Positions 1 to 64,000 of a stretch of 64,000 bases of DNA are shown here, piece by piece (the first letter of the stretch is position 1; each line of letters starts with the position of its first letter). The notes below the pieces were generated by a model. The model was not told where the DNA came from. It saw only the letters and a program-made list of their open reading frames with translations, and ran no database searches. A program made the position numbers and the translations under genes. The stretch is from assembly GCF_023276355.1 (NCBI RefSeq), contig NZ_JALLPL010000001.1:1364001-1428000 (forward strand), in the 5' to 3' direction. The stretch comes from Haloplanus sp. XH21. Lineage in GTDB: Archaea; Halobacteriota; Halobacteria; Halobacteriales; Haloferacaceae.

Positions 1-637
1 TCTTGATGAGCGACGTGATGCCGCCACAGAGGACGGCCTGCTCGCCGAAGAGGTCCGTCTCGACCTCTTCCTGGAACGATGTCTCCACGACGCCCGCGCG
101 GGTGCAGCCGATGGCCTGGGCGTACGCCAGCGCCTCTTCCTGTGCCTCGCCCGTGGTGTCCTGGTAGACGGCGAGCAGGGCCGGCGTGCCCGTGTTCTCG
201 ACGTAGTTCCGGCGGAGGAGATGCCCCGGCGTCTTGGGGGCGATCATCGTCACGTCGATGTCCTCGGGCGGCTGGATCTGGTTGTAGTGGATGTTGAAGC
301 CGTGGGCGAACTGGAGGGTGTCGCCGGCCTCAAGCCCGTCGCTGATGGCTTCGAACACCGCCGGCTGGACGGTGTCGGGGACGAGCATCGAGACGATGTC
401 GGCCTCGGCGGCCGCGTCGTCCGGCGTCGCCACGCGCAGGCCGTCGTTTTCGGCCTGCGACCAGGAGTCGGAATCCTTCCGGAGACCGACGATCACGTCG
501 ATCCCGCTGTCCGCGAGGTTCTGCGCGTGGGCGTGGCCCTGACTGCCGTAGCCGAGGACGGCTACGGTCTTGCCGGCGATTGCGTCACGATCCGCGTCGT
601 CGTCGTAGTACACTGGGGTGGTGAATTCGTCTGTCAT
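1..637 (-). CDS. ilvC: Ketol-acid reductoisomerase, N-terminal part (cut by window edge)
   Basis: Second common step of valine/isoleucine synthesis: NADPH-dependent isomerisation and reduction of acetolactate or acetohydroxybutyrate in the cytoplasm. The minus-strand reading begins [20 protein letters not shown] and continues into the Rossmann motif [19 protein letters not shown], then [13 protein letters not shown], and reaches [14 protein letters not shown], part of the metal-binding C-terminal domain. The stop lies beyond base 1, so about 212 residues are seen. The ATG at 635-637 is two bases after the ilvN stop, so it is the last visible gene of an ilvB-ilvN-ilvC operon. Confidence 0.97.
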
Positions 638-639
638 GG

Positions 640-1230
640 TTATGTCGTCTTCTGGGTTCCGCGTTCGAGCGCTGCCGTCCCGGTCCGAACGATCTCGTGG
701 ATGCCGAATCGGCCGAACGTCTCGACGGCGGCGTCGATCTTCTGCTCGCTGCCCGTAATCTCGACCGTCACCGACTCGCGCGAGACGTCGACGGTCTTGC
801 CGTCGTACATCTCCGCGACGGCGCCGACCTGATCCGGTGCGGTGCCGTCCACCTTGATCAGCGCGAGTTCGCGCCGGATCGCGGTGGATTCGAGTTCGGT
901 CACGGCGATGACCGGAACGAGCTTCTGGAGCTGTTTTTTCGCCTGTTCGATACCCGGCTCGGTTTCCTCGATCTCGAGGGTGATTCGTGCCCGGTCGGGA
1001 TCAGTGGTCGGCCCCACGGTGAGGCTTTCGATGTTGAACTGACGCCGCCGGAAGAGACCGGAGACGTTGGCCAACACGCCGGGTTCGTGTTTCACGAGCA
1101 CCGAGAGGACGGCTCGCTTGCGCTCCGGCTCCGCCTCGACTTCGGGGTCGATACGAATGCCCTGGGCGTTGCGTCGCCCCTCGGGCGTCTTGCGTTCCTC
1201 TGGTTCTGGGCCTTCCAGTCCACCGCTCAT
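640..1230 (-). CDS. ilvN: Acetolactate synthase regulatory (small) subunit
   Basis: Regulatory subunit that binds the catalytic IlvB subunit and usually confers feedback inhibition by branched-chain amino acids. 196 residues. A charged N-terminal tail of about 40 residues precedes an ACT domain beginning [20 protein letters not shown] and containing [11 protein letters not shown]; the C-terminal ALS_ss domain includes RRELALIKV and ends near [10 protein letters not shown]. Family small subunits are typically about 160 residues, so the extra length is the acidic N-terminus. The ATG at 1228-1230 overlaps the ilvB stop as ATGA, implying translational coupling and fixing this start; an upstream extension in the same frame runs inside ilvB and is a shadow. 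Confidence 0.96.
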
Positions 1231-2990
1231 AGTTGCTCCTCCGAGAGTGCGAACTTGTCGTTTGCGCCGCCACTGGGCACCATCGGGTAGACGTTCTCCG
1301 ACGGGTCGATATGGAAGTCGATGACCGACGGGCCGTCGTACGCCAGCGCCTCCTCGATGGCGTCGGCCACCTCGTCGTAGTCGTCGACGCGCCAGCCGCG
1401 GGCGCCGAACGCCTCCGCGAGTTTGTCGAACTCCGGGATCCAGCTGTAGCCGGCGGCCATGTGTCGGCCCTCGAAGAAGGCGTCCTGCCACTGGCGCACC
1501 ATCCCGATGTACTCGTTGTTCAGGATAGCGACGGTGATGTCCAGGTCCTCGCGCACCGCGACCGAGAGTTCCTGGACCGTCATCAGGAAGGAGCCGTCGC
1601 CGTCGACGCAGACGACCTCTTCGCCGTCGTCGGCCGCCAGGCGCGCGCCGATGGCCGCGGGCAGGCCGTAGCCCATCGTCCCGAGGCCGTGCGAGGAGAT
1701 CCATTTCCGCGGGTCGCGGAACGTCCAGTACTGCGACGCCCACATCTGGTGCTGGCCGACGCCCGAGGTGACGATCGCCTCGTCGCTCGTGGCCTCGTCC
1801 AGCGCCTCGACGACGAACTGCGGTTTGAGCGGCTCGTCGTCCGGGGCGGCGTAGTCCATCGGATACTCCTCGACCCAGGTGTCACACTGCTCGCGCCACG
1901 CGGCGGCGTCCGGCGCCTCGGTCATCTCGTCGTCGAGCTGTTCGAGGACGCGACCGGCGTCGCCGATGAGCGGGTAGTCTGCGTGGATGTTCTTGCTGAT
2001 CTCCGCGGGATCGATGTCGATGTGGATGACCTCCGCGCCGGGCGCGAACGTCTCGATACCGCCCGTGAGGCGGTCGTCGAACCGCGTCCCGACCGCGATC
2101 AGCAGGTCGGTGTGGTTAATCGCCAGGTTGGCGTAGCCGGTGCCGTGCATGCCCGCCCACGACAGGCAGAGGTCGTGGTCCTCGGGCATGGTGCCGATGC
2201 CGGGCATCGTCGTCACGACTGGAATCTCGTACTCGGTCGCGAAGTGACGCGCCTCCTCGGACGCGTCCGCCTTCACGACGCCCCCGCCGAACAGCAGGAG
2301 CGGCTTCTCGGCCGACTCGATAGTGCGGGCCGCCGTCTCGACGGCGTCGTCGTCGGCCTCGTCCTGTGGCGTGTACGTCTCCGGGGTCTGCGGCGGGCCG
2401 GGCTCGCGTTCCGTCTCCGCGTTGCTGACGTCCTTCGGGAGGTCGACGAGCGTCGGTCCGGGCCGACCGGTGCTCGCGAGCGCCACCGCCTCGCCGACGG
2501 TGTCGCCGACGGTGTCGGGGTCGCTCGCGAAGTAGTTGTTCTTCGTGATGGGAGCGGTGATCCCCGTCGTGTCCGTCTCCTGGAAGGCGTCGCTGCCGAC
2601 CATGCTCTGGGGCACCTGTCCGGTCAGCGCTACGACGGCGTCGGAGTCCATATTGGCGTCGGCGATACCCGTCACGAGGTTGGTCGCGCCGGGTCCGGAC
2701 GTTGCCAGACAGACGCCGGGGTCGCCCGATACCACGTTGTAGGCGTCGGCGGCGTGGGCCGCGCCCTGTTCGTGCGCCATCATGACGTGGTTGATGTCCG
2801 ATCCCCAGAGGGCGTCGTACACGGGCATGATCGCGCCGCCCTGCACGCCGAACATCACGTCGATGCCGGCGTTTTCGAGCGCGCGAACCGTCGACGTGGC
2901 GCCGGACGACACCGCCGTCGGTTCCGATGCGGACTCGTCGCTGTCGGTCGACTCCTCGGCCTCCGGTGGCTGGGTCGTGCGTTCACTCAT
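1227..2990 (-). CDS. ilvB: Acetolactate synthase catalytic (large) subunit
   Basis: Thiamine-diphosphate enzyme that condenses pyruvate with pyruvate or 2-oxobutyrate, the committed step of valine/isoleucine synthesis. 587 residues: an acidic tail (1-32), N-terminal ThDP domain with the catalytic Glu in MMAHEQGAAHA (Glu74), central FAD/transhydrogenase-like domain (about 215-355) and C-terminal ThDP domain with GDGS at 464-467 and the paired Asn 491-492 of the ThDP motif. Length matches the family. First gene of the ilvBNC operon. It has its own leader: a TATA box at 3231-3235, a 34-codon reading frame, a hairpin and a mini-ORF whose TGA overlaps this ATG. GAGGT lies 10 bases upstream of the ATG as a possible ribosome-binding site. 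Confidence 0.96.
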   Translation of the reverse strand: MSERTTQPPEAEESTDSDESASEPTAVSSGATSTVRALENAGIDVMFGVQGGAIMPVYDALWGSDINHVMMAHEQGAAHAADAYNVVSGDPGVCLATSGPGATNLVTGIADANMDSDAVVALTGQVPQSMVGSDAFQETDTTGITAPITKNNYFASDPDTVGDTVGEAVALASTGRPGPTLVDLPKDVSNAETEREPGPPQTPETYTPQDEADDDAVETAARTIESAEKPLLLFGGGVVKADASEEARHFATEYEIPVVTTMPGIGTMPEDHDLCLSWAGMHGTGYANLAINHTDLLIAVGTRFDDRLTGGIETFAPGAEVIHIDIDPAEISKNIHADYPLIGDAGRVLEQLDDEMTEAPDAAAWREQCDTWVEEYPMDYAAPDDEPLKPQFVVEALDEATSDEAIVTSGVGQHQMWASQYWTFRDPRKWISSHGLGTMGYGLPAAIGARLAADDGEEVVCVDGDGSFLMTVQELSVAVREDLDITVAILNNEYIGMVRQWQDAFFEGRHMAAGYSWIPEFDKLAEAFGARGWRVDDYDEVADAIEEALAYDGPSVIDFHIDPSENVYPMVPSGGANDKFALSEEQL

Positions 2991-3031
2991 GGGCTGTGAT
3001 ACCTCGGTCGCTGTCGGTGTGGATGGGTCAT
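2987..3031 (-). CDS. Possible 14-codon coupling ORF before ilvB
   Basis: Reads MTHPHRQRPRYHSP. Its TGA overlaps the ilvB ATG as ATGA, the same coupling found between ilvB and ilvN. A weak TATA-like ACATAGG near 3052-3058 would place a transcription start at this ATG, so it could also be the first ORF of a shorter ilvB transcript. No matching family is known to me, and a 14-codon ORF can arise by chance; the end-to-start overlap is the only positive sign. Confidence 0.3.
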   Translation of the reverse strand: MTHPHRQRPRYHSP

Positions 3032-3093
3032 AGTTGCGTGGTCGTCTGACTCCCTATGTGTGTGGTACGGTCGGATTCGAGGAGGATGGAGTG

Positions 3094-3111
3094 AGGGGCT
3101 ATAGCGCCCCT
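3094..3111 (-). promoter_or_regulatory. GC-rich hairpin at the end of the ilv leader ORF
   Basis: AGGGGC / GCCCCT, six perfect base pairs around a six-base loop. The TAG of the 34-codon leader ORF lies inside the loop, so a ribosome finishing the leader would melt the hairpin and a ribosome stalled at the preceding Ile/Val codons would leave it folded. It is followed on the RNA by a pyrimidine-rich stretch (CTCCATCCTCCTCG). Role inferred from position only. Confidence 0.5.
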
Positions 3112-3203
3112 ACAATCGGGCCGATCGAACCGTCGACTCCGCGGATCGTCGCCGCTGGGGCGGCGCTCGCGGTCGTCCTGCGGATGGGATCGAGCCCTCG
3201 CAT
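3099..3203 (-). CDS. Candidate ilvB leader peptide, 34 codons
   Basis: Starts MRGLDPIRRTT and ends IRGVDGSIGPIVGAL followed by TAG. Four Ile, two Val and two Leu in 34 codons, with six of these eight in the last fifteen residues. The ATG at 3201-3203 lies about 30 bases downstream of the TATA-like GTTATACG, which predicts a transcript that starts within a few bases of it. The stop codon falls in the loop of a GC-rich hairpin. The region between this stop and ilvB (about 110 bases) contains no other long gene. Together this has the layout of a ribosome-sensed branched-chain amino acid attenuator; that function is inference, and the peptide is not a family I can name. Confidence 0.5.
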   Translation of the reverse strand: MRGLDPIRRTTASAAPAATIRGVDGSIGPIVGAL

Positions 3204-3229
3204 CGTACTCGTTGGGTGCCACTCCTGGC

Positions 3230-3238
3230 GTATAACTG
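3230..3238 (-). promoter_or_regulatory. TATA box of the ilvBNC leader transcript
   Basis: Minus-strand sequence AACAGTTATACGCC, a clear AT-rich patch in GC-rich surroundings. The box centre near 3233 predicts a start of transcription near 3206-3208, just before the leader ORF ATG at 3203 and about 217 bases before ilvB. The whole 318-base gap between ilvB and the leuA-type gene is explained by this promoter and leader. Confidence 0.6.
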
Positions 3239-3308
3239 TTTCCGTCGCCGCCGGCCGTCGGAAGCGCCACCCGCCGCGCCCCGGGTGGAGCGGACGGAGG
3301 CGCTCCCA

Positions 3309-4469
3309 TCAGGCCCGGACCTCCTCCTCGCGAGTCACGTTCTCCTCGCGGGCGAACCGCCGGAGGTCGGCCATCGTCACGCGCTCCTTGTCGGCACCGT
3401 AATCCTTGACGAGACGCGTGACTGCACGGACCTCGGAGTCGGTCGGATCGTAGCCGATTTCTTCGAGGCGTTTGCGAACCGAGTGCGTCCCGGTGTGTTT
3501 CCCGAGGACGAACTCGCGAGTCGCACCCACCATCTCGGGCGTCATGACGCCCGGTTCGAACGTGTCCGAGTTCTCGATGACGCCCGCGGCGTGGATGCCG
3601 CTCTCGTGGGAGAACGCGTTGCGTCCCACGACGGGCTTGTTCGGCGGGTTGGGGATGTCGCTGTACTCTTCGACCATCCGGGACAGCTCCGTGATCCGGG
3701 TGGTGTCGATACCGGTGTCGACATCGTACAGCGCTTCGGAGGCCATGACCACCTCTTCGAAGGCGGCGTTGCCGGCGCGTTCGCCGATGCCGTTGACCGA
3801 CACCTGCGCCTGCGCGGCGCCGGCCTCGAAGCCGGCCATCGCGTTCGCCGTCGCCAGGCCGAAGTCGTCGTGGGCGTGGACGTCCACCCGTGCGTCGGTG
3901 TTCTCACGGACCATCTGCACCAGGTCCATGAACCGCGTCGGGGTGGCCACGCCACACGTGTCCGGGATGTTGATCCAGTCGGTGCCTGCCTCGCTGACCG
4001 CCTCCACCATCTCGACGAGGAAGTCGTCGTCGGTCCGGGTGGCGTCCATGGGCGAGAACATACACTCCACACCCGCCTCCTTGATGCGCTCCACGCAACT
4101 GACCGCGCGCTCGACCGCTTCCTCGCGGGAGGCGTGCATGGAGTCCTGCAGTTGCACGTCGCTCGTGCTCACGAAGACGTGGACCAGTCCCACGCCCGAG
4201 TCGAGCGCCGCTTCGACGTCTTTGTCGACGACACGGGCGAGGCCACAGACCGTCGTGTCGGTGGCGTTCGAGATGTCACGCACTGCGTCGAACTCCGCGT
4301 CCGAGTTGACGGGGAACCCCGCCTCGATGACGTGCGTGCCCATGTCGTCGAGTACTTCGGCGATGTCTCGCTTCTCGTCGTAACTGAACGACGTGCGTGG
4401 CGACTGCTCGCCGTCTCTGAGCGTCGTGTCGAAAATTCGTACACCGTCAATTTCGCCGGTGCGGGCCAA
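3309..4469 (-). CDS. leuA: 2-isopropylmalate / citramalate synthase family (LeuA-type), start uncertain
   Basis: Acetyl-CoA-dependent Claisen condensing enzyme of leucine (or citramalate-isoleucine) synthesis. TIM barrel with the family signature FDTTLRDGEQSPRTSF, catalytic and metal residues in INIPDTCGVATP and the VHAHDDFGLA motif (HxH), and SVNGIGERAGNAAFEE. About 386 residues from TTG 4467-4469; the C-terminal LeuA allosteric domain of full-length bacterial enzymes (about 520 residues) is absent, as in homocitrate/citramalate-type short forms. Upstream of the ilvB leader on the same strand, in its own transcription unit. The frame stays open upstream of the TTG (RRIEFFQGTLARTGEI) but has no ATG, GTG or TTG, while the well-placed ATG at 4528-4530 is in another frame. 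Substrate not decidable from sequence. Confidence 0.88.
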   Translation of the reverse strand: MARTGEIDGVRIFDTTLRDGEQSPRTSFSYDEKRDIAEVLDDMGTHVIEAGFPVNSDAEFDAVRDISNATDTTVCGLARVVDKDVEAALDSGVGLVHVFVSTSDVQLQDSMHASREEAVERAVSCVERIKEAGVECMFSPMDATRTDDDFLVEMVEAVSEAGTDWINIPDTCGVATPTRFMDLVQMVRENTDARVDVHAHDDFGLATANAMAGFEAGAAQAQVSVNGIGERAGNAAFEEVVMASEALYDVDTGIDTTRITELSRMVEEYSDIPNPPNKPVVGRNAFSHESGIHAAGVIENSDTFEPGVMTPEMVGATREFVLGKHTGTHSVRKRLEEIGYDPTDSEVRAVTRLVKDYGADKERVTMADLRRFAREENVTREEEVRA

Positions 4470-4530
4470 CGTGCCCTGGAAGAACTCGATCCGCCGGGGT
4501 ATCCGACGAATCCTCCATGTCGTGAGACAT
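4447..4530 (-). other. Leaderless ATG reading frame overlapping the leuA start
   Basis: The only ATG at the expected distance from the leuA TATA box opens MSHDMEDSSDTPADRVLPGH and stops at TGA 4447-4449, 23 bases inside the leuA-type gene counted from its TTG. Moving one base forward between about 4497 and 4466 would join MSHDMEDSSDTP to RRIEFFQGTL and the synthase. It is therefore either the true N-terminus disrupted by one base, a programmed +1 shift, or a short regulatory leader ORF. Confidence 0.4.
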
Positions 4531-4556
4531 TGTACAATAGCAGAGTACCTCCGTTA

Positions 4557-4564
4557 TATATAAA
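4557..4564 (-). promoter_or_regulatory. Strong TATA box of the leuA-type gene
   Basis: Minus-strand TTTATATA within GATAGTTTTATATATAACGG. The centre near 4560 predicts transcription from about 4533, within three bases of the ATG at 4530: a leaderless transcript. A GGAGGT at 4547-4552 lies upstream of the predicted RNA start and so would not act as a ribosome-binding site. Confidence 0.75.
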
Positions 4565-4649
4565 ACTATCCCTGTCGCCGTCAGTGTCAGACAGGTGGAA
4601 AGAATGTTCGAACTGAACCACCACCCACCGGTTTCTAGCTATCGGCCAC

Positions 4650-4707
4650 CGAACACGTGCAACTTCTGTCGAGAGGGCCCTTCGGTGCGCCCCGAAGAAC
4701 ACGTTCG
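4650..4707. promoter_or_regulatory. Two operator-like motifs upstream of the cupin gene
   Basis: CGAACACGTGCA at 4650-4661 and AGAACACGTTCG at 4696-4707. Both resemble the palindromes in front of norB (CGAACACGTTCG); the second differs at one position and the first keeps only the left half. The downstream copy ends 38 bases before the cupin ATG, close to the 41 bases separating the second norB site from its ATG. Suggests a shared regulator, not proven. Confidence 0.4.
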
Positions 4708-4745
4708 GGACAACCCTCTGGGCCGCCGGTCACCGACCTCCGCGT

Positions 4746-5117
4746 ATGCCCGCGACTGATTTCGACGCCGAGCGCGCCTACGACGACGACCAGTTCGCCG
4801 CCCACGGCATCTTTCAGAGCGACCGGACGAAAGTCGTCTGTGGCTACTTCGAACCCGGCCAGTTCATCCCCGTCCACGGCCCGGACAGCGACGTCGTCGT
4901 CGCGGTGCAGTCCGGAACCGGCGTCGTCCGCGAGGGCGAGACGACCCACCACGTCGAACCCGGTGACGTGGTCGTCGTGCCGGCGGGCGTCGACCGCGGC
5001 GTCAAAGCCGCCGCCGCCCGTCTCGAAGCCCTGCTGGTGACGGCGCCGCCACCGACGGACGCCGAACACGACCCGGTGCGGCGGGGGCTCCGGACGGGGA
5101 CGTTCGACCCCGAATAG
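4746..5117 (+). CDS. Small cupin-domain protein
   Basis: 123 residues forming a single conserved beta-barrel cupin. Motif-1-like stretch GYFEPGQFIPVHGPDSDVVVAVQSGTGVVREGE and motif-2-like stretch HHVEPGDVVVVPAGVDRGV can be aligned to Cupin_2 proteins. The usual metal-binding G(x)5HxH is reduced to one clear His in motif 1 (VHGPD) plus the later THHVEPGD, so metal binding is uncertain. Stand-alone gene between the leuA promoter and a small conserved protein. Two motifs resembling the norB operators sit upstream, hinting at a role under oxygen limitation or nitrosative stress. Substrate unknown. Confidence 0.8.
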   Translation: MPATDFDAERAYDDDQFAAHGIFQSDRTKVVCGYFEPGQFIPVHGPDSDVVVAVQSGTGVVREGETTHHVEPGDVVVVPAGVDRGVKAAAARLEALLVTAPPPTDAEHDPVRRGLRTGTFDPE

Positions 5118-5166
5118 GGTCTGTCGAGAGATTTTCGCCGGGCCCCCTGGCGAGGACCTCCGATGC
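5116..5166. repeat. Degenerate copy of the intergenic palindromic repeat
   Basis: CTGTCGAGAGATTTTCGCCGG on the left matches the arm ACTGTCGATAGATTCTCGCCG of the copy at 28276-28340 at nearly all positions; the right arm, GGCGAGGACCTCCGAT, is eroded. It begins at the cupin stop codon and fills the gap before the next gene. Confidence 0.45.
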
Positions 5167-5228
5167 GTTCCACTCCCCGCTGTCAGGAGCCCCGAACGCT
5201 TTTCTCTCGGCCGCGCGACCATCACGCC

Positions 5229-5522
5229 ATGAGCGACTTCGACCTCGACCTCCGGAACGCGGAGGAACAACTCGAGGGAACGAGCGAGGGCGGGTCGGAA
5301 GTCGTCCTCGGCGTTCTCGACGGCAGCACCGATCCCGCCGAGTGGATCGAGAGCATCGAGGCCGGCAAGATACTCGTCTTGAACGTCGAGGGCGACCTGA
5401 ACCGACTGGCCGCGGGCTTTGCCCGCGAGGTTCGGGACGAGGGCGGAACCCTCATGCGGTTTCGCGGATTCCTGGTCGTGACCCCACCTGGCGTCGGCAT
5501 CGACACCGACCGCCTCGCCTGA
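5229..5522 (+). CDS. Conserved haloarchaeal protein (DUF5779-like)
   Basis: 97 residues starting MSDFDLDLRNAEEQLEG. A compact alpha/beta protein: VVLGVLDGSTDPAEWIESIEAGKILVLNVEGDLNRLAAGFAREVRDEGG followed by LMRFRGFLVVTPPGVGIDTDRL. No signal peptide or membrane segment. From memory it resembles a haloarchaeal family of unknown function listed as DUF5779; I cannot verify the number. The ATG at 5229 is chosen because the upstream in-frame extension to 5163 would include degenerate intergenic sequence. Function unknown. Confidence 0.75.
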   Translation: MSDFDLDLRNAEEQLEGTSEGGSEVVLGVLDGSTDPAEWIESIEAGKILVLNVEGDLNRLAAGFAREVRDEGGTLMRFRGFLVVTPPGVGIDTDRLA

Positions 5523-5580
5523 CGGCGTTTCCTGCCCTCCCGCGTCGAGGTTTTATGCGCTTTCCGCCCCACCTGTGAGC

Positions 5581-6261
5581 ATGCCACTAAAAGGCGGCCG
5601 CGCCGACCTGCGCGAGATCGACCGCTGGGGCGGCGGCGTCGGCTGGATCGCCCATCCCGACGAACGGATGCAACGGGCGAGCCACGCCCTCGTCGGCGAC
5701 GACGGGGTCTGGGTGGTCGATCCAGTCGACGCGCCCGGCGTCGACGACCTGCTGGCCGACCTCGGTGCCGTCGCCGGCGTCGCGGTCTGTCTCGACCGAC
5801 ACGAACGCGACGCGGCGACGGTCGCGACCCGTCACGACGTTCCCGCGTTCGTCCCCGACTGGATGGACGGCGTGGCGGCGAACCTCGACGCGCCGGTCGA
5901 ACGCTTCGGCGACGAACTCGGCGACTCGGGCTACCGCGTCCGGCGCGTTCGCAATACGTCGATCCCGCCGTGGCAGGAGGCCGCCCTCTATCGCCCCGAC
6001 GAGACGCTGCTCGTTCCCGAAGCGGTGGGCACGGCCTCGTTCTTCCGCGCCGGCGACGAACGCCTCGGCGTCCATCCGATGCTCCGTCCCATCCCGCCCC
6101 GGGATGCGCTCGGTGACTGCTCGCCCGACCGGATTCTGGTCGGGCACGGGGAGGGCATCGCCGACGACGCGACCGCGGCCCTCGACGACGCGCTCGCGGG
6201 GGCGCGCCGCCGCCTGCCGGCCGCGTACGCGAAGATGCTCCGCGAGCTGGTGTTCGGGTGA
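5581..6261 (+). CDS. Degenerate metallo-beta-lactamase-fold-like protein
   Basis: 226 residues. The strand order ASHALVGDDGVWVVDPVDAPGVDDLLADLG then VAVCLDRHERDAATVA follows the metallo-beta-lactamase fold, with LDRHERDA at the place of the HxHxDH metal motif; only one of its histidines remains, so binuclear metal catalysis is doubtful. A later VGTASFFRAGDERLGVHP and ILVGHGEGI fit the C-terminal half of the fold. ATG 5581 is preferred over GTG 5575 two codons earlier. First gene of a two-gene unit: its TGA overlaps the next GTG. Function unknown; fold assignment is by eye. Confidence 0.72.
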   Translation: MPLKGGRADLREIDRWGGGVGWIAHPDERMQRASHALVGDDGVWVVDPVDAPGVDDLLADLGAVAGVAVCLDRHERDAATVATRHDVPAFVPDWMDGVAANLDAPVERFGDELGDSGYRVRRVRNTSIPPWQEAALYRPDETLLVPEAVGTASFFRAGDERLGVHPMLRPIPPRDALGDCSPDRILVGHGEGIADDATAALDDALAGARRRLPAAYAKMLRELVFG

Positions 6262-6698
6262 CCCGTTCCGACGACGAGTCTCGGCGCGTCTACGCGACCC
6301 AGGGACTCATCGACCTGCTCCTCGAACGGGCCGCCGCGGCCGATCCCGCCCGCGAGAACGTCGTCCTCGACGCGACGCCGGCCGGTGAGTTCGACGCCGA
6401 TCTCGGTGTCGACCCCGCGACGCCGGTGTTGACGCATTTCTATCTCCCCGCGGGGCGCGCCGTCAGCGATGTCTTCGGCGTCGACCTCGGGACGCCCGCG
6501 GGCCGGGGGCGCGCCCGCTTTCTCACCCATCCGCAGGGCCCCGCCGAACTCACGCGGCGGGACGACCTCGCCGGCGTCGTGTTGCTCGCAGTGCCGCCCT
6601 GGGGCACGGAGACGCTCACCGCCTTCGACCGACAGGGGCGGCGCCTTCCGCTCACCGTCCTCGACGCCGAACCCCCGGTGGAGTCGCTGCCGGAGTGA
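6258..6698 (+). CDS. Conserved haloarchaeal hypothetical protein
   Basis: 146 residues, starting at a GTG that overlaps the previous stop as GTGA, so translationally coupled to the metallo-beta-lactamase-like gene. Contains FDADLGVDPATPVLTHFYLP, VSDVFGVDLGTPAGRGRARFLTHPQG and VVLLAVPPWGTETLTAFD. Soluble, no recognised motif. Codon use and acidic composition match its neighbours, so it is a real gene. It ends 37 bases before folD, which has its own TATA box. I do not recognise the family. Confidence 0.75.
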   Translation: MTRSDDESRRVYATQGLIDLLLERAAAADPARENVVLDATPAGEFDADLGVDPATPVLTHFYLPAGRAVSDVFGVDLGTPAGRGRARFLTHPQGPAELTRRDDLAGVVLLAVPPWGTETLTAFDRQGRRLPLTVLDAEPPVESLPE

Positions 6699-6706
6699 CC
6701 GAACCG

Positions 6707-6714
6707 CTTTATCG
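6707..6714 (+). promoter_or_regulatory. TATA box of folD
   Basis: CTTTATCG, centred 26 bases upstream of GTG 6736, so the transcript is predicted to be leaderless and the GTG to be the start. Confidence 0.55.
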
Positions 6715-6735
6715 ATCCCGCCCGTCCGTGGGCCT

Positions 6736-7611
6736 GTGTCCGAGTCATCGCCCCGGCGACTCGCCGGTGACGACCCCGCGGCCGCCGTCCGTCGGGAGGC
6801 GCTCGACCGCCTCGAGGACTGCCGCCGCGCGGGCGTCGACCCGCTGCTGGCGACGGTGCTCGTCAGCGACGCCTCCGACGACGAGCGGTTCATGGATCGC
6901 AAACACGACCTGTGTGCCGAGGTGGGGATCGACACCCGACGCGTCGACCTCCCGGCCGATGCGCCCGCCGAACGCGTCTACCGGACGGTCACCGATCTCG
7001 GCGACGACCCGGCGGTCACGGCGCTGTTCGTACAAGTACCGCTCCCCGATCACGTCGACGCGACCGAAGTGCGTCGCTGCGTGCCGCCCGAGAAGGACGT
7101 CGACTGCTTCAACCCCGAGAACCTGGGCCGACTGCTCCGGGGAGACCCGCGCGTCCGTCCCGTCACCGAACAGGCGGTCGACAGACTACTCTCGGCGCAC
7201 GACGTCACGGTCGCCGGCCGCGACGCCGTCGTCGTGGGCCGGACGCCCACCATCGGCGTTCCGCTCGCCCACCTCTGCTGTCGCCGCGACGCCACGGTCA
7301 CCGTCTGCCATTCGCGGACGCGGGACCTCGCGGCCAAGACCCGGACGGCGGACCTACTGCTCACCGCCGCCGGCACGCCCGGCCTCGTCGACGGATCGAT
7401 GGTCAGCGAGGGCGTCGTCGTCGTCGACGTGAGCGTCACCCGAGTCGAGGACGACGACGGTACGACCCTCGTCGGCGACGTCGACGCCGAGAGCGTCGGG
7501 ACGAAGGCGGCGGCGATGACGCCCGTCCCCGGCGGCGTCGGCCCGCTGACGATGGCGATGCTCCTGCGGAACGTCGTCGCCGTCACCGCGGCGGGCGCGA
7601 CGAACGGCTAG
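6736..7611 (+). CDS. folD: Bifunctional methylenetetrahydrofolate dehydrogenase / methenyl cyclohydrolase
   Basis: Interconverts methylene-, methenyl- and formyl-tetrahydrofolate in one-carbon metabolism; supplies formyl groups for the PurN-PurH protein at 36192. 291 residues, usual family length. Motifs: catalytic-lysine region ERFMDRKHDLCAEVGI, VQVPLPDHVDATEV, PPEKDVDCFNPENLGRLL, nucleotide-binding VVVGRTPTIGVPLAHLC and GVGPLTMAMLLRN. The lysine is retained, but the tyrosine four residues before it in the usual YVxxK motif is Phe, and the usual DGF is DCF. The GTG start fits a TATA box 26 bases upstream. Shares CTAG (7608-7611) with the convergent ribbon-helix-helix gene. Confidence 0.93.
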   Translation: MSESSPRRLAGDDPAAAVRREALDRLEDCRRAGVDPLLATVLVSDASDDERFMDRKHDLCAEVGIDTRRVDLPADAPAERVYRTVTDLGDDPAVTALFVQVPLPDHVDATEVRRCVPPEKDVDCFNPENLGRLLRGDPRVRPVTEQAVDRLLSAHDVTVAGRDAVVVGRTPTIGVPLAHLCCRRDATVTVCHSRTRDLAAKTRTADLLLTAAGTPGLVDGSMVSEGVVVVDVSVTRVEDDDGTTLVGDVDAESVGTKAAAMTPVPGGVGPLTMAMLLRNVVAVTAAGATNG

Positions 7612-7820
7612 TCGTCCAGATACCCGAGATCGGTCAACTGGCGGGTGATCTCTTCGAACTCCGCTTCGGTCAACTCGCCGCGGCGCTGGTACTGGATGAC
7701 GATGCTCCGAAGCAGGAACCGGACGAGGTCGCTGGTGCTGGAGAAACTGGTGCCTTCGATGGTGTCCTCGACGCGGTCGCCGAGTTCCTTCGGGATCGAG
7801 ACGGTCGTGTATTCGGTCAT
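7608..7820 (-). CDS. Ribbon-helix-helix (CopG/Arc-type) protein
   Basis: 70 residues beginning MTEYTTVSIPKELGDRVEDTIEG. The beta strand YTTVSIPKEL followed by helices FSSTSDLVRFLLRSIVIQYQ is the ribbon-helix-helix DNA-binding pattern; the C-terminal half (LTEAEFEEITRQLTDLGYL) is an extra helix pair. Likely a dimeric DNA-binding regulator. The ATG at 7818-7820 is preferred because the longer frame upstream (SPSIFPPTPPVAG) is unlike the family. Convergent with folD, with both stop codons in one CTAG. Confidence 0.85.
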   Translation of the reverse strand: MTEYTTVSIPKELGDRVEDTIEGTSFSSTSDLVRFLLRSIVIQYQRRGELTEAEFEEITRQLTDLGYLDD

Positions 7821-7912
7821 ACCGGCCACAGGCGGTGTGGGCGGAAATATGCTCGGTGACAACGGCGAGCGAATGGCGGTCGTTTTTAGTGGTGCAGTAA
7901 CAACGCCCGGTA

Positions 7913-8239
7913 ATGGCAGCCAGGCCGCCGCAGCAGGATTCGTCGTCTCCGGACGCGATCGAGTTCGGTATCGCCGCGCTGGTCGGCAATCTCGACCGCG
8001 CCGATATCGAGTATCCCGCGACCCGCGAGGAGATCGTCCGCGCGCTCGGCGACCCGGAGGTGCCCTACGACGCCGCGGGGAACACCGTCGCGCTCTCGGA
8101 GGCGATGGAGGCGCTCCCCAAGCAGGAGTTCGAGTCCGAATCGGAACTGCTCGACCTCCTCCACCCGGTGTTCGAGGAGTACCGCGTCTCCGCCAGCGGC
8201 AGCCTACTCGGTCGTCTCCGGTCGATCCTCCCCTTCTGA
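7913..8239 (+). CDS. Conserved haloarchaeal small protein (DUF5789-like)
   Basis: 108 residues: an acidic or neutral tail, then FGIAALVGNLDRADIEYPATREEIVRALGDPEVPYDAAGNTVALSEAMEALPKQEFESESELLDLLHPVFEEYR. The EYPATREEI and FESESELLDLL segments recur in a family of small haloarchaeal proteins that I remember as DUF5789 (unverified). No catalytic motif and no membrane segment. Followed within ten bases by a palindromic repeat element. Function unknown. Confidence 0.7.
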   Translation: MAARPPQQDSSSPDAIEFGIAALVGNLDRADIEYPATREEIVRALGDPEVPYDAAGNTVALSEAMEALPKQEFESESELLDLLHPVFEEYRVSASGSLLGRLRSILPF

Positions 8240-8247
8240 GAGGGGGT

Positions 8248-8313
8248 GTTGGAAGTCGGCAGAGATTCTCGCGGTGAGGGTCCCCGCGAGAAGCTCTGGA
8301 CAGTTATGATAGT
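8248..8313. repeat. Intergenic palindromic repeat copy
   Basis: Core TTCTCGCGG (8266-8274) / CCGCGAGAA (8284-8292) with loop TGAGGGTCC. Outer arms TGTTGGAAGTCGGCAGAG and GGACAGTTATGATAGT match the corresponding arms of the copies at 11431 and 28276. Sits exactly between the convergent ends of two genes, where it could also act as a bidirectional transcription end. Confidence 0.8.
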
Positions 8314-8981
8314 CACTCCGGAACGACACCCATCGGCTCCTCCGTCGTCGTTCCGAGGCGCTCGGCGACGAACTCCTTGATCACCGACTCCTCGGCACGG
8401 TGGAGCGTGACGCTCGCCGTGGACTTCGCGAGCGCCCTCTCCTCTGCGAGTTCGGTGAGGGTACACTCCCGTGGCGTGTCGTAATACCCCATCTCGACGG
8501 CCGTCACGAGCAGTTCTCGCTGCTGGTCGGTGAGGAGATCCGACTGGTCGGCCTGGTCGTACACTCGGTTGAGCGTGTACGACATGCCGAACGCCTCCAG
8601 TTGACGGCCGAACTCCGACAGCCGGTCCCGCGAGGCCGTGAGTTCGATGACGGCGTCCCCGTCACGGATGGTCACGGGAAGTTCGATCGGAGCGCCCGAC
8701 TCCTGAATCGACAGCAGGAGCAGAGGCTCGCTCGTCTCGAACTGGACGATGGCGGCGCCGTCGGTGTGTTGCATCACCTCTAGCGACGAGATGTCCGGTC
8801 GCTCCTGGACGGCCTCGACGACGGCGGGGAGCGAGTCCCCATCGATTTCGAGCAGCCCGAACCCCGAATCGCCCGTGGGGACGGCCGACAGCACCCGGAA
8901 CGTCGTCTCCGGGAACTCCCGGGACACCTCCCCGATCCAGATGGCTGCGGGCAGCTCGATGGTGAGTTTGGCGTAGGGCAT
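8313..8981 (-). CDS. Bacterio-opsin-activator-type (HTH_10) transcription regulator
   Basis: 222 residues. The N-terminal two thirds (1-150) are a sensor-like domain typical of haloarchaeal Bat-family proteins, with no PAS or GAF signature visible. The C-terminal domain LTDQQRELLVTAVEMGYYDTPRECTLTELAEERALAKSTASVTLHRAEESVI is the HTH_10 DNA-binding domain. No cysteine cluster is present, unlike oxygen-sensing members such as NarO. Divergent from norB across 149 bases that hold two CGAA-N4-TTCG palindromes, so it is the natural candidate for norB control. That link is inferred from position. Confidence 0.88.
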   Translation of the reverse strand: MPYAKLTIELPAAIWIGEVSREFPETTFRVLSAVPTGDSGFGLLEIDGDSLPAVVEAVQERPDISSLEVMQHTDGAAIVQFETSEPLLLLSIQESGAPIELPVTIRDGDAVIELTASRDRLSEFGRQLEAFGMSYTLNRVYDQADQSDLLTDQQRELLVTAVEMGYYDTPRECTLTELAEERALAKSTASVTLHRAEESVIKEFVAERLGTTTEEPMGVVPE

Positions 8982-9026
8982 GGCGCGTGAACGATCCTAT
9001 GGGAGCCTCCTGCACGGGGATTCCCC

Positions 9027-9089
9027 CGAACATATTCGTATCAGCGCTGTCAAGTCCCCACACGCCGGGAACGTCCCCGAACACGTTCG
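9027..9089. promoter_or_regulatory. Pair of CGAA-N4-TTCG palindromes upstream of norB
   Basis: CGAACATATTCG at 9027-9038 and CGAACACGTTCG at 9078-9089, each preceded by CCC; 51 bases apart, about five helical turns, so on the same face. The second is a perfect inverted repeat and ends 41 bases before the norB ATG, the usual place for an archaeal activator just upstream of the core promoter. The motif resembles the inverted repeat reported for denitrification promoters of Haloferax (CGAAC-N4-GTTCG, from memory) but with a spacer two bases shorter. Confidence 0.55.
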
Positions 9090-9130
9090 GACCAACGCCC
9101 AACAGGACGCTGGCGCGACACCAAACTGGT

Positions 9131-11428
9131 ATGAAAGTACGCAGACAGACGCTCGCGAAACTGTTGCTCGTCGTCTTCGTCGGCAACCTCATCGTGATGG
9201 GCGCCGGCGCCTGGTACTCCTACCAGCAGGCACCGCCGATCCCCCAGGAGTTCGTCGGACCCGACGGGGAGACGGTCGTAACGGGCGATGAGATACGCGA
9301 AGGCAAGACGGTCTTCCAGTCGGACGCGCTGATGAACCACGGCTCCATCCTGGGCAACGGCGCGTACTTCGGAAGCGACTACACCGCCGACGCGTTGGAT
9401 CGCAAGACGCGGTACATGCAGTCGTACTACGCCCAGGAGCGGTACGGGAGCGAGTACGACGCGCTCGACGGCCCCCAACAGGCCGCCGTCGATAGCCTCG
9501 TCGAGGAGGACCTCGCGTCGACGGACACCACGGAGCCGGTCGAATACTCCGCGGCCGAGGTCTACGCTCACGAGCAGGTCCGCGCGGACTACGTCGAACT
9601 GTACCACGAGGGGAGTCGCGAACACGGTCTGCCGGCGAACACCATCGACTCCGCCGACGAGGCCCGGCTGTTCGCCGACTTCGCGCTCTGGACCGCCTGG
9701 ATCTCCCACACCGAGCGCCCAGGCACCGACCACACCTACACCAACGACTGGCCGTACGCTCCCCTCGCCGGCAACGAACCCACTGCTGGCACGATGACCT
9801 GGAGCGTCGTCGCGATGGTGTTGCTCGTCGCCGGCGCGGGCATCGGCGTCTGGCTCTACCGCTCGGTCGAACTCCCCGAACCGGAGACCCACGGCGTCTC
9901 GGTGCCCCATCCCGACGACATCGACCTCCTGCCGAGCCAGCGGGCGGCGACGCGCTTTATCCCCGTCGCGGCCGCCCTCTTCCTCGCGCAGGTGTTACTC
10001 GGGGGACTGCTCGCCCACTACTACGTCGAGCGTGACGGCTTCTTCGGCGTCGGCGAACTCCTCGGCGTCGACGTGCTGGGCATCCTTCCCTTCGCCCTCG
10101 CCAAGACGTACCACCTCGATCTGGGCATCCTCTGGATCGCGACGCTGTGGCTGGGCGCCGGCCTGTTCCTCCCGCCGCTCCTGACGGGGACGGAGCCCGC
10201 GAACCAGACGCGGTACATCCACGCGCTCATCGGCGCCTTGCTCGTCGTCGTCGTGGGCGGGTTCGCCGGCATCTGGCTCGGCGCTAACGGCTACATCGAC
10301 GGCCCGCTCTGGTGGCTCCTCGGCAACGAGGGCCTGGAGTATCTGGAGGTCGGCCGCGTCTGGCAACTCGGCCTCCTCGCCGGGTTCGTCGGTTGGGCGG
10401 CGCTCGTCGCCCGCGGCTTCAAGCCACTGCTCGACCGTGAGCAGCCCTACGGCCTCGCTCACATGATCCTCTACGCCGGTGGCTCCATCGCCCTGCTCTT
10501 CACCGCAGGGCTGTTCTACACCCCCCAGACCAACATCGTCGTCACCGAGTTCTGGCGCTGGTGGGTGGTTCACATGTGGGTCGAGGGCGCCTTCGAGTTC
10601 TTCATCGTCGCCACAATCGGTATCACGCTAGTGTCGATGAACCTGCTCAAGCGCCGCTCCGCCGAGAAGGCGGTCATGTTCCAGGCGCTGTTCGTGATGG
10701 GGTCGGGCGTCATCGGCGTCTCCCACCACTACTGGTGGATCGGCCAGCCCGACGTGTGGATTCCGTTCGGCTCCGTGTTCTCCACGCTCGAACTCATCCC
10801 GCTCGTGCTCATCCTCTTCGAGGCCCTCAACGAGTACCGCGCGCTCGCGACGGCCGGCGAATCCTTCCCCTACTCGCTCCCGTTCGCGTTCATCATCGCG
10901 TCGGGCTTCTGGAACTTCGTCGGCGCGGGCGTGCTCGGGTTCTTCATCAACCTCCCCATCATCAACTACTACGAGCACGGGACGTACCTGACCGTCGGCC
11001 ACGCCCACGCGGCCATGTTCGGCGCCTTCGGCTTCCTCGCACTGGGGATGGTCACCTACATGCTCCGCATCGCGGTCGACCCCGCCCAGTGGAACCCCAC
11101 GCGCCTGAAATGGTCGTTCTGGCTCTGGAACGTCGGCCTCGCGGTGATGGTGTTCGGCTCCGTCCTGCCGGTGGGCTTCCTGCAACTCGAAACCGCGTTC
11201 ACCGTCAGCTACGACGCCGCCCGCAGCCTGGCGTTCTACAACCGCGACCTCATCCAGTTCCTGTTCTGGGCGCGGCTGCCCGGGGACACCATGCTCATCC
11301 TCGGCACCGCCGTCTTCGCCTACGACACGGTGAAACAGCGGTTCGCACTCCGTGACACCACCGCGCCGTCGAGCATTCCTGGCTCCAGCATCGTCTCCAG
11401 TCGCGTCCTCGCCGAGGACGACGACTGA
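9131..11428 (+). CDS. norB: Quinol-dependent nitric-oxide reductase, single subunit (qNOR)
   Basis: Membrane haem-copper-family enzyme reducing NO to N2O with quinol electrons. 765 residues: an N-terminal helix (LAKLLLVVFVGNLIVMGAGAW), an extracytoplasmic cytochrome-c-like fold without CxxCH (QSDALMNHGSILGNGAYFGSDYTAD), then about 13 membrane helices. Ligands visible: haem b His in AKTYHLDLGI (about residue 326), FeB His and Glu in HMWVEGAFEFF (about 480), FeB His pair in GVSHHYWWIG (about 530), and GHAHAAMFG (about 622). Fused N-terminal domain and length are those of qNOR rather than cNOR. The in-frame extension upstream of ATG 9131 crosses the operator motifs and is not coding. Stand-alone gene; no other nor or nir gene in the window. 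Confidence 0.95.
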   Translation: MKVRRQTLAKLLLVVFVGNLIVMGAGAWYSYQQAPPIPQEFVGPDGETVVTGDEIREGKTVFQSDALMNHGSILGNGAYFGSDYTADALDRKTRYMQSYYAQERYGSEYDALDGPQQAAVDSLVEEDLASTDTTEPVEYSAAEVYAHEQVRADYVELYHEGSREHGLPANTIDSADEARLFADFALWTAWISHTERPGTDHTYTNDWPYAPLAGNEPTAGTMTWSVVAMVLLVAGAGIGVWLYRSVELPEPETHGVSVPHPDDIDLLPSQRAATRFIPVAAALFLAQVLLGGLLAHYYVERDGFFGVGELLGVDVLGILPFALAKTYHLDLGILWIATLWLGAGLFLPPLLTGTEPANQTRYIHALIGALLVVVVGGFAGIWLGANGYIDGPLWWLLGNEGLEYLEVGRVWQLGLLAGFVGWAALVARGFKPLLDREQPYGLAHMILYAGGSIALLFTAGLFYTPQTNIVVTEFWRWWVVHMWVEGAFEFFIVATIGITLVSMNLLKRRSAEKAVMFQALFVMGSGVIGVSHHYWWIGQPDVWIPFGSVFSTLELIPLVLILFEALNEYRALATAGESFPYSLPFAFIIASGFWNFVGAGVLGFFINLPIINYYEHGTYLTVGHAHAAMFGAFGFLALGMVTYMLRIAVDPAQWNPTRLKWSFWLWNVGLAVMVFGSVLPVGFLQLETAFTVSYDAARSLAFYNRDLIQFLFWARLPGDTMLILGTAVFAYDTVKQRFALRDTTAPSSIPGSSIVSSRVLAEDDD

Positions 11429-11430
11429 TC

Positions 11431-11504
11431 GGGATTATTGGAAGCCATCATCGGTTCTCGCCGTGACGGTCCGGCGAGAATCTATGGACAGTTACAATAA
11501 TCCC
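11431..11504. repeat. Best-preserved palindromic repeat copy
   Basis: 74 bases with perfect ten-base terminal inverted repeats GGGATTATTG / CAATAATCCC. Inner core TTCTCGCCG (11455-11463) / CGGCGAGAA (11472-11480) with loop TGACGGTC. Right arm ATCTATGGACAGTTAC equals the copy at 28276-28340 (other strand) at all but one position. Starts two bases after the norB stop codon, so it may serve as the norB 3' end. Confidence 0.85.
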
Positions 11505-11571
11505 TTGAGGCCGGCTCGCACACCGGCCCCGAAACGAACCGTTGACGGAGGGGCGACACCGACTCACTGGC

Positions 11572-12837
11572 GTGTTTGGGTCGACGCTCGACGCCGTCCG
11601 CGGGTTTCGGCGCCCCGTCTACGCCGTCGCGGGTGGCCGCCTCATCAACGTCTTCGGGTCCGGGTTGGTCTACCCCTTCGCCAGCATCCACTTCCACCTT
11701 CAGGTCGGCATCCCGCTGAGTATCGTCGGCCTCGGCCTCCTCGCCAACAACGTCGCGACGGCGGCGGGGACGGCCGTCGGCGGCTACCTCGCCGACCGCT
11801 ACGGCCGACGGTCGGTGATGGTCGGCAGCATGGCCCTCTCGGCGGTCACCCTCGCAGCCTACGCCCTCGTCACCACCGGCGCGGGATTCGTCGCGGTGGC
11901 GACGGCCGCCGGCCTGACGATGGGGTTGTACGCCCCCGCGAGTCAAGCGATGATCGCCGACCTCACCGACGCCGCGGAGCGCGAACGCGGCTACGGTCTG
12001 CTGAAAGTCGCCAGCAACGTCGGCTTCGGCTCCGGGTTCGTCGTCGGCGGCGTCCTCTACGAGTTCGCCAACACCGCCGTCTTCGTCGCCGACGGCCTCA
12101 CCTCCGCCGTCGTCGCTGGCGTCCTCCTCGTTGCCCTGCCCGAGATCCACGACGGGCGGGCCGACGCCACGCTCTCCGAGAGCGTCGGCGACTGGAGCCG
12201 GGCCATCTCTCGTCCCCGTCTAGTTGCCCTCGCCCTCCTCAACGTCGGCTTCGCCGTCATGTACGCCCAGATGCAGGCGACGGTCCCCGTCGTCGCCAGC
12301 GAGACGCTCGGCCTCGACTCCGCTCAGATCGGCACGCTCTACGTGTTGAACCCGCTCGTGCTGGTGCTCTTCCAGATGCCCGTCCTCGCCGCCGTCGACG
12401 ACTGGCGGCGCACCCGCGGGCTCGTCGCCTCGACGGCGTTCTGGGCCGTCAGTTTCGGCGCGATCCTCGCGCTGGATCCACTTAGCCAGGCCGCCTCGGG
12501 ACTCGCGCTCGACTGGGAACCCATGGCCGTCGGTGTCGGCCTCGTCGGCGCCTTCCTCGTCCTGCGGACCGTCGGCGAAGTGCTCCACTCGCCGCTCGTC
12601 ACGTCGCTCGCGAGCGACCTCGGCCCCGCCGACGACCGCGGGTCACGCCTCTCGCTCATCGAGATCGCCAAGCGCCTCGGGATGGGTCTCGGGGCCGCCC
12701 TCGGCGGCGCCTTCTTCGATTTCGGCCTCGTTGGCCTGCTCTGGCCGACGCTCATCGTCGCCTGTGGCGGCCTCGCGGTCGGCCTGCTGGCGCTCGAACG
12801 CCGCGTGTCGCCCGCCGAGAACGGCGGCGTCGACTAA
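11572..12837 (+). CDS. MFS transporter
   Basis: 421 residues with about 12 hydrophobic segments. The major-facilitator loop 2-3 motif is seen as GGYLADRYGRRSVMVG, and LYAPASQAMIADLTDAAERERGYGLL is the usual helix-5 region of drug-type MFS proteins. Substrate not predictable. GTG 11572 is preferred over TTG 11542 because the extra ten residues (TEGRHRLTG) are unlike a membrane N-terminus. Convergent with menE: the stops TAA (12835-12837) and TAG (12834-12836, minus) overlap. Confidence 0.88.
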   Translation: MFGSTLDAVRGFRRPVYAVAGGRLINVFGSGLVYPFASIHFHLQVGIPLSIVGLGLLANNVATAAGTAVGGYLADRYGRRSVMVGSMALSAVTLAAYALVTTGAGFVAVATAAGLTMGLYAPASQAMIADLTDAAERERGYGLLKVASNVGFGSGFVVGGVLYEFANTAVFVADGLTSAVVAGVLLVALPEIHDGRADATLSESVGDWSRAISRPRLVALALLNVGFAVMYAQMQATVPVVASETLGLDSAQIGTLYVLNPLVLVLFQMPVLAAVDDWRRTRGLVASTAFWAVSFGAILALDPLSQAASGLALDWEPMAVGVGLVGAFLVLRTVGEVLHSPLVTSLASDLGPADDRGSRLSLIEIAKRLGMGLGAALGGAFFDFGLVGLLWPTLIVACGGLAVGLLALERRVSPAENGGVD

Positions 12838-14318
12838 TCGACGAGTCGCTTCCGCACTGCGTCGCGGTCGACCGTCCCTGAATCGGTGCGGGGCACAGCG
12901 TCGGCAAGACGGATCGTCCGTGGACACTTGTACCCCGCCAGCCGCTCCCGGCAGTGTGACTCGATATCCCCCGCCGAGAGCGCCGCGCCGGCACGTGGCA
13001 CGACCAGGGCGGCGACCCGCTCGCCCCACTCGTCGTCCGGGAGTCCGACGACGGCCGCGTCGGCCACGTCGGGATGACTCAGGAGCGCGTCCGTCACCTC
13101 GTCGGGCGCGACGTTCTCTCCGCCGGTGACGATCAGATCGTCGGTGCGCCCGATGACCCACACGTAGCCGTCCTCGTCGCGGTAGCCCACGTCGCCCGTC
13201 CGCAGGCCGTGCGGGCCGAACACGTCCCGCTCCGCGTCGAGGTAGCCCGGCGACACCGTCGGCCCCGAGACGACGAACTCGCCGATGTCGCCGGGCGGCA
13301 ACTCGTCGCCCGCATCGTCGCGAACGGAGAGGTCGGTCCAGAGCAACGGCCGACCGACGGTGCCGGGACGGGCGGCCGCCTCCGCCGGCGTCGCCGTCGC
13401 GATCTGGGAGGCCGTCTCGGTCATGCCGTAGGTGGGGAAGGCCGGCACGTCGCGATCCCGACACCGGTTGAGCAGGGCCTCGGACGCGGGCGCGCCCCCC
13501 AGCAACACCGCCCGGAGCGACGGGCCGAGCGATCCGCTCGTCGCATCGAGGAGTCGCGAGAGGGTGGTCGGGACGAGCGACGTGGCCGTCACGTCGTACG
13601 CCTCGATGTCGTCGGCGATGGCGTCGGCGTCGAACGACTCGCGGAGGACGACCGTCATGCCGTACAGCGGCATCCGAATGAGCGGCGTGAGACCGCCGAC
13701 GTGGTGGATCGGGAGGGCGACGTGCCAGGTCTCGTCGCGGGCGAACCCGATGCGGAACGCGGCCGCGACGGCGCTCGCGAGGAGGTTGCGAAGCGTCAGC
13801 GCCACCGCCTTCGGCGCGCCCGTCGTCCCCGACGTGAACGGGGCGACGAGCGTCGTTTCGAGGCGCCAGTCGTGAGGAACGACCGCGTCGGGCGTCCGCG
13901 ATCCCAGCGCAGTCACGCGGTCGCTGTCGGCGTCGTCGACGGAGACGACGGGGAGTGACGGTTCGTCGGCCGTCGCCTCGGCCGCCGTCGCCGCTGTCGA
14001 GGCGCCACAGACGAGCGTCGTGACATCTGCCCGATCCAGCCGGTCAGCGAGTTCCGGCGCGGTGAGCCGGGGGCCGAGCGGCACGAGGACGGCCCCGAGT
14101 CGGAGCGCCGCGTGAACGATCCGGACGGCAGCGGGACGCGTCGGGAGGCACATGCCGAGGCGGTCGCCGGGCCGGACGCCGAGGGCGGCGAGGCGACCGG
14201 CGGTTCGCTCGACGGCCACATCGAGGTCGGCGACCGACCAGCGGTCGTCGCGGTCGGCGGCGATCAGCGCCGTCGCGTCCGGGGTGCTGTCCGCCCGGTA
14301 CGTGAGCGGGTCGTCCAT
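12834..14318 (-). CDS. menE: o-Succinylbenzoate-CoA ligase (acyl-adenylate family)
   Basis: Activates o-succinylbenzoate with ATP and CoA in menaquinone synthesis. 494 residues of the AMP-forming ligase fold: ATP-binding FTSGTTGAPKAVALTLRN, VPTTLSRLL, YGMTETASQIATATPAEAAARPGTVGRP, the hinge region LRTGDVGYRDEDGYVWVIGRTDDLIVTGGENVAPDEVT, and a C-terminal Lys region YKCPRTIRL. Among acyl-CoA ligases the short length and ETASQIAT favour MenE, but a different acyl substrate is possible because no other men gene is adjacent. The ATG overlaps the upstream epimerase stop as TGATG, so the two are co-translated. Confidence 0.85.
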   Translation of the reverse strand: MDDPLTYRADSTPDATALIAADRDDRWSVADLDVAVERTAGRLAALGVRPGDRLGMCLPTRPAAVRIVHAALRLGAVLVPLGPRLTAPELADRLDRADVTTLVCGASTAATAAEATADEPSLPVVSVDDADSDRVTALGSRTPDAVVPHDWRLETTLVAPFTSGTTGAPKAVALTLRNLLASAVAAAFRIGFARDETWHVALPIHHVGGLTPLIRMPLYGMTVVLRESFDADAIADDIEAYDVTATSLVPTTLSRLLDATSGSLGPSLRAVLLGGAPASEALLNRCRDRDVPAFPTYGMTETASQIATATPAEAAARPGTVGRPLLWTDLSVRDDAGDELPPGDIGEFVVSGPTVSPGYLDAERDVFGPHGLRTGDVGYRDEDGYVWVIGRTDDLIVTGGENVAPDEVTDALLSHPDVADAAVVGLPDDEWGERVAALVVPRAGAALSAGDIESHCRERLAGYKCPRTIRLADAVPRTDSGTVDRDAVRKRLVD

Positions 14319-14704
14319 CAGTGCTCCACGAACTCCACGAGGACGCCACCGGTCGATTCGGGGTGGAGGAAGGCGACGTCGTGTCCCCAGGCACCCGGAC
14401 GGGGTGTGTCGTCTATGAGTTTGACGCCACACTCGCGCGCTGCGTCGAGGGCGGCCGCCACGTCCGCTGTCGCTAGGGCGACATGATGAATGCCCGGGCC
14501 GTCACGGTCGAGGAACCGTGCGGTCGGTCCCTCGTCGGTGAGCGGCTCGAGCAGCTCGAGATAGCCGTTCCCCAGGTCCAGAAACGTGACCGAGAGGTCG
14601 TCGACCGTCTCTTGGTGCGCGACCGACGCGTCGAACAACCGCCCGAACAGGTCCGCGAGCGCGTCGCCGTCACGCGTGGCGACGCCGAGATGATCGAAGC
14701 GCAT
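14318..14704 (-). CDS. mce: Methylmalonyl-CoA epimerase
   Basis: Converts (S)- to (R)-methylmalonyl-CoA, the step before the mutase encoded 440 bases upstream. 128 residues, one vicinal-oxygen-chelate unit pair: MRFDHLGVATRD (metal His), VSVTFLDLGNGYLELLEP-type strand here LSVTFLDLGNGYLELLEPL, GIHHVALATADVAAAL (second metal His) and a terminal GGVLVEFVEH (metal Glu). Length and motifs match the family. Overlaps menE by one base. Confidence 0.93.
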   Translation of the reverse strand: MRFDHLGVATRDGDALADLFGRLFDASVAHQETVDDLSVTFLDLGNGYLELLEPLTDEGPTARFLDRDGPGIHHVALATADVAAALDAARECGVKLIDDTPRPGAWGHDVAFLHPESTGGVLVEFVEH

Positions 14705-14743
14705 ACGTCCAGTCGCGGCGCGCGCGCCTATATACTTTCGAGC

Positions 14744-15043
14744 TTACGCGTCGTCCTCGTCGTTCTCGTCGGCGGCGAAGGGGGAGTCCTCACGTGGCAC
14801 GTAGTCGATCCGTCGCGCCCGCTCGGCGATGTCGGCGAGGTAGCCGAGCGCGACGTGATTGAGGCCGCGTTCGGTCGAATTCGTGAACCGGCCGTCGACG
14901 ACGCCGACGTACTCGGGATCCTCTCCCAGCGGCTCGATCTTGAGAGCCCACTCCGATCCATACTTGTTCAGCCAGTTGGCTAGTTCGTCACCGGTCACGG
15001 TGTCCCGGTCCAGTTTCTCGTGCGGGAAGTCGGACTCGCTCAT
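14744..15043 (-). CDS. Hypothetical haloarchaeal protein between mutase genes
   Basis: 99 residues from ATG 15041-15043 (a GTG one codon upstream is the alternative). MSESDFPHEKLDRDTVTGDELANWLNKYGSEWALKIEPLG followed by YVGVVDGRFTNSTERGLNHVALGYLADIAERARRIDYVPRE and an acidic end. Soluble, no known motif. Its place between the epimerase and the mutase large subunit suggests, but does not show, a link with propionate metabolism. Confidence 0.72.
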   Translation of the reverse strand: MSESDFPHEKLDRDTVTGDELANWLNKYGSEWALKIEPLGEDPEYVGVVDGRFTNSTERGLNHVALGYLADIAERARRIDYVPREDSPFAADENDEDDA

Positions 15044-15145
15044 CACCCGGAGAATGGATGGGGGTCACTAAACAGTGTCCCTGTCGTGTCAGACCACAAT
15101 TCATACCCTTCGTCGATGGCCGTCGCGACTGACCGTGCCGAGCCG

Positions 15146-16822
15146 CTACCGACCCGGCTGGTACTCGCCAAACTCGTCGCGGAGCACGTTCGATATCTCG
15201 CCGACCGACGCGTACGCCTTGACGGCGTCGACGATGGGCGGGAGGAGGTTGTCGTCGCCGCGCGCGGTCTCGCGGAGGGCGGCGAGCGCCGCCTCCACCG
15301 CCTCGTCGTCGCGCTCCGCGCGAACCGTCTCCAGGCGATCCACTTGCCGGCGCTCGTCCTCCTCGGTCACTTCCTCCAACTCCACCTCGGGGTCCTCGTC
15401 GACCTGATACTCGTTGACCCCGACGATGATTCGCTCGCCCTCCTCGATTTCCTGCTGGCGGTCGAAGGCGACGTCCTGGATCTGCCCCTGGACCCACTGG
15501 GATTTCACCGCGTCCAGCATCCCGCCGCGCTCGTCGATTTCGTCTAGCAGGTCGAACGCCTCCCGTTCGAGGTCGTCGGTCAGCGATTCGACGTAGTAGC
15601 TCCCGGCGAGGGGGTCGATGGTGTCGGCCGCCCCCGACTCGTGGGCGAGGATTTGCTGGGTGCGCAGCGCCGTCCGCACGCTCTGTTCGGTCGGGAGCGA
15701 CAGCGCCTCGTCCTTGCCGTTGGTGTGAAGGCTCTGGGTCCCACCCAGGACCGCCGCGAGCGCCTGGTAGGACACCCGGACGACGTTGTTTTCGATCTGC
15801 TGGGCCGTCAGCGTCGACCCGCCCGTCTGGGCGTGGAACTTCAACTGCTTGGATTTCGGGTTCTCGGCGCCGAAGCGCTCCGTCATGATCGTCGCCCACA
15901 TCCGGCGGGCGGCGCGGAACTTCGCCACTTCCTCGAAGATGTTGTTGTGCGCGTTGAAGAAAAAGGAGAGCTGTGGGGCGAACTCGTCGACAGCGAGGCC
16001 GGCGTCGAGGGCGGCGTTGACGTACTCGATGCCGTTGCCCAGGGTGAACGCAATCTCCTGGGCGGCGGTGGAGCCAGCCTCGCGGATGTGGTAGCCGGAG
16101 ATGGAGATGGTGTTGAACTTCGGCACCTCGTCCGCACAGAACTCGAAGATGTCCGTGATGAGCCGCATCGACTGTTCCGGCGGGTAGATGTAGAGGTTGC
16201 GCGCGATGTACTCCTTCATGATGTCGTTCTGGATCGTCCCCCGGAGTTCGGTCCGGTCGACACCCTGCTGGTCGCCGATGGCGACGTACATCGCGAGCAG
16301 GATGGCCGCGGGCGCGTTGATGGTCATGCTGGTCGACACCTCGGACAGCGGGATGCCGTCGAACACCGTCTCCATGTCGCGCAGGGTGTCGATGGCGACG
16401 CCCGACTTCCCCACCTCGCCCGCCGCCATCGCGGCGTCGGAGTCGTAGCCCATCTGCGTCGGCAGGTCGAAGGCCATCGAGAGGCCGGTCTGGCCCTCGT
16501 CGAGCAGGTAGTTGAACCGCTCGTTGGTCTCGGTGGCGGTGCCCATGCCCGCGTACTGGCGCATGGTCCACAGCCGCCCGCGGTACATCGTCGAGTAGAC
16601 GCCGCGCGTGTACGGCTCCTCGCCCGGGAAACCCACGTCCTCGTCGTAATCGAGGTCAGCAACATCCGCCGGCGTGTAGAGCGGGTCGACCGACTGCCCC
16701 TCCGTGTCGGTCGTGAACGCCTCCTTTCGCTCGCCGAAGCGGTCCACGGTGGGGCCGTACGTCTCGGCCTCCCACTGGGCTTTGCCCTCGCGGATCGCTT
16801 CGAGGTCGTCGGGGTCGAACAT
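15146..16822 (-). CDS. mcmA1: Methylmalonyl-CoA mutase, large (substrate-binding) subunit
   Basis: Adenosylcobalamin-dependent isomerisation of (R)-methylmalonyl-CoA to succinyl-CoA in propionate and odd-chain metabolism. 558 residues covering only the TIM-barrel catalytic part: [94 protein letters not shown] and [19 protein letters not shown]. The C-terminal B12-binding domain (DxHxxG) is absent and must be a separate gene, which is not in this window. Starts at the first ATG after the preceding intergenic stretch. Confidence 0.95.
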
Positions 16823-16972
16823 GGCCGACTCGAGGTACGCCGCCGACTTATACTGTTGGCTGTGCGTCCGCGTGACGTTGAGTCACGACGCCCGACCGCG
16901 ATTCCCGGAAACGGAGAATCGGCGCGGCACTCATGCCGTGAGCGCCCCTCCCTTTAGATAGAGGTGAGAACG

Positions 16973-17323
16973 ATGCAACTCCCAACGCTGTCCGGTCTCG
17001 CACCCCTCGCACAGTGGCATCCCGGCCCCCACGGACCCGGTCCACACGGCCCGCACTGGGGCGGTGCCGGAACGGGAATGGGCACCGGGGCCGGTGTCGG
17101 TGTTGGCGGCGGCTGGTTGCTCACCCTCCTGTTGGTCGTCCTCCTCCTGGTCGTCGTCGCAGCGGTGCTCCTGTACGCGGTCCGGACCGTGGACGCCCGT
17201 GATGTCGGCGCCGACGAGGAGGGAGACCGAGCGCTCGATACACTCCGTGAGCGGTACGCGACCGGCGAGGTCGACGACGAGGAGTTCGAGCGTCGGCTGA
17301 CTCGACTCCAGAAGACGGGGTGA
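16973..17323 (+). CDS. Single-pass membrane protein with SHOCT domain
   Basis: 116 residues. A His/Gly/Pro-rich stretch (WHPGPHGPGPHGPHWGG) precedes one membrane helix (WLLTLLLVVLLLVVVAAVLLYAV), then an acidic linker and a C-terminal SHOCT motif DTLRERYATGEVDDEEFERRLTRLQKT. SHOCT segments mediate oligomerisation in many small membrane proteins. ATG 16973 is chosen because GAGGTGA lies five bases upstream as a ribosome-binding site; GTG 16964 within that site is the alternative. The His-rich part could bind a metal. Role unknown. Confidence 0.8.
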   Translation: MQLPTLSGLAPLAQWHPGPHGPGPHGPHWGGAGTGMGTGAGVGVGGGWLLTLLLVVLLLVVVAAVLLYAVRTVDARDVGADEEGDRALDTLRERYATGEVDDEEFERRLTRLQKTG

Positions 17324-17387
17324 CCCGATCCTCTTTTTCGCGACGGAACACAGATTCAAGGGGCCGCCCGACCGCCATGCAGACAAC

Positions 17388-18158
17388 ATGTATCTCGCAG
17401 ACGAGACCTGGCCGGAACTGGAGGATTACTTCGCCGACGAGTCGCTAGCGCTCGTCCCGCTGGGATCGACCGAACAGCACGGGCCGCACCTGCCGCTGGC
17501 GACGGATCACCTGATCGCCGAGGCGTTCGCTCGCGAGGCGGCCGACCGAACCGGCACTCTCTGCACGCCGACGATCAACGTCGGCGTCAGTCCGCACCAC
17601 AAGCAGTTCCACGGCACGATGTGGGCGGACGCCCCCACCTTCCGTGACTACGTGGAGTCAGTTACTCGCAATCTCGCGTACCACGGCATCGACCGCGTCG
17701 TCTACGTCAACGCCCACGGCGGCAACGTCGACCACCTGCGCGAGGTGGGCCGTCGCCTCCGCGACGACGAAACCCTCTACGCCATCGAGTGGATGTGGGA
17801 CGAGAGCATCCCCGAACTCGTCGACGACCTGTTCGCACAGAACGGGCCACACGGCGGGCCGAAGGAGACGGCCATGATCCAGCATCTCCGGCCCGAACTG
17901 GTCCGGGAGGACCGCCTCGACGATGCGCGTGACGGCGGCGTCTCCGATGTCAACGCGGCGGGCACCGTCAAACACGGCTCCCGGACGTTCTACGACGCCA
18001 TCGACAACACCGAAAACGGCGTCCTCGGCGATCAGACCGACGCGACCGCAGCGAAAGGCGAGGAGCTGTTCGATGCGGCGGTCGACCAGCTCTGTCAGCT
18101 CTGTGGGTGGCTCGATGCACAGGCGTTCGAGGACCTCATGCCGAAATCGCACGTCTAA
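17388..18158 (+). CDS. Creatininase-family amidohydrolase
   Basis: 256 residues of the creatinine amidohydrolase/MftE/ArfB family: metal ligands in PLGSTEQHGPHLPLATDHLIAE (Glu, His, Asp), GVSPHHKQFHGT, VYVNAHGGNVDHL and HGGPKETAMIQHL. In archaea, members include ArfB, which opens the formamide in F420/riboflavin synthesis; others act on creatinine or mycofactocin precursor. No riboflavin or F420 gene adjoins, so the substrate is open. ATG 17388 follows a short AT-rich upstream region. Confidence 0.88.
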   Translation: MYLADETWPELEDYFADESLALVPLGSTEQHGPHLPLATDHLIAEAFAREAADRTGTLCTPTINVGVSPHHKQFHGTMWADAPTFRDYVESVTRNLAYHGIDRVVYVNAHGGNVDHLREVGRRLRDDETLYAIEWMWDESIPELVDDLFAQNGPHGGPKETAMIQHLRPELVREDRLDDARDGGVSDVNAAGTVKHGSRTFYDAIDNTENGVLGDQTDATAAKGEELFDAAVDQLCQLCGWLDAQAFEDLMPKSHV

Positions 18159-18254
18159 CCACGGTCGTGGGGGTCTCGTTTCGGAGTCAGCACCCGGGGA
18201 GATGATAGACCCGGCTTCGCCACCCTTTTGCCGTCACACACCCTCTCCTCGGCT

Positions 18255-18653
18255 ATGTTTGGTGGCGGCGGCATGAATCCGCGGAAGATGAAACAGATGA
18301 TGAAACAGATGGGCATCGACGTGACCGAACTCGATGCCGAAGAGGTCGTGATCCGGACCGGAGACGAGGAACTCGTCTTCTCGGACGTCCAGGTGACTCG
18401 CATGGACGCCCAGGGTCAGGAGACGTACCAGGTCGTCGGCGACCCCGAACACCGCGAAGCGGGCGGAGCAGCGGGCGCCGTCGAGGCCGGTGAGGAAGCG
18501 GCGGAAGCCGAGGAATCGACGGAATCGGGCGGCATCCCGGACGAGGATGTCGAACTCGTCGCCCAGCGCGCCGGTGTGGGCAAGGACGCGGCCCGCGAGG
18601 CGCTCGAGGACGCGGACGGCGATCTGGCGGCGGCCATCGCCAGCCTCGAGTGA
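18255..18653 (+). CDS. nac: Nascent polypeptide-associated complex protein (archaeal NAC)
   Basis: 132 residues. The N-terminal NAC domain begins [35 protein letters not shown] and contains [24 protein letters not shown]; an acidic linker leads to a C-terminal UBA domain ([38 protein letters not shown]). Homodimeric ribosome-associated chaperone of new polypeptides. The linker of about 40 residues is rich in Glu and Ala, typical of a halophile. Its stop overlaps the GTG of the tRNA methyltransferase gene. Confidence 0.95.
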
Positions 18654-19375
18654 TCCTCCTGGTCCACGACGACCGGGAGTATCTCCGCGCGCCCGGTGAG
18701 GAGCTCCAGACCGACCTCGGCGTGTTGACGGTGCCGGAGGACGTCGAACCCGGCGACCGCCTGGAGACCCATCTCGGCACGGAGTTCGTCGTCCGCGAGC
18801 CACGCGGCCCCGACCTGTTCGACCACTTCGAGCGCACGGGCGCGCCGATGATGCCCCGTGACGTCGGTCTCATCGTGGGCTTCACGGGCGCCGCAGCCGA
18901 CGACCGCATCCTCGACGCCGGCACCGGCACGGGCGTCCTCGCGGCGTATCTCGGCCGCATCGGCGCGGCCGTCCACACCTACGAGCGCGATCCCGACTTC
19001 GCCGACGTCGCCCGCGAGAACATGCGTCTCGCGGGCGTCGAGGACGCGGTCGACGTTCACACCGGCGACGTGACCGACGAACTCGACGCGCTCGCCGACG
19101 GCCCGGGCTTCGACGTGCTGACGCTCGACACCGAGGACGCGTCGACGGTGGTCCGGCGCGCGCCGGACCTGGTCGTCAGCGGCGGGTTCGTCGTCGTTTA
19201 CTCCCCCTTCATCGAGGGCTCGCGCGACGCCGTCGCGGCCGCGGAGGAGACGGGTCTGACCGACGTGACGACCTACGAAACCATCCAGCGATCGATGCAG
19301 TTCGACGACCGCGGCTCCCGGCCCGACACGCGCGGCGTCGGCCACACGGGGTATCTGACCGTCGCGCGCCGGTAA
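18650..19375 (+). CDS. trmI: tRNA (adenine-57/58-N1)-methyltransferase TrmI
   Basis: 241 residues from a GTG that overlaps the NAC stop (GTGA). An N-terminal beta domain ([23 protein letters not shown]) is followed by a Rossmann methyltransferase: [43 protein letters not shown] (SAM motif I) and [18 protein letters not shown]. Methylates A57/A58 in the T loop of tRNA and stabilises it. The coupling of a nascent-chain factor with a tRNA-modifying enzyme forms a small translation operon. C-terminal [14 protein letters not shown] matches the family end. Confidence 0.93.
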
Positions 19376-19433
19376 CTTTCTCGCCGGTCACCCCGTCCGA
19401 CCGTATAAGTGGGTGGCGAGCGAACCCTGAGAT

Positions 19434-19649
19434 ATGAGCCGGGAGCGTGGCGTCGACGACGTGCAGACGTGGCCGGAACTGGCAGTCGGTCTCTACGAGC
19501 GACTCACCGGTCGCGGCGCCGAGATCACGTACGAGTTCGACGACCTGGAGGTGCGCGTGCCGGATCGAATGGGGGCGGACGCCGACCACGCGCGGTGGCG
19601 ACTCGACGGGACCGTCCGCATCCGAACCCGCGAGTCCGACCGCGAGTGA
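19434..19649 (+). CDS. Small conserved hypothetical protein
   Basis: 71 residues: VQTWPELAVGLYERLTGRGAEITYEFDDLEVRVPDRMGADADHARWRLDGTVRIRTRES. Strand-rich, soluble, no metal or catalytic motif. It resembles the small Trp-containing amphipathic domains of other halophile proteins only loosely. Overlaps the next GTG as GTGA, so the two form a unit. Confidence 0.7.
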   Translation: MSRERGVDDVQTWPELAVGLYERLTGRGAEITYEFDDLEVRVPDRMGADADHARWRLDGTVRIRTRESDRE

Positions 19650-20002
19650 CCGACGCGCCGTCCGCCGGCGACCGACCGCCGACCGATCGTCCGCTCGACA
19701 TCGACGCCGATCTGACGCTCGATGTCGACGGCGAGACAGTGTCGATCCGCGGCTACGGCGATCTGATCGTCGTCTCGGCGCCGTCGGTCGGCGTCGCGTG
19801 GTCGCTCGCCCGCACTGCCGGTCCCCTGCTCGACCAGTTATCGGCGGCCGACGTGACCCTCGACTGCCGGGTGCAGGGACGGAGTATCGCCCGCGTGGTG
19901 CCCGGCGACGGCCCCGGTCCGCTCTCCCGAACGCTCGGTCTCGCGCCAGCGCGTCTCAGCGTCGGCGGCCTCCTTCTCGCGGCGCTGGCGACGCGTTCGT
20001 AA
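19646..20002 (+). CDS. Conserved hypothetical protein coupled to the preceding gene
   Basis: 118 residues from GTG 19646 inside the previous stop. A disordered N-terminus (TDAPSAGDRPPTDRP) precedes a beta-rich domain: LDIDADLTLDVDGETVSIRGYGDLIVVSAPSVGVAWSL and VTLDCRVQGRSIARVVPGDGPGPLSRTLGL. A weakly hydrophobic end (LSVGGLLLAALA) might touch the membrane. No family recognised; the pair probably works together. Confidence 0.7.
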   Translation: MTDAPSAGDRPPTDRPLDIDADLTLDVDGETVSIRGYGDLIVVSAPSVGVAWSLARTAGPLLDQLSAADVTLDCRVQGRSIARVVPGDGPGPLSRTLGLAPARLSVGGLLLAALATRS

Positions 20003-20020
20003 CGCCGCCCGGCCGTCTCG

Positions 20021-20323
20021 TTACCGCGTCTGCCGGATCAGCGCGAGCAATGCCGACCGAAAGCCGGACGGATCGATCCGGTCGCCGGAGCGCGTCGGTG
20101 ATGGGTGGCGAGGGGGTGAGTTCGAGACGGGGGCGAGAAAGAAGCGCCAACTGCGGTCGACGCCGGTCCGCCGTTCGATGGCTTCGCGGAGGGTGTCGTC
20201 CTCGCACACCAGAACGTGGGCAGTGACGGTGACGCCGGCCGCCGAAAACGGCGTCTCGGTCCCGTCGCTCGCCTGACGCCAGTCGGTCAGTCGCTCGCTC
20301 GGAACTGCGGGCGGCGCGACCAT
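20021..20323 (-). CDS. Hypothetical protein
   Basis: 100 residues: FSAAGVTVTAHVLVCEDDTLREAIERRTGVDRSWRFFLAPVSNSPP, then a Pro/Ser-rich stretch and FRSALLALIRQTR. Less acidic than its neighbours. It fills the space between two convergent, well-supported genes and keeps a halophile codon pattern, but I recognise no family. An alternative start lies a few codons upstream in another frame of no quality. Confidence 0.5.
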   Translation of the reverse strand: MVAPPAVPSERLTDWRQASDGTETPFSAAGVTVTAHVLVCEDDTLREAIERRTGVDRSWRFFLAPVSNSPPRHPSPTRSGDRIDPSGFRSALLALIRQTR

Positions 20324-20348
20324 CGCTCACACCCTCTCGGCGACGCGG

Positions 20349-20666
20349 TTAGTGGTCGTCTTCGCGCCACTTGTGTTCGCATTCGGTACAGACGAAAAAT
20401 CGTGTCTCCGACTCGTCGGCCGCCCGAATCTGTTGCATGTACCAGTACGCCGTGTCGTTGTCACACTCCGGGCAGTTGGCGCTGGTCGTCGGGAGACCGC
20501 TAGAGCCGCCGCCGGATTCGATGATCTCCGATTCCTCCTGGGACTGGGTCGTCACCATCTGTGCCTCCGTCTCGGCATTGCGCGGTTTCTCGTGACCGCA
20601 CTGGGTGCAGGTCCACATCCCGTCTTCTGCCTGCATCATCGAGCCGCATTCGTCGCAAAACTCCAT
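20349..20666 (-). CDS. tfs: Transcription factor S (TFIIS/RPB9-like)
   Basis: 105 residues. Two zinc ribbons: C4-x2-C7 with C20-x2-C23, and C65-x2-C68 with C93-x2-C96, joined by a flexible acidic linker. The C-terminal ribbon carries the acidic hairpin tip RAADESETRFF, whose Asp-Glu pair (84-85) stimulates RNA cleavage by backtracked RNA polymerase, so this is a cleavage-active TFS rather than a pure RPB9 subunit. Single gene with a short upstream AT-containing region. Confidence 0.95.
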   Translation of the reverse strand: MEFCDECGSMMQAEDGMWTCTQCGHEKPRNAETEAQMVTTQSQEESEIIESGGGSSGLPTTSANCPECDNDTAYWYMQQIRAADESETRFFVCTECEHKWREDDH

Positions 20667-20715
20667 AGTGGCCTTAAGAAAGGTGGTCGACCGTCTTTAA
20701 CCCACGGATAGGCGA

Positions 20716-20973
20716 CTAGGCGTCTCCGTCCGACTGCCCGGGTTCGCCGACGGCCTCCACCGGGAGGACGTTCTGCAGTTCGGCGCGGAGTTCCTCTGGG
20801 CCGTGGAACGAGTCGCTGCCGAGTTCCGAAACGAGTTCGCCGAGGTTCGCTTCGCCGTCGGCAAAGGTCACGGTCACGTCGACGAATTCGGCGGCGGCGT
20901 CGTCGCGGGTCACCGGATAATCGAGCCGCTCGAACGCCGACTCGACGCGGCTCAGTTTCACGCGTTCACTCAT
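20716..20973 (-). CDS. Conserved haloarchaeal small protein (DUF5789-like)
   Basis: 85 residues beginning MSERVKLSRVESAFERLDYPVTRDDAAAEF, then VDVTVTFADGEANLGELVSELGSDSFHGPEELRAELQNVLP. The YPVTRDDA and SDSFHGPEELRAEL segments resemble those in the protein at 7913 (YPATREEI, FESESELLDLL), so the two may be distant paralogues. ATG 20971-20973 is chosen because the in-frame extension runs across the repeat element and enoyl-CoA hydratase. Function unknown. Confidence 0.72.
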   Translation of the reverse strand: MSERVKLSRVESAFERLDYPVTRDDAAAEFVDVTVTFADGEANLGELVSELGSDSFHGPEELRAELQNVLPVEAVGEPGQSDGDA

Positions 20974-21054
20974 AACACAGTCTACGGCCCCTCGGTACTT
21001 AGTGGTGGCTGACCGACCCGGAACTTCGTCGGCGACAGCGACCCGGCGCCTCGG

Positions 21055-21121
21055 ATCATCGTCACTGCCCGGCGATCCTCGCAGGGACGGTCCCGCGAGG
21101 ACCGCTGACGACTTCCGATAA
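21055..21121. repeat. Intergenic palindromic repeat copy (reverse orientation)
   Basis: Core CCTCGC / GCGAGG flanking AGGGACGGTCCC. Left arm ATCATCGTCACTGCCC is the complement of the GGGCAGTGACGATGAT arm, and the right arm GACGACTTCCGATA is the complement of TATCGGAAGTCGTC; both match the consensus arms. Lies between a minus-strand gene start and the enoyl-CoA hydratase stop. Confidence 0.75.
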
Positions 21122-21127
21122 CCCCTC

Positions 21128-21901
21128 CTACTCGAAGTCCGGCTCGCGCTTCTCGACGAACGCCGCCATCCCTTCGCGCTGGTCCGGCGTGCCGAACAGC
21201 CCGCTCCAGGCCCGGCGTTCGACGGTGAGGCCGCCTTCGCCGCCCGTCTCGTGGAAGGCGTTGAGCGCCTCCTTGGCCGCGTAGAGCGCGTGGCGGGGTT
21301 TGGACGCGAGTTCCGCCGCCATCTCGTCGACATGGTCGTACAGTTCGTCGTGGGCGACGACTTCGCCGACCAGTCCGTGCTCGTGGGCGTCGGTGGCGTC
21401 GAGGCGCTCGCCGAAGAAGACCAAACGGCGCGCCACCTCGTCGGAGACGAGACGCTGGAGGAGCTGTGTCCCGCCCCACCCCGGAATGATGCCCAGGTCG
21501 ATCTCCGTCTGCCCGATGATGGCCCGCTCGCTCGCGACGCGGAGGTCGCAGGCGAGGGAGAACTCGCAGCCGCCGCCGAAGGCGTAGCCGTTGATCGCCG
21601 CGATGGTGACACCCGGGAACTCCTGGAGGTTCCGGACGATGTTCTGCCCGCGCTCGGCGTACGCCAGGGCCTCGGGCGTCGAGAACTCCCGCATGTAGTC
21701 GATGTCGGCGCCGGCAATGAACGCATCGTCGCCGGCCCCCGTCAGGACCAGAACGCGCGCCGACTCGCGTTCTGCCTCCCTGATGGCGGCTTCGAGTTCC
21801 TCCAGCGTCTCGGGGTTCATCGCGTTCAGCGCGTCGGGGCGGTCGACCGTGAGGCGTGCGACACCATCGGAGATATCCAGCGTAACGGTGTTCCATGACA
21901 T
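21128..21901 (-). CDS. Enoyl-CoA hydratase / crotonase
   Basis: 257 residues. Hydrates trans-2-enoyl-CoA in fatty-acid oxidation or polyester-related pathways. Oxyanion-hole segments FIAGADIDYMREF and INGYAFGGGCEFSLACDLRVAS; both catalytic glutamates are present (GGGCEF and QTEIDLGIIPGWGGTQ), so it is an active hydratase rather than an isomerase-only member. C-terminal PDQREGMAAFVEKREPDF is typical. ATG 21899-21901 gives the standard SWNTVTLDISDGVARLTVDRPDALNAM start. A repeat element follows its stop. Confidence 0.92.
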   Translation of the reverse strand: MSWNTVTLDISDGVARLTVDRPDALNAMNPETLEELEAAIREAERESARVLVLTGAGDDAFIAGADIDYMREFSTPEALAYAERGQNIVRNLQEFPGVTIAAINGYAFGGGCEFSLACDLRVASERAIIGQTEIDLGIIPGWGGTQLLQRLVSDEVARRLVFFGERLDATDAHEHGLVGEVVAHDELYDHVDEMAAELASKPRHALYAAKEALNAFHETGGEGGLTVERRAWSGLFGTPDQREGMAAFVEKREPDFE

Positions 21902-22051
21902 GCCCGGGCCGACGACAGCCAAGTGGTTAATCGTTCGGTTGGGGGCGGTTCCCATGCTTGGCCCGAGTCGAACCCCACGGGCGTCGCCCTCGCCCGCGAC
22001 GGCCGTAGTCGAACGGAACACGCATATGGGAGACCCTCGAATCGCGGGGCG

Positions 22052-22543
22052 ATGACGCTGTCAGCAGCAGAACGCGACCGACTGGCGGACATCGTCCGTC
22101 TCCAGCCGACGAAAAACAGCGAACTCCAGGAGCGCTGGGGGCTCGACAGCGGCAGCGAGGTCCACTCGTATCTCGAAGAGCATCTGAGTGACTACTACTA
22201 CCGCAACGAGAACAGCTACATCTGCGCGACGCCCGAGGCGGCGGATATCACGGGCGTCGAACCAGGTCTTGAGGGTGGCGAGGACGGCCCACAGGTCATC
22301 CGCGTCCCCGAACTCGAAGCGCAGGTGTTCGCGGTCGTGGCGGGTCCCGATGACCGCTCCGAGAGCGTCGTGAGTGTCCTCCAGAAGGTGCGCGAGCGGT
22401 TCGACGCCGACCCCGATGTCGACGCGGTGCGGGAGGCGCTCCAAAGCCTGCGCCAGAAGGGCGTCGTCGACGTCGTCTACCGCACCGTGCCGACGTTCAA
22501 ACTCGCCGTCGAGCGCGACAGCGTCGACGTCGAGACGCTGTAG
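22052..22543 (+). CDS. Conserved haloarchaeal winged-helix-like protein (DUF5797-like)
   Basis: 163 residues starting MTLSAAERDRLADIVRLQPTKNSELQERWGL. The first part looks like a winged helix (LQPTKNSELQERWGLDSGSEVHSYLEEHLSDYYYRNENSYICAT), and the C-terminal half (SVVSVLQKVRERFDADPDVDAVREALQSLRQKGVVDVVYRTVPTFKLA) like a second helix-turn-helix with wing. I remember the family as DUF5797 (unverified). Probably DNA- or RNA-binding. Its stop abuts the convergent nuclease-like gene. Confidence 0.75.
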   Translation: MTLSAAERDRLADIVRLQPTKNSELQERWGLDSGSEVHSYLEEHLSDYYYRNENSYICATPEAADITGVEPGLEGGEDGPQVIRVPELEAQVFAVVAGPDDRSESVVSVLQKVRERFDADPDVDAVREALQSLRQKGVVDVVYRTVPTFKLAVERDSVDVETL

Positions 22544-23533
22544 TCAGCGGTGCCGGCGACGGCGACGCGCGAGCAGTCGCTGGATCGCCTTGCCCGGCCC
22601 GCCCTCGATGGGCCAGCCACGCGTGCGCCAGGCCGGCGGCTCCGGTGCGAACGACGGACAGGAGCCGGAACATTCCGCCGCCGTCTGGTGGCAGTCCTTC
22701 GCGTCACACCAGGGGACGAACGCACTCGCGCGCTCGCGGAGTTCGAACGACCGACAGTCGGGGCGCATCGTTTCGACGTACGACCGCCACCCGGCGCCGT
22801 AGGCCCGCTCCGCCAGCCGTAACCGTTTCTCGGCTTTCTCCGCTGCCGGCAGCGTGGTATCCGTCGTCGGGTCGAGGGTCGCGGGCAACCAGGTCACGTC
22901 GGCGTCGGGAATCGGGTGGTCGCCGTCGGCCGACAGCGCCAGCACGCCCGCCTCGACGGGGAGGTCTTCGAGCAGCGCGGGTTCGACCGTCTCGCCCGTC
23001 GCGGCGGTGGCGACCCACACCTCGTCGGCCAGCGCCGTCGACACGTCGTGGTCGAGTTGGTCGCCGAGGCGACGGGCCGCACTCGCCGACAGGTCGGGCT
23101 TGTTCTCGATGGCGACGATGCGGCGCACCCAGTCGGGGTAGGGCGCGACCTGCCGGATCTGAATGCGGTTGCCGTCGCGGCGCGTCTCGACGGCGCCCCG
23201 CGCGTCGGCCCGGTGGATCGCCTCGCGGACGTACCGCCAGGGGTAGCCCGGGTCGGGCAGCGCGTCGCGGTACCACGCCCACTCGTCGGAGGCGTTGCGG
23301 ACGATATGCAGGCGGTCCGAGTCGAGCGTCTCCGCGCCGAAGGCGGCCCGGGCCGCGAGCCCCTCGGGGTCGGCCTCGACGACGACGGTGTCCCAGCGTC
23401 GCTTCCGGGTGCCGAGTTGGCGGGCGACGATCGGGACGGTGTCCGCCTCGCGGTGGGGTGGCCACGCGCGCTCGGCCCACCGGCAGGTGACGAGTTCGAA
23501 GCCGAACTCGGCGTCGCCTGGGAAGCCGGTCAC
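22544..23533 (-). CDS. Haloarchaeal PD-(D/E)xK-like protein (DUF5787-like)
   Basis: 329 residues, GTG start. Residues near the middle read YPDWVRRIVAIENKPDLSAS, a PD-x8-ENK signature of PD-(D/E)xK nucleases, followed by LGDQLDHDVSTALADEVWVATA, where a QxxxY-like helix is expected. A C-terminal cysteine cluster, FVPWCDAKDCHQTAAECSGSCPSF, recalls the Fe-S cysteines of Cas4/AddB/Dna2 nucleases. N-terminal ELVTCRWAERAWPP and VPIVARQLGTRKRRWDTVVVEAD are conserved in haloarchaea as far as I recall (DUF5787). No neighbouring repair or CRISPR gene. Nuclease activity is inferred from motifs only. Confidence 0.75.
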   Translation of the reverse strand: MTGFPGDAEFGFELVTCRWAERAWPPHREADTVPIVARQLGTRKRRWDTVVVEADPEGLAARAAFGAETLDSDRLHIVRNASDEWAWYRDALPDPGYPWRYVREAIHRADARGAVETRRDGNRIQIRQVAPYPDWVRRIVAIENKPDLSASAARRLGDQLDHDVSTALADEVWVATAATGETVEPALLEDLPVEAGVLALSADGDHPIPDADVTWLPATLDPTTDTTLPAAEKAEKRLRLAERAYGAGWRSYVETMRPDCRSFELRERASAFVPWCDAKDCHQTAAECSGSCPSFAPEPPAWRTRGWPIEGGPGKAIQRLLARRRRRHR

Positions 23534-23578
23534 ACCCGTCGCTCCGCGACCGCGGGGCTAATGCGTGTCGGTGGCGGC

Positions 23579-24049
23579 CTACCCGAGATAGGTCCGTTCG
23601 CGGTCCGCTTCCTCCGCATCGACCTCGGTCACGAGGTCGTCGAGATAGTCGTGGGCGTCCTCGAGGATCTGGCGGGGGCCGTCCTGGGTGATCGTGTTGA
23701 TCGCCTGGTCGTAGTCGCGCCACTGCAGGTCGCGGTGTTCGTTCGAGAGCTCGGCGCTCGCCTCGAACGACCGGGCGATGAACAGGTGGACCGTCTTGTG
23801 GATGGTGTTGCCGCCTGCCTCGAACACGTAGTCGTACTCCTCGCGAAAGCCGTCGATGAGCCGGAAGTCTTCGATGCCGGCCTCCTCGGTGACTTCTCTG
23901 ATCGCAGTCTGCTGGAGTTCCTCGTCGCCTTCGACCCCGCCCTTGGGGAACTCCCAGTCCCCCGGTCGGCTCTTCAGGAGCAAGTACTCCCGATGGCCAC
24001 GGGTGTCGCGGAAGAGGATGGCTCCAGCACTGGTCGCTTCAACCGTCAT
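23579..24049 (-). CDS. Nudix hydrolase (Ap4A-hydrolase-like)
   Basis: 156 residues. A complete Nudix box lies at residues 37-59 (GGVEGDEELQQTAIREVTEEAGI), all conserved glycines and glutamates present. The opening VEATSAGAILFRDTRGHREYLLLKSRPGDWEFPKG is typical of diadenosine-tetraphosphate hydrolases, which remove Ap4A, but other nucleoside-diphosphate substrates are possible. ATG 24047-24049 replaces a longer frame starting in the neighbouring repeat element. The tail is acidic. Confidence 0.92.
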   Translation of the reverse strand: MTVEATSAGAILFRDTRGHREYLLLKSRPGDWEFPKGGVEGDEELQQTAIREVTEEAGIEDFRLIDGFREEYDYVFEAGGNTIHKTVHLFIARSFEASAELSNEHRDLQWRDYDQAINTITQDGPRQILEDAHDYLDDLVTEVDAEEADRERTYLG

Positions 24050-24094
24050 TACCCGCAGTAAGCGGTCATGGGTTATAGGGTCTTCGAGGGAGTG

Positions 24095-24170
24095 TAGGGG
24101 GCATCGGCCGTCCGCAGGGATTCTCGCCAAAATGGCCCGGCGAGAACCGCTCGACAGGTGTCACCCCCTA
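24095..24170. repeat. Intergenic palindromic repeat copy
   Basis: Terminal inverted repeat TAGGGGG / CCCCCTA. Core TTCTCGCC (24121-24128) / GGCGAGAA (24139-24146), loop AAAATGGCCC. Inner arms GCATCGGCCGTCCGCAGG and CGCTCGACAGGTGTC follow the family pattern with more substitutions than other copies. Lies between the divergent Nudix and uS10-like genes. Confidence 0.75.
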
Positions 24171-24267
24171 TAATTCACACCACCGAACGGGCGTGACAGA
24201 TCCGGATCGAGGCCGGCCGATGGAGAGATGCGTTTTTGCCCGTCGAGCGCGCAGGGATGAGTAACCG

Positions 24268-24600
24268 ATGGCCTTCGTCACCAAACTCACGTTCCAGAGC
24301 GGGGACCGCGAAGCGCTGGAGTCGCTCGTCACCGACATCAAGCGGATGGTCGAGCGCAAGGGCGCCGAATGCAAGGGACCCCACTCCTCGCCGCCCGAGC
24401 GGTTCAGCGTCCCGCAGTATCGCACCCTCCAGCCGGGCGATCAGTTCACCCCCTGGGATTACACCGTCTACTCGCGCCGCCTCGAAATCCACGGCAACGA
24501 CGATGTCGCCCGCCGTGTCGGTCACATGGAGTTCCCCGAGAGCGTCCACGTCGAAATCGAAGTCGACCGCAAGAAACCGCTCGGTCAGGGGAACACGTAG
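24268..24600 (+). CDS. uS10-like ribosomal-protein paralogue
   Basis: 110 residues. VTKLTFQSGDREALESLVTDIKRMVERKGAECKGPHSSPPERFSVPQYRTLQPGDQFTPWDYTVYSRRLEIHGND follows the uS10 fold (helix with KGxExKGP, then the strand after YTVYSRRLEI), and the end FPESVHVEIEVD matches the last uS10 strand. It lacks the usual uS10 sequences that bind NusB/16S rRNA in the canonical gene, which in archaea lies with the EF-1 alpha gene. Presumably an accessory S10-type protein of halophiles; whether it joins the ribosome is unknown. Confidence 0.75.
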   Translation: MAFVTKLTFQSGDREALESLVTDIKRMVERKGAECKGPHSSPPERFSVPQYRTLQPGDQFTPWDYTVYSRRLEIHGNDDVARRVGHMEFPESVHVEIEVDRKKPLGQGNT

Positions 24601-24636
24601 GCCGCGTTACAGCGGTAGCGAGGCGAAAGCCACCGT

Positions 24637-24897
24637 TCACGCCGCCGGATCGACGATCTCCAGCACTTCTCCCTGCCCGACCGCAGTCTCCGTATCGAAC
24701 TCCGTCACCCGCAGTCGCACGCGTCGGTCGACGAGTCCCGGTTCCGCGTCCGGGAGCGTGATGATCGTATCGCCGATGCGCACGCGCGCCTCGCCGTCCT
24801 CGTAGCCCGTGACGAACGCCGTGAGTTCGTCGCCAGCGTCGTAGGTCGGTTTGTTCGTCCGGAACGACCACCCCGCGAGGAGTTTGCTGAGGGTCAT
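24637..24897 (-). CDS. Small beta-barrel (TRAM/OB-like) protein coupled to nhaC
   Basis: 86 residues: LLAGWSFRTNKPTYDAGDELTAFVTGYEDGEARVRIGDTIITLPDAEPGLVDRRVRLRVTEFDTETAVGQGEVLEIVD. Alternating strands with VTGYEDGEARVRIGDT recall TRAM and S1/OB folds, which bind RNA. Begins with an ATG overlapping the nhaC stop (ATGA), so it is translated from the antiporter message. Function unknown. Confidence 0.75.
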   Translation of the reverse strand: MTLSKLLAGWSFRTNKPTYDAGDELTAFVTGYEDGEARVRIGDTIITLPDAEPGLVDRRVRLRVTEFDTETAVGQGEVLEIVDPAA

Positions 24898-26432
24898 ACG
24901 CGCGCCACCTCCTCGCTCTGCCGGTCGGGGACGTATTCGAGGCCGTAGCCGCTCCACGCGGCGAGCAGGAACACGGCCACCAGGAACCACCCGTGGAAGA
25001 CGTAGGGCCACACCGCCGCCGGGTTGACGAGCATCGCCTCGGTGAACCAGCCGAACTGGTCGGGGAGCTGTAACATTGCAGCGTATCCGGCCAGCACGCC
25101 ACCGCCCCACGGGAAGATGTAGCCGAGCGCCGACGTGTTGGCGTCGAGGATGTTGGCCCGGCGGTAGCCGTTGATGTTGAACCGCTGGCCGAGCGTACGG
25201 ATGAACGGCGCGATGGCGATTTCGGCCGCGGTGTTGATGGTGATAGTGGCGTTGACGATGGCCGTGCCGAGGACCATCGTCGTCTCCGCCCGCCGAACGG
25301 TCGTGGCGACGTGTTCGAGCAGCCACTCCTCGATGGCGGCGAAGCCACCGCCGGCCCGCATCACCTGCGCCGCGCCGACGATGAGGAGGACGAGGACGAT
25401 GAGCGGGAAGAAGCCGACGGCGCCCGTATAGAGACTGCCGCCGACCGCGCTCGTCGCGTCGGGCGACACTTCGACGACGGCACCGATCAGGGGGAGGCCG
25501 TCGAGTGTCGCCGCGAGGCCCGACTCGGCCGAGGACCGGAAGACGAGCATCGCCGACGCGGGCGCGAGGCCGAGAACGAGGTTCAGAGCCGCGGAGACGA
25601 GCAGCCCCCACGAGATGGCCTCGATGATGTGCCGGCCCTGGATGGCGGTGCCAATGACGACGGCGATAGAGGCGAGGTGAACGAGACCGAGCGGGCCGAC
25701 ACTGGAGGCGGCTTCAGTGGTCACGTCGAGCGGCTCGCCCGCCATGGCGCTCCCGGCGACGAGGTAGCTCGCGAGCGCGAGCACCGCGGCGACGAGGGCG
25801 TATTTGAATCGCGAGGCGACGACGCCGCCGATGTCGGCGTCCTGTGTCACCGCGCTCACGATGGTCGTGTCGGAGACGGGCGCGAGGTTGTCGCCGAAGA
25901 CGGCGCCCGAGAGGATGGCGCCGAACATGAGCACGGGGTCGGCGCCAAGCAGGATGCCGGCGGGGAAGACCAGGCTGGTGAAGGCGACGGCGGTGCCGTA
26001 GCCCGTGCCGATGCCCGTCGCCAGCAGGCCGGCAAAGAGGAAGGTGAGCGCCGGAAACAGCGCCGCGCCGACGTTCGCCGCGCTCGACGCCCACACGAGG
26101 CCGTCGACGAACCCGCCGGCCTGGATGGTTTCGGCGAACATGCCGGCCCAGAGCCAGGCCACGACGGCCGTCGCGGCCACCCGCTGGGTCATCCCCTCGA
26201 AGATGACATCGGCGTACGTCTTCCAGTCGCCGCGCACGAACAGCATGCCGACGATGAGCCCGACGAGCATGCCGACGACGAGGCCGGCGGTGTCGCCGAT
26301 GCCGAGCAGCCCGCTCTGAACGATGGCCCAGACGACGAACACGGCGAGTGGGAGAGCGCTCATCGCGCGGCCGCCGTAGAAGTCGATTCGGGACGCGTCG
26401 GGTGGTGCCTCCGGTGGATCGTGGTCGCTCAT
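24894..26432 (-). CDS. nhaC: NhaC-family Na+/H+ antiporter
   Basis: 512 residues with about 12 membrane helices. Family signatures: GDWKTYADVIFEGM, GTGYGTAVAFTSLVFPAGILLGADP and the strongly conserved SGAVFGDNLAPVSDTTIVSA, with a repeat-like second half (FPLIVLVLLIVGAAQVM and NATITINTAAEIAIAPFIRTLG). Exports Na+ in exchange for protons, or in some members malate/lactate exchange with Na+; sodium extrusion is sensible in a halophile. Followed by a coupled small gene. Confidence 0.9.
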   Translation of the reverse strand: MSDHDPPEAPPDASRIDFYGGRAMSALPLAVFVVWAIVQSGLLGIGDTAGLVVGMLVGLIVGMLFVRGDWKTYADVIFEGMTQRVAATAVVAWLWAGMFAETIQAGGFVDGLVWASSAANVGAALFPALTFLFAGLLATGIGTGYGTAVAFTSLVFPAGILLGADPVLMFGAILSGAVFGDNLAPVSDTTIVSAVTQDADIGGVVASRFKYALVAAVLALASYLVAGSAMAGEPLDVTTEAASSVGPLGLVHLASIAVVIGTAIQGRHIIEAISWGLLVSAALNLVLGLAPASAMLVFRSSAESGLAATLDGLPLIGAVVEVSPDATSAVGGSLYTGAVGFFPLIVLVLLIVGAAQVMRAGGGFAAIEEWLLEHVATTVRRAETTMVLGTAIVNATITINTAAEIAIAPFIRTLGQRFNINGYRRANILDANTSALGYIFPWGGGVLAGYAAMLQLPDQFGWFTEAMLVNPAAVWPYVFHGWFLVAVFLLAAWSGYGLEYVPDRQSEEVARV

Positions 26433-26524
26433 CGCCCCTATGTCCGGGGGACGGCCGATTAAACCACTCGAAACGCGCCGCTCGCGCCCGACAACTTATC
26501 GTCTCCGCCGCGTATCGCTCCGGT

Positions 26525-27811
26525 ATGAGTGCGGATGGTACCGACGAGTTGCTCGCACTGCGACGTGATCTCCACCGGCACCCCGAGCCTGCGTGGCGGG
26601 AGTTCTACACCACCGCCCGCCTCGTGGACGAACTCGAAACGCGGCCGCTCGACGAACTCCACGTGGGCCCCGAAGTGTTGGCCGCGGACCGCCGGGGTGT
26701 CCCCCCTGACGACGAACTCGACGACTGGGCGCAGCGGGCTATCGACGCCGGCGCGCGCGAGGACATGGTCGACCGCCTCCGCGGTGGCTACACCGGCCTC
26801 GTCGCCGTTCTCCGGCGTGGCGAGGGCCCGACCGTCGGCCTCCGTGTCGACATCGATGCCCTGCCTATCACCGAGGCCGACGACCCGGAGCACCGCCCCG
26901 CCGACGCCGGCTTCCGGTCCGAAAACGAGGGGTACATGCACGCCTGCGGCCACGACGCCCACGCGACCATCGGCGTCGGCGTCATCGACGCCATCGCCGA
27001 GAGCGACTTCCAGGGCACGCTCAAGGTGTTCTTCCAGCCGAGCGAGGAGGCCGTCTCGGGGGGCGAACCGATGGCCAAGGGCGGCCACCTCGACGATGTC
27101 GACTACCTGCTCGCGCTTCACGTTGGCCTCGACCACCCCACCGGCGAGGTGGTGGCCGGCGTCGACGGCTTCCTCGCGGTGAGTCACTTCGACGCGTCGT
27201 TCAGCGGCGACTCCGCCCACGCCGGCGGCCATCCAGAACGCGGGCGCAACGCGGTGCAGGCGATGGCCACCGCCGTCCAGAACCTCTACTCCATCCCACG
27301 CCACGACGACGGCGCGACGCGGATCAACGCCGGCCGCGTCGGCGGCGGCACCGCCTCGAACATCGTCCCCGAGGACGCCTTCATCGAGGGCGAGGTGCGG
27401 GGCGAGACCACCGAACTGATGGAGTACATGGACGACCACGCCCAGCGCATCCTCCGGTCGGCCGCCGACATGCACGACTGCGAGGTAGCGGTCGAATACG
27501 CGGGTCGAGCCCCGAGCGCCGAGAGCGATACGGAACTCGCCTCGCTCGTCGCCGCGGCCGCGGCGTCGACGCCCGGCGTCGATTCCATCCTCGACAGCGA
27601 CGACCTGGGCGGCAGCGAAGACGCCACGTATCTCATGCGACACGTCCAGGAACGCGGCGGTCTCGCCACCTACGTCTGTGTCGGCACCGACCATCCCGGC
27701 GGCCACCACACGTCCGCCTTCGATGTCGACGAGGAGACGATCAGTATCGCCGTCGACGTGTTGTCCGGGACGATACGGACTCTCGACGACGACCCGGCCG
27801 GTATCGCGTGA
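26525..27811 (+). CDS. M20 amidohydrolase, AbgA-like (p-aminobenzoyl-glutamate hydrolase subunit A)
   Basis: 428 residues. The N-terminus LLALRRDLHRHPEPAWREFYTTARLVDELE, then GGYTGLVAVLRRGEGPTVGLRVDIDALPI, metal site YMHACGHDAHATIGVG, FFQPSEEAVSGG, and the C-terminal SEDATYLMRHVQERGGLATYVCVGTDHPGGHHTSAFDVDEE all align well with E. coli AbgA, better than with general N-acyl-amino-acid hydrolases. AbgA normally pairs with AbgB; no AbgB or AbgT is visible here, so it may be a homodimer with another amide substrate. Two zinc ligands in the CGHD segment are intact. Monocistronic. Confidence 0.85.
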   Translation: MSADGTDELLALRRDLHRHPEPAWREFYTTARLVDELETRPLDELHVGPEVLAADRRGVPPDDELDDWAQRAIDAGAREDMVDRLRGGYTGLVAVLRRGEGPTVGLRVDIDALPITEADDPEHRPADAGFRSENEGYMHACGHDAHATIGVGVIDAIAESDFQGTLKVFFQPSEEAVSGGEPMAKGGHLDDVDYLLALHVGLDHPTGEVVAGVDGFLAVSHFDASFSGDSAHAGGHPERGRNAVQAMATAVQNLYSIPRHDDGATRINAGRVGGGTASNIVPEDAFIEGEVRGETTELMEYMDDHAQRILRSAADMHDCEVAVEYAGRAPSAESDTELASLVAAAAASTPGVDSILDSDDLGGSEDATYLMRHVQERGGLATYVCVGTDHPGGHHTSAFDVDEETISIAVDVLSGTIRTLDDDPAGIA

Positions 27812-27905
27812 TACCGCCGGCTGTCCGTCACCAGCGCGAGTTGCCACCTGTGGGCGGCGACACCGTCGCCGGGACCTATTTGTTATACTGATTACATCTG
27901 GGCGT

Positions 27906-28256
27906 ATGGCTGACAGCCCGCCACAGGTCTCCGATCCCGCGGCGTTCCAGCCCCGCTCGCTCGCGAAACAGGTCATCCTCTCGGTCGTCACGCTCTCCCT
28001 GTACTGCATCTACTGGGTTCACGTGACCCACAAACAGCTCGCCGCCGGGACCGACGCCGAGTTCAACCCTACCTTGCGGACGGTCGGGCTGTTCGTCCCG
28101 ATATACAATCTGGTCGTCATGTGGAAAACGAGCCAGGACTGCGAAGCGGTGACCGATCAGGACGGCGTCGTCCTGTTCCTCCTCTGGTTGGTCTTCGTGC
28201 CAGCCTTCTGGTATCTGGTCCAGTCCGGGATCAACGACGTCGCGGAACGGGGCTGA
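27906..28256 (+). CDS. DUF4234-type small membrane protein
   Basis: 116 residues with three hydrophobic segments: VILSVVTLSLYCIYWVHVTHKQLAAGTDAEFNP, TVGLFVPIYNLVVMWKTSQ and VVLFLLWLVFVPAFWYLVQSGIND. The short loop pattern YCIYWVHVTHKQL is that of DUF4234 proteins. CTATTTG at 27876-27882 is placed for a leaderless transcript at ATG 27906. Function unknown. Confidence 0.8.
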   Translation: MADSPPQVSDPAAFQPRSLAKQVILSVVTLSLYCIYWVHVTHKQLAAGTDAEFNPTLRTVGLFVPIYNLVVMWKTSQDCEAVTDQDGVVLFLLWLVFVPAFWYLVQSGINDVAERG

Positions 28257-28275
28257 TCGGGCGGCGCTATAGGGC

Positions 28276-28340
28276 TTATCGTAACTGTCGATAGATTCTC
28301 GCCGACCCGTCACGGCGAGAATCTATGGTGACTTCCGATA
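28276..28340. repeat. Intergenic palindromic repeat copy (longest perfect stem)
   Basis: Perfect 14-base inverted repeat ATAGATTCTCGCCG (28291-28304) / CGGCGAGAATCTAT (28313-28326) with loop ACCCGTCA. Outer arms TTATCGTAACTGTCG and GGTGACTTCCGATA continue the pairing at about nine of fourteen positions and recur in the other copies. Lies between convergent gene ends (DUF4234 and the lipid reductase). Confidence 0.85.
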
Positions 28341-28347
28341 CTTCCGA

Positions 28348-29715
28348 CTAGTACTTCGGCTCCGCGCCCGTCGTCTCGTAGACCCGTTCCATCAGCGAAT
28401 CGCGGTTGCGCTGCCACGCGTCCAGCCCCGACGGATCGCTCGGATACGCGTCGTAGCGACCCATCAGTTCTTCCGCGAGCTGCTTCGTCCGGTAGAAATC
28501 CAGGATCGTCCCCCAGTAGCCGAAGCTCTTGACCGCGCTCTTGAGCTTCAGACCGAGCCCCATCGAGGTGGAGCCGGAGTAGAGCGCCTCGGCGAGTTTC
28601 TCGCCGGGGAGCGACGCCAGGAGTCCCATGAGATCGTCGACGTCCACCGCCGTCGAGAGCACGTTGTAGACGTCGAGGCCGGCGTACCGCGCGCCGAAGT
28701 GGTCCATGACGCGCTCGTTGTACTCCCAGAGCGCCGCCTCGGTGGGGCCGCCGTCGTCAAGGGCGTCGACGATGGCCTCGGCGGCGTAGGTGCCGGCGTA
28801 GGCCGCGCCCGCGATGCCGCCGCCGGTCGTCGGGTTGACGTGGCCGGCGGCGTCGCCGACGGCGACGAAGCCCGGCGCAACGGCCGAGTCGTAGGGGCGG
28901 CGGGTCGGCAGCGCCGCGCCGAGTTTGTCCGTCACTTCCGCGCCCGCGAACTCCGGACGGTTCTCCAGGTCCCGCCGCAGGTCGTGGACCAGTTTCATCG
29001 GCTCCTCGGTCATCTGGAAGCCGAGACCGACGTTGATGGTCGTGCTCGTCCGCGGGAAATACCAGAGGTAGCCCGCCGCGCGCTCGGTTGGCTTGAAGAC
29101 GAGGGCGTCGTCCCACTCGACCGGTTCGGGCACCTCGACGATTTCGCGGTAGGCCGAACAGAACTGCGAGTAGGAGACGTTTGTGTCGAAGGTCGTCTCT
29201 CCGAGGTCGGCCTTGTCCTGCAGGATGGAGAGCGCGCCCGCCGCGTCGACGGTGACGCGCGCCTCGTAGGTGACGGGGTCGCCCTTCCGGATGCCGCGGA
29301 CGCCGGTTACCTGGGCGCCGTCCTGTAACACGTCCTGCACGACGGTGTCGTAGTGGAAGTCGGCGCCGGCCCCCTCCGCGCCGTCGATGATGCGGCGGCC
29401 GTACTCCCAGCGGTCGATCACGGCGAGTTCGCCCGGCACCGGGATGTCGAGCACCGTGTCGTGGGCCGGGAGTTCGAACCGGCCGTGGTCGACGCCCGTG
29501 TTGGTGAACGAGGCTTCGATCTGCGATTTCGGGATGACATCGGGGAAGGCGTCGGCCCCCTTCAGGGCGTCGCCACACGCGATGTGGCCCGCCTCCGACT
29601 CGTCTTTCCGCTCGACGACGACGACATCGAGGCCGGCGCGAGCGGCGGTGGCCGCGGCGTAACAGCCGGCGGTCCCCGCGCCGACGACGACGACGTCGCA
29701 CTCGTGGGTGGTCAT
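28348..29715 (-). CDS. Geranylgeranyl reductase-family FAD enzyme
   Basis: 455 residues. Rossmann FAD motif CDVVVVGAGTAGCYAAATAARAGLDVVVVERKDESEAGHIACGDALKG, where the (G)xxxxGD(A/G) pattern is typical of archaeal digeranylgeranyl-glycerophospholipid reductases; a later GFVAVGDAAGHVNPTTGGGIAGAAYAG is the second FAD motif, and YLWYFPRTSTTINVGLGF lies in the substrate domain. Saturates isoprenoid double bonds of membrane ether lipids; a menaquinone side-chain reductase is an alternative role. The ATG at 29713 is preferred over an upstream in-frame extension lacking sense. Confidence 0.88.
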   Translation of the reverse strand: MTTHECDVVVVGAGTAGCYAAATAARAGLDVVVVERKDESEAGHIACGDALKGADAFPDVIPKSQIEASFTNTGVDHGRFELPAHDTVLDIPVPGELAVIDRWEYGRRIIDGAEGAGADFHYDTVVQDVLQDGAQVTGVRGIRKGDPVTYEARVTVDAAGALSILQDKADLGETTFDTNVSYSQFCSAYREIVEVPEPVEWDDALVFKPTERAAGYLWYFPRTSTTINVGLGFQMTEEPMKLVHDLRRDLENRPEFAGAEVTDKLGAALPTRRPYDSAVAPGFVAVGDAAGHVNPTTGGGIAGAAYAGTYAAEAIVDALDDGGPTEAALWEYNERVMDHFGARYAGLDVYNVLSTAVDVDDLMGLLASLPGEKLAEALYSGSTSMGLGLKLKSAVKSFGYWGTILDFYRTKQLAEELMGRYDAYPSDPSGLDAWQRNRDSLMERVYETTGAEPKY

Positions 29716-29793
29716 TGGTGGGTGTCGCTCCCGCGGTGGCAAAACTCTTTATCCCTGTCCTGTCGTTCGGCGGTCGACGAAACGACTGACTGC

Positions 29794-31143
29794 CTACGAC
29801 ACCGCCTCGACGGCGTCCTCGATGACCGCCTCGACGGTCGCCACCAGGTCGTCGACGGCCTCGCTCTCGGCGTACAGGCGGACGTACGGCTCCGTCCCGC
29901 TCGGCCGGACCAGCACCCACGACCCGTCGGGGCGTTCGAGTCGCACCCCGTGGTCGGTGTCGACCGTCGCGTCCGGAAACGCCTCGGGGAGCGTCGTCCG
30001 TAGTCGCTCCATCGCCGCCGTCTTCGCCTCGTCCGGGCAGGACACACTCACCTTGCGGTACGGCCGTTCCGTCACCGGCGCACGCAGGGCGTCGAGGCCC
30101 TCGCTCGCGACGAACCGGGCGATCACTGCCGCGCTGACCACGCCGTCGATCCAGCCACCGAACGCCGGGTGGACGTGCTTCCAGGGTTCGGCGGCGAAGG
30201 CAACCGTTCCCTCACCCGCGCGGACCCGTGCGATGCCCTCGTGGAGCGCGCCGAGACGAACCCGCTCGACGCGACCCCCCGCCACGTCGACGCGCTCGTC
30301 GATCCGAGCGGAGGCGTTGGGCGTCGTCACCACCACCGGATCGGCGGCGTCGCTCGCGCGGACGTACCGCTCGGCGACGATGGCCAGCACGGTGTCCTCG
30401 TGGACCACCTCGCCGTCGGCGTCGACGATGACGATGCGGTCGGCGTCGCCGTCGTGACCGATACCGAGCGCCGCGTCGCCGTCGGCGACGAACCGTCGGA
30501 GGTGCGTCAGCGAGTCGGGCGTGGGCTTGCTCCCGCGCCCCGGGAAGTGGCCGTCGACGTTGGCGTGCAGCGTCGTGACGCTCGCGCCGAGTTCCCGCAA
30601 CACCGCGGGCGTCGCCAGCGCCGCCATCCCGTTCCCGCAGTCGACGACGATATCGAGTCCCGCGAGCGGGGCGCCGTAGTTCTCGGCGTACGCCACCACC
30701 GCGTCGCGGTAGGCGCCGAGCACCGACTCCTCGCGGCGGTCACCCCACGCGTCCCAGGCGACGGGATCGGCGCCATCGGCCACGCCGCGTTCGATTTCGC
30801 GCTCCTCGTCGCGGTCGTACTCGACGCCGTCGACGAAGCATTTGATCCCGTTGTCGCCCGGCGGGTTGTGTGAGGCGGTGAGCATCACGCCGCGGCGCCC
30901 CTGCGAGGCGAAGGCCAGCGCCGGCGTCGGCACGACGCCGACCCGCCGTACCGACGCCCCACCGGAGAGGACGCCCGCCTCGACGGCCGACGCCAGTCCC
31001 TCGCCCGTCGTCCGTCCGTCGCGGCCGACCACGACGTCGCCCGTCGCCGTCCGGCCGACTGCCCGTCCGACCGCCACCGCGAGTTCCGGCGTCACCGCGT
31101 GCTCGACGCTGCCGCGGATGCCTGCCGTCCCGAACAGATCCAT
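29794..31143 (-). CDS. glmM: Phosphoglucosamine / phosphohexose mutase
   Basis: 449 residues of the alpha-D-phosphohexomutase family in four domains: GTAGIRGSVEHAVTPELAVAVGRAVG, active-site VMLTASHNPPGDNGIKCF (phosphoserine in TASHNP), metal site IGHDGDADRIVIVDADGEV, sugar loop region and phosphate-binding RPSGTEPYVRLYAESE. Archaeal members act on glucosamine-phosphate, mannose-phosphate or glucose-phosphate; the sequence does not decide. Feeds sugar nucleotides for S-layer glycosylation. No sugar gene is clustered with it. Confidence 0.92.
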   Translation of the reverse strand: MDLFGTAGIRGSVEHAVTPELAVAVGRAVGRTATGDVVVGRDGRTTGEGLASAVEAGVLSGGASVRRVGVVPTPALAFASQGRRGVMLTASHNPPGDNGIKCFVDGVEYDRDEEREIERGVADGADPVAWDAWGDRREESVLGAYRDAVVAYAENYGAPLAGLDIVVDCGNGMAALATPAVLRELGASVTTLHANVDGHFPGRGSKPTPDSLTHLRRFVADGDAALGIGHDGDADRIVIVDADGEVVHEDTVLAIVAERYVRASDAADPVVVTTPNASARIDERVDVAGGRVERVRLGALHEGIARVRAGEGTVAFAAEPWKHVHPAFGGWIDGVVSAAVIARFVASEGLDALRAPVTERPYRKVSVSCPDEAKTAAMERLRTTLPEAFPDATVDTDHGVRLERPDGSWVLVRPSGTEPYVRLYAESEAVDDLVATVEAVIEDAVEAVS

Positions 31144-31229
31144 ACCGGTCCTCCGGCGCCCACCGGTTTGTATCGGTCGGTGGCGGCAGCCGACAGGCTC
31201 ATCGGCGACGCGCCGAAACGGCCGGCAGG

Positions 31230-31721
31230 ATGCGTCCGATTCCGCGTCGCGGCATCGCCATCGCCCTCTTGCTCGCCCTCCTCGGCGGCCTCTGTGTGCA
31301 GTACGGCGCGTTGACGCCGGCGCCCGAATCCCACCGTTATCCCGGTAACGGCCACGTCGCCAGCGGCGATGTTGCGCCGGGGGACCGGGTCGTCCTCGCG
31401 GGCACCGTCCGCTCCGTCGACGGTGAGCGGGCCATTATCGAACTCGACGACGGTCCTCCAATCGTCGTTCGCGAACTCCGCGACGGGGCCGTCGGTGACG
31501 CCACGCCGACGCCGGGCGACGACGTGTGGTTCGCTGGCGTCGTGCGCCCCGATGGCTCGGTCACCGTCGAGCGCGCACTCGTCCGCGCGCCGTGGGAAAT
31601 CACGTATCTCTACAGCGTGTCCGCGCTCGGCGCGCTCCTGTTACTCGTGCGTTTCGTTCGGACCTGGCGGTTCGACACCGACCACGTTCGGTTCGTCCCG
31701 CGGGAGGGCAAGGGTGGCTGA
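31230..31721 (+). CDS. Membrane-anchored small protein with OB-like domain
   Basis: 163 residues. N-terminal membrane helix GIAIALLLALLGGLCVQYGAL, an external beta-rich domain (GDRVVLAGTVRSVDGERAIIELDDGPPIVVRELR, then PGDDVWFAGVVRPDGSVTVERALV) with the order of an OB fold, and a second helix (YLYSVSALGALLLLVRFVRTW) near the end. The last codons overlap the next GTG, forming a two-gene membrane unit. Function unknown. Confidence 0.75.
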   Translation: MRPIPRRGIAIALLLALLGGLCVQYGALTPAPESHRYPGNGHVASGDVAPGDRVVLAGTVRSVDGERAIIELDDGPPIVVRELRDGAVGDATPTPGDDVWFAGVVRPDGSVTVERALVRAPWEITYLYSVSALGALLLLVRFVRTWRFDTDHVRFVPREGKGG

Positions 31722-32199
31722 TCTGCTGACGCACGTCCTCGTCGCGTACGTGCTCGCGACCCTGCTGTCCCTGCGCGACGAACGCGTCACCCCCGCGGCG
31801 GTGACGCTGGCGATGGTCGGCGCGGCGGTTCCCGATTTCAACCGCCTCGACCTGCTCGTGAGCGACGAGGCGATAGCGACGGAGCTCGGTCTCCCCTTCT
31901 CGTGGAAGGCGTTGCTTACCGTCGGCGGCGTCGCCGTCGTCCTCATCATCGGGACCCTCTTGGTGGCGCCGCGATACCGTCGTCAGCTCGCCGCTATGGG
32001 CGGCCTGGGCGCCGCGTCGCATTTCGCGCTCGACTATCTCCTCCTGTTTCCGTCCGGCTACACCCACCCCTACCTCTGGCCGCTCACCGATCACGCGCTT
32101 CCGGGGCCGAATTTCTACGTGAGTTCGGCGCGGTGGCCCGCGGCCGTCGCCGTCGTCATTGCCACTCTCATCGCTGTCGTCCACCGACAGGACGACTGA
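31714..32199 (+). CDS. YdjM/DUF457-type membrane-bound metal-dependent hydrolase
   Basis: 161 residues from GTG 31714, overlapping the previous gene by eight bases. Begins ADLLTHVLVAYVLATLLSL with a metal-type His; further LAMVGAAVPDFNRLDLLV (Asp) and ASHFALDYLLLFPSGYTHPYLWPLT (His, Asp, His) give the HxxxD-type pattern of inner-membrane metal-dependent hydrolases. About four membrane segments. The substrate of this family is unknown. Confidence 0.82.
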   Translation: MADLLTHVLVAYVLATLLSLRDERVTPAAVTLAMVGAAVPDFNRLDLLVSDEAIATELGLPFSWKALLTVGGVAVVLIIGTLLVAPRYRRQLAAMGGLGAASHFALDYLLLFPSGYTHPYLWPLTDHALPGPNFYVSSARWPAAVAVVIATLIAVVHRQDD

Positions 32200-32222
32200 A
32201 TTTCCGTCACCAACGCTCCGTC

Positions 32223-33113
32223 TCAGATGTACGGATTATCCGGGAGGTCGACGATGTCGTAGTCGGCTTCCGAGAGCCCATTCCGAACCGGTTCAGGGGG
32301 CTCCGATTTGAAGATCGCGGCAGTGAGTAGGCTGTGGTTCATGAACCCGAACCGACAGAGCAACCCCTTGATCGTGAGCCAGCGTCGAACTTTCCGTTGG
32401 AGTGGACCGTCCTCGCTCAGTTGTTCGTCCTCGACGCCGGACACGTACACGTCGTTGATCCCCTTGAACGCAACCGTGTCGTAGTTCAGGCCGAGAGCGG
32501 CTTTCTCCATCTCACGGCGGGAGAGGGTGTACTTATAGTTTCCAGACTCCTCGAACTCGAACCGTCCCGGGCCGATACTCCTGTCTGCGAGCCCGGCTGC
32601 TGCATCCAATAGTTTCTTTCCGAGCGGTGCGTTAATAAATGAGTCGCTGGGTTCGATCAGGACGACTCCTTTTCGAGCAACCCGAAGCATCTCGTAGAGC
32701 GCGAGCATCGGCCTCGGGAAATGGTGGTACGACTCCTTGCAGAACACGTAATCGAAGGATCCGTCGTCGAAAGACAGGGCCTCGGCGTTCTCCTGTTGGT
32801 ACTCCGGTATCAGCCCCATTTCTTCCGCTTCAGCCAACAACTCGGTCGAGATGTCCGTCGGCAGCGCCTCACAGCCGTGGTTGAGGATGTATTGGGCTTC
32901 CATTCCGAAACGACCGTCGCCGATGGTGAGCCACCGGGCATCGGGGTCGGCTTCGAGAATCGGGTCCAGGGTCCGGTACATCCGCTGATGTCGCCACGCG
33001 TCGACCGACCCGTCGTTCAGCCACTCCTCTGCCTTATCATCAGCCTGTTCACTATCGTAGTGGTCTTGGTGGCGCTCGTAGCTCGTTTCGTGGAAGCCCT
33101 GATCGGAAGCCAT
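32223..33113 (-). CDS. SAM-dependent methyltransferase, lower GC than its neighbours
   Basis: 296 residues. Class I methyltransferase domain: RWLTIGDGRFGMEAQYILNHGCEALPTDISTELLAEAEEMG (motif I, Gly-x-Gly variant), NAEALSFDDGSFDYVFCKESYHHFPRPMLALYEMLRVARKGVVLIEP (motifs II-III). The C-terminal third (KYTLSRREMEKAALGLNYDTVAFKGINDVYV) is of the type found in cell-surface polysaccharide or sphingolipid-like clusters. The codons are visibly less GC-rich and less acidic than those around it, which suggests acquisition from elsewhere. TATA-like GCTTATCC near 33142 fits a leaderless ATG at 33113. The 143-base upstream gap holds two short hairpins. Confidence 0.85.
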   Translation of the reverse strand: MASDQGFHETSYERHQDHYDSEQADDKAEEWLNDGSVDAWRHQRMYRTLDPILEADPDARWLTIGDGRFGMEAQYILNHGCEALPTDISTELLAEAEEMGLIPEYQQENAEALSFDDGSFDYVFCKESYHHFPRPMLALYEMLRVARKGVVLIEPSDSFINAPLGKKLLDAAAGLADRSIGPGRFEFEESGNYKYTLSRREMEKAALGLNYDTVAFKGINDVYVSGVEDEQLSEDGPLQRKVRRWLTIKGLLCRFGFMNHSLLTAAIFKSEPPEPVRNGLSEADYDIVDLPDNPYI

Positions 33114-33256
33114 CCTATCGTATGTGTTGGAAGACGTGGATAAGCATTTCCGGACCTCGCTCGCTGGGAACGAGCGTGCCGATATCGGTCTCTACCGCGT
33201 GACCCATCGTGAACCAGACCTCTCGGTACGACTGATAACCTAGTCGTTAGACTCCG

Positions 33257-33820
33257 TCAGTCCGAGATGAACTGATTGTCCCGCCAGTTGACGCCGTTTT
33301 TCTCGGCCTGGGACTGGCTGGGGTTCTCGACGACTTCGACCGACGCGGGTCGGTCCTCGCCCTCGACGATGCGGGTGGCCTTGAGTTCGTCGTCCTCCTC
33401 GACGATGGCCGTCAGCGTCCCCTTCTCGCACATCCGGGCGATGTCCTGCAGCACGAGGAACATGGGGTACTGGAGCGCGGTGTTCTGGAGCACCGTCTCG
33501 CGGTCGCCCTTGAAGCAGGCGAACTCGACGAGCTCCGACGGGATCTCCTCTTCTTCCTCTTGCCACGGGCCGCCGGCCCGGGGCGGTTCCTCCTCGTACA
33601 CCCGCGTCTCGGTGACGCTGGCTTTCAACTGGGCCGTCGGCGTGTACTTGCTCAGTTCGTCGTCTTCAGCGACGGCTTTGAGGATCAGCGTGTTGTTGCG
33701 TCGAGTGAGGTTGACGTCGTCGATCTCGGGGGGGAGGTCCGGGTCCCCCTCGAAATACTCTTGAACGTCTTCGAGTGGCAGTTCGAGCGTCGAATGGAGT
33801 CGATATACGCGGCCTGACAT
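33257..33820 (-). CDS. Highly conserved haloarchaeal protein of unknown function
   Basis: 187 residues starting MSGRVYRLHSTLELPLEDVQEYFEGDPDLPPEIDDVNLTRRNNTLILKAVA, followed by YTPTAQLKASVTETRVYEEEPP, an acidic patch, and IPSELVEFACFKGDRETVLQNTALQYPMFLVLQDIARMCEKGTLTAIVEE. I recall nearly identical proteins throughout haloarchaea (a DUF7110-type family, unverified), so it is under strong constraint. Ends in SQAEKNGVNWRDNQFI. No known motif, no membrane segment. Confidence 0.82.
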   Translation of the reverse strand: MSGRVYRLHSTLELPLEDVQEYFEGDPDLPPEIDDVNLTRRNNTLILKAVAEDDELSKYTPTAQLKASVTETRVYEEEPPRAGGPWQEEEEEIPSELVEFACFKGDRETVLQNTALQYPMFLVLQDIARMCEKGTLTAIVEEDDELKATRIVEGEDRPASVEVVENPSQSQAEKNGVNWRDNQFISD

Positions 33821-33935
33821 AGTTGGTTTCGGCGAAGGTGGCGCCACTACGCCCGTCTACCCCGTTGTAGGGGTCGTGTGCTTATATGGTCTACTGTTCT
33901 CGTTGGGCGACGAACACGTCGCGCGACAGCCGCTA

Positions 33936-34280
33936 TCACTCGCCGGCGAGCGTCGCTTCGAGTTCGCCGCGCTCGTCGAGTTCCGCGAGCACGTCGCTCC
34001 CGCCGATGAACTCCCCTTCGACGTACGTCTGGGGCGTCGTCTCCCACCCGCTGTGGGATTCGAGCGCGTCGCGGAACTCGTCGATCGCCGGCAGCACGTC
34101 CACCGTCTCGAAGTCGTCGACGTACTGGTCGATGAGTTCGAGCGCGCGCTGTGAGTAGCCACACTGGGGCATCAACCGGTTGCCCTTCATGAACAGCACT
34201 ACGTCGTTGTCCTCGATGGCCGCGTCGACACGCGTCTGTACGTCGTCGGCGTCGAGGTCGCTCCCGGGTTGGAACGTCAT
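33936..34280 (-). CDS. Monothiol-type glutaredoxin
   Basis: 114 residues. NDVVLFMKGNRLMPQCGYSQRALELIDQY with active-site CGYS (C40-S43), then WETTPQTYVEGEFIGGSDVLAEL carrying the cis-Pro (TTPQTYVEG) and GG-D glutathione-contact pattern. CGFS/CGYS monothiol glutaredoxins carry Fe-S clusters with glutathione or a substitute; haloarchaea use gamma-glutamylcysteine, so the partner thiol is uncertain. ATG 34278-34280. Confidence 0.93.
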   Translation of the reverse strand: MTFQPGSDLDADDVQTRVDAAIEDNDVVLFMKGNRLMPQCGYSQRALELIDQYVDDFETVDVLPAIDEFRDALESHSGWETTPQTYVEGEFIGGSDVLAELDERGELEATLAGE

Positions 34281-34333
34281 ACAACAACGTAGGGGACCGC
34301 GGGTAAAAGGGGTTGCGCAAGCCCCGATCACGC

Positions 34334-35734
34334 CTACTCCGTTGTGTCGTCGACGCTGTCGGCGAGCGTCGCGGCCCGTCCCGTGTACGTCGCCGGCGTC
34401 AAGCGTCGGAGTTCCGCCCGCACCGACTCGTCCACGTCCAGGTCGTCGAACAGCGCGCGGAAGTCGTCGAGAGTCACGCGCTGGCCCCGCGTGAGTTCCT
34501 TCACCCGCTCGTAGGCCGCGGTGTCGCCCTCGCGGCGCAGGATGGTCTGGACTGCCTCGCCGATGACCTCGGGTGTCGCCTCCAACTCCTCGCGCATCAC
34601 CGTCTCGTTCGGCACGACCTTCTCCAGTCCTGCCTCTGTCTTTCGGTAGGCGATGAGACAGTGGCCGAGCGCCGCGCCCATGTTCCGCTTGACCGTCGAG
34701 TCCGAGAGGTCACGCTGGAGGCGGGAGGTGGTGACGTAGTCGGCCAGGAACGTTAGATCGCTGTTGGCCTTCGAGAGGTTGCCCTCGCTGTTCTCGAAGT
34801 CGATGGGGTTCACCTTGTGGGGCATCGTCGACGACCCCGTCTCGCCTGCCACGGCTTCCTGCCCGAGATATCGGTCCGAGACGTAGAGCCAGGCGTCAAG
34901 ATCCAGGTCGAGGAGGGCGTTGTTGACGCCGCGGATCGCGTCGAACAGCGCCGCGATGTCGTCACAGGGGTTCACCTGCGTCGACAGCGCCGTGTGATCG
35001 AGACCGAGATCCGTGACGAACTCGCGGGCGACCGTCTCCCAGTCCACGTCGGGGTAGGCCGCCACGTGGGCCGCGTAGGTGCCCGAGGCGCCGGCGAGTT
35101 TCCCCGACAGGTCGTCGGCCGCTTCGCGGGTCCGACCCATCGCCCGCCCGAGGCGGGCGGCGTACACCGCCATCTCCTTGCCGAACGTCGTCGGCGTCGC
35201 GGGTTGGCCATGGGTGCGCGCCAGCATCGGCGTGTCGCGATACTCCCGAGCCAGCGACGCCAGTTCGTCGCGTACGTCCGCCAACGCCGGCAGGAGTACC
35301 TCCTCGACGGCGGGTTTGAGCAGCAGGCGGTGCGCGAGGTTGTTCACGTCCTCGCTGGTCAGGCCGAAATGGATCCACGGGTGGAGCGACTCGTCGGTCC
35401 GAGTCCGGAGGAAATACTCCACCGCCTTGACGTCGTGGTTGGTCGCGGCGTAGCCCTCGGCCCCCTCCGTTTCCAGACGTTTGACGAGTCTGGCGTCGTC
35501 GGCGTCGAACGATTCGTAGCAGTCCCGGAGCGCCGCCCGGTCGTCGCCGTCGATGGCGATGGGCGTCGCGTCGAGATTGGCCAGCGCGAGCAGGTATTCG
35601 ACTTCAACGCGGACGCGAGCGCGCATGAGCGCCGACTCGCTGGCGTAGGGTACCAGCGGTTCGGTGTATTTCGCGTACCGGCCATCGAGCGGCGAGACGG
35701 CCGCGAGCGGGTCGCTCCGTGGCAGATCGGTCAT
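34334..35734 (-). CDS. purB: Adenylosuccinate lyase
   Basis: Removes fumarate from SAICAR and from adenylosuccinate in purine synthesis. 466 residues of the fumarase/aspartase superfamily: AVSPLDGRYAKYTEPLVPY, TNHDVKAVEYFL, FGLTSEDVNNLAHRLLL, MLARTHGQPATPTTFGKEMAVYA and the signature GSSTMPHKVNPIDFENSEGNL (catalytic Ser loop). Divergent from purN-purH across a 457-base gap that includes strong hairpins; the purine genes therefore use separate promoters. Confidence 0.97.
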   Translation of the reverse strand: MTDLPRSDPLAAVSPLDGRYAKYTEPLVPYASESALMRARVRVEVEYLLALANLDATPIAIDGDDRAALRDCYESFDADDARLVKRLETEGAEGYAATNHDVKAVEYFLRTRTDESLHPWIHFGLTSEDVNNLAHRLLLKPAVEEVLLPALADVRDELASLAREYRDTPMLARTHGQPATPTTFGKEMAVYAARLGRAMGRTREAADDLSGKLAGASGTYAAHVAAYPDVDWETVAREFVTDLGLDHTALSTQVNPCDDIAALFDAIRGVNNALLDLDLDAWLYVSDRYLGQEAVAGETGSSTMPHKVNPIDFENSEGNLSKANSDLTFLADYVTTSRLQRDLSDSTVKRNMGAALGHCLIAYRKTEAGLEKVVPNETVMREELEATPEVIGEAVQTILRREGDTAAYERVKELTRGQRVTLDDFRALFDDLDVDESVRAELRRLTPATYTGRAATLADSVDDTTE

Positions 35735-35867
35735 GTCCGGGAGTGCCCCGGGACGACGCAAAAGCGTACCGATACGGCGGACAGTGGTGTGTGACGAGAA
35801 TCGGCGAATACTCCTAAGCTACTGCTGTGAACACCTCGAAAGCCGGGAGACCTTGGGTCACCCGAAC

Positions 35868-36109
35868 TCACGGCGACGTTGTCGCCGTGAAAGCCCCGAG
35901 TCGCTGGAGTCGGGGGGCTCGCTGCGCGCGCTCGCTTCGGTCGCGTGCTTACGTCACCGGGAGAGCAAAGCTCTCCCGAGCTCACGGTGGCGGAGCCGCC
36001 GTGAACGCCCGCCTTCCTTCAACGACTCGCCCCTTTCAGTCCCGCCCGCATCGGCTGGCCGACCAGCCGTCGCTGGGTGGGCTTTCGAGGTGGACGCAAG
36101 CGTTCCACC
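35868..36109. other. Highly structured intergenic region with six hairpins
   Basis: Perfect or near-perfect hairpins: TCACGGCGAC-GTT-GTCGCCGTGA (35868-35890), CCCCGA / TCGGGG (35894-35915), CGGGAGAGC-AAA-GCTCTCCCG (35958-35978), TCACGGTGGC-GGA-GCCGCCGTGA (35982-36004), CGGCTGG-CCGA-CCAGCCG (36052-36069), GGTGGACGC-AA-GCGTTCCACC (36089-36109). The first and fourth are near-copies with similar flanks. No ORF of normal coding quality. Could be a structured RNA, the 5' leader of the purine gene, or the remnant of an IS200/IS605-type element end; the rest of the purB-purNH gap is plain sequence. Confidence 0.55.
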
Positions 36110-36191
36110 GACAGTTCAGTCACATTCTACGCACAGTACATGGACTCAGCGAGTCGCAACTGTTTTTCCCTCGCGCGGGCCTCCCACGCAT

Positions 36192-37775
36192 ATGTTACGA
36201 ATCGCGGGTCTCGCCGGCAATCGCGGACGGAACCTGCTGCACATCGCGGACCGAGCGCCCGGTGGCGCCGAGGTGGCGGTCGTCTGTACCGACGACGAGT
36301 CGGCGCCCGTGCTGTCGTCGGCCGCCGACCGCGGGATTCCGACCGAGGTGGTCGGACGCGGCGCCGACGAGTCCACAGCGGAGCACGAAGCGCGCCTCCG
36401 AGAGCGCCTGGACGACTACGAGTTCGACCTCGTCTGCATGGACGGCTACATGCGCGTCCTCTCCGGCGAGATGCTCGACGCGCTGCCGACGACGCTCAAC
36501 GTCCACCCCTCGCTCTTACCCGCGTTCCGCGGCGAGGACGCCCACGAACAGGCGCTCGACGCCGGCGTCCGTACCACCGGCTGCACCGTCCACGTCGCGA
36601 CGGAGGAACTCGATGCCGGCCCCATCGTCACCCAGGAAGCGGTGCCGGTGTACGAGGACGACGACGCCGACGACCTGAAACGCCGCGTCCTCCACGACGC
36701 GGAGTTCAAGGCCTACCCGCGCGCAGTGAAGTGGTTCGCCGAGGATCGCGTCACGGTGGATCGCGACGCCGACGAGGTGACCGTCGAGGGCGACGACGAC
36801 GGCCAGTTCCCGACCCGTCGCGTCGTCTCCGATGACCGAACCCGGACGCTCCGCTACGGCGAGAACCCGCATCAGGAGGCGGCGCTCTACGCCGACGCCG
36901 CGAGCGACACCGCGAGCGTCGTTCACGCCCCGCAGTTGAACGAGGGCGCGAAGGCGCTGTCGTACAACAACTACAACGACGCCGACGCCGCCCTCGACCT
37001 GATTCGGGAGTTCGAGGACCCCGCCGCCGCGGTCATCAAACACACCAACCCGGCGGGGTGTGCGACCGCCGACTCGCTCGCCCAGGCCTACGACGACGCC
37101 CTCGCCACCGACGCCATGAGTGCCTTCGGCGGCATCGTCGCGCTCAACCGCCCCTGTGACGCCGCCACCGCCGACTCTATCGTCGAGTCGTTCAAGGAAG
37201 TCGTCGTCGCGCCGGGCTACACCGACGGCGCACTCGACGTACTCACCGACCAGGACAACCTCCGCGTCCTCGACATCGGGTCGCTGGGCGAGCGCACCGC
37301 GTCGCTGACCGAGAAACCGCTCGCGGGCGGCCGACTCGTCCAGGAGCGCGACGACTGGGCGCCGACCCGCGCGGATCTGGAAATCGTCACCGAACGCGAC
37401 CCGACCGACGACGAAATCGAAACGATGCTGTTCGCGTGGCGCACGCTCAAACACGTCAAATCCAACGGTATCGTCTTCGCGACGGGGACGGAGACGGTGG
37501 GTATCGGCATGGGCCAGGTCAGTCGCGTCGACGCCGTCCGCCTGGCGGCGATGAAGGCCGACGAACACGCCGAGGGGAAATCCGCCGAGGGCGCCGTGAT
37601 GGCCTCGGACGCCTTCTTCCCCTTCCCGGACGGCATCGAACAGGCCGCCGCGGCGGGCATCGAGGCCGTCATCCAGCCCGGTGGCTCCGTCAACGACGAG
37701 GACGTCATCGCCGCCGCCGACGACCACGGAATGGCGATGGCCTTTACCGGCAAGCGGACCTTCCGCCACGACTGA
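36192..37775 (+). CDS. purH: Fused PurN-PurH: GAR formyltransferase and AICAR formyltransferase
   Basis: 527 residues with two formyltransferase modules of purine synthesis. 1 to about 190: PurN-type, [42 protein letters not shown] with catalytic Asn-His-Asp residues ([10 protein letters not shown] and [17 protein letters not shown]). About 205-527: AICAR transformylase, [62 protein letters not shown] and [28 protein letters not shown]. The IMP cyclohydrolase (MGS-like) part of bacterial PurH is missing; archaea use PurO for this. ATG 36192 begins [18 protein letters not shown]; longer frames upstream cross the hairpin region and are rejected. Confidence 0.95.
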
Positions 37776-37815
37776 CCAGGCGAGACAGCGTGGCTCGTCA
37801 TTCGCTGTGACAACG

Positions 37816-37821
37816 TTTAAG
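37816..37821 (+). promoter_or_regulatory. TATA box of purK-purE
   Basis: TTTAAG in CAACGTTTAAGCGCG, centred 27 bases upstream of ATG 37846: predicted leaderless transcript of the purKE operon. Confidence 0.6.
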
Positions 37822-37845
37822 CGCGGGTCGCTATCACCTCCATCC

Positions 37846-39009
37846 ATGTCGATTACTGTTCCTGGCCCGACGATTGGCGTCGTCGGCGGCGGCCAACTCG
37901 GCCGGATGCTCGCCGAGGCGGCCGCGCCCCTCGGCGTCGAGGTCATCGTCCTCGACCCGACGCCGGACTGCCCGGCCGCGCCCGTCGCTCGCGACCAGAT
38001 CGTCGGCGACTTCGACGACCTCGAAGCGATCGGCCGCCTGGCCGACCGCACCGACGCGCTGACCTACGAAATCGAACTCGCGGATCCCGATCACCTGGCC
38101 GCCGCGAGCGCGGAGGCCGACGTGCCGGTCCACCCGACGCCCGAGACGTTGCGGACGATCCAGGACAAGTGGGCCGAAAAGGAGATGCTCGCCGACGCGG
38201 ACATCCCTGTCCCCGACTACCGCCGCATCGACGCGGTGGCCGATCTGGAGGCGGCCGTCGAGGAGTTCGGCGCCGTGATGCTCAAGGCGCGCCACGGCGG
38301 CTACGACGGTCGCGGCAACGTGCCCGTTCGCGCTGCCGCCGACGCCGAGGACGCCATCCGCGAAATCGGCTCGCTCGACGAGCCAAACGCCCTCGCCGAG
38401 GCCTTCGTCGACTTCGAGCGCGAACTCTCGGTCATCGGCGTTCAGGGCGACGACCAGGTGCGGACCTTCCCCGTCGGCGAGAACGTCCACGAGGAAGAGA
38501 TCCTGCGCGAGACGGTCGTTCCCGCGCGGACGAGCGACGCCGTTGCGGAGCAAGCGCAGTCGGTCGCCCGCGATGTCCTCGATACGCTCGATGGCCGCGG
38601 CGTCTTCGGCATCGAACTGTTCGAGACGCCGGACGGCGAGATTCTGGTCAACGAAATCGCCCCGCGGCCCCACAACTCCGGCCACTGGAGCATCGAGGGC
38701 GCGATCACCTCCCAGTTCGAACAGCACGCCCGCGCGGTGCTCGGGTGGCCACTGGGGTCGACCCGCCGTCGCGCGCCGACGGTGAGCGCCAACATCCTTG
38801 GCACTGTCGAGGAGTCCCGTCCCGCGGAACTCGCGGATGTCGAGACCGTCCTCGAACGCGAGGCGGCCCACCTCCACTGGTACGGTAAGGAGGAGGTGCG
38901 TCCCCTGCGGAAGATGGGCCACGTCACCGCGACGGGTGACGGCCTCGACGTCATCGACGACCTGCTCGAATCGACCCGTGAACTGCGCGACGGCCTCACC
39001 TTCCAATGA
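37846..39009 (+). CDS. purK: 5-(Carboxyamino)imidazole ribonucleotide synthase
   Basis: ATP-dependent carboxylation of AIR to N5-CAIR. 387 residues of the ATP-grasp fold: GVVGGGQLGRMLAEAAAPLG (N-terminal Rossmann motif), LKARHGGYDGRGNVPV (ATP lid), DFERELSVIGVQ, VFGIELFETPDGEILVNEIAPRPHNSGHWSIEG and HLHWYGKEEVRPLRKMGHVTATG. All family motifs present. Forms an operon with purE; the stop overlaps the purE ATG as ATGA. Confidence 0.96.
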   Translation: MSITVPGPTIGVVGGGQLGRMLAEAAAPLGVEVIVLDPTPDCPAAPVARDQIVGDFDDLEAIGRLADRTDALTYEIELADPDHLAAASAEADVPVHPTPETLRTIQDKWAEKEMLADADIPVPDYRRIDAVADLEAAVEEFGAVMLKARHGGYDGRGNVPVRAAADAEDAIREIGSLDEPNALAEAFVDFERELSVIGVQGDDQVRTFPVGENVHEEEILRETVVPARTSDAVAEQAQSVARDVLDTLDGRGVFGIELFETPDGEILVNEIAPRPHNSGHWSIEGAITSQFEQHARAVLGWPLGSTRRRAPTVSANILGTVEESRPAELADVETVLEREAAHLHWYGKEEVRPLRKMGHVTATGDGLDVIDDLLESTRELRDGLTFQ

Positions 39010-39617
39010 CCATCGACGACATCATCGACGACCTGCACGCACAGGCCGCAAGCGACCGCGACCCCGCGACGACGCCCGAGGTGGGCATCATCATGGGCTC
39101 GGATTCGGACCTCGACGTGATGGCGGGTGCCTACGACGCGCTCCGCGAACTCGGGTTCGCGGAACAGACCGACTACGCGGACCCGCCCGAAGCCCGCTTT
39201 ACCTTCGAGAGTTACGTCGTCTCCGCCCACCGCACGCCGGACCTGATGTACGCGTACGGCGAGACGGCGGCCGACCGCGGGCTAGATGTCATCATCGCGG
39301 GCGCGGGTGGGAAGTCCGCCGACCTGCCGAACATGACCGCCTCCATCGCCTACCCGCTGCCCGTCATCGGCGTGCCGGTCCAGGAGAAGTCGGTCGACTC
39401 CGTGATCGGTATGCCGACGGGCGCGCCCATCGTCGCCGTCGACGCCGGCAAGTCGTACAACGCCGCGCTGTCGGCGGTCCAGATCCTGGCGCGCGAACAC
39501 GACGAACTGGTCGACCGTCTCGACGCCGAACACGACGACCTCCGCGCGGGCGTCGCGGACGTTTCTCGTGACCTCCACGACCTGGGCATCGACGGGTTTC
39601 GCGAGCGCCACGACTAG
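39006..39617 (+). CDS. purE: N5-CAIR mutase (class I PurE)
   Basis: Moves the carboxyl group of N5-CAIR to C4, giving CAIR. 203 residues. GIIMGSDSDLDVMAGAYDALRELG (SDSD at 32-35), SYVVSAHRTPDLMYAYGETA (catalytic His), AGAGGKSADLPNMTASIAYPLPVIGVPV and SVIGMPTGAPIVAVDAGKSYNAALSAVQIL. Class I, matching the presence of purK. Has about 25 extra N-terminal residues (MTIDDIIDDLHAQAASDRD) and a C-terminal helix compared with bacterial PurE. Overlaps purK by four bases. Confidence 0.97.
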   Translation: MTIDDIIDDLHAQAASDRDPATTPEVGIIMGSDSDLDVMAGAYDALRELGFAEQTDYADPPEARFTFESYVVSAHRTPDLMYAYGETAADRGLDVIIAGAGGKSADLPNMTASIAYPLPVIGVPVQEKSVDSVIGMPTGAPIVAVDAGKSYNAALSAVQILAREHDELVDRLDAEHDDLRAGVADVSRDLHDLGIDGFRERHD

Positions 39618-39689
39618 CCGTCTCCGGCGGCGCGAAACGACCGAATTCGGGCGACTGGAGGCGTCAAGCGCGCGAATCCTCCCGAACGG

Positions 39690-39707
39690 CATAAATCAAC
39701 GCTTATG
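39690..39707 (+). promoter_or_regulatory. Likely nuo operon promoter
   Basis: CATAAATC at 39690-39697 and CTTATG at 39702-39707 are two overlapping TATA candidates in a GC-rich gap. They predict starts near 39720 or 39731, giving a short 5' leader of 17-28 bases before the nuoA ATG at 39748. Confidence 0.5.
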
Positions 39708-39747
39708 GGGGAGCACTCCTAACCGGCAGGACGACAGGAATCAAGGT

Positions 39748-40161
39748 ATGAATCAGTGGATAGCAATCGGTGCGCTCGGCGTGATGGGCGTCGCCATCCC
39801 CATTGCGATGATGGTGGTGTCGGCACTCCTCCGACCGAGCGTGTCCGAACAGGGAAAGACCGTCATCTATGAGAGCGGCGAGGTGCCGACCGGGACGGCG
39901 CACGCGCAGTTCAACATCCAGTACTACATGGTCGCGTTGCTGTTCGTCGTCTTCGATGTCGAAACCGTCCTGATCTTCCCGTGGACGCTGATCTATCGGT
40001 CCGCGCTGGAGAACGGTGCGACCCTCGCCGAGGCCCTCGCGCCGATGCTGGTGTTCATCGGCGTCCTCGTCGTCGGTCTCGGTTGGGCCTGGCGGAACGG
40101 TGCGGTCGAGTGGATCAAGAGTCCACGTGCCACCCGCCGTAAAACGGAACGTCAATCATGA
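39748..40161 (+). CDS. nuoA: Complex I subunit A
   Basis: 137 residues with three membrane helices (WIAIGALGVMGVAIPIAMMVVSAL, YYMVALLFVVFDVETVLIFPWTLIYRS, LAPMLVFIGVLVVGLGWAWR). The conserved NuoA stretch VIYESGEVPTGTAHAQFNIQYYMVALLFVVFDVETVLIFPW is present, including the Asp/Glu of FDVE. Membrane arm near the quinone site. First gene of the eleven-gene nuo operon; overlaps nuoB by four bases (ATGA). Confidence 0.96.
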   Translation: MNQWIAIGALGVMGVAIPIAMMVVSALLRPSVSEQGKTVIYESGEVPTGTAHAQFNIQYYMVALLFVVFDVETVLIFPWTLIYRSALENGATLAEALAPMLVFIGVLVVGLGWAWRNGAVEWIKSPRATRRKTERQS

Positions 40162-40865
40162 GTAGCGAACAGGAACGATTCGTCACGGACACAAGCCAAG
40201 TACAGAGCGAGACACGCGACGCCCGCCTCGGTGCCGCCGGCACCGACAACCGGTTCAACTCGAAACTTCGCGAGGCCTTCGGCTCGTCGCCGTTCATCCT
40301 CACGAAGTTCGACCGGTTCATGGAGTGGGTGCGCGGGTCCTCGATGTTCATGCTTCAGTTCGGCATCGCCTGCTGTAGCATCGAGATGATGCACACCTAC
40401 GCGGTGAAACACGACCTCGACCGGTTCGGGGCGGGTGTGCCGCGCGCCTCCCCGCGACAGGCCGATGTCATCATCGTCCCGGGGACCATCGTCTCGAAGT
40501 TCGCCCCGCGGATGAAGCGGGTCTACGACCAGATGCCCGAACCGAAGTTCGTCGTCGGCATGGGGTCGTGTACCATCTCCGGCGGGCCGTTCCAGGAAGG
40601 GTACAACGTCGTCAAGGGCGCCGAGGAGGTCATCCCGGTCGACATCCACGTCCCCGGCTGTCCCCCCCGTCCCGAGGCGCTGATCTACGGCGTCGCCAAA
40701 CTCCAGGAACGCATCGCCAACGGCGAGAGTTCGCCGGTCACGGTCAAGCCGTACGAACTCGAACAGTTCAGCGACCTCGACCAGGACGAAGTGGTCGACA
40801 AACTCGCCGACCAGATCGACGAGGACGACCTCGTCATGCGGTATAACTGGGCAAATTCGCCATGA
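40158..40865 (+). CDS. nuoB: Complex I subunit B (cluster N2 protein)
   Basis: 235 residues. Binds the terminal [4Fe-4S] cluster N2: adjacent Cys in FGIACCSIEMMH, GSCTISGG and HVPGCPPRPEALIYG, four ligands in all. A halophile-typical N-terminal acidic stretch of about 35 residues and a C-terminal extension (VTVKPYELEQFSDLDQDEVVDKLADQIDEDDL) exceed the usual length of about 180. Coupled to both neighbours by four-base overlaps. Confidence 0.97.
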   Translation: MSSEQERFVTDTSQVQSETRDARLGAAGTDNRFNSKLREAFGSSPFILTKFDRFMEWVRGSSMFMLQFGIACCSIEMMHTYAVKHDLDRFGAGVPRASPRQADVIIVPGTIVSKFAPRMKRVYDQMPEPKFVVGMGSCTISGGPFQEGYNVVKGAEEVIPVDIHVPGCPPRPEALIYGVAKLQERIANGESSPVTVKPYELEQFSDLDQDEVVDKLADQIDEDDLVMRYNWANSP

Positions 40866-42526
40866 GCCTCGAAGAATCACCGCCAGACACGGTCGAATCG
40901 GAACCGACGACGGCCGAGGAGATCGCGGACCTGCTCGGGGACGCCGTCCTCGACCGCGACGACCACCTCAACGCCCCCGGGTTCGTGATCCGGCCAGACG
41001 AGGTGCAGGACGTCCTCTTCCGTCTCCGCGACGAGGCCGGCTACGACCACCTCTCCTGTGTGACGGCACAGGAGTACGAGGACCGCTACGAGTCTATCTA
41101 TCACCTCAAGAAGTACGACGATCCGACCGACGAGGTGAGCGTCGTCGTGCCGACGCCGACGGACGACCCCGTGAGCCAGTCGGCCGAACCGGTCTACCGC
41201 ACCGCCGACTGGCACGAACGCGAGGCCTACGACCTGGTCGGTATCGAGTACGACGACCACCCCGACCTGCGTCGCATCCTCCTCCCCGAGACGTGGCAGG
41301 GCCACCCGCTCGGCCGGGATTACGACCAGGACCGCCCGCAGATCGTCCCCCTGCGCGAACACGCCAACCCCCTCGAAGAGGACCACAAGAACGACGACGG
41401 GGATACGATGTTTCTCAACATCGGGCCGCACCACCCGGCGACCCACGGCGTCCTTCACCTGAAGACGGTCCTCGACGGCGAGCAGGTCGTCGATGTCGAG
41501 TCCGACATCGGCTACCTCCACCGCTGTGAGGAGCAGATCTGTCAGCAGGGCACCTACCGCTACCAGATCATGCCCTACCCGGACCGCTGGGACTACATCT
41601 CGGCGGGCCTGCTGAACGAGTGGGCGTACGCCCGCGTCGCGGAGGACCTCGCGGACATCGAGGTGCCGGAGTACGCACAGGTCATCCGGACCATGGGCGC
41701 CGAACTCTGCCGGATCGCGGCGCACATGCTCGCGGTCGGGACGTTCGCGCTCGACGTCTACGGCGACTTCACCGCCATCTTCATGTACTCGGTCCGGGAC
41801 CGCGAGAAGGCCCAGAAGATCCTCGAGGAACTCACGGGCCAGCGGCTCATGTTCAACTACTTCCGCCTCGGGGGCGTGGTCTGGGATCTGCCCGAACCCC
41901 GCGAGGACTTCTTCGAACTCGTCCGGGACTTCCTCGACGACCTGCCAGAGGCGTTGGAGGAGTACCACGACATGATCTCGGCGAACGAGATCCTGCAGGT
42001 GCGGACCGTCGACACCGGCGTCCTCCCGCCGGAAGTCGCGAAGAGTTACGGCGCGACCGGTCCCGTCGCCCGCGGATCGGGCGTCGACTACGACCTGCGG
42101 CGCGACGACCCCTACGGCTACTACGACGAACTCGACTGGGATGTCGTGACCGAGGACGGCTGTGACAACTACTCGCGGCTGCTCGTCCGCCTCCGCGAGG
42201 TGGAGGAGTCCGCGAAGATCATCGAACAGTGCGTCGACCTGCTGGAGGACTGGCCGGAAGACGAGCGAACCATCCAGTCGAACGTGCCCCGGACGATCCG
42301 CCCCGACGACGACACGGAGATCTACCGCGCGGTCGAGGGCGCGAAGGGCGAACTCGGCATCTACGTCCGCTCGGACGGCACGGAGAAGCCGGCCCGGTTC
42401 AAGATCCGCAGCCCTTGCTTCTCCAACCTCCAGACGCTTCCCGAGATGTCGAACGGTGAGTACATCCCGGACCTCATCGCCGCGCTCGGGAGCCTCGATA
42501 TCGTGCTCGGCGAGGTGGATCGCTGA
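40862..42526 (+). CDS. nuoCD: Fused Complex I subunits C and D
   Basis: 554 residues. Residues 1 to about 165 are NuoC (30-kDa type: YHLKKYDDPTDEVSVVVPTP, WHEREAYDLVGIEYDDHPDLRRILLPETWQGHPLGRDYD); 180-554 are NuoD (49-kDa): NIGPHHPATHGVLHLKTVLDGEQVVDVESDIGYLHR, and the quinone-cavity end SPCFSNLQTLPEM. The fusion resembles that of E. coli. The His of PHHPATHG and the C-terminal Pro/Cys region near the quinone head group are conserved. Hydrogenase Ni ligands are absent, as expected. Confidence 0.96.
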   Translation: MSLEESPPDTVESEPTTAEEIADLLGDAVLDRDDHLNAPGFVIRPDEVQDVLFRLRDEAGYDHLSCVTAQEYEDRYESIYHLKKYDDPTDEVSVVVPTPTDDPVSQSAEPVYRTADWHEREAYDLVGIEYDDHPDLRRILLPETWQGHPLGRDYDQDRPQIVPLREHANPLEEDHKNDDGDTMFLNIGPHHPATHGVLHLKTVLDGEQVVDVESDIGYLHRCEEQICQQGTYRYQIMPYPDRWDYISAGLLNEWAYARVAEDLADIEVPEYAQVIRTMGAELCRIAAHMLAVGTFALDVYGDFTAIFMYSVRDREKAQKILEELTGQRLMFNYFRLGGVVWDLPEPREDFFELVRDFLDDLPEALEEYHDMISANEILQVRTVDTGVLPPEVAKSYGATGPVARGSGVDYDLRRDDPYGYYDELDWDVVTEDGCDNYSRLLVRLREVEESAKIIEQCVDLLEDWPEDERTIQSNVPRTIRPDDDTEIYRAVEGAKGELGIYVRSDGTEKPARFKIRSPCFSNLQTLPEMSNGEYIPDLIAALGSLDIVLGEVDR

Positions 42527-43632
42527 TGGATCCGGTGGCGCTCCAGTCGGGGACGACGACGGCGACGGCGAACGCCTCCGCCGCGGGAGCCACGCAGACC
42601 CTCCCGGAGACGATCGCCGGACTGCTGGGCGTTAGCGGGACGCTCGGCGCCGTCGTCGGTGGCCTGATCGGCGCCTTCATCATCGCCAACATCATGCTCG
42701 GCATGACGGCGGTGGCCGGGCCGTGGGCCAAGCGGAAAATCACGGCAGCCTTCACCGACCGCATTGCGGTCAACCGCATCGGGCCGTTCGGGCTACTCGT
42801 CATCGTGGCCGACGCGGTGCGACTGCTCTCGAAGGAACTCATCGTTCCCGACGGCGTCGACCGCCCGGCGTGGGACATCGCTCCGATCATCCTGCCCTTC
42901 TCGGCGCTGCTCGGGTTCGCGGTCATCCCACTCGGGAGCGGCCTGCAACTGGCCGATCCCGAGACCGGCCTCGTCTTCGCGTTCGCGGCGGCCTCCATCG
43001 CGTCGATCAGCCTCGTGATGGCCGGCTACGCCTCGAACAACAAGTACTCGCTGCTGGGGTCGCTGCGCTCGATCGCTCAGAACCTCGCGTACGAGATTCC
43101 GCTCGTCGTGACGGCGGCGTCCGTGGTCATCCTGGCCGGGTCGCTGCAGATGAGCGAAATCGTCGCCGCCCAGACGGAGACGCTGGTGACGATCGGCGGC
43201 GTGGCCATTCCGCAGTGGTACGCGCTGGTCAACCCGTTCGGGTTCGTCCTCTTCGTCGCGGCGAACCTGGCCGAAATCGGCCGGAACCCGTTCGACATCC
43301 CGGAAGCCCCGACCGAGATTGTCGCGGGCTACCAGACGGAGTACTCGAGCGTCTACTTCGTCCTGTTTTATCTGGGCGAGTTCATCCACATCTTCCTGGG
43401 CGGCGCGCTGATCGCCGTCCTGTTCCTCGGCGGCGCGTCGGGGCCGGTCCTGCCGGGCTTCGTCTGGATGGTCATCAAGATGTGGGCGTTCTTCCTGTTC
43501 ACGCAGTGGGCCCGGTCGGCGGTCCCCCGCGTGCGTATCGACCAGTTGATCGAAATCGGCTGGAAGGGGATGCTTGTGCTCTCCTTCGCGAACCTGGTGC
43601 TCACGGCAGTCCTCGTGGGAGTGATCGCATAA
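42526..43632 (+). CDS. nuoH: Complex I subunit H
   Basis: 368 residues, eight membrane helices. Conserved RIGPFGLLVIVADAVRLLSKELIVPDGVD, the NuoH quinone-site loop FGFVLFVAANLAEIGRNPFDIPEAPTEIVAGYQTEYSSVYFVLFYLGEFIHIF, and WARSAVPRVRIDQLIEIGWKGML. Contributes the quinone-binding entrance and first proton path. ATG overlaps the nuoCD stop by one base (TGATG). Confidence 0.96.
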   Translation: MDPVALQSGTTTATANASAAGATQTLPETIAGLLGVSGTLGAVVGGLIGAFIIANIMLGMTAVAGPWAKRKITAAFTDRIAVNRIGPFGLLVIVADAVRLLSKELIVPDGVDRPAWDIAPIILPFSALLGFAVIPLGSGLQLADPETGLVFAFAAASIASISLVMAGYASNNKYSLLGSLRSIAQNLAYEIPLVVTAASVVILAGSLQMSEIVAAQTETLVTIGGVAIPQWYALVNPFGFVLFVAANLAEIGRNPFDIPEAPTEIVAGYQTEYSSVYFVLFYLGEFIHIFLGGALIAVLFLGGASGPVLPGFVWMVIKMWAFFLFTQWARSAVPRVRIDQLIEIGWKGMLVLSFANLVLTAVLVGVIA

Positions 43633-44093
43633 TGATTGGAATCCTCAAAGGCATGGCGACGACGATGAAACACGCGCTGGACGGCAAGACGTTCACCGTC
43701 GAGTATCCGGACGTGGCGCCCGAAGTCAGTCCGCGGTTCCGCGGCGTCCACAAGTTCAGCCAGGAGCGGTGTATCTGGTGTCGACAGTGTGAGAACGTCT
43801 GTCCGAACGATACGATTCAGATCGTGCAGGACGACCAGCGCAACGGCGAACAGTACAACCTCCACATCGGACAGTGCATCTACTGCCGACTCTGCGAGGA
43901 GGTGTGTCCGGTGGACGCCATCCTGCTGACCCAGAACTTCGAGTTCACCGCCGACACGAAAGACGACTTCGTCTACAACAAAGAGCAGTTGAAGAACGTC
44001 CCCTGGTACAAGGGGATCGACCCGCTCGAATCCCGCAACCCCGACCGGAGCGCCTGGATCGGCGAGGGTGACGGCGAAATCGACTACCAGTAA
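43632..44093 (+). CDS. nuoI: Complex I subunit I (two [4Fe-4S] ferredoxin)
   Basis: 153 residues. Two cluster motifs CIWCRQCENVCP and CIYCRLCEEVCP (N6a, N6b). The start ATG overlaps the nuoH TAA (TAATG). As there is no NuoEFG, this ferredoxin-type subunit may be the electron entry point, possibly receiving electrons from ferredoxin. A 77-base gap follows before nuoJ, the only real gap in the operon, with a short AT-containing stretch that might be an internal promoter. Confidence 0.97.
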   Translation: MIGILKGMATTMKHALDGKTFTVEYPDVAPEVSPRFRGVHKFSQERCIWCRQCENVCPNDTIQIVQDDQRNGEQYNLHIGQCIYCRLCEEVCPVDAILLTQNFEFTADTKDDFVYNKEQLKNVPWYKGIDPLESRNPDRSAWIGEGDGEIDYQ

Positions 44094-44170
44094 CGCCCGA
44101 GATGGCGCGCCGTGTCGGCGCTGCACCGTCTCGAAACGTTCAAAGGAATACCTGAAGCAAACTCAAAGCA

Positions 44171-44443
44171 ATGGTGTATGAAACGATCGCGTTCGTGCTG
44201 TTTGCCCTGGTGACCCTGGGGTGCAGCCTGGGCGTCGTCCTCGTCAGGGACGTGTGGCACTCCGCACTCCTGCTGGGAGGCGCCCTGTTGAGCGTCGCGG
44301 TACATTACGTGATGCTGCAGGCGGAGTTTCTCGCCGCCATGCAGATCCTCGTCTACGTGGGCGGGGTGCTGATTCTCATCACGTTCGCCGTGATGCTCAC
44401 GAAACCGACCGCAGAATCGACATCGGAGGTGAGTGAGGCATGA
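44171..44443 (+). CDS. nuoJ1: Complex I subunit J, N-terminal half
   Basis: 90 residues: ETIAFVLFALVTLGCSLGVVLVRDVWHSALLLGGALLSVAVHYVMLQAEFLAAMQILVYVGGVLILITFAVML. This is the first half of NuoJ, ending soon after the conserved YVGGVLILITFAVML helix (with the pi-bulge region). The second half is a separate gene overlapping by four bases, so NuoJ is split in this organism. Confidence 0.93.
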   Translation: MVYETIAFVLFALVTLGCSLGVVLVRDVWHSALLLGGALLSVAVHYVMLQAEFLAAMQILVYVGGVLILITFAVMLTKPTAESTSEVSEA

Positions 44444-44805
44444 CGACGAAACCGGAGCTGCGGCTCGGCTCGCATCTCCTGCCCGGACTCGCAGCCGTCG
44501 CGCTGTTCGTCGTCATCGCTACCACCATCCTCCGCGCCTCGTTCGGCGACCCACAGGGGTTCGCGCCGGACGCCGGGATCACCGCCAGCATCGGCTACGC
44601 GATGTTCAACCTCGACATGGGATCGGTCCCCAGCGAGGGCTTTCTCGTCGCGTTCGAGATCATCGACATAACCCTCGTGGCCGCGCTCGTGGCCGCCGTA
44701 ATGCTCGCACGCCGTGAGCGAGAGGGCGACGTGGTCGCTCTGCTGTCCGACGGAGGCCGACGGATTCGGACCCGACTGACCGACGACGAGGGAGGTGACC
44801 GCTGA
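44440..44805 (+). CDS. nuoJ2: Complex I subunit J, C-terminal half
   Basis: 121 residues with two membrane segments ([20 protein letters not shown] and [27 protein letters not shown]). Supplies the last helices of NuoJ; the pattern [34 protein letters not shown] corresponds to the end of single-gene NuoJ. Starts inside the nuoJ1 stop (ATGA) and overlaps nuoK by one base. Confidence 0.88.
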
Positions 44806-45107
44806 TGGTGCCCGTTCAGTGGTATCTCCTGCTGGCGACGGCCGTGTTCTGCATCGGCCTCTTCGGCATCCTGACTCGTCGGAACGCGCTGCTGTTCCTG
44901 ATGTCGGTCGAACTCATGCTGAACGCGGCCAACATCAACCTCGTCGCCTTCTCGGCGTACTGGGGCAACGTCACGGGACAGACGTTCAGTCTGTTCACGA
45001 TGGCGCTCGCCGCCGCCGAGGTGGCGGTCGGTATCGGCATCATCCTCGTCCTGTACCGCAACTTCGGCGACGTGGACGTGACCATCGCACGGGAGATGAG
45101 GTGGTAA
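44805..45107 (+). CDS. nuoK: Complex I subunit K
   Basis: 100 residues, three helices: [45 protein letters not shown] and [22 protein letters not shown]. Conserved Glu residues in SVELMLNA and LAAAEVAVG belong to the membrane proton-transfer axis. Standard length. Confidence 0.96.
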
Positions 45108-45108
45108 G

Positions 45109-47130
45109 ATGGCCGGTGCATTCGACTACGCGCCCGTCATCGTCCTGCTGCCCTTCCTCTCCTTCCTCGTGTCGCTCGCGGGCGGGGAGTATCTCCCCAA
45201 GGGCGGTGCCTTCGGCGGCATCGCCGCCACCGCGGGGTCGCTGGTGCTGTCGGCGTGGGTCTTCCTGACCGTCAGCGCCGGCAACGCCTACAACGAGACG
45301 CTGTACACGTGGGTCGCGGGCGTCGGCGAGGAGACGACTCGTCTCACCTTCGGCCTCCTGCTCGACCCGCTGGCCGCGATGATGCTGCTCATCGTCTCGC
45401 TGGTCGCGCTGCTGGTCCACGTCTTCAGCCTCGGCTACATGAACGACGAGGGCGAAACCGGTCTGCCGCGCTACTACGCCGGCCTCGGCCTCTTCACCGC
45501 CTCCATGCTCGGGTTCGTCGTCGCCGACAACCTGCTCATGGCGTTCATGTTCTTCGAACTCGTCGGCCTCTGTTCCTATCTCCTCATCGGCTTCTGGTTC
45601 CGCCAGGACGGCCCGCCGAGCGCCGCGAAGAAGGCGTTCCTGGTCACCCGCTTCGGTGACTACTTCTTCCTCGTCGGCGTCGTCGCCGTCTTCGCCACCT
45701 TCGGCACCGCGAAGTTCGCGGGCGAGGGATCCTTCCCCGTGCTCGCCGAGGAGGCGCTGTCGGGCGCCGCCGAGGTGACCACCTTCGGCTTCGCGCCGGA
45801 AACGTGGTTCACCATCGTCGGCCTCCTGATCCTGGGCGGCGTCATCGGGAAGTCCGCGCAGTTCCCGCTGCACACCTGGCTGCCCGACGCGATGGAGGGT
45901 CCGACGCCCGTCTCCGCGCTCATCCACGCCGCGACGATGGTGGCGGCCGGCGTCTACCTCGTCGCCCGGATGTACGGCTTCTACGCGCTCTCGCCGACGG
46001 CGCTCGGCATCATCGCGCTGGTGGGCGGCTTCACCGCTCTCTTCGCCGCGACGATGGGCGTCGTGAAACGCGAGATCAAGCAGGTGCTCGCCTACTCCAC
46101 CATCTCGCAGTACGGCTACATGATGCTCGGCTTGGGCGCCGGCGGCTACGTCGCCGCGACCTTCCACCTGCTGACCCACGCCTTCTTCAAGGCGCTGCTC
46201 TTCCTCGGCGCGGGTGCGGTCATCATCGCCATGCACCACGACGAGGACATGTGGAACATGGGCGGGCTGAAAGACCGGATGCCCGTCACCTACTACACGT
46301 TCCTCTCGGGGTCGCTCGCGCTCGCGGGCATCGTCCCCTTCGCGGGCTTCTGGTCGAAAGACGAGGTGCTCTACGAGGCGCTCATCCACGGTCTCGGCGG
46401 GTCGCCGCTCCTGCTCGCGGGCTACGCGATGGGACTCGTGGCCGTCTTCTTCACCGGCTTCTACACCTTCCGGATGGTGTTCCTGACGTTCCACGGCGAG
46501 CCACGGACCGAGACGGCTCGTGACCCACACGGCGTGGGCTGGAACGTCAAGGCGCCGCTGGTGGTGCTCGGCATCCTCGCGGCGACCATCGGCTTCGTCA
46601 ACATGGTGCCGCTCCACGACCTGGTCGGCTTCCCGCCCGAGTATCTGCACGACTGGCTCGCCCACGGCGAGCTCTCGGCGCTCACGAGCGAGCATTACGG
46701 CGAACTGCTCCACGACTACGCGCATTACACGAGCGCCGACGTGGCGTCCTACGTCGCTGGCGCGGTGTCGCTCGCGCTCGCGCTCGCGGGCGTGCTCACG
46801 GCACACGTCCTCTACAACGTCTCCGACCCCGAGGAGCACACGGCGAAACTCGGGGCGGTCAAGACGCTGTGGTACAACAACTACTACCAGGACGAGTATC
46901 AGGTCTGGCTCGCGGAGTCGGTCGTCCTGCCCCTGGCGCGACTGGCCGATAAGTTCGACCAGGGCGTCATCGACGGCGTCGTCAACGGCGTCTCCAGCGT
47001 CAGCCTGTTCCTGGGGAGTCGCGTCCGGCGCATCCAGACCGGCGTCGTGACCAACTACGCGGTGCTCTTGACGCTCGGACTGACGGCGTTGCTCGTCGTC
47101 TTCGGCGTCCTCGGAGGGTGGTTCGCATGA
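45109..47130 (+). CDS. nuoL: Complex I subunit L (Mrp-type antiporter subunit)
   Basis: 673 residues with about 16 membrane segments, including a long C-terminal extension and lateral helix. Proton-channel motifs: MAFMFFELVGLCSYLLIGFWF (key Glu), GKSAQFPLHTWLPDAMEGPTPVSALIHAATMVAAGVYL (Lys and His residues), KQVLAYSTISQYGYMMLGLGAGGYVAATFHLLTHAFFKALLFLGAG. One base after nuoK. Its stop overlaps the nuoM start (ATGA). Confidence 0.96.
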   Translation: MAGAFDYAPVIVLLPFLSFLVSLAGGEYLPKGGAFGGIAATAGSLVLSAWVFLTVSAGNAYNETLYTWVAGVGEETTRLTFGLLLDPLAAMMLLIVSLVALLVHVFSLGYMNDEGETGLPRYYAGLGLFTASMLGFVVADNLLMAFMFFELVGLCSYLLIGFWFRQDGPPSAAKKAFLVTRFGDYFFLVGVVAVFATFGTAKFAGEGSFPVLAEEALSGAAEVTTFGFAPETWFTIVGLLILGGVIGKSAQFPLHTWLPDAMEGPTPVSALIHAATMVAAGVYLVARMYGFYALSPTALGIIALVGGFTALFAATMGVVKREIKQVLAYSTISQYGYMMLGLGAGGYVAATFHLLTHAFFKALLFLGAGAVIIAMHHDEDMWNMGGLKDRMPVTYYTFLSGSLALAGIVPFAGFWSKDEVLYEALIHGLGGSPLLLAGYAMGLVAVFFTGFYTFRMVFLTFHGEPRTETARDPHGVGWNVKAPLVVLGILAATIGFVNMVPLHDLVGFPPEYLHDWLAHGELSALTSEHYGELLHDYAHYTSADVASYVAGAVSLALALAGVLTAHVLYNVSDPEEHTAKLGAVKTLWYNNYYQDEYQVWLAESVVLPLARLADKFDQGVIDGVVNGVSSVSLFLGSRVRRIQTGVVTNYAVLLTLGLTALLVVFGVLGGWFA

Positions 47131-48659
47131 TTATTGAAGGATTGATCGCTGTCACGTTCGCCGCCTCGATGGCCGTCCTGCTCGCCCCCGATCGGGTGGC
47201 GGGTCGGCTGGCGGCGGCGCTGAGTCTGCTCCCCGTCGTCGGGAGCCTCTACATGTGGAGTCGATACGACGCGACCGGCAACGCCCTCACGGGCGGCGAT
47301 ATCGCGTTCGAAACGATGACGCCGTGGCTGGAACTCGGCGGCTACACGCTCAACTGGCACGTCGGCGTCGACGGCATCGCGCTGCCGCTGGTCGTGCTGA
47401 CGGCGCTGCTCTCGACGCTCGCCATCGTCAGCGCGTGGGCCTCCATCGACGAGCGCCAGTCCCAGTTCTACGGCCTGATGCTGTTCATGGAGGCGAACCT
47501 CCTTGGCGTCTTTACCGCGCTCGACTTCTTCGTCTGGTTCGTCTTCTGGGAGGCCGTCCTCCTGCCGATGTACTTCCTCATCGGCGTCTGGGGCGGCCCG
47601 CGCCGGAAGTACGCCGCCATCAAGTTCTTCGTCTACACCAACATCGCCTCGCTGGCGATGTTCATCGGCTTCATCGCCCTGGTGTTCGGCCTCGGTGATT
47701 CGGTGTCGTCGCTGGACATGCCCGCCATCGCGCAGGCGCTTCGCGGCGGCGAACTCGGTGGCTTGCACGGTATCTCCGCAGATACGCTCCGGAGCGTCGC
47801 CTTCGTGGCGATGTTCCTCGGCTTCGCGGTGAAGGTGCCCATCGTCCCGTTCCACACCTGGCTGCCGGACGCCCACGTCGAGGCGCCGTCGCCGGTGTCG
47901 GTGATGCTCGCGGGCGTCCTCCTGAAGATGGGGACCTACGCCCTGTTACGGTTCAACTTCACGATGATGCCGGAGACGGCGACGCAGTTCGCGGTGCCCA
48001 TCGCGCTCATCGCCGTGATCAGCGTCATCTACGGCGCGATGCTCGCGCTGGCCCAACAGGACCTCAAGCGTATCGTCGCCTACTCCTCCGTCTCCTCGAT
48101 GGGCTACGTCATCCTGGGACTCATCGCCTACACGACCTACGGAGTCGGCGGGGCGACGTTCCAGATGATCGCCCACGGCCTCATCTCCGGGCTGATGTTC
48201 ATGTCGGTCGGCGTCATCTACAACGCCACCCACACCCGGATGGTCGGCGACATGTCCGGCATGGCCGACCGAATGCCGGTCACCACCGGCATCCTCGTCG
48301 CGGGCGCGTTCGGCTACATGGGCCTGCCCCTGATGGCCGGCTTCGCCGGCGAGTTCTTCATCTTCAAGGGAGCCTTCGCGTCGACGGTTCACGCGGCCAT
48401 GCCCCTGTTCACTGCGGTGGCGATGTTCGGCATCGTCATCGTCGCGGGCTACCTGCTCCTCGCGATGCAGCGCACCCTCTTCGGCGCGTTCCGGCTGGAG
48501 ACCGACTACGAAGTCGGGCCGGCCGGACTCACGGAGACGGTGCCGCTCGCGGTGTTGCTCGTGACCATCATCGTCCTGGGTGTCGCCCCAGACCTCTTCT
48601 TCGGGATGATCCAGGACGCGGTGAATCCACTGCTCGACTTCGGAGGTGACTTCTCGTGA
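47127..48659 (+). CDS. nuoM: Complex I subunit M (Mrp-type antiporter subunit)
   Basis: 510 residues, about 14 membrane segments. The pattern FFVWFVFWEAVLLPMYFLIGVWGG (Glu), KVPIVPFHTWLPDAHVEAPSPVSVMLAGVLLKMGTYALLRF and RIVAYSSVSSMGYVILGLIAY is typical. The ATG at 47127 overlaps the nuoL stop and gives MIIEGLIAVTFAASMAVLLAP; the alternative GTG three codons upstream is less likely. Confidence 0.96.
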   Translation: MIIEGLIAVTFAASMAVLLAPDRVAGRLAAALSLLPVVGSLYMWSRYDATGNALTGGDIAFETMTPWLELGGYTLNWHVGVDGIALPLVVLTALLSTLAIVSAWASIDERQSQFYGLMLFMEANLLGVFTALDFFVWFVFWEAVLLPMYFLIGVWGGPRRKYAAIKFFVYTNIASLAMFIGFIALVFGLGDSVSSLDMPAIAQALRGGELGGLHGISADTLRSVAFVAMFLGFAVKVPIVPFHTWLPDAHVEAPSPVSVMLAGVLLKMGTYALLRFNFTMMPETATQFAVPIALIAVISVIYGAMLALAQQDLKRIVAYSSVSSMGYVILGLIAYTTYGVGGATFQMIAHGLISGLMFMSVGVIYNATHTRMVGDMSGMADRMPVTTGILVAGAFGYMGLPLMAGFAGEFFIFKGAFASTVHAAMPLFTAVAMFGIVIVAGYLLLAMQRTLFGAFRLETDYEVGPAGLTETVPLAVLLVTIIVLGVAPDLFFGMIQDAVNPLLDFGGDFS

Positions 48660-50161
48660 CGCCACTACAGTTCCAACTCCCGACCTGGGCGGCCGTCGCG
48701 CCGACGCTCCTGCTCGGCCTGACGGCGCTTGCCCTGTTGCTCGTCGACAGCATCGACCCCGACTCCACTCGGCCGGCGGCGCTCGCCGGCGTCTCGGTCG
48801 TCGGGTCCGTCGCGACGCTCGCCGTCGCCGGCTGGTTCCTGCTCGCGGGCACGGGCCAGGAGGGCGGCGCCATCGAACTCTACGGCGGCTCGCTCGTTGT
48901 CGACGGACTGAGCCTGTTTTTCACCGTCATCTTCGCGAGCGTCGCCGCCATGGTGTCGCTCGCGAGTTACGACTACCTGCGTGACCGAACCTACCAGGCC
49001 GAGTTCTACTCGCTGGTGATGCTCGCGGCCACCGGGATGAGCCTCATGGCCTCCGCCGGGTCGCTGGCGACGGTGTTCGTCAGCCTCGAACTCGCCTCTC
49101 TGCCGTCGTACGCGCTCGTGGCCTTCCTCAAGAAGAACCGTGGGAGCGTCGAGGCGGGGCTGAAATACTTCCTCGTCGGCGCCGTCTCCTCGGCGGTGTT
49201 CGCGTTCGGCATCTCGCTCGTGTACGCCGCGACGGGGTCGCTCCTGCTCGCGGACGTGGCGAGCGCCATCGGTGACGCCGGCAGCCTCGTCGGCATCGCC
49301 GGCGTCGGCGTCGTGATGATCGCCGGCGGCTTCGCGTTCAAGACGGCCTCCGTCCCCTTCCACTTCTGGGCGCCGGAGGCCTACGAAGGCGCGCCCGCGC
49401 CGATCAGCGCCTTCCTCTCGTCGGCGTCGAAGGCCGCCGGCTTCGCCGTCGCCTTCCGCGTGTTCGCGGTGGCCTTCCCCATCGACACGGTCGTGCCCAT
49501 GGGCATCGACTGGCCGCTGCTCTTTGCCGTCCTCGCCGTCGTCACGATGACGCTCGGCAACTTCGCGGCGGCGACCCAGGAGAACGTCAAGCGGATGCTG
49601 GCGTACTCCTCGGTCGGCCACGCTGGCTACGCGCTCATCGGCCTCGCGGCGCTCTCGGGCGGCGGCCCGAACGGCAACGTGATGGGCGCGAGCATGGCCC
49701 ACCTCATGGTCTACGGCTTCATGAACACCGGCGCGTTCCTGTTCATCGCGATGGTCGAACGCTGGGACATCGGCCGCACCTTCGAGGACTACAACGGCCT
49801 CGCGACGCGGGCGCCCGTCGCCTGCCTGGCGATGACCGTCTTCATGTTCTCGCTGGCCGGCCTGCCGCCGTTCGGTGGCTTCCTCTCGAAGTACGCTCTC
49901 TTCTACTCGGCCATCGAGGGCGGCTTCTGGTGGCTCGCCGCTATCGGCGCCATCAACAGCGCGCTGTCGCTCTTCTACTACTCCAGAGTGGTGAAGGCGA
50001 TGTGGATCGAGGAGTCGGCTGACGGGTTCGATCTCGGCCCGACGCCGCTCGGCCTCTACGCCGCGGTGCTGGTCGCGGCCGTCGGCACCCTCGTTCTCCT
50101 GCCGGCGTTCGGCCCCGTCGTCGAAACGGCCCAGAGCGCCGCAGCCGCGCTGTTCGCCTGA
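48656..50161 (+). CDS. nuoN: Complex I subunit N (Mrp-type antiporter subunit)
   Basis: 501 residues from a GTG overlapping the nuoM stop (GTGA). Motifs: ATVFVSLELASLPSYALVAFLKKN (Glu), AFKTASVPFHFWAPEAYEGAPAPISAFLSSASKAAGFAVAF (Lys/His), KRMLAYSSVGHAGYALIGLAAL. Last gene of the operon. No nuoE, nuoF, nuoG or hydrogenase gene follows: the next gene is an unrelated minus-strand gene. Confidence 0.96.
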   Translation: MTPLQFQLPTWAAVAPTLLLGLTALALLLVDSIDPDSTRPAALAGVSVVGSVATLAVAGWFLLAGTGQEGGAIELYGGSLVVDGLSLFFTVIFASVAAMVSLASYDYLRDRTYQAEFYSLVMLAATGMSLMASAGSLATVFVSLELASLPSYALVAFLKKNRGSVEAGLKYFLVGAVSSAVFAFGISLVYAATGSLLLADVASAIGDAGSLVGIAGVGVVMIAGGFAFKTASVPFHFWAPEAYEGAPAPISAFLSSASKAAGFAVAFRVFAVAFPIDTVVPMGIDWPLLFAVLAVVTMTLGNFAAATQENVKRMLAYSSVGHAGYALIGLAALSGGGPNGNVMGASMAHLMVYGFMNTGAFLFIAMVERWDIGRTFEDYNGLATRAPVACLAMTVFMFSLAGLPPFGGFLSKYALFYSAIEGGFWWLAAIGAINSALSLFYYSRVVKAMWIEESADGFDLGPTPLGLYAAVLVAAVGTLVLLPAFGPVVETAQSAAAALFA

Positions 50162-50173
50162 CGCGCCCGTCTT

Positions 50174-50551
50174 TTATTTCAGCGTCGACCGGATCGCGCG
50201 CGTCACTTCCTTCGACCGCCGAACCGTGATGCCGTCGGTCGTGACGAACACCCCGTGATCCCCGTCGATGACGCGCATCACGAACCCGTTTTCGAAGACG
50301 CGGAGCGTGTACTGGTACTCACCGAGTTCGCTCTCGCTGTAGGCGAGTTGCGTGCGAAATCCCGCAGCCTCGTGTTCGACCGACGCTGCGAGGTCGGCGT
50401 CGGCTTCCAGATCCGACCGGAGATACACCTGTTCGTGGGCGCCCGGCGTGAAGTAGGTGATACTCCGCAGACTGTCCCCGAGCGTCGTCCGGCAGGCGCT
50501 CACCAGTTGCTCTTCGAACGACGGCTCGAGGAGGTCACGGTGCTCGTTCAT
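50174..50551 (-). CDS. Conserved haloarchaeal hypothetical protein
   Basis: 125 residues: LEPSFEEQLVSACRTTLGDSLRSITYFTPGAHEQVYLRSDLEADADLAASVEHEAAGFRTQLAYSESELGEYQYTLRVFENGFVMRVIDGDHGVFVTTDGITVRRSKEVTRAIRSTL. The ending resembles the sensor parts of halophile regulators and a DUF7522-type family as I remember it (unverified), but no HTH follows. Divergent from the RCK-DHH gene. Function unknown. Confidence 0.75.
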   Translation of the reverse strand: MNEHRDLLEPSFEEQLVSACRTTLGDSLRSITYFTPGAHEQVYLRSDLEADADLAASVEHEAAGFRTQLAYSESELGEYQYTLRVFENGFVMRVIDGDHGVFVTTDGITVRRSKEVTRAIRSTLK

Positions 50552-50636
50552 GGTGCGTGGTATCATGCACCATACCGAGTTAACTCCATCGACGGCGTGA
50601 CGGTAGGGTTTTCCGCCGCGAGATGCAGCGTCGGAT

Positions 50637-52091
50637 ATGGTCAGGCGGCTCGTGCTCGGCTGTGGCCGCGCCGGCGAAACCGTCGTCGGCGTCGTTTCGA
50701 CGTGGCCCGGCGACCTCCGGGTGGTCGTCGCAGACGAGACACGGGCCGAAGCGATCGAGGACGCCGCGACCGTGGTCCACGGCGACCCGACGAACGCCGA
50801 GACGTATCCCGACCGGGCCGACGTGGTGATGGTACTCGGCGACGACGCCGACCGCAACCTCGCGGCCGCACGGGAAGCCCGAGACGTGTTCCCCGACGCC
50901 CTCGTCGTCGCGTGCGTGGGCCGCGACGGGGTGGCGGCCGAACTTGAGGAGGTCGCGGACCGCGTGATCGACGCGCGGTCCGCCGTTGCCGACCGTCTCC
51001 TCTCCTCGGCGACGGGCGACGACGCCGAACGGGTGTGGCGGCTGCTGAACGTCCTCCGCGGGATCGACGGACGTCTCGCGGTGGTGATGCACGACAACCC
51101 GGATCCGGACGCCATCGCGTCGGCGCTCGCGCTGGCACAGATCGCCCGGTCGGTCGGGATCGACGTCGACGCCTGTTACTACGGCGAGATATCCCACCAG
51201 GAGAACCGGGCGCTGGTGAACCTGCTGGGGCTCGACCTGCAGAACCTCGACGAACCGGACGCCATCAAGGCCTACGACGGCGTGGCGCTCGTGGATCACT
51301 CCCGTCCCGGCGTCAACGACGGTCTCGACCCCGAGACGGACGTGGATGTCGTGATCGATCACCACCCGCCCCGCGCGCCCGTTGAAGCCGGCTTTTTCGA
51401 TCTCCGGAGCGGCGTCGGCGCGACCAGCACGCTCCTCGCGAAGTATCTGAAGCGACTCGACCTCGACCCCGACCGCGAGGTGGCGACCGCGCTGCTGTAC
51501 GGCATCCGGATCGACACGCGGGAGTTCACCCGCGAGACCGCCGACTCCGACTTCGAGGCGGCGGCGTTTCTCCTCCCCTACGTCGACGAATCGGTCCTCG
51601 AACGCGTCGAATCGCCCAGCATGAGCCCCGACGTGCTCTCGACGATGGCGGCGGCCATCCGCAACCGCGAGGTGCGCGGCGACATCCTCACCTCCGGCGT
51701 CGGGCAGATCAGCGACCGTGACGCCCTCGCCCAGGCCGCCGACAAACTGCTCGATATGCAGGGAGTCAGCATCGCCGTCGTCTACGGCTTCATGGACGAG
51801 ACGGTGTACGTCTCGGGGCGCGCCCGCGGGACGGATGTCGACCTCGGCGAGGTGTTGCGCGACGCCCTCGGCCCCATCGGTAGCGCGGGGGGACACGCCG
51901 ATATGGCGGGCGCACAGATCCCGCTGGGCATCCTCGGCGCCGTCGAAGACGAGTCTTCCGGGTCGCTGTCGACGATTCTCGACGAAGTGATCGCCGGACG
52001 CGTGTTCGAGGTGCTGGAGAACCCGCCGAACGCACCGCTGGCCGACGCCGCCGACATCGCCTTCGAGTTCCCGCTCTCGGACGAGGAGTAG
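50637..52091 (+). CDS. RCK (TrkA-N)-DHH phosphoesterase fusion
   Basis: 484 residues. N-terminal Rossmann RCK-type domain (1 to about 130: LVLGCGRAGETVVGVVSTWPGDLRVVVADETRAEAIEDAATVVHGDPTNAETYPDRADVVMVLGDD), then DHH motifs VVMHDNPDPDAIASALALA, VALVDHSRPGVND, VIDHHPPRAPVEAG and RIDTREF, and a DHHA1 C-terminus ending in GSAGGHADMAGAQIPLG, where GGH is the substrate motif. DHH/DHHA1 proteins include RecJ, NrnA and GdpP (cyclic-di-AMP and nanoRNA hydrolases). The RCK domain may sense a nucleotide. Which substrate it cleaves is unknown. Confidence 0.9.
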   Translation: MVRRLVLGCGRAGETVVGVVSTWPGDLRVVVADETRAEAIEDAATVVHGDPTNAETYPDRADVVMVLGDDADRNLAAAREARDVFPDALVVACVGRDGVAAELEEVADRVIDARSAVADRLLSSATGDDAERVWRLLNVLRGIDGRLAVVMHDNPDPDAIASALALAQIARSVGIDVDACYYGEISHQENRALVNLLGLDLQNLDEPDAIKAYDGVALVDHSRPGVNDGLDPETDVDVVIDHHPPRAPVEAGFFDLRSGVGATSTLLAKYLKRLDLDPDREVATALLYGIRIDTREFTRETADSDFEAAAFLLPYVDESVLERVESPSMSPDVLSTMAAAIRNREVRGDILTSGVGQISDRDALAQAADKLLDMQGVSIAVVYGFMDETVYVSGRARGTDVDLGEVLRDALGPIGSAGGHADMAGAQIPLGILGAVEDESSGSLSTILDEVIAGRVFEVLENPPNAPLADAADIAFEFPLSDEE

Positions 52092-52132
52092 GACGGCCAC
52101 CCTTTTGAGACTCCGCAGCATACGGGCGTGTA

Positions 52133-52930
52133 ATGGCCGATAACGCGACCGTCGAGGAGTACATGACCCGTGACGTGGCGACCGTCTCCCCGGAGGACTC
52201 CGTTGCCGAAGTTGCGCGTCGCATCGTCGAAAGCGAGGGTCACACCGGGTTCCCCGTGACCGACGGCCGACAGGTCGAGGGGTTCATCAGCGCTCGCGAT
52301 CTCCTGCTCGCCGACGACGACGCCCTGATATTCACCGTGATGACCGAAGACCTCGTGGTCGCGCATCCGGAGATGAAGATCAACGACGCCGCCCGGGTGA
52401 TCCTCCGGTCCGGCATCCAGAAACTCCCCGTCGTCGACGACGCCGGCAACCTCGTCGGCATCATCTCGAACACGGACGTCATTCGCAGTCAGATCGAGCG
52501 AGCGACGCCGAAGAAGGTGGGGAAGTTGATGCAGACGCTCGAAGAGATCCACGACGTCGAGGTCGACGAGGAGCGCCGCCAGGTCAAACTGGAGAACCTC
52601 ACGCCGACCCAGGCGCGCGTCTACGCCGACGAACTGCAGGGGCGGAGCTACGAACTCGAACACGGACTGGCCGAACCGCTGGTCGTCATCGACAACGGCG
52701 GGACGCTCCTGCTCGCCGACGGCCACCACCGCGTTATGGCCGCCAACCGCCTCGATATCGAGGAGATGGACGCCTACGTGATCGTCATCGACGGCGACGA
52801 CGGGATCGAACTCGGGATGGAGCGCACCGCCGAGAAGGAGGGCCTCGACTCCATCGACGACATCGCCGTGGTCGACTACGCCCGCCACCCGCTGATCGAA
52901 ACCACCGAACGCCTCCAGGAACAGCGGTGA
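52133..52930 (+). CDS. CBS-pair protein with C-terminal ParB/Srx-like domain
   Basis: 265 residues. Two CBS motifs in tandem (about 8-60 and 70-122: VEEYMTRDVATVSPEDSVAEVARRIVESEGHTGFPVTDGR, DLVVAHPEMKINDAARVILRSGIQKLPVVDDAGNLVGIISNTDVIRSQ), which usually bind adenine nucleotides, then a ParB/sulfiredoxin-fold domain with LTPTQARVYADELQGRSYELEHGLAEPLVVIDNGGTLLLADGHHRVMAANRL. The DGHHR motif also occurs in the ADP-dependent serine kinase SerK of Thermococcus. DNA partitioning seems less likely than a kinase or nucleotide-regulated enzyme. Monocistronic. Confidence 0.87.
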   Translation: MADNATVEEYMTRDVATVSPEDSVAEVARRIVESEGHTGFPVTDGRQVEGFISARDLLLADDDALIFTVMTEDLVVAHPEMKINDAARVILRSGIQKLPVVDDAGNLVGIISNTDVIRSQIERATPKKVGKLMQTLEEIHDVEVDEERRQVKLENLTPTQARVYADELQGRSYELEHGLAEPLVVIDNGGTLLLADGHHRVMAANRLDIEEMDAYVIVIDGDDGIELGMERTAEKEGLDSIDDIAVVDYARHPLIETTERLQEQR

Positions 52931-52967
52931 CGCGCCGCCCGGCGCTGTCGCCGGTGGTCGACATTTC

Positions 52968-54062
52968 TTACTCGTTTTCGTCGGTGTCGTCCGTTGGTTC
53001 GTCGGTACTGTCGATCGATTCGTCGGTGCCACCTGCCGATTTATCAGTCTCGCCCGCCGATTCGTCGGCCTCGATGTCCTCTTCGTCCGGCCGTTCGACG
53101 CCCACCAGGTCGAGTTCCGGCACCAGCATCCCCAGCACGGACAGGGAGTAGTACCGGACGAACGTGAGTGCGGGCACCTGAACGAGCAGGCTCACGACGA
53201 TCATCACGAGGACGAACAGGGCGACCAGCAGGCCGACGACAACCCAGCCAATGGCGCTCGCGCCGGCGGCCGAGAGCGCGAGAAACAGGCCGCCGCCCAC
53301 GACGGCGAACGGGATCGCGACGACCAGCGCGGCCAGTAGGGCCACGAGCGAGACGGCGAGGCTCACTGCGATGCCGACCGCGAACTTGACGAGGAGGTAG
53401 ACGCCCACCTGTTTCCACTCCTCGCGAAGCGTCGGCCAGAGGCGGCGCCAGCCGTCGAGGACGCCGCTCCGTTCGGTCAGCATCGCGGGCACCACGAAGT
53501 CCGTCGTCAGGCCGAGCGCGACCTGGGCGACGAGCGCAACGAGACCGAACACGAGCATGAGCGGCACCACGAGGACGAGGAGGATCGGCGAGAGACCGAG
53601 ACCGAGCACGAACACGGCGACCAGCGGAATCCCGATAACGAGCAGGCTGCCGAGGCCGACGGCGAGCCGGAAGCCGAACAGGCGCAGGCCACGCCGGAGG
53701 TTCGCCCGGAACGGTCTCCGGATCGCGATCTCGCGGTCCCGAAGGCCGGTGATGAGGACGAACTCCATCACGGCCCCGACGACGCTCCACAACAGCACCA
53801 GCGCCAGGAGCAGACCGACGACCGCGATCAGGATGGCGGCGACCGAGCCGTCCGGCAACGACGGCGACGGCATCCCCGACGGCCCGCCGCCACCGCCCCC
53901 CGAGGGAACGTTGAAGTTGCCGGTCGGAACGCCCCCGCCGACGCCGACGAAGAGGGCGATCACGGCGAGTCTGAGCCACCGGCCGCGGTCGATGGGCCAG
54001 AGGAGGTCTTCGGTTGCGTCACGAGCCGCTTGCAGGGCGGCGATTGCGTACCAGGAGGGCAT
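52968..54062 (-). CDS. Haloarchaeal multi-pass membrane protein (DUF7544-like)
   Basis: 364 residues. The N-terminus WYAIAALQAARDATEDLLWPIDRGRWLRLAVIALFVGVGGG is followed by a Gly/Pro/Ser-rich external loop and about six more membrane helices with amphipathic loops (LRDREIAIRRPFRANLRRGLRLFGFRL). The C-terminal 45 residues are Asp/Glu/Ser/Thr repeats (ESAGETDKSAGGTDESID). From memory it matches a haloarchaeal family called DUF7544. Convergent with the CBS-ParB gene; function unknown. Confidence 0.78.
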   Translation of the reverse strand: MPSWYAIAALQAARDATEDLLWPIDRGRWLRLAVIALFVGVGGGVPTGNFNVPSGGGGGGPSGMPSPSLPDGSVAAILIAVVGLLLALVLLWSVVGAVMEFVLITGLRDREIAIRRPFRANLRRGLRLFGFRLAVGLGSLLVIGIPLVAVFVLGLGLSPILLVLVVPLMLVFGLVALVAQVALGLTTDFVVPAMLTERSGVLDGWRRLWPTLREEWKQVGVYLLVKFAVGIAVSLAVSLVALLAALVVAIPFAVVGGGLFLALSAAGASAIGWVVVGLLVALFVLVMIVVSLLVQVPALTFVRYYSLSVLGMLVPELDLVGVERPDEEDIEADESAGETDKSAGGTDESIDSTDEPTDDTDENE

Positions 54063-54165
54063 ATCCTACATGCGATGCCGAACTGACAAAAACGTCGGGG
54101 GCTCGAACCGGCGTTGATCGCCCCGACACGACGATGCTTTGGCAGACGGGCCGAAACGACCGGCC

Positions 54166-55281
54166 ATGACCCCGTTCGAACGGCGCACCCGCTGCGCGCA
54201 GTCCCGTCTGGTCGCGGCCGGCGCCGACGCGCTCCTGCTCTCGCCCGGCCACAACTGCCACTATCTGAGCGGCGCCCGGATCGAGTCGAGCGAACGACTT
54301 CGCTTGCTCGTCGTCCCCGCGAGCGGTGACCCGACGTTCGTCCTCCCGACGCTCGATAGCGACCTCCGAGACGGGACCTGGATCGACAACATCCGAACCT
54401 GGGACGACGACACCGGTCCCGGACCGGTTCTCGGTCCGCTCCTCGACGATATCGACCCGTCGCACGCCCTCCTCGCGGACGACATGCAGGTACGGGTGTC
54501 GATCGATCTGCGGCGGCGACTGCCCGAGACGACGTTCGGCCTCGCGAGCGAGGTGCTCGCGTCGCTCCGGCGCCGGAAAGACGCGGCAGAACTCGACGCG
54601 CTCCGGGCGGCGGCCAGGGCGGCCGACGAGGCGATGCGTGACGTGCGCGCGCTCGGCGCCGACGCGGTGGGTCGCACCGAGGCCGACCTCGCGGCGTTCG
54701 TCGAGGCGCGTCTCGCGGCCCACGGCGGCGAGGGCGTCGCCTTCGACACCATCGTCGGTGCGGGGCCGAACGGCGCGGATCCGCACCACGCGAGCGGCGA
54801 CCGCCCCATCCGGGCGGGCGACCCCGTCGTCCTCGATTTCGGGACGCGTCTCGACGGCTATCCGAGCGACCAGACGCGGACGGTCGTCTTCGACGGCGAG
54901 CCACCGGCCGCGTTCGAACGGGTTCACGGCGTCGTTCGCGAGGCGCAGGACGCGGCCGTGGCGGCCGTCGAACCCGGCGTTCGAACGGGAGCGGTCGACC
55001 GCGCCGCGCGGTCGGTCATCGAGGCGGCGGGCTACGGCGACCGGTTCGTCCACCGGACCGGCCACGGCGTCGGCCTCGATGTCCACGAGGAACCGTACAT
55101 CGTCGCGGATGGCGACATCGCACTCGAACCGGGGATGGTGTTCAGCGTCGAGCCCGGCGTCTACCTGCCCGACCGCTTCGGCGTCCGCATCGAGGATCTC
55201 GTGGTCGTCACCGAGGACGGCGCCGAACGCCTCAACCGTACGGATCGGGGCTGGGAGTGCGGGGACGAGACGGAGCGTTAA
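54166..55281 (+). CDS. M24 metallopeptidase (Xaa-Pro dipeptidase type)
   Basis: 371 residues. N-terminal creatinase-like domain (1-125: TRCAQSRLVAAGADALLLSPGHNCHYLSG), then the pita-bread fold with metal ligands PVVLDFGTRLDGYPSDQTRTVVFDG (two Asp), HRTGHGVGLDVHEEPYI (His), GMVFSVEPGVYLPDRFGVRIEDLVVV (two Glu). All five ligands are present, so it is probably active in dipeptide turnover. ATG 54166 is preferred over TTG 54139. Its TAA overlaps the convergent pseudogene stop. Confidence 0.92.
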   Translation: MTPFERRTRCAQSRLVAAGADALLLSPGHNCHYLSGARIESSERLRLLVVPASGDPTFVLPTLDSDLRDGTWIDNIRTWDDDTGPGPVLGPLLDDIDPSHALLADDMQVRVSIDLRRRLPETTFGLASEVLASLRRRKDAAELDALRAAARAADEAMRDVRALGADAVGRTEADLAAFVEARLAAHGGEGVAFDTIVGAGPNGADPHHASGDRPIRAGDPVVLDFGTRLDGYPSDQTRTVVFDGEPPAAFERVHGVVREAQDAAVAAVEPGVRTGAVDRAARSVIEAAGYGDRFVHRTGHGVGLDVHEEPYIVADGDIALEPGMVFSVEPGVYLPDRFGVRIEDLVVVTEDGAERLNRTDRGWECGDETER

Positions 55282-55665
55282 TCGCCTGCGCCGAGCAGCG
55301 CGTCGATGTCGGCGTGGTCGACCAGCAGATCGCCCATCACGTCGACGGTGCGTTCGTCCCGGGTTCGGCCGCGGTGAATCACGTTTTCGGCGCGTTCGAG
55401 GACGGTGCGCGTGTCGGCCGAACAGAGCATGATCGGGATGTCGTTGTCGGCGGCGGAGCCGAGGACGGCGGCCGAGGGGCGACGCCCGCCCGTGAGCACC
55501 AGACAGGGCTTCGAGCGCGGCGGTGTGGATGTCGGCCCGGTCGCCGCCCGTGATGACGGCGGCGTCTTTCGTCCGGCGGAAGAAGCGAAGCGCCTCCGCG
55601 CCGCTCATCGCGCCGACTACGGCGACCGAGTCCGGCGTGAACAGCGAGGACAACGCTCCCATCAT
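55278..55665 (-). pseudogene. Truncated, frameshifted DRTGG-domain (phosphotransacetylase-like) gene
   Basis: Frame 1: MMGALSSLFTPDSVAVVGAMSGAEALRFFRRTKDAAVITGGDRADIHTAALEA; frame 2: CLVLTGGRRPSAAVLGSAADNDIPIMLCSADTRTVLERAENVIHRGRTRDERTVDVMGDLLVDHADIDALLG, which continues the same domain after a net +1 (or -2) change at about 55508-55513. The N-terminal BioD-like P-loop part (about 200 residues) of these haloarchaeal proteins is missing. Relative to the family as I remember it, about four residues between ALEA and CLVLTGG are lost, fitting a small deletion. It is cut off before the ZIP gene on the same strand. Confidence 0.85.
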
Positions 55666-55722
55666 CCTCCCGACACCGCGGGACGCCGCATCAAATTCAG
55701 GTGTGGGACGCCTCCGGATCCT

Positions 55723-56535
55723 TCATCCGAACACCGCCAACGGCGCCATCAGGAGGACGCCGACGACGAAGGCGACGACGAGTTCGCGGTAGCCGCCGTA
55801 CGGGAGTTCGGTTCCGATATCGATCGCCTCGGGGATGAACTCCGAGCCGACGAGATAGATCATCGCCCCGGCGGCGAACCCGAACCCGGCCGGGAGGAAC
55901 TCGAGCGCGACCCGGACGAACGCGAAGGCTAGAACGGCGCCGATCGGCTGCGGGAGACTCGAGAAGATCGCCCACCAGACAATCTTCCAGTTCGAGATGC
56001 CGACGGTCCGCAGGGGGATCGAAATCGCGAGCCCTTCGGGGATGTTGTGGATCGCGATGGCGACGGTCATGAAGATGGCGAGCAGCGGGACGATGAAGGG
56101 GCCGAATTCGACGCCGCCGGCGAGGTTCAGTTCGGCGAAGGAGACGCCGACGGCGACGCCCTCCGGAAAGCTGTGGACGGTCAACACGCCGAGGATCAAC
56201 ACGAGTTTGCGGAAGTCGGCTTCCGCGTACTCCCGGGGGTCGAACTCGTGGCCCGAGAGGAGTCGGTTGGCCACGACGACGAGCGTCGCGCCCGCGAGCA
56301 GGCCGCCGACGATCAGGAAGTGGTCGGCGGTCCCGTCGGCCGCCGCGAGGCCCTCGAAGACGAGGCCGAAGGTGGACGCCGAGACCATGATCCCCGAGGC
56401 GAGACCCCAGAGGATGACCTGAACACGGCGGTTCACGTCGTCGATGACGAAAAAGGGGAACGCGCCCGCACCGGTGGTCACCGCGGAGAGCAAGCCGGCA
56501 GTGAACACTAAGAGGAGATTCGAGGCCAGACCCAT
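55723..56535 (-). CDS. ZIP-family metal transporter
   Basis: 270 residues, eight membrane helices. Metal-binding helix 4 VLTVHSFPEGVAVGVSFAELN and helix 5 IAIHNIPEGLAISIPLRTVG both carry HxxPEG. A GxxxG-rich C-terminus (GFAAGAMIYLVGSEFIPEAID) matches ZupT-type zinc/divalent metal importers. Substrate probably Zn2+ or another divalent ion. Only 57 bases separate it from the pseudogene remnant. Confidence 0.92.
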   Translation of the reverse strand: MGLASNLLLVFTAGLLSAVTTGAGAFPFFVIDDVNRRVQVILWGLASGIMVSASTFGLVFEGLAAADGTADHFLIVGGLLAGATLVVVANRLLSGHEFDPREYAEADFRKLVLILGVLTVHSFPEGVAVGVSFAELNLAGGVEFGPFIVPLLAIFMTVAIAIHNIPEGLAISIPLRTVGISNWKIVWWAIFSSLPQPIGAVLAFAFVRVALEFLPAGFGFAAGAMIYLVGSEFIPEAIDIGTELPYGGYRELVVAFVVGVLLMAPLAVFG

Positions 56536-56605
56536 ACGCGAACGACGGGCGACGCGATAATAGGCGCTGTGCTTCCGGGGAGTCGCCGGCAGTGGACTGC
56601 GCCGA

Positions 56606-56890
56606 CTAGTGGCTATGACCGGTCGCTTCGCCGAAGGTCATGCCGAAGCGCTCCTCGAACAGTTCCTCGGCGGTCTCGTTGATCTCGCGGAGGTCCTCCG
56701 GCACCTCGTCGTCGGCGTGGTGGACGATGGCGTGCGAGCGCTGGACGAAAGAGAGCAGCGCGATCTCGGCGACCACCGTCGGTGGCCGTTCGCCCTGTTC
56801 GGCGAGCGCGTCGACCAGCCCTTCCGGGAGTTCGAGTTCGTCAGTCTCACCGCTCGGCCCTTCGATGGTGTACGTCTCGGTGTCGACCAT
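56606..56890 (-). CDS. Conserved haloarchaeal small protein
   Basis: 94 residues: ETYTIEGPSGETDELELPEGLVDALAEQGERPPTVVAEIALLSFVQRSHAIVHHADDEVPEDLREINETAEELFEERFGMTFGEATGHSH. Acidic, helical. The conserved-looking SFVQRSHAIVHH segment is unusual and might bind metal with the terminal HSH. From memory it resembles a haloarchaeal DUF7545-type family (unverified). Function unknown. Confidence 0.72.
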   Translation of the reverse strand: MVDTETYTIEGPSGETDELELPEGLVDALAEQGERPPTVVAEIALLSFVQRSHAIVHHADDEVPEDLREINETAEELFEERFGMTFGEATGHSH

Positions 56891-56959
56891 GCCGCTACTC
56901 CGGGCGCACGGTATAAGGGCGTGTGGGAATCGGACGGTCAGACGGCGTATGGTCAGTCA

Positions 56960-57012
56960 GTACTGGGAGGCCGACCAGACGGGTCGGCGATCACCGGTAG
57001 ACCGTTACAATG
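56960..57012. repeat. Degenerate copy of the palindromic repeat
   Basis: GTACTGGGAGGCCGACCAGA on the left resembles TATTGGAAGCCATCATCGG, and TAGACCGTTACAATGA on the right resembles TATGGACAGTTACAATAA; the central TTCTCGCC core is lost, but GGTCGGCGATCACCGG retains pairing. Lies between the small acidic protein and the trxB stop. Confidence 0.4.
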
Positions 57013-57019
57013 ACCCGTC

Positions 57020-58087
57020 TCAGTCGTCGTTCTCGGCTGCCGCCGGCTGTTCGGCCGCCTCGCGTTCGCGCTCCAGGTCTTCGAGATAGCCGTCGGCGTC
57101 GATGGCGGCCTTACACCCCATGCCGCCCGCGGTGATGGCCTGCTGGTAGTGGTAGTCGACGACGTCACCCGCGCCGAACAGGCCGGGGACGCCCGTCGCC
57201 GTCTGTCCGGCGCCGTCGCCGCCCACGGTTTCGAGGTAGCCGTCCTCGTCCATCTCGACGTCGAGGCCTTCGAGATACCCCGTGTTCGGCGTGTGGCCGA
57301 TGGCGTAGAACACGGCGCCGGCGTCGAACTCGAACGCCTCGGTGTCCGGGTCGTCGAGGTTGTCGGTAGGGTGGCCCTCGGGGTTGTGGACCATCGTCAC
57401 GTGGTCGATGCCTGCCTCCTGGGAGCCGTGGAGTTCCGTCACCTCCGTGTTCAACTTGAGTTCGATGTCGCCGTCCTCGACGTGCTCCATCACGCGGTCG
57501 ATCCAGTAGTCCTCGGCGCGGAACTCGTCGCGGCGGTGGACCAGGTAGACGGTGGAGGCGAACTTCGTGAGGAAGACGGCCTCCTCGCAGGCGGCGTCAC
57601 CGCCGCCCACGACGACGATTTTCTCGTCGCGGAAGAAGGCGCCGTCACAGGTGGCACACGTCGACAGGCCGTAGCCCATGAGCTCGTCCTCGCCCGGAAT
57701 ACCGAGAGTGCGGGCGCTCGCGCCCGAAGCGGCGATGAACGCGTCGGCCGTGTACTGATCGCCGTTCGACAGCGTGACGTGGAAGGTGTTGCCGATGCCG
57801 TCGTCCTCGACGTCGACCGATTCGATGACGCCGTTTTCCACCTCGGCCCCGAACTTCCGGGCCTGTTCTCGCATGTTGCTGACGAGTTCCGGGCCGCTGA
57901 TCCCCTCGGGAAAGCCCGGGTAGTTGTCGACGTCGGTCGTCAGCGTCAACTGGCCACCGGGTTCGTCGCCCTCGAACACCAGCGGCTCGTTGTTCGACCG
58001 ACCAGCGTAGATAGCCGCCGTAAGCCCTGCGATTCCGCTCCCGGCGATGATGAGACGCCGGTGTTCGACGCCATCGCTCTCGCTCAT
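57020..58087 (-). CDS. trxB: Thioredoxin reductase
   Basis: 355 residues, low-molecular-weight flavoenzyme. FAD motif LIIAGSGIAGLTAAIYAGRSNNEPLVFEG, redox centre STCATCDGAFF (C144, C147), NADPH motif IVVVGGGDAACEEAVFLTKFAS with HRRDEFRA and the second FAD motif VPGLFGAGDVVDYHYQQAITAGGMGCKAAIDADGYL. Acidic C-terminal extension (EREREAAEQPAAAENDD) typical of halophiles. Reduces thioredoxin using NADPH, though some haloarchaeal homologues use other donors. Confidence 0.94.
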   Translation of the reverse strand: MSESDGVEHRRLIIAGSGIAGLTAAIYAGRSNNEPLVFEGDEPGGQLTLTTDVDNYPGFPEGISGPELVSNMREQARKFGAEVENGVIESVDVEDDGIGNTFHVTLSNGDQYTADAFIAASGASARTLGIPGEDELMGYGLSTCATCDGAFFRDEKIVVVGGGDAACEEAVFLTKFASTVYLVHRRDEFRAEDYWIDRVMEHVEDGDIELKLNTEVTELHGSQEAGIDHVTMVHNPEGHPTDNLDDPDTEAFEFDAGAVFYAIGHTPNTGYLEGLDVEMDEDGYLETVGGDGAGQTATGVPGLFGAGDVVDYHYQQAITAGGMGCKAAIDADGYLEDLEREREAAEQPAAAENDD

Positions 58088-58183
58088 ACTCTCTGTTGAC
58101 GGGTGGGACCCATTTAGCTTGCGCTGTCGGGCGTCGCGATGCCCGCCCGCACGTTCTTGGTGCCGGGTCCCCCACGCCGAGGT

Positions 58184-58468
58184 ATGCCCGCGGATCTAGC
58201 GGAGAAGACCGACCGCTACGAACGGATGCTCGCGGACGCCCTGGACCAAGCGGAGCCACGCCCGCCCGCCGACACCCCCCTCGGCACGGCCGCCGCGGAG
58301 TGTCTGGAGATGGCGGAATCGTATCTCGCCGACGGCCGGCATTTCCGCGACGACGGCGACCCGGTGAACGCCCTCGCCTCGTTCTCGTACGGCTACGGGT
58401 GGCTCGACGCCGGCGTCAGAATGGGCCTCTTTGCCGTCCCGGAGGGGACGGACCTGTTCACGATTTAA
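58184..58468 (+). CDS. DUF357-family protein
   Basis: 94 residues: [91 protein letters not shown]. The helical repeat with AESYLADGRHFRDDGDPVNALASFSYGYGWLDAGVRMGL is the DUF357 signature (archaeal, unknown function). ATG 58184 is preferred over 58139, which adds a basic stretch unlike the family. Stop overlaps the convergent cysS stop. Confidence 0.85.
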   Translation: MPADLAEKTDRYERMLADALDQAEPRPPADTPLGTAAAECLEMAESYLADGRHFRDDGDPVNALASFSYGYGWLDAGVRMGLFAVPEGTDLFTI

Positions 58469-59943
58469 TACCGGTAGGTCGTCTCGCCGCCCTCGTCTTC
58501 GACGGTGACGCCGATGGCCTCCAAATCGTCCCGGAGTTCGTCGGCGCGTTCGTAGTTGCCCGCCTCGCGTTCCGCCTCGCGCACGTCGAGGACGAGTTCG
58601 ATTAGGTCGTCGGCCAACTGCACGTCGCTTCCCTCGCCCGCGCCGAACGACAGGCCGAGCACGTCGCCAGCGAGGTCCTCGAACGCCTCTATCGCCCGCC
58701 GCAGGCCCACGTAGTCGTACGTCTCGTGGCCGTCGACGTGGCGGTTCACGGCCGTCCCGAGTTCCAGCAGGGCGGCCGTCGCCTCGCGCACCCCGAAGTC
58801 GTCGTTCATCGCCGTCGCGAACGTCGTGCGCGCCGTCTCCACGGCCTCGCGGAAGTCGTCGTCTTCGACCTTGCTTCGAGCGTCGACGCTGTCGCAGGCG
58901 TCGACGGCCGTCTCGTAGGCCCGTTCGAGGCGTTCCCAGCGCTCCTCGGCTTCCGCCAGCGCGTCCTCGCTGAACGTCTGTTTCGAGCCGTAGTTGGTCG
59001 AGAGATAGAAGGTTCGGATCACGTTCGGCCCGAACTCGTCGAGCGCGTCGCTGACGTAGAAGTAGTTGCCGAGGCTGGAACTCATCTTCTCGCCGGCCGT
59101 TTCCAGCAGGCCCGTGTGGAGCCAGTAGCGGGCGAACTGCTGGCCGGTCGCCGCCTCGCTCTGGGCGATTTCGTTCTCGTGGTGGGGGAAGACCAGGTCG
59201 TGCCCGCCGACGTGGATGTCGATGGTGTCGTCGAGGTGGGTCATGCTCATCGCGGAGCATTCGATGTGCCACCCGGGCCGGCCCTCGCTCCACGGCGACT
59301 CCCACGTCTCGCCGGTCGGCGGATTCTCGCCGAGGGGAAGCCCGTCCACCCGGTGGTCGGTCAGGTCCGCGGGAGCCACCTCGCCCGCCTTCCAGAGCGC
59401 GAAGTCGGCGGGGTGGCGCTTCTCCGCCTGTTCGTCGGCGCCCTGGGCCTCCATCTCCTCGACGCGCTGGTTCGAGAGTTTGCCGTAGTCCTCGAACTCG
59501 GTCACGTCGAAGTAGACGGAGCCGTCGGCCTCGTAGGCGTAACCCCGGTCGATCAGCGTCTCCACGAGGTCGATGATCTCGGGAATATGCTCGGAGACGC
59601 GGGGGTAGACCGTCGCGCGCCGGAGGTTCAGGCCGCGCATGTCGTCGATGATGGTGCCGATGAAGCCCTCGGCAACCTCGAGTTCCGAGTCGCCGAGGTC
59701 GTTCTCCCCCACGCGGGCGACGATTTTCTCGTTGATGTCGGTGAAGTTCTCCACGTGGCGCACGTCGTGGCCGAGATATGCGAGCCAGCGGTGCATCACG
59801 TCGGCGTGGGTCCACACCCGGGCGTGGCCGAGGTGGGCGTCGTCCGAGACCGTCAGCCCACAGACGTACAGCAGGACTTCATCGCCCGCTGGTTCGAACT
59901 CCTCGCGGTCGCCCGTCAGCGTGTTGGTCACGGACAGCGTCAT
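58465..59943 (-). CDS. cysS: Cysteinyl-tRNA synthetase
   Basis: 492 residues, class I. Zinc and signature residues: [19 protein letters not shown] (C28, HLGH 37-40; the usual CGPTVYD is CGLTVSD here), [44 protein letters not shown] (Cys, His, Glu ligands) and [11 protein letters not shown] (KMSKS). A DALR-like helical C-terminal domain ends [24 protein letters not shown]. The ATG at 59941-59943 is used because the TATA box at 59971-59978 lies too close to the upstream in-frame ATG (59968-59970). Confidence 0.95.
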
Positions 59944-59970
59944 CACGAGATGGGTTCCGGGCCGAGGCAT

Positions 59971-60005
59971 TAATATTTGTAGATACGGCGACGGGAGCGT
60001 CGCCG
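59971..60005 (-). promoter_or_regulatory. cysS promoter with adjacent hairpin
   Basis: TATA box AAATATTA (59971-59978, minus strand) predicts a start near 59948, five bases before the cysS ATG. Directly upstream of the box lies the perfect hairpin CGGCGACG / CGTCGCCG with loop GGAG (59986-60005), at the usual position of an activator site or BRE. Confidence 0.6.
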
Positions 60006-60029
60006 ACGCAGCACACCGGATTTGGAGAT

Positions 60030-60046
60030 GTCACTCCGAGAGTGAC
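60030..60046 (-). terminator. Hairpin downstream of the trmB stop codon
   Basis: GTCACTC / GAGTGAC with a three-base loop, starting three bases after the regulator stop codon on the minus strand. No T-run follows on that strand, so termination is only suggested by position. Confidence 0.35.
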
Positions 60047-60048
60047 AA

Positions 60049-60852
60049 CTATCGGCTCGAATCCCGTGCCGGGACGAGGCCCTGTGCCATGAGGCGGCGC
60101 GCGATGACGACCAGGCCGTTGCGGAACCCGGTTCCGAAGATGGCGTGCTCCTCCCCCGTGTCGGGGACGAGCGTGCTGACGAGAATGGCCGAGCGGTCGG
60201 CCAGAAGGAGACGACCGATCGCCAGGTTCTCCTGGCTCGCGTCGTCGGCCTGGAGCCCGCCGAGCCCCGAAACGAACGTTCGGGCGTCCGGAACCGCGGC
60301 GTGAATTTGCTCCTGAAGCGACTCCGAGACCGTCCCGACGAACAGCTCCGTCTCCTCGTCGATGCCGGTCAGGCAGGTCACGAGTTCGTCCGTCAGCAGC
60401 GACTGCTCGCCGAGACCCAACACGACTTCGTCGGTCGTGTCCTCGATGAGCTGTTGGGTCCGGTTCTCGATGGCCTGGCTGCCGGCCATCGACCAGATCT
60501 CCTGGGCAGTGTCCTCCTGTTCCGAGGCCACGTCCTCCGTCCGTTCCAGGGCGCTGGCGAGCCGGTCGACCCGCGATTCGTACTGGTCGCGGAGCGTCTC
60601 CGTCGCCTCGCCGAGCGGGACCGCTCGGAACCGCTGTGGATTCGAATGCTGCACCTCGACGAGACCCTGGGCTTCCAGCACCCGGATCGCATCGTACACC
60701 CGCGTCCGAGGCACGTCGGTCACCTCGCTGAGTCGCTTTGCGGTCCCCATATCGAGGCGTGAGAGACCGACGAAGCATTTCGCTTCGTACTCTTTCAGTC
60801 CCAGTTCCTGGAGCGCCTCGACTGCCTGATCCGTAGCATCAGTTCTACTCAT
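60049..60852 (-). CDS. TrmB-family transcription regulator
   Basis: 267 residues. N-terminal winged helix VEALQELGLKEYEAKCFVGLSRLDMGTAKRLSEVTDVPRTRVYDAIRVLEAQGLVEVQHSNPQRFRAVP, coiled linker, then a PLD-like sensor domain (EVVLGLGEQSLLTDELVTCLTGIDEETELFVGTVSESL, LLLADRSAILVSTLVPDTGEEHAIFGTGFRNGLVVIARRLM). The shorter C-terminus lacks the sugar-binding extension of Thermococcus TrmB. Typical haloarchaeal TrmB regulators control sugar or iron metabolism. It faces a decayed paralogue (61111-61907) across a 258-base gap. AATTATCG near 60886 is the likely TATA box. Confidence 0.9.
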   Translation of the reverse strand: MSRTDATDQAVEALQELGLKEYEAKCFVGLSRLDMGTAKRLSEVTDVPRTRVYDAIRVLEAQGLVEVQHSNPQRFRAVPLGEATETLRDQYESRVDRLASALERTEDVASEQEDTAQEIWSMAGSQAIENRTQQLIEDTTDEVVLGLGEQSLLTDELVTCLTGIDEETELFVGTVSESLQEQIHAAVPDARTFVSGLGGLQADDASQENLAIGRLLLADRSAILVSTLVPDTGEEHAIFGTGFRNGLVVIARRLMAQGLVPARDSSR

Positions 60853-61017
60853 GTGTCCCAACCACCGGACTGATCCGGATATGCGATAATTCGACCTCGG
60901 AACGGATAGACGTTGCCACTCCCGCAGTCTCACACCTCTACCGCCGTTGACCGGCGAGAGGCCGAGCGTAGCGTCGCAAGCCGACCATCGACGGGGCCGT
61001 ACCGTGCCGCAGTCAGT

Positions 61018-61036
61018 TGATTAACTCAATTAATCA
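61018..61036. promoter_or_regulatory. Palindromic operator between the two trmB copies
   Basis: TGATTAA-CTCAA-TTAATCA, a perfect seven-base inverted repeat in an AT-rich patch, followed by TATA-like GTAATTATAGG (61041-61051) directed towards the decayed copy. A 14-base direct repeat TGTGTCCCAACCAC occurs at 60852-60865 (start of the intact gene) and at 61091-61104 (upstream of the decayed gene), a second candidate site. The rest of the 258-base gap (60853-61110) shows no gene. Confidence 0.55.
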
Positions 61037-61110
61037 CAAAGTAATTATAGGGGGAGTAGTTCTACCGGTATCCGGCACGCAGCCTCGGATTGTGTCCCAA
61101 CCACGACCCG

Positions 61111-61907
61111 ATGCGTGTCCTCGACCACCTCTGTGGTCGAGTTTCACTCATACAACCGCATGTCCACCCGGTCGAGAACCCACGTGACGCCGCCGTCGAG
61201 AAGCTCGAACAGCTCGGGCTGAGTGCGTATGCGGCGCGGACGTTCGTGGCGCTCGTTTCCCCTCGGCACGGGGACGGCGAAGGACGTGAGTCAGATATCG
61301 GATGTCTCCCGGACCCGGGTGTACGACGCCGTCGACGAGCTCCACGACCGCGGGCTGGTCGACATCAAACAGACCTCGCCAAAGGAGTTCTGGGCCGTGT
61401 CGGCCGAAACGACTGGCCGCGCTGACGACGGCCCTGGACGAACTCGAATCCGTCGAGCGCCGGGAGGAACAACGCGGCGTCTGGACCGTCGACGGGGGCA
61501 GTGCGGTCACCGACCGAGTGTTCGAGTTCTTCCGCAATGCGGAGGAGGAAATCGTCTACATGACCGTCGAAGGACTGCTCACCGAGGAGATCATTTCGGA
61601 ACTCCGTGCCGCCGCGGACCGCGGCGTCACCATCCGACTCGCAGGGCTGTCCCCACGCGTGCAAGAGCGGATCGAAGCAGCGGTTCCCGAGGCCGAAACC
61701 TTCGAATCGCTGTGGGACTGGGCGGAGACGCCGGCCGGTCGCCTCCTGATGGTCGATCGGGATCGGACGCTCGTGAGCGTCCTCGTCGACGACACCGCGA
61801 CCGACACCCGATCCGAGACGGCGATCTGGGGTTCGGGCGATCGGAACGGCCTGGTCGTCGTCTTGCGGGCCATCTTCACCTGGCACCTCAACGATGAGCG
61901 AGACTGA
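61111..61907 (+). pseudogene. Decayed TrmB-family regulator paralogue
   Basis: Three reading frames make one TrmB protein. Frame 1 (from ATG 61111): VEKLEQLGLSAYAARTFVALVS; frame 2: LGTGTAKDVSQISDVSRTRVYDAVDELHDRGLVDIKQTSPKEFWAVSAETT; frame 3: RLAALTTALDELESVERREEQRGVWTVDGGSAVTDRVFEFFRNAEEEIVYMTVEGLL and on to SETAIWGSGDRNGLVVVLRAIFTWHL. The first shift is exactly one extra C in CCCC at 61259-61262; removing it aligns gap-free with the intact paralogue. At about 61411-61419 roughly ten residues are also missing compared with the paralogue, so sequencing error alone does not explain it. Confidence 0.85.
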
Positions 61908-61928
61908 GACGGTGCGTGGTCACTGTTT

Positions 61929-61947
61929 GCCGGCGGTCACCGCCGGC
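61929..61947. terminator. GC-rich hairpin after the decayed regulator
   Basis: GCCGGCGG / CCGCCGGC with loop TCA, 22 bases after the decayed gene. A TATATC at 62025-62030, 30 bases before the proC ATG, shows that proC has its own start, so the hairpin probably separates the two units. Confidence 0.4.
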
Positions 61948-62057
61948 GCGAAGCGGCGGTTGTCCGACGATCCAGATTCGCTGCTCGCGAGCCACGCCGC
62001 GAGTTCGTCGGGAATCAAAGTGTGTATATCGGGGACGCGGTTTAGGGACCGTATAGA

Positions 62058-62840
62058 ATGGTTACCGTCAGCATCATCGGCTGTGGGAATATGGGCAGTG
62101 CCCTCATCACGGGACTCGCTCGGGCGGGCAACCACCGAGTGACGGCGTGCGATCCGAACCAAGACGCGCTCGACGCCGTGGCGTCGCACTGCTGGAAGAC
62201 GACGACCGATCCCGCCGAGGCGACCGGTCCGGAGGTGGACGTGGTCGTCGTCGCGGTGAAACCCGACGTGGTCGGCGCGGTCCTGGAGGAGATCGATCTC
62301 GATCCGTCACAGACGCTGGTCACCATCGCGGCGGGCGTCCCGCGATCCTTCGTCGCCGAGCGGACCGACGCCTCGGTCGTCCGCGTCATGCCCAACCTCG
62401 CCGCCGAGACGGGGGATATGGCGGCGGCCGTCGTCTGGGACGACCCCGACGAGGATGTCCGTGCCCTCCTCGAGGACCTCGGGGCGTTCGTCGTGATCGA
62501 GGAGGACCTGATGCACGTGGCGACGGCGCTCAACGGGAGCGGCCCGGCCTTCGTCTTCTATTTCCTCAAGGCGATGAAACTCGCGGCGGTCGATCAGGGG
62601 ATGGACCCGGACGACGCGGAGACGCTCTCCGCCCAGACGTTCAAGGGCGCCGCGGAGACGGTGCTCCGCTCCGACCGCAGCGTCGACGACCTCATCGACG
62701 CCGTCTGTTCGCCCAACGGGACGACCATCGAGGGGATGGAAGTCCTCTGGGACAGCGATGTCGAAGCCGTCGTCAACGAGACGCTCGCCGCCGCGGCCGA
62801 CCGCTCCCGGGAACTGGCGGGTGAGTTCGACGATGCGTGA
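62058..62840 (+). CDS. proC: Pyrroline-5-carboxylate reductase
   Basis: Last step of proline synthesis, reducing pyrroline-5-carboxylate with NAD(P)H. 260 residues: [21 protein letters not shown] (Rossmann), [39 protein letters not shown] and [46 protein letters not shown] followed by [13 protein letters not shown]. Standard motifs and length. Predicted near-leaderless. Overlaps proB by eight bases; order proC-proB-proA forms the operon. Confidence 0.96.
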
Positions 62841-63672
62841 ACTCTCCGCCGTCGACGACGCCGAGGCCGACCGAGCGCGGCAGCTCGCGGCCAACGCCGA
62901 CCGCGTCGTCGTCAAGGCCGGCACCAACTCCCTGACCGACGACGAGTCCAACCTCGACGACGACAAACTCGACAAACTCGTCGACGACATCGCCGACCTG
63001 CTGGAGCGAGACAAGGACATCGTCCTCGTCTCCTCGGGCGCCATCGGCGCCGGCATGGGGCGGATCGGCTACGACGACGAGACCCTCGAGGAGTCCCAGG
63101 CGCTGTCGACGGTCGGGCAGAGCCACCTCATGCGGCGCTACACCGAGAGCTTCGAGCGGTACGGCCGCAAGATTGCGCAGGTGCTGGTGACCGAACACGA
63201 CCTGGACAACCCCGAGCGGTTCACCAACTTCCGCAACACCATCGAGACGCTGCTGGACTGGGGCGTCGTGCCCATCATCAACGAGAACGACGCCGTCGCG
63301 ACCGAGGAGATCCGCATCGGCGACAACGACATGCTGTCGTCGTCGGTCGCCATCGGCATCGACGCCGACCTGTTGGTGACGCTCACCGACGTCGGTGGCG
63401 TCTACACCGGTAACCCGAAGTCGGATCCCGCCGCGGAACTGATCGAGGCAGTCGGCCGCAACTACGCCGCGGTCGAGGAGCGCATCGACGCGAGTTCCAG
63501 CGGCGAGTTCGGCGGCATTCAGACCAAAGTCCGGGGTGCCCGCGAGTCGAGCGAACACGGCATCCCGGCGATCATCGCGCGGTCGACCGAACCGGACGTG
63601 CTGGAAAAAATCGCTACTGGCAAGCCCGTGGGAACCGTATTCGTCCCCGTGAACGGAGTCATCGATGACTGA
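62833..63672 (+). CDS. proB: Glutamate 5-kinase
   Basis: 279 residues. Phosphorylates glutamate, the first step of proline synthesis. Amino-acid-kinase fold: [139 protein letters not shown] and [26 protein letters not shown]. The C-terminal PUA domain of many bacterial enzymes is absent. Overlaps proC and proA by eight bases each. Confidence 0.96.
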
Positions 63673-64000
63673 GCAAACCACCGAAGCGAAAGTCGCGGAG
63701 GCACAGACCGCCGCGTTGGACCTGGCGAACGTGTCCGACGAGACGCGCCGCGCGGCCTTACACGACATCGCCGACGCCATCGAGGCGAACACCGAGACCA
63801 TCCTCGAGGCCAACGAGGACGACGTCGCGGAGGCCGAGGCGATGCTCGAAGCCGGCGAGTACAGCCGTGCGCTCGTCGACCGCCTCGAACTCTCGGCGTC
63901 GAAACTGGAGAGCATCGCCGAGATGGTGCGCAGCGTCGCGGCACAGGACGACCCTCTCGGGAAGACGCTCGCGTCGCGCCGTCTGGACGACGGCCTCGAA
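63665..64000 (+). CDS. proA: Glutamate-5-semialdehyde dehydrogenase, N-terminal part (cut by window edge)
   Basis: Gamma-glutamyl phosphate reductase, the second step of proline synthesis. Only 112 residues are visible, starting [99 protein letters not shown]. This matches the aldehyde-dehydrogenase-type N-terminal helices of ProA. Starts eight bases before the proB stop, as in proC-proB. Continues beyond base 64000. Confidence 0.95.

Follow-up and report, generated by a model that had tools for sequence, protein, structure and literature searches.

What does the protein encoded at positions 22,544–23,533 of the window do in the haloarchaeal cell? The window, here and below, is the whole 64,000-nucleotide stretch of Haloplanus sp. 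XH21 DNA that was analysed. An earlier note, made from the letters of this DNA, had placed the protein in a haloarchaeal family labelled only as unknown. This label is correct: a Pfam profile search identifies a full member of PF19100 (DUF5787; E = 1.2e-106, residues 35–297), which has no assigned function in Pfam, and the name ‘DUF5787’ appears nowhere in the literature searched. The window protein scores 356.9 bits against this profile and a second copy in the same genome, hereafter B, scores 314 bits, compared with a curated cut-off of 25. DUF5787 is the sole Pfam match of the window protein at E ≤ 1, and the PF06319 (MmcB-like) profile is not matched. Likewise, the window protein matched no NCBIfam, PADLOC or PHROGs family, no known nuclease at the sequence level, and no solved structure in a sequence search of the PDB. 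The gene (Table 1) starts in the same region as its orthologues and is read from the minus strand, which the earlier note did not mention. In the residue numbering used below, the first codon base of residue n lies at 23533 − 3(n − 1).

Table 1. Coordinates of the DUF5787 genes, their neighbours and the main elements of paralogue A (window positions, except for paralogue B).
Feature	Position	Strand	Remarks
DUF5787 paralogue A	22544..23533	minus	329 aa, GTG start
Paralogue B, Haloplanus sp. XH21	C1:143749-144720	minus	Second DUF5787 copy, same genome
NUDIX hydrolase	23579..24130	minus	PF00293, 9.1e-18; directly upstream of A, 45-bp gap
DUF5797 gene	21923..22543	plus	PF19110, 1.5e-79; convergent with A, abutting
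Helix αA, residues 9–23	23465..23509	minus	Invariant E9, E13, E21, plus C17; AlphaFold2/DSSP
C17 codon	23483-23485	minus	Helix 1; fifth near-invariant Cys, in all A and 43/48 B
β1 (33–41; RQ.G) and β2 (46–54)	23372..23437	minus	Invariant R45, D48; AlphaFold2, conservation
D48 codon	23390-23392	minus	Proposed catalytic Asp
Winged-helix (ArsR/SmtB-like) domain, residues 56–128	23150..23368	minus	Between β2 and β3; AlphaFold2, Foldseek
D134, β3 (136–144), E143-N144-K145	23099..23134	minus	D134 variable; (D/E)XK motif; AlphaFold2, conservation
Helix αB, residues 150–165	23039..23086	minus	Invariant Q159 and D163 (QxxxD); AlphaFold2, conservation
C260, C276, C288, C292	22658..22756	minus	Predicted [4Fe-4S] or Zn site; 127/127 A, 48/48 B
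C281 codon	22691-22693	minus	Unconserved Cys, mostly Arg in the family
Basic C-terminal helix of A, residues 312–328, ..KAIQRLLARRRRRHR	22547..22600	minus	Arg-rich, conserved in A; B has its PIP box there

Two paralogues across the Halobacteria

Of 242 Halobacteria genomes, 240 encode DUF5787, as a rule in two copies, and Haloferax volcanii, used as a control for the search, carries it. The two genomes without a match are small (1.9 and 2.1 Mb, in assemblies 98% and 92% complete), for which loss or an early branch is a possible explanation. Nine genomes, several of one genus, yield three matches each, which could reflect a third paralogue or split matches. In a draw across the whole phylum, 81 of 393 genomes matched, 80 of them Halobacteria; the single match outside the class is weak and was discarded as a methionyl-tRNA synthetase aligned by chance in the cysteine tail.

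The sampled proteins split cleanly into two groups, A, which includes the window gene, and B, with none intermediate: bit scores are roughly 300–500 inside either group and 44–95 across them. B was matched in 115 of 116 genomes searched, and all 48 B sequences in the tree fall into one clade with support of 1.0, set on a long branch. A and B most likely arose by a duplication before the Halobacteria radiated, since both copies occur in nearly every genome.

Active-site residues

Conservation was counted at selected positions across 175 distinct sequences, 127 of A and 48 of B. Residues E9, E13, E21, R38, Q39, G41, R45, D48, R62, P133, W135, E143, K145, P146, L148, Q159, D163, C260, C276, C288, C292 and R303 are invariant in both paralogues. 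The PD-x8-ENK signature noticed earlier is present as YPDWVRRIVAIENKPDL (P133-D134-x8-E143-N144-K145), and its Glu and Lys never change, but its Asp had been mis-assigned. Residue 134 is variable in A (111 D, 6 N, 5 E, 4 A and 1 Q among 127) and in B (34 D, 9 E and others in the remainder of 48), and for this reason D134 is rejected as the catalytic Asp. D48, in the strand preceding the ExK strand, is conserved in 127/127 A and 48/48 B and is therefore the better candidate; it is probably the catalytic Asp. An invariant Asp in β2 followed by a (D/E)xK motif in β3 is the arrangement by which a PD-(D/E)XK site is recognized, and DUF5787 has it in D48, E143 and K145. The QxxxD-type helix was read correctly: Q159xxxD163 lies in the helix after the ExK strand, with both residues invariant, and the RecB-type QxxxY motif is not matched because an invariant Asp (D163) replaces the Tyr. 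Together, the strength of the DUF5787 match and the invariance of E143, K145, Q159 and D163 in both paralogues indicate that these motifs are real and not due to chance.

The cysteine cluster

Four C-terminal cysteines had been singled out at residues 276, 281, 288 and 292. Three of them are indeed invariant, but C281 is rejected as a metal ligand, being mostly Arg across the family, and the place of the fourth is taken by C260, which precedes C276 by 16 residues. In the window protein, the invariant set is spaced C-x15-C-x11-C-x3-C, entirely C-terminal. A check on the conserved Asp, Glu, Lys and Cys, which the earlier note had called for, was thus answered in part: E143, K145 and three of the cysteines stood, D134 and C281 did not. 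Five of the 48 B sequences have Ser or Ala at the position of C17, in the first helix, while keeping the other four cysteines. Cas4 and AddB have one ligand cysteine on the N-terminal side of the nuclease domain and three on its C-terminal side (PMC3466216); crystals of a related fold contain Zn (PMC3466216). With four C-terminal cysteines, and with C17 lost in some B sequences, the layout is unlike that of Cas4/AddB, and the label of a Cas4/AddB-type enzyme that had been given to the window protein does not fit.

Predicted fold

An AlphaFold2 model of paralogue A, built from the window protein aligned with 79 orthologues, has a mean pLDDT of 82.1 and a pTM of 0.82. The predicted order is αA-β1-β2-[wHTH]-β3-αB-β4, in which β4 spans residues 171–177 and is followed by more strands and helices and then by the cysteine region. 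This is the α-β-β-β-α-β core of PD-(D/E)XK proteins with a winged helix inserted between β2 and β3. D48 is placed near the start of β2, E143-x-K145 ends β3, and Q159 lies in the next helix. The winged helix has a pLDDT of about 93–97 over most of the domain, and its Foldseek matches in the PDB are NolR, SmtB and SrnR. A second model, made for an orthologue from 57 sequences, is weaker (pLDDT 70, pTM 0.62), with the order of the core elements unchanged and PDB matches again mainly to the winged helix.

Foldseek against the PDB returned no significant full-length match, the best rows being the inserted winged helix (NolR, SmtB); the type IIS enzyme PaqCI aligned over 241 columns with E = 0.28. 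Against BFVD, a collection of viral predicted structures, the first-ranked match is a 172-aa phage protein (E = 8.9e-4, 277 columns, target TM 0.55), and the names MmcB, MmcB-like and DNA repair appear at ranks 2, 6, 8 and 18, with target TM up to 0.57. Several of these alignments exceed the length of the target by about 100 columns, as expected if the alignment skips the winged-helix insertion. A 173-aa CDS of phage ACP17, which its length and phage of origin suggest to be the rank-2 match, contains ECDLLAI followed by IIDIEVK, the same order of D and then ExK as in DUF5787, together with a sub-threshold PF06319 match. MmcB has been described as a PD-(D/E)XK endonuclease (PMC9578287). Profile alignment (hhalign) of DUF5787 with haloarchaeal Hjc, NucS and Cas4 gave no signal, and the positive controls Hjc-NucS and NucS-Cas4 were equally negative. 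The order of predicted secondary structure, the placement of the invariant residues and the MmcB-type matches all agree with the PD-(D/E)XK fold first read from the sequence, and we regard this fold as a highly probable prediction, the active site being likewise a prediction of the model.

The tail of paralogue B

The pattern Q..[LIM]..[FWY] occurs in the last 25 residues of 48/48 distinct B sequences, mostly as QSGLDRF, and paralogue B of Haloplanus sp. XH21 ends in QTGLDQFT. Among shuffled tails, the pattern fell within the last 12 residues in 0.2% of cases. The matches to B extend to the final residues in nearly every genome. A PIP-type box (QxxhxxF/Y/W) was found in 0/80 tails of A, searched over the last 40 residues. 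Haloarchaeal FEN1 proteins end in QTGLDRWT or QTGLDQFT, and Nre proteins carry related boxes; both are PCNA partners through PIP motifs (PMC4929162). NucS, an archaeal nuclease of the RecB family, is recruited to PCNA through a PIP motif at its C-terminus (PMC4929162). Haloarchaea usually possess NucS too. The sequence of the B tail is in essence that of the PCNA-binding box on FEN1 from the same haloarchaea, and B would be expected to bind PCNA. Neither paralogue B nor its PIP box figured in the earlier note.

Genomic context

Paralogue A sits in a recurrent neighbourhood: over 102 loci, a NUDIX gene is found in 89, the gene for ribosomal protein S10 in 87 and DUF5797 in 84. In the window, the NUDIX hydrolase likely starts near 24049 and the DUF5797 gene near 22052. 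DUF5797 is another family of unknown function, with weak matches only to winged-helix models, and the substrate of the NUDIX neighbour may be relevant to what A does. Around B lie genes named, from a reading of their sequences, as eIF2-gamma, a PIN/PilT-like protein, RpoE, S24 and Kae1-Bud32, and parts of this neighbourhood recur in up to 16–18 of 26 loci. Relatives of DUF5787 are absent from the viral contigs and phage records searched, and one of 72,556 plasmid records, 828 kb in size, contains one. For DUF5787, conserved synteny together with scarcity among phage, viral and plasmid sequences points to a chromosomal housekeeping role in replication or repair and not in defence. Of the two roles suggested earlier for this protein, repair is plausible on this evidence.

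Proposed mechanism and alternative readings

We consider it fairly probable that paralogue A, one of a pair fixed in the Halobacteria, is a metal-dependent PD-(D/E)XK nuclease and that B operates at the clamp. The family assignment, the distribution, the duplication, the invariant residues and the identity of the PIP box come directly from the computations. The nuclease activity of DUF5787, its substrate, its metal (Fe-S or Zn) and its pathway are what we infer from the evidence above, and they could be arranged as follows. Residues D48, E143 and K145, aided by E13 and E21 of helix A and by Q159, would bind Mg2+ or Mn2+ and hydrolyse a phosphodiester bond, while the winged helix between the catalytic strands would grip duplex DNA beside the active site, and the C-terminal four-cysteine site, as a [4Fe-4S] cluster or Zn, would hold the terminal part in place. 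PCNA would deliver B to primer ends or nicks, where B could serve in replication-coupled repair or process flaps, gaps or crosslinks. Paralogue A, with its Arg-rich terminal helix, may work independently of the clamp. Since B shares the active site and the cysteines and adds a FEN1-type PIP box, the sliding clamp is the most likely site of its action on DNA. This FEN1-type tag on B suggests that the DUF5787 pair are core replication or repair enzymes.

The same nuclease could instead cut RNA, in tRNA or mRNA quality control, and its surroundings lend this reading some colour, with A adjoining S10 and NUDIX genes and B lying in a cluster of eIF2-gamma, RpoE, S24 and Kae1-Bud32. Ribosomal-cluster neighbourhoods, however, contain many unrelated informational genes, the nearest named structural relatives are DNA repair nucleases, and a PCNA box of the FEN1 type in every distinct B sequence points to DNA, so that we hold an RNA substrate to be unlikely. 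The protein could also be a DNA-binding regulator with a nuclease fold but no catalytic activity; its working part would be the winged helix, which is also the best-modelled and best-matching part of the protein. Catalytically dead relatives of nucleases usually lose their active-site residues, whereas the acidic and Lys residues here are invariant in 175 sequences of two paralogues; a regulator of this kind is quite unlikely.

Strict membership of the Cas4/AddB-type Fe-S nucleases draws on the PD-(D/E)XK core, on a QxxxD helix that resembles the QxxxY of RecB, and on the C-terminal cysteines together with C17, which all A sequences keep. We reject it on the cysteine layout set out above, in which the N-terminal cysteine is lost from some B sequences and the three-cysteine C-terminal set of the known enzymes (PMC3466216) is replaced by a set of four; the core is also split in the model by a 73-residue winged helix, and the membership is very improbable. 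Finally, a restriction-type or anti-virus nuclease would be in keeping with the weak similarity to PaqCI and with the many PD-(D/E)XK enzymes that serve restriction or defence. A near-universal, syntenic core gene that has no PADLOC match, one plasmid record and no viral or phage record speaks against it: defence is rejected on synteny and distribution as extremely unlikely, and the action against foreign DNA that had been suggested for the window protein is not supported. The reading to which we return is that of a nuclease pair acting on DNA.

Significance

If this nuclease reading is true, nearly every haloarchaeon, model species included, has a core replication or repair activity that is missing from the usual repair inventory. 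Haloferax volcanii is one of the main organisms for genetic work on archaeal replication and repair. Two unannotated core nucleases, of which one apparently binds PCNA, would close a gap in its repair inventory. The reading also provides a class-wide Pfam family, DUF5787, with a proposed function. The family itself was already known, without a function; a PD-(D/E)XK pair with a PCNA-docked member is, to our knowledge, a new interpretation of it. We know of no description, for the PD-(D/E)XK superfamily, of a winged helix between the catalytic strands combined with a terminal four-cysteine metal site. The full statement, of a lineage-wide pair of metal-cluster PD-(D/E)XK nucleases that have a winged helix in the catalytic core and of which one docks on PCNA through a FEN1-type box, is one of which we are half convinced.

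Comparison with known systems

Among known systems, MmcB-like proteins (PF06319) provide the best-named structural matches and share with DUF5787 the succession of a helix, a strand, a strand with D and a strand with ExK. They differ in having no sequence-level match to it and in size: the matched proteins have 149–211 aa, which leaves no room for the winged helix and the cysteine tail. MmcB reportedly confers resistance to mitomycin C in Caulobacter. NucS/EndoMS resembles the proposed B in its PIP-mediated recruitment to PCNA, but has another N-terminal domain and no detectable sequence similarity to DUF5787. With FEN1, of the XPG family, B has in common the clamp-binding tag alone; the nuclease fold is unrelated, and A is without the tag. 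The Cas4/AddB/Dna2-type Fe-S nucleases share with DUF5787 a PD-(D/E)XK core, a Q-containing helix and a C-terminal cysteine site, from which DUF5787 departs by four C-terminal cysteines in place of one plus three, a winged-helix insertion, an Asp at the position of the Tyr of QxxxY and a housekeeping synteny.
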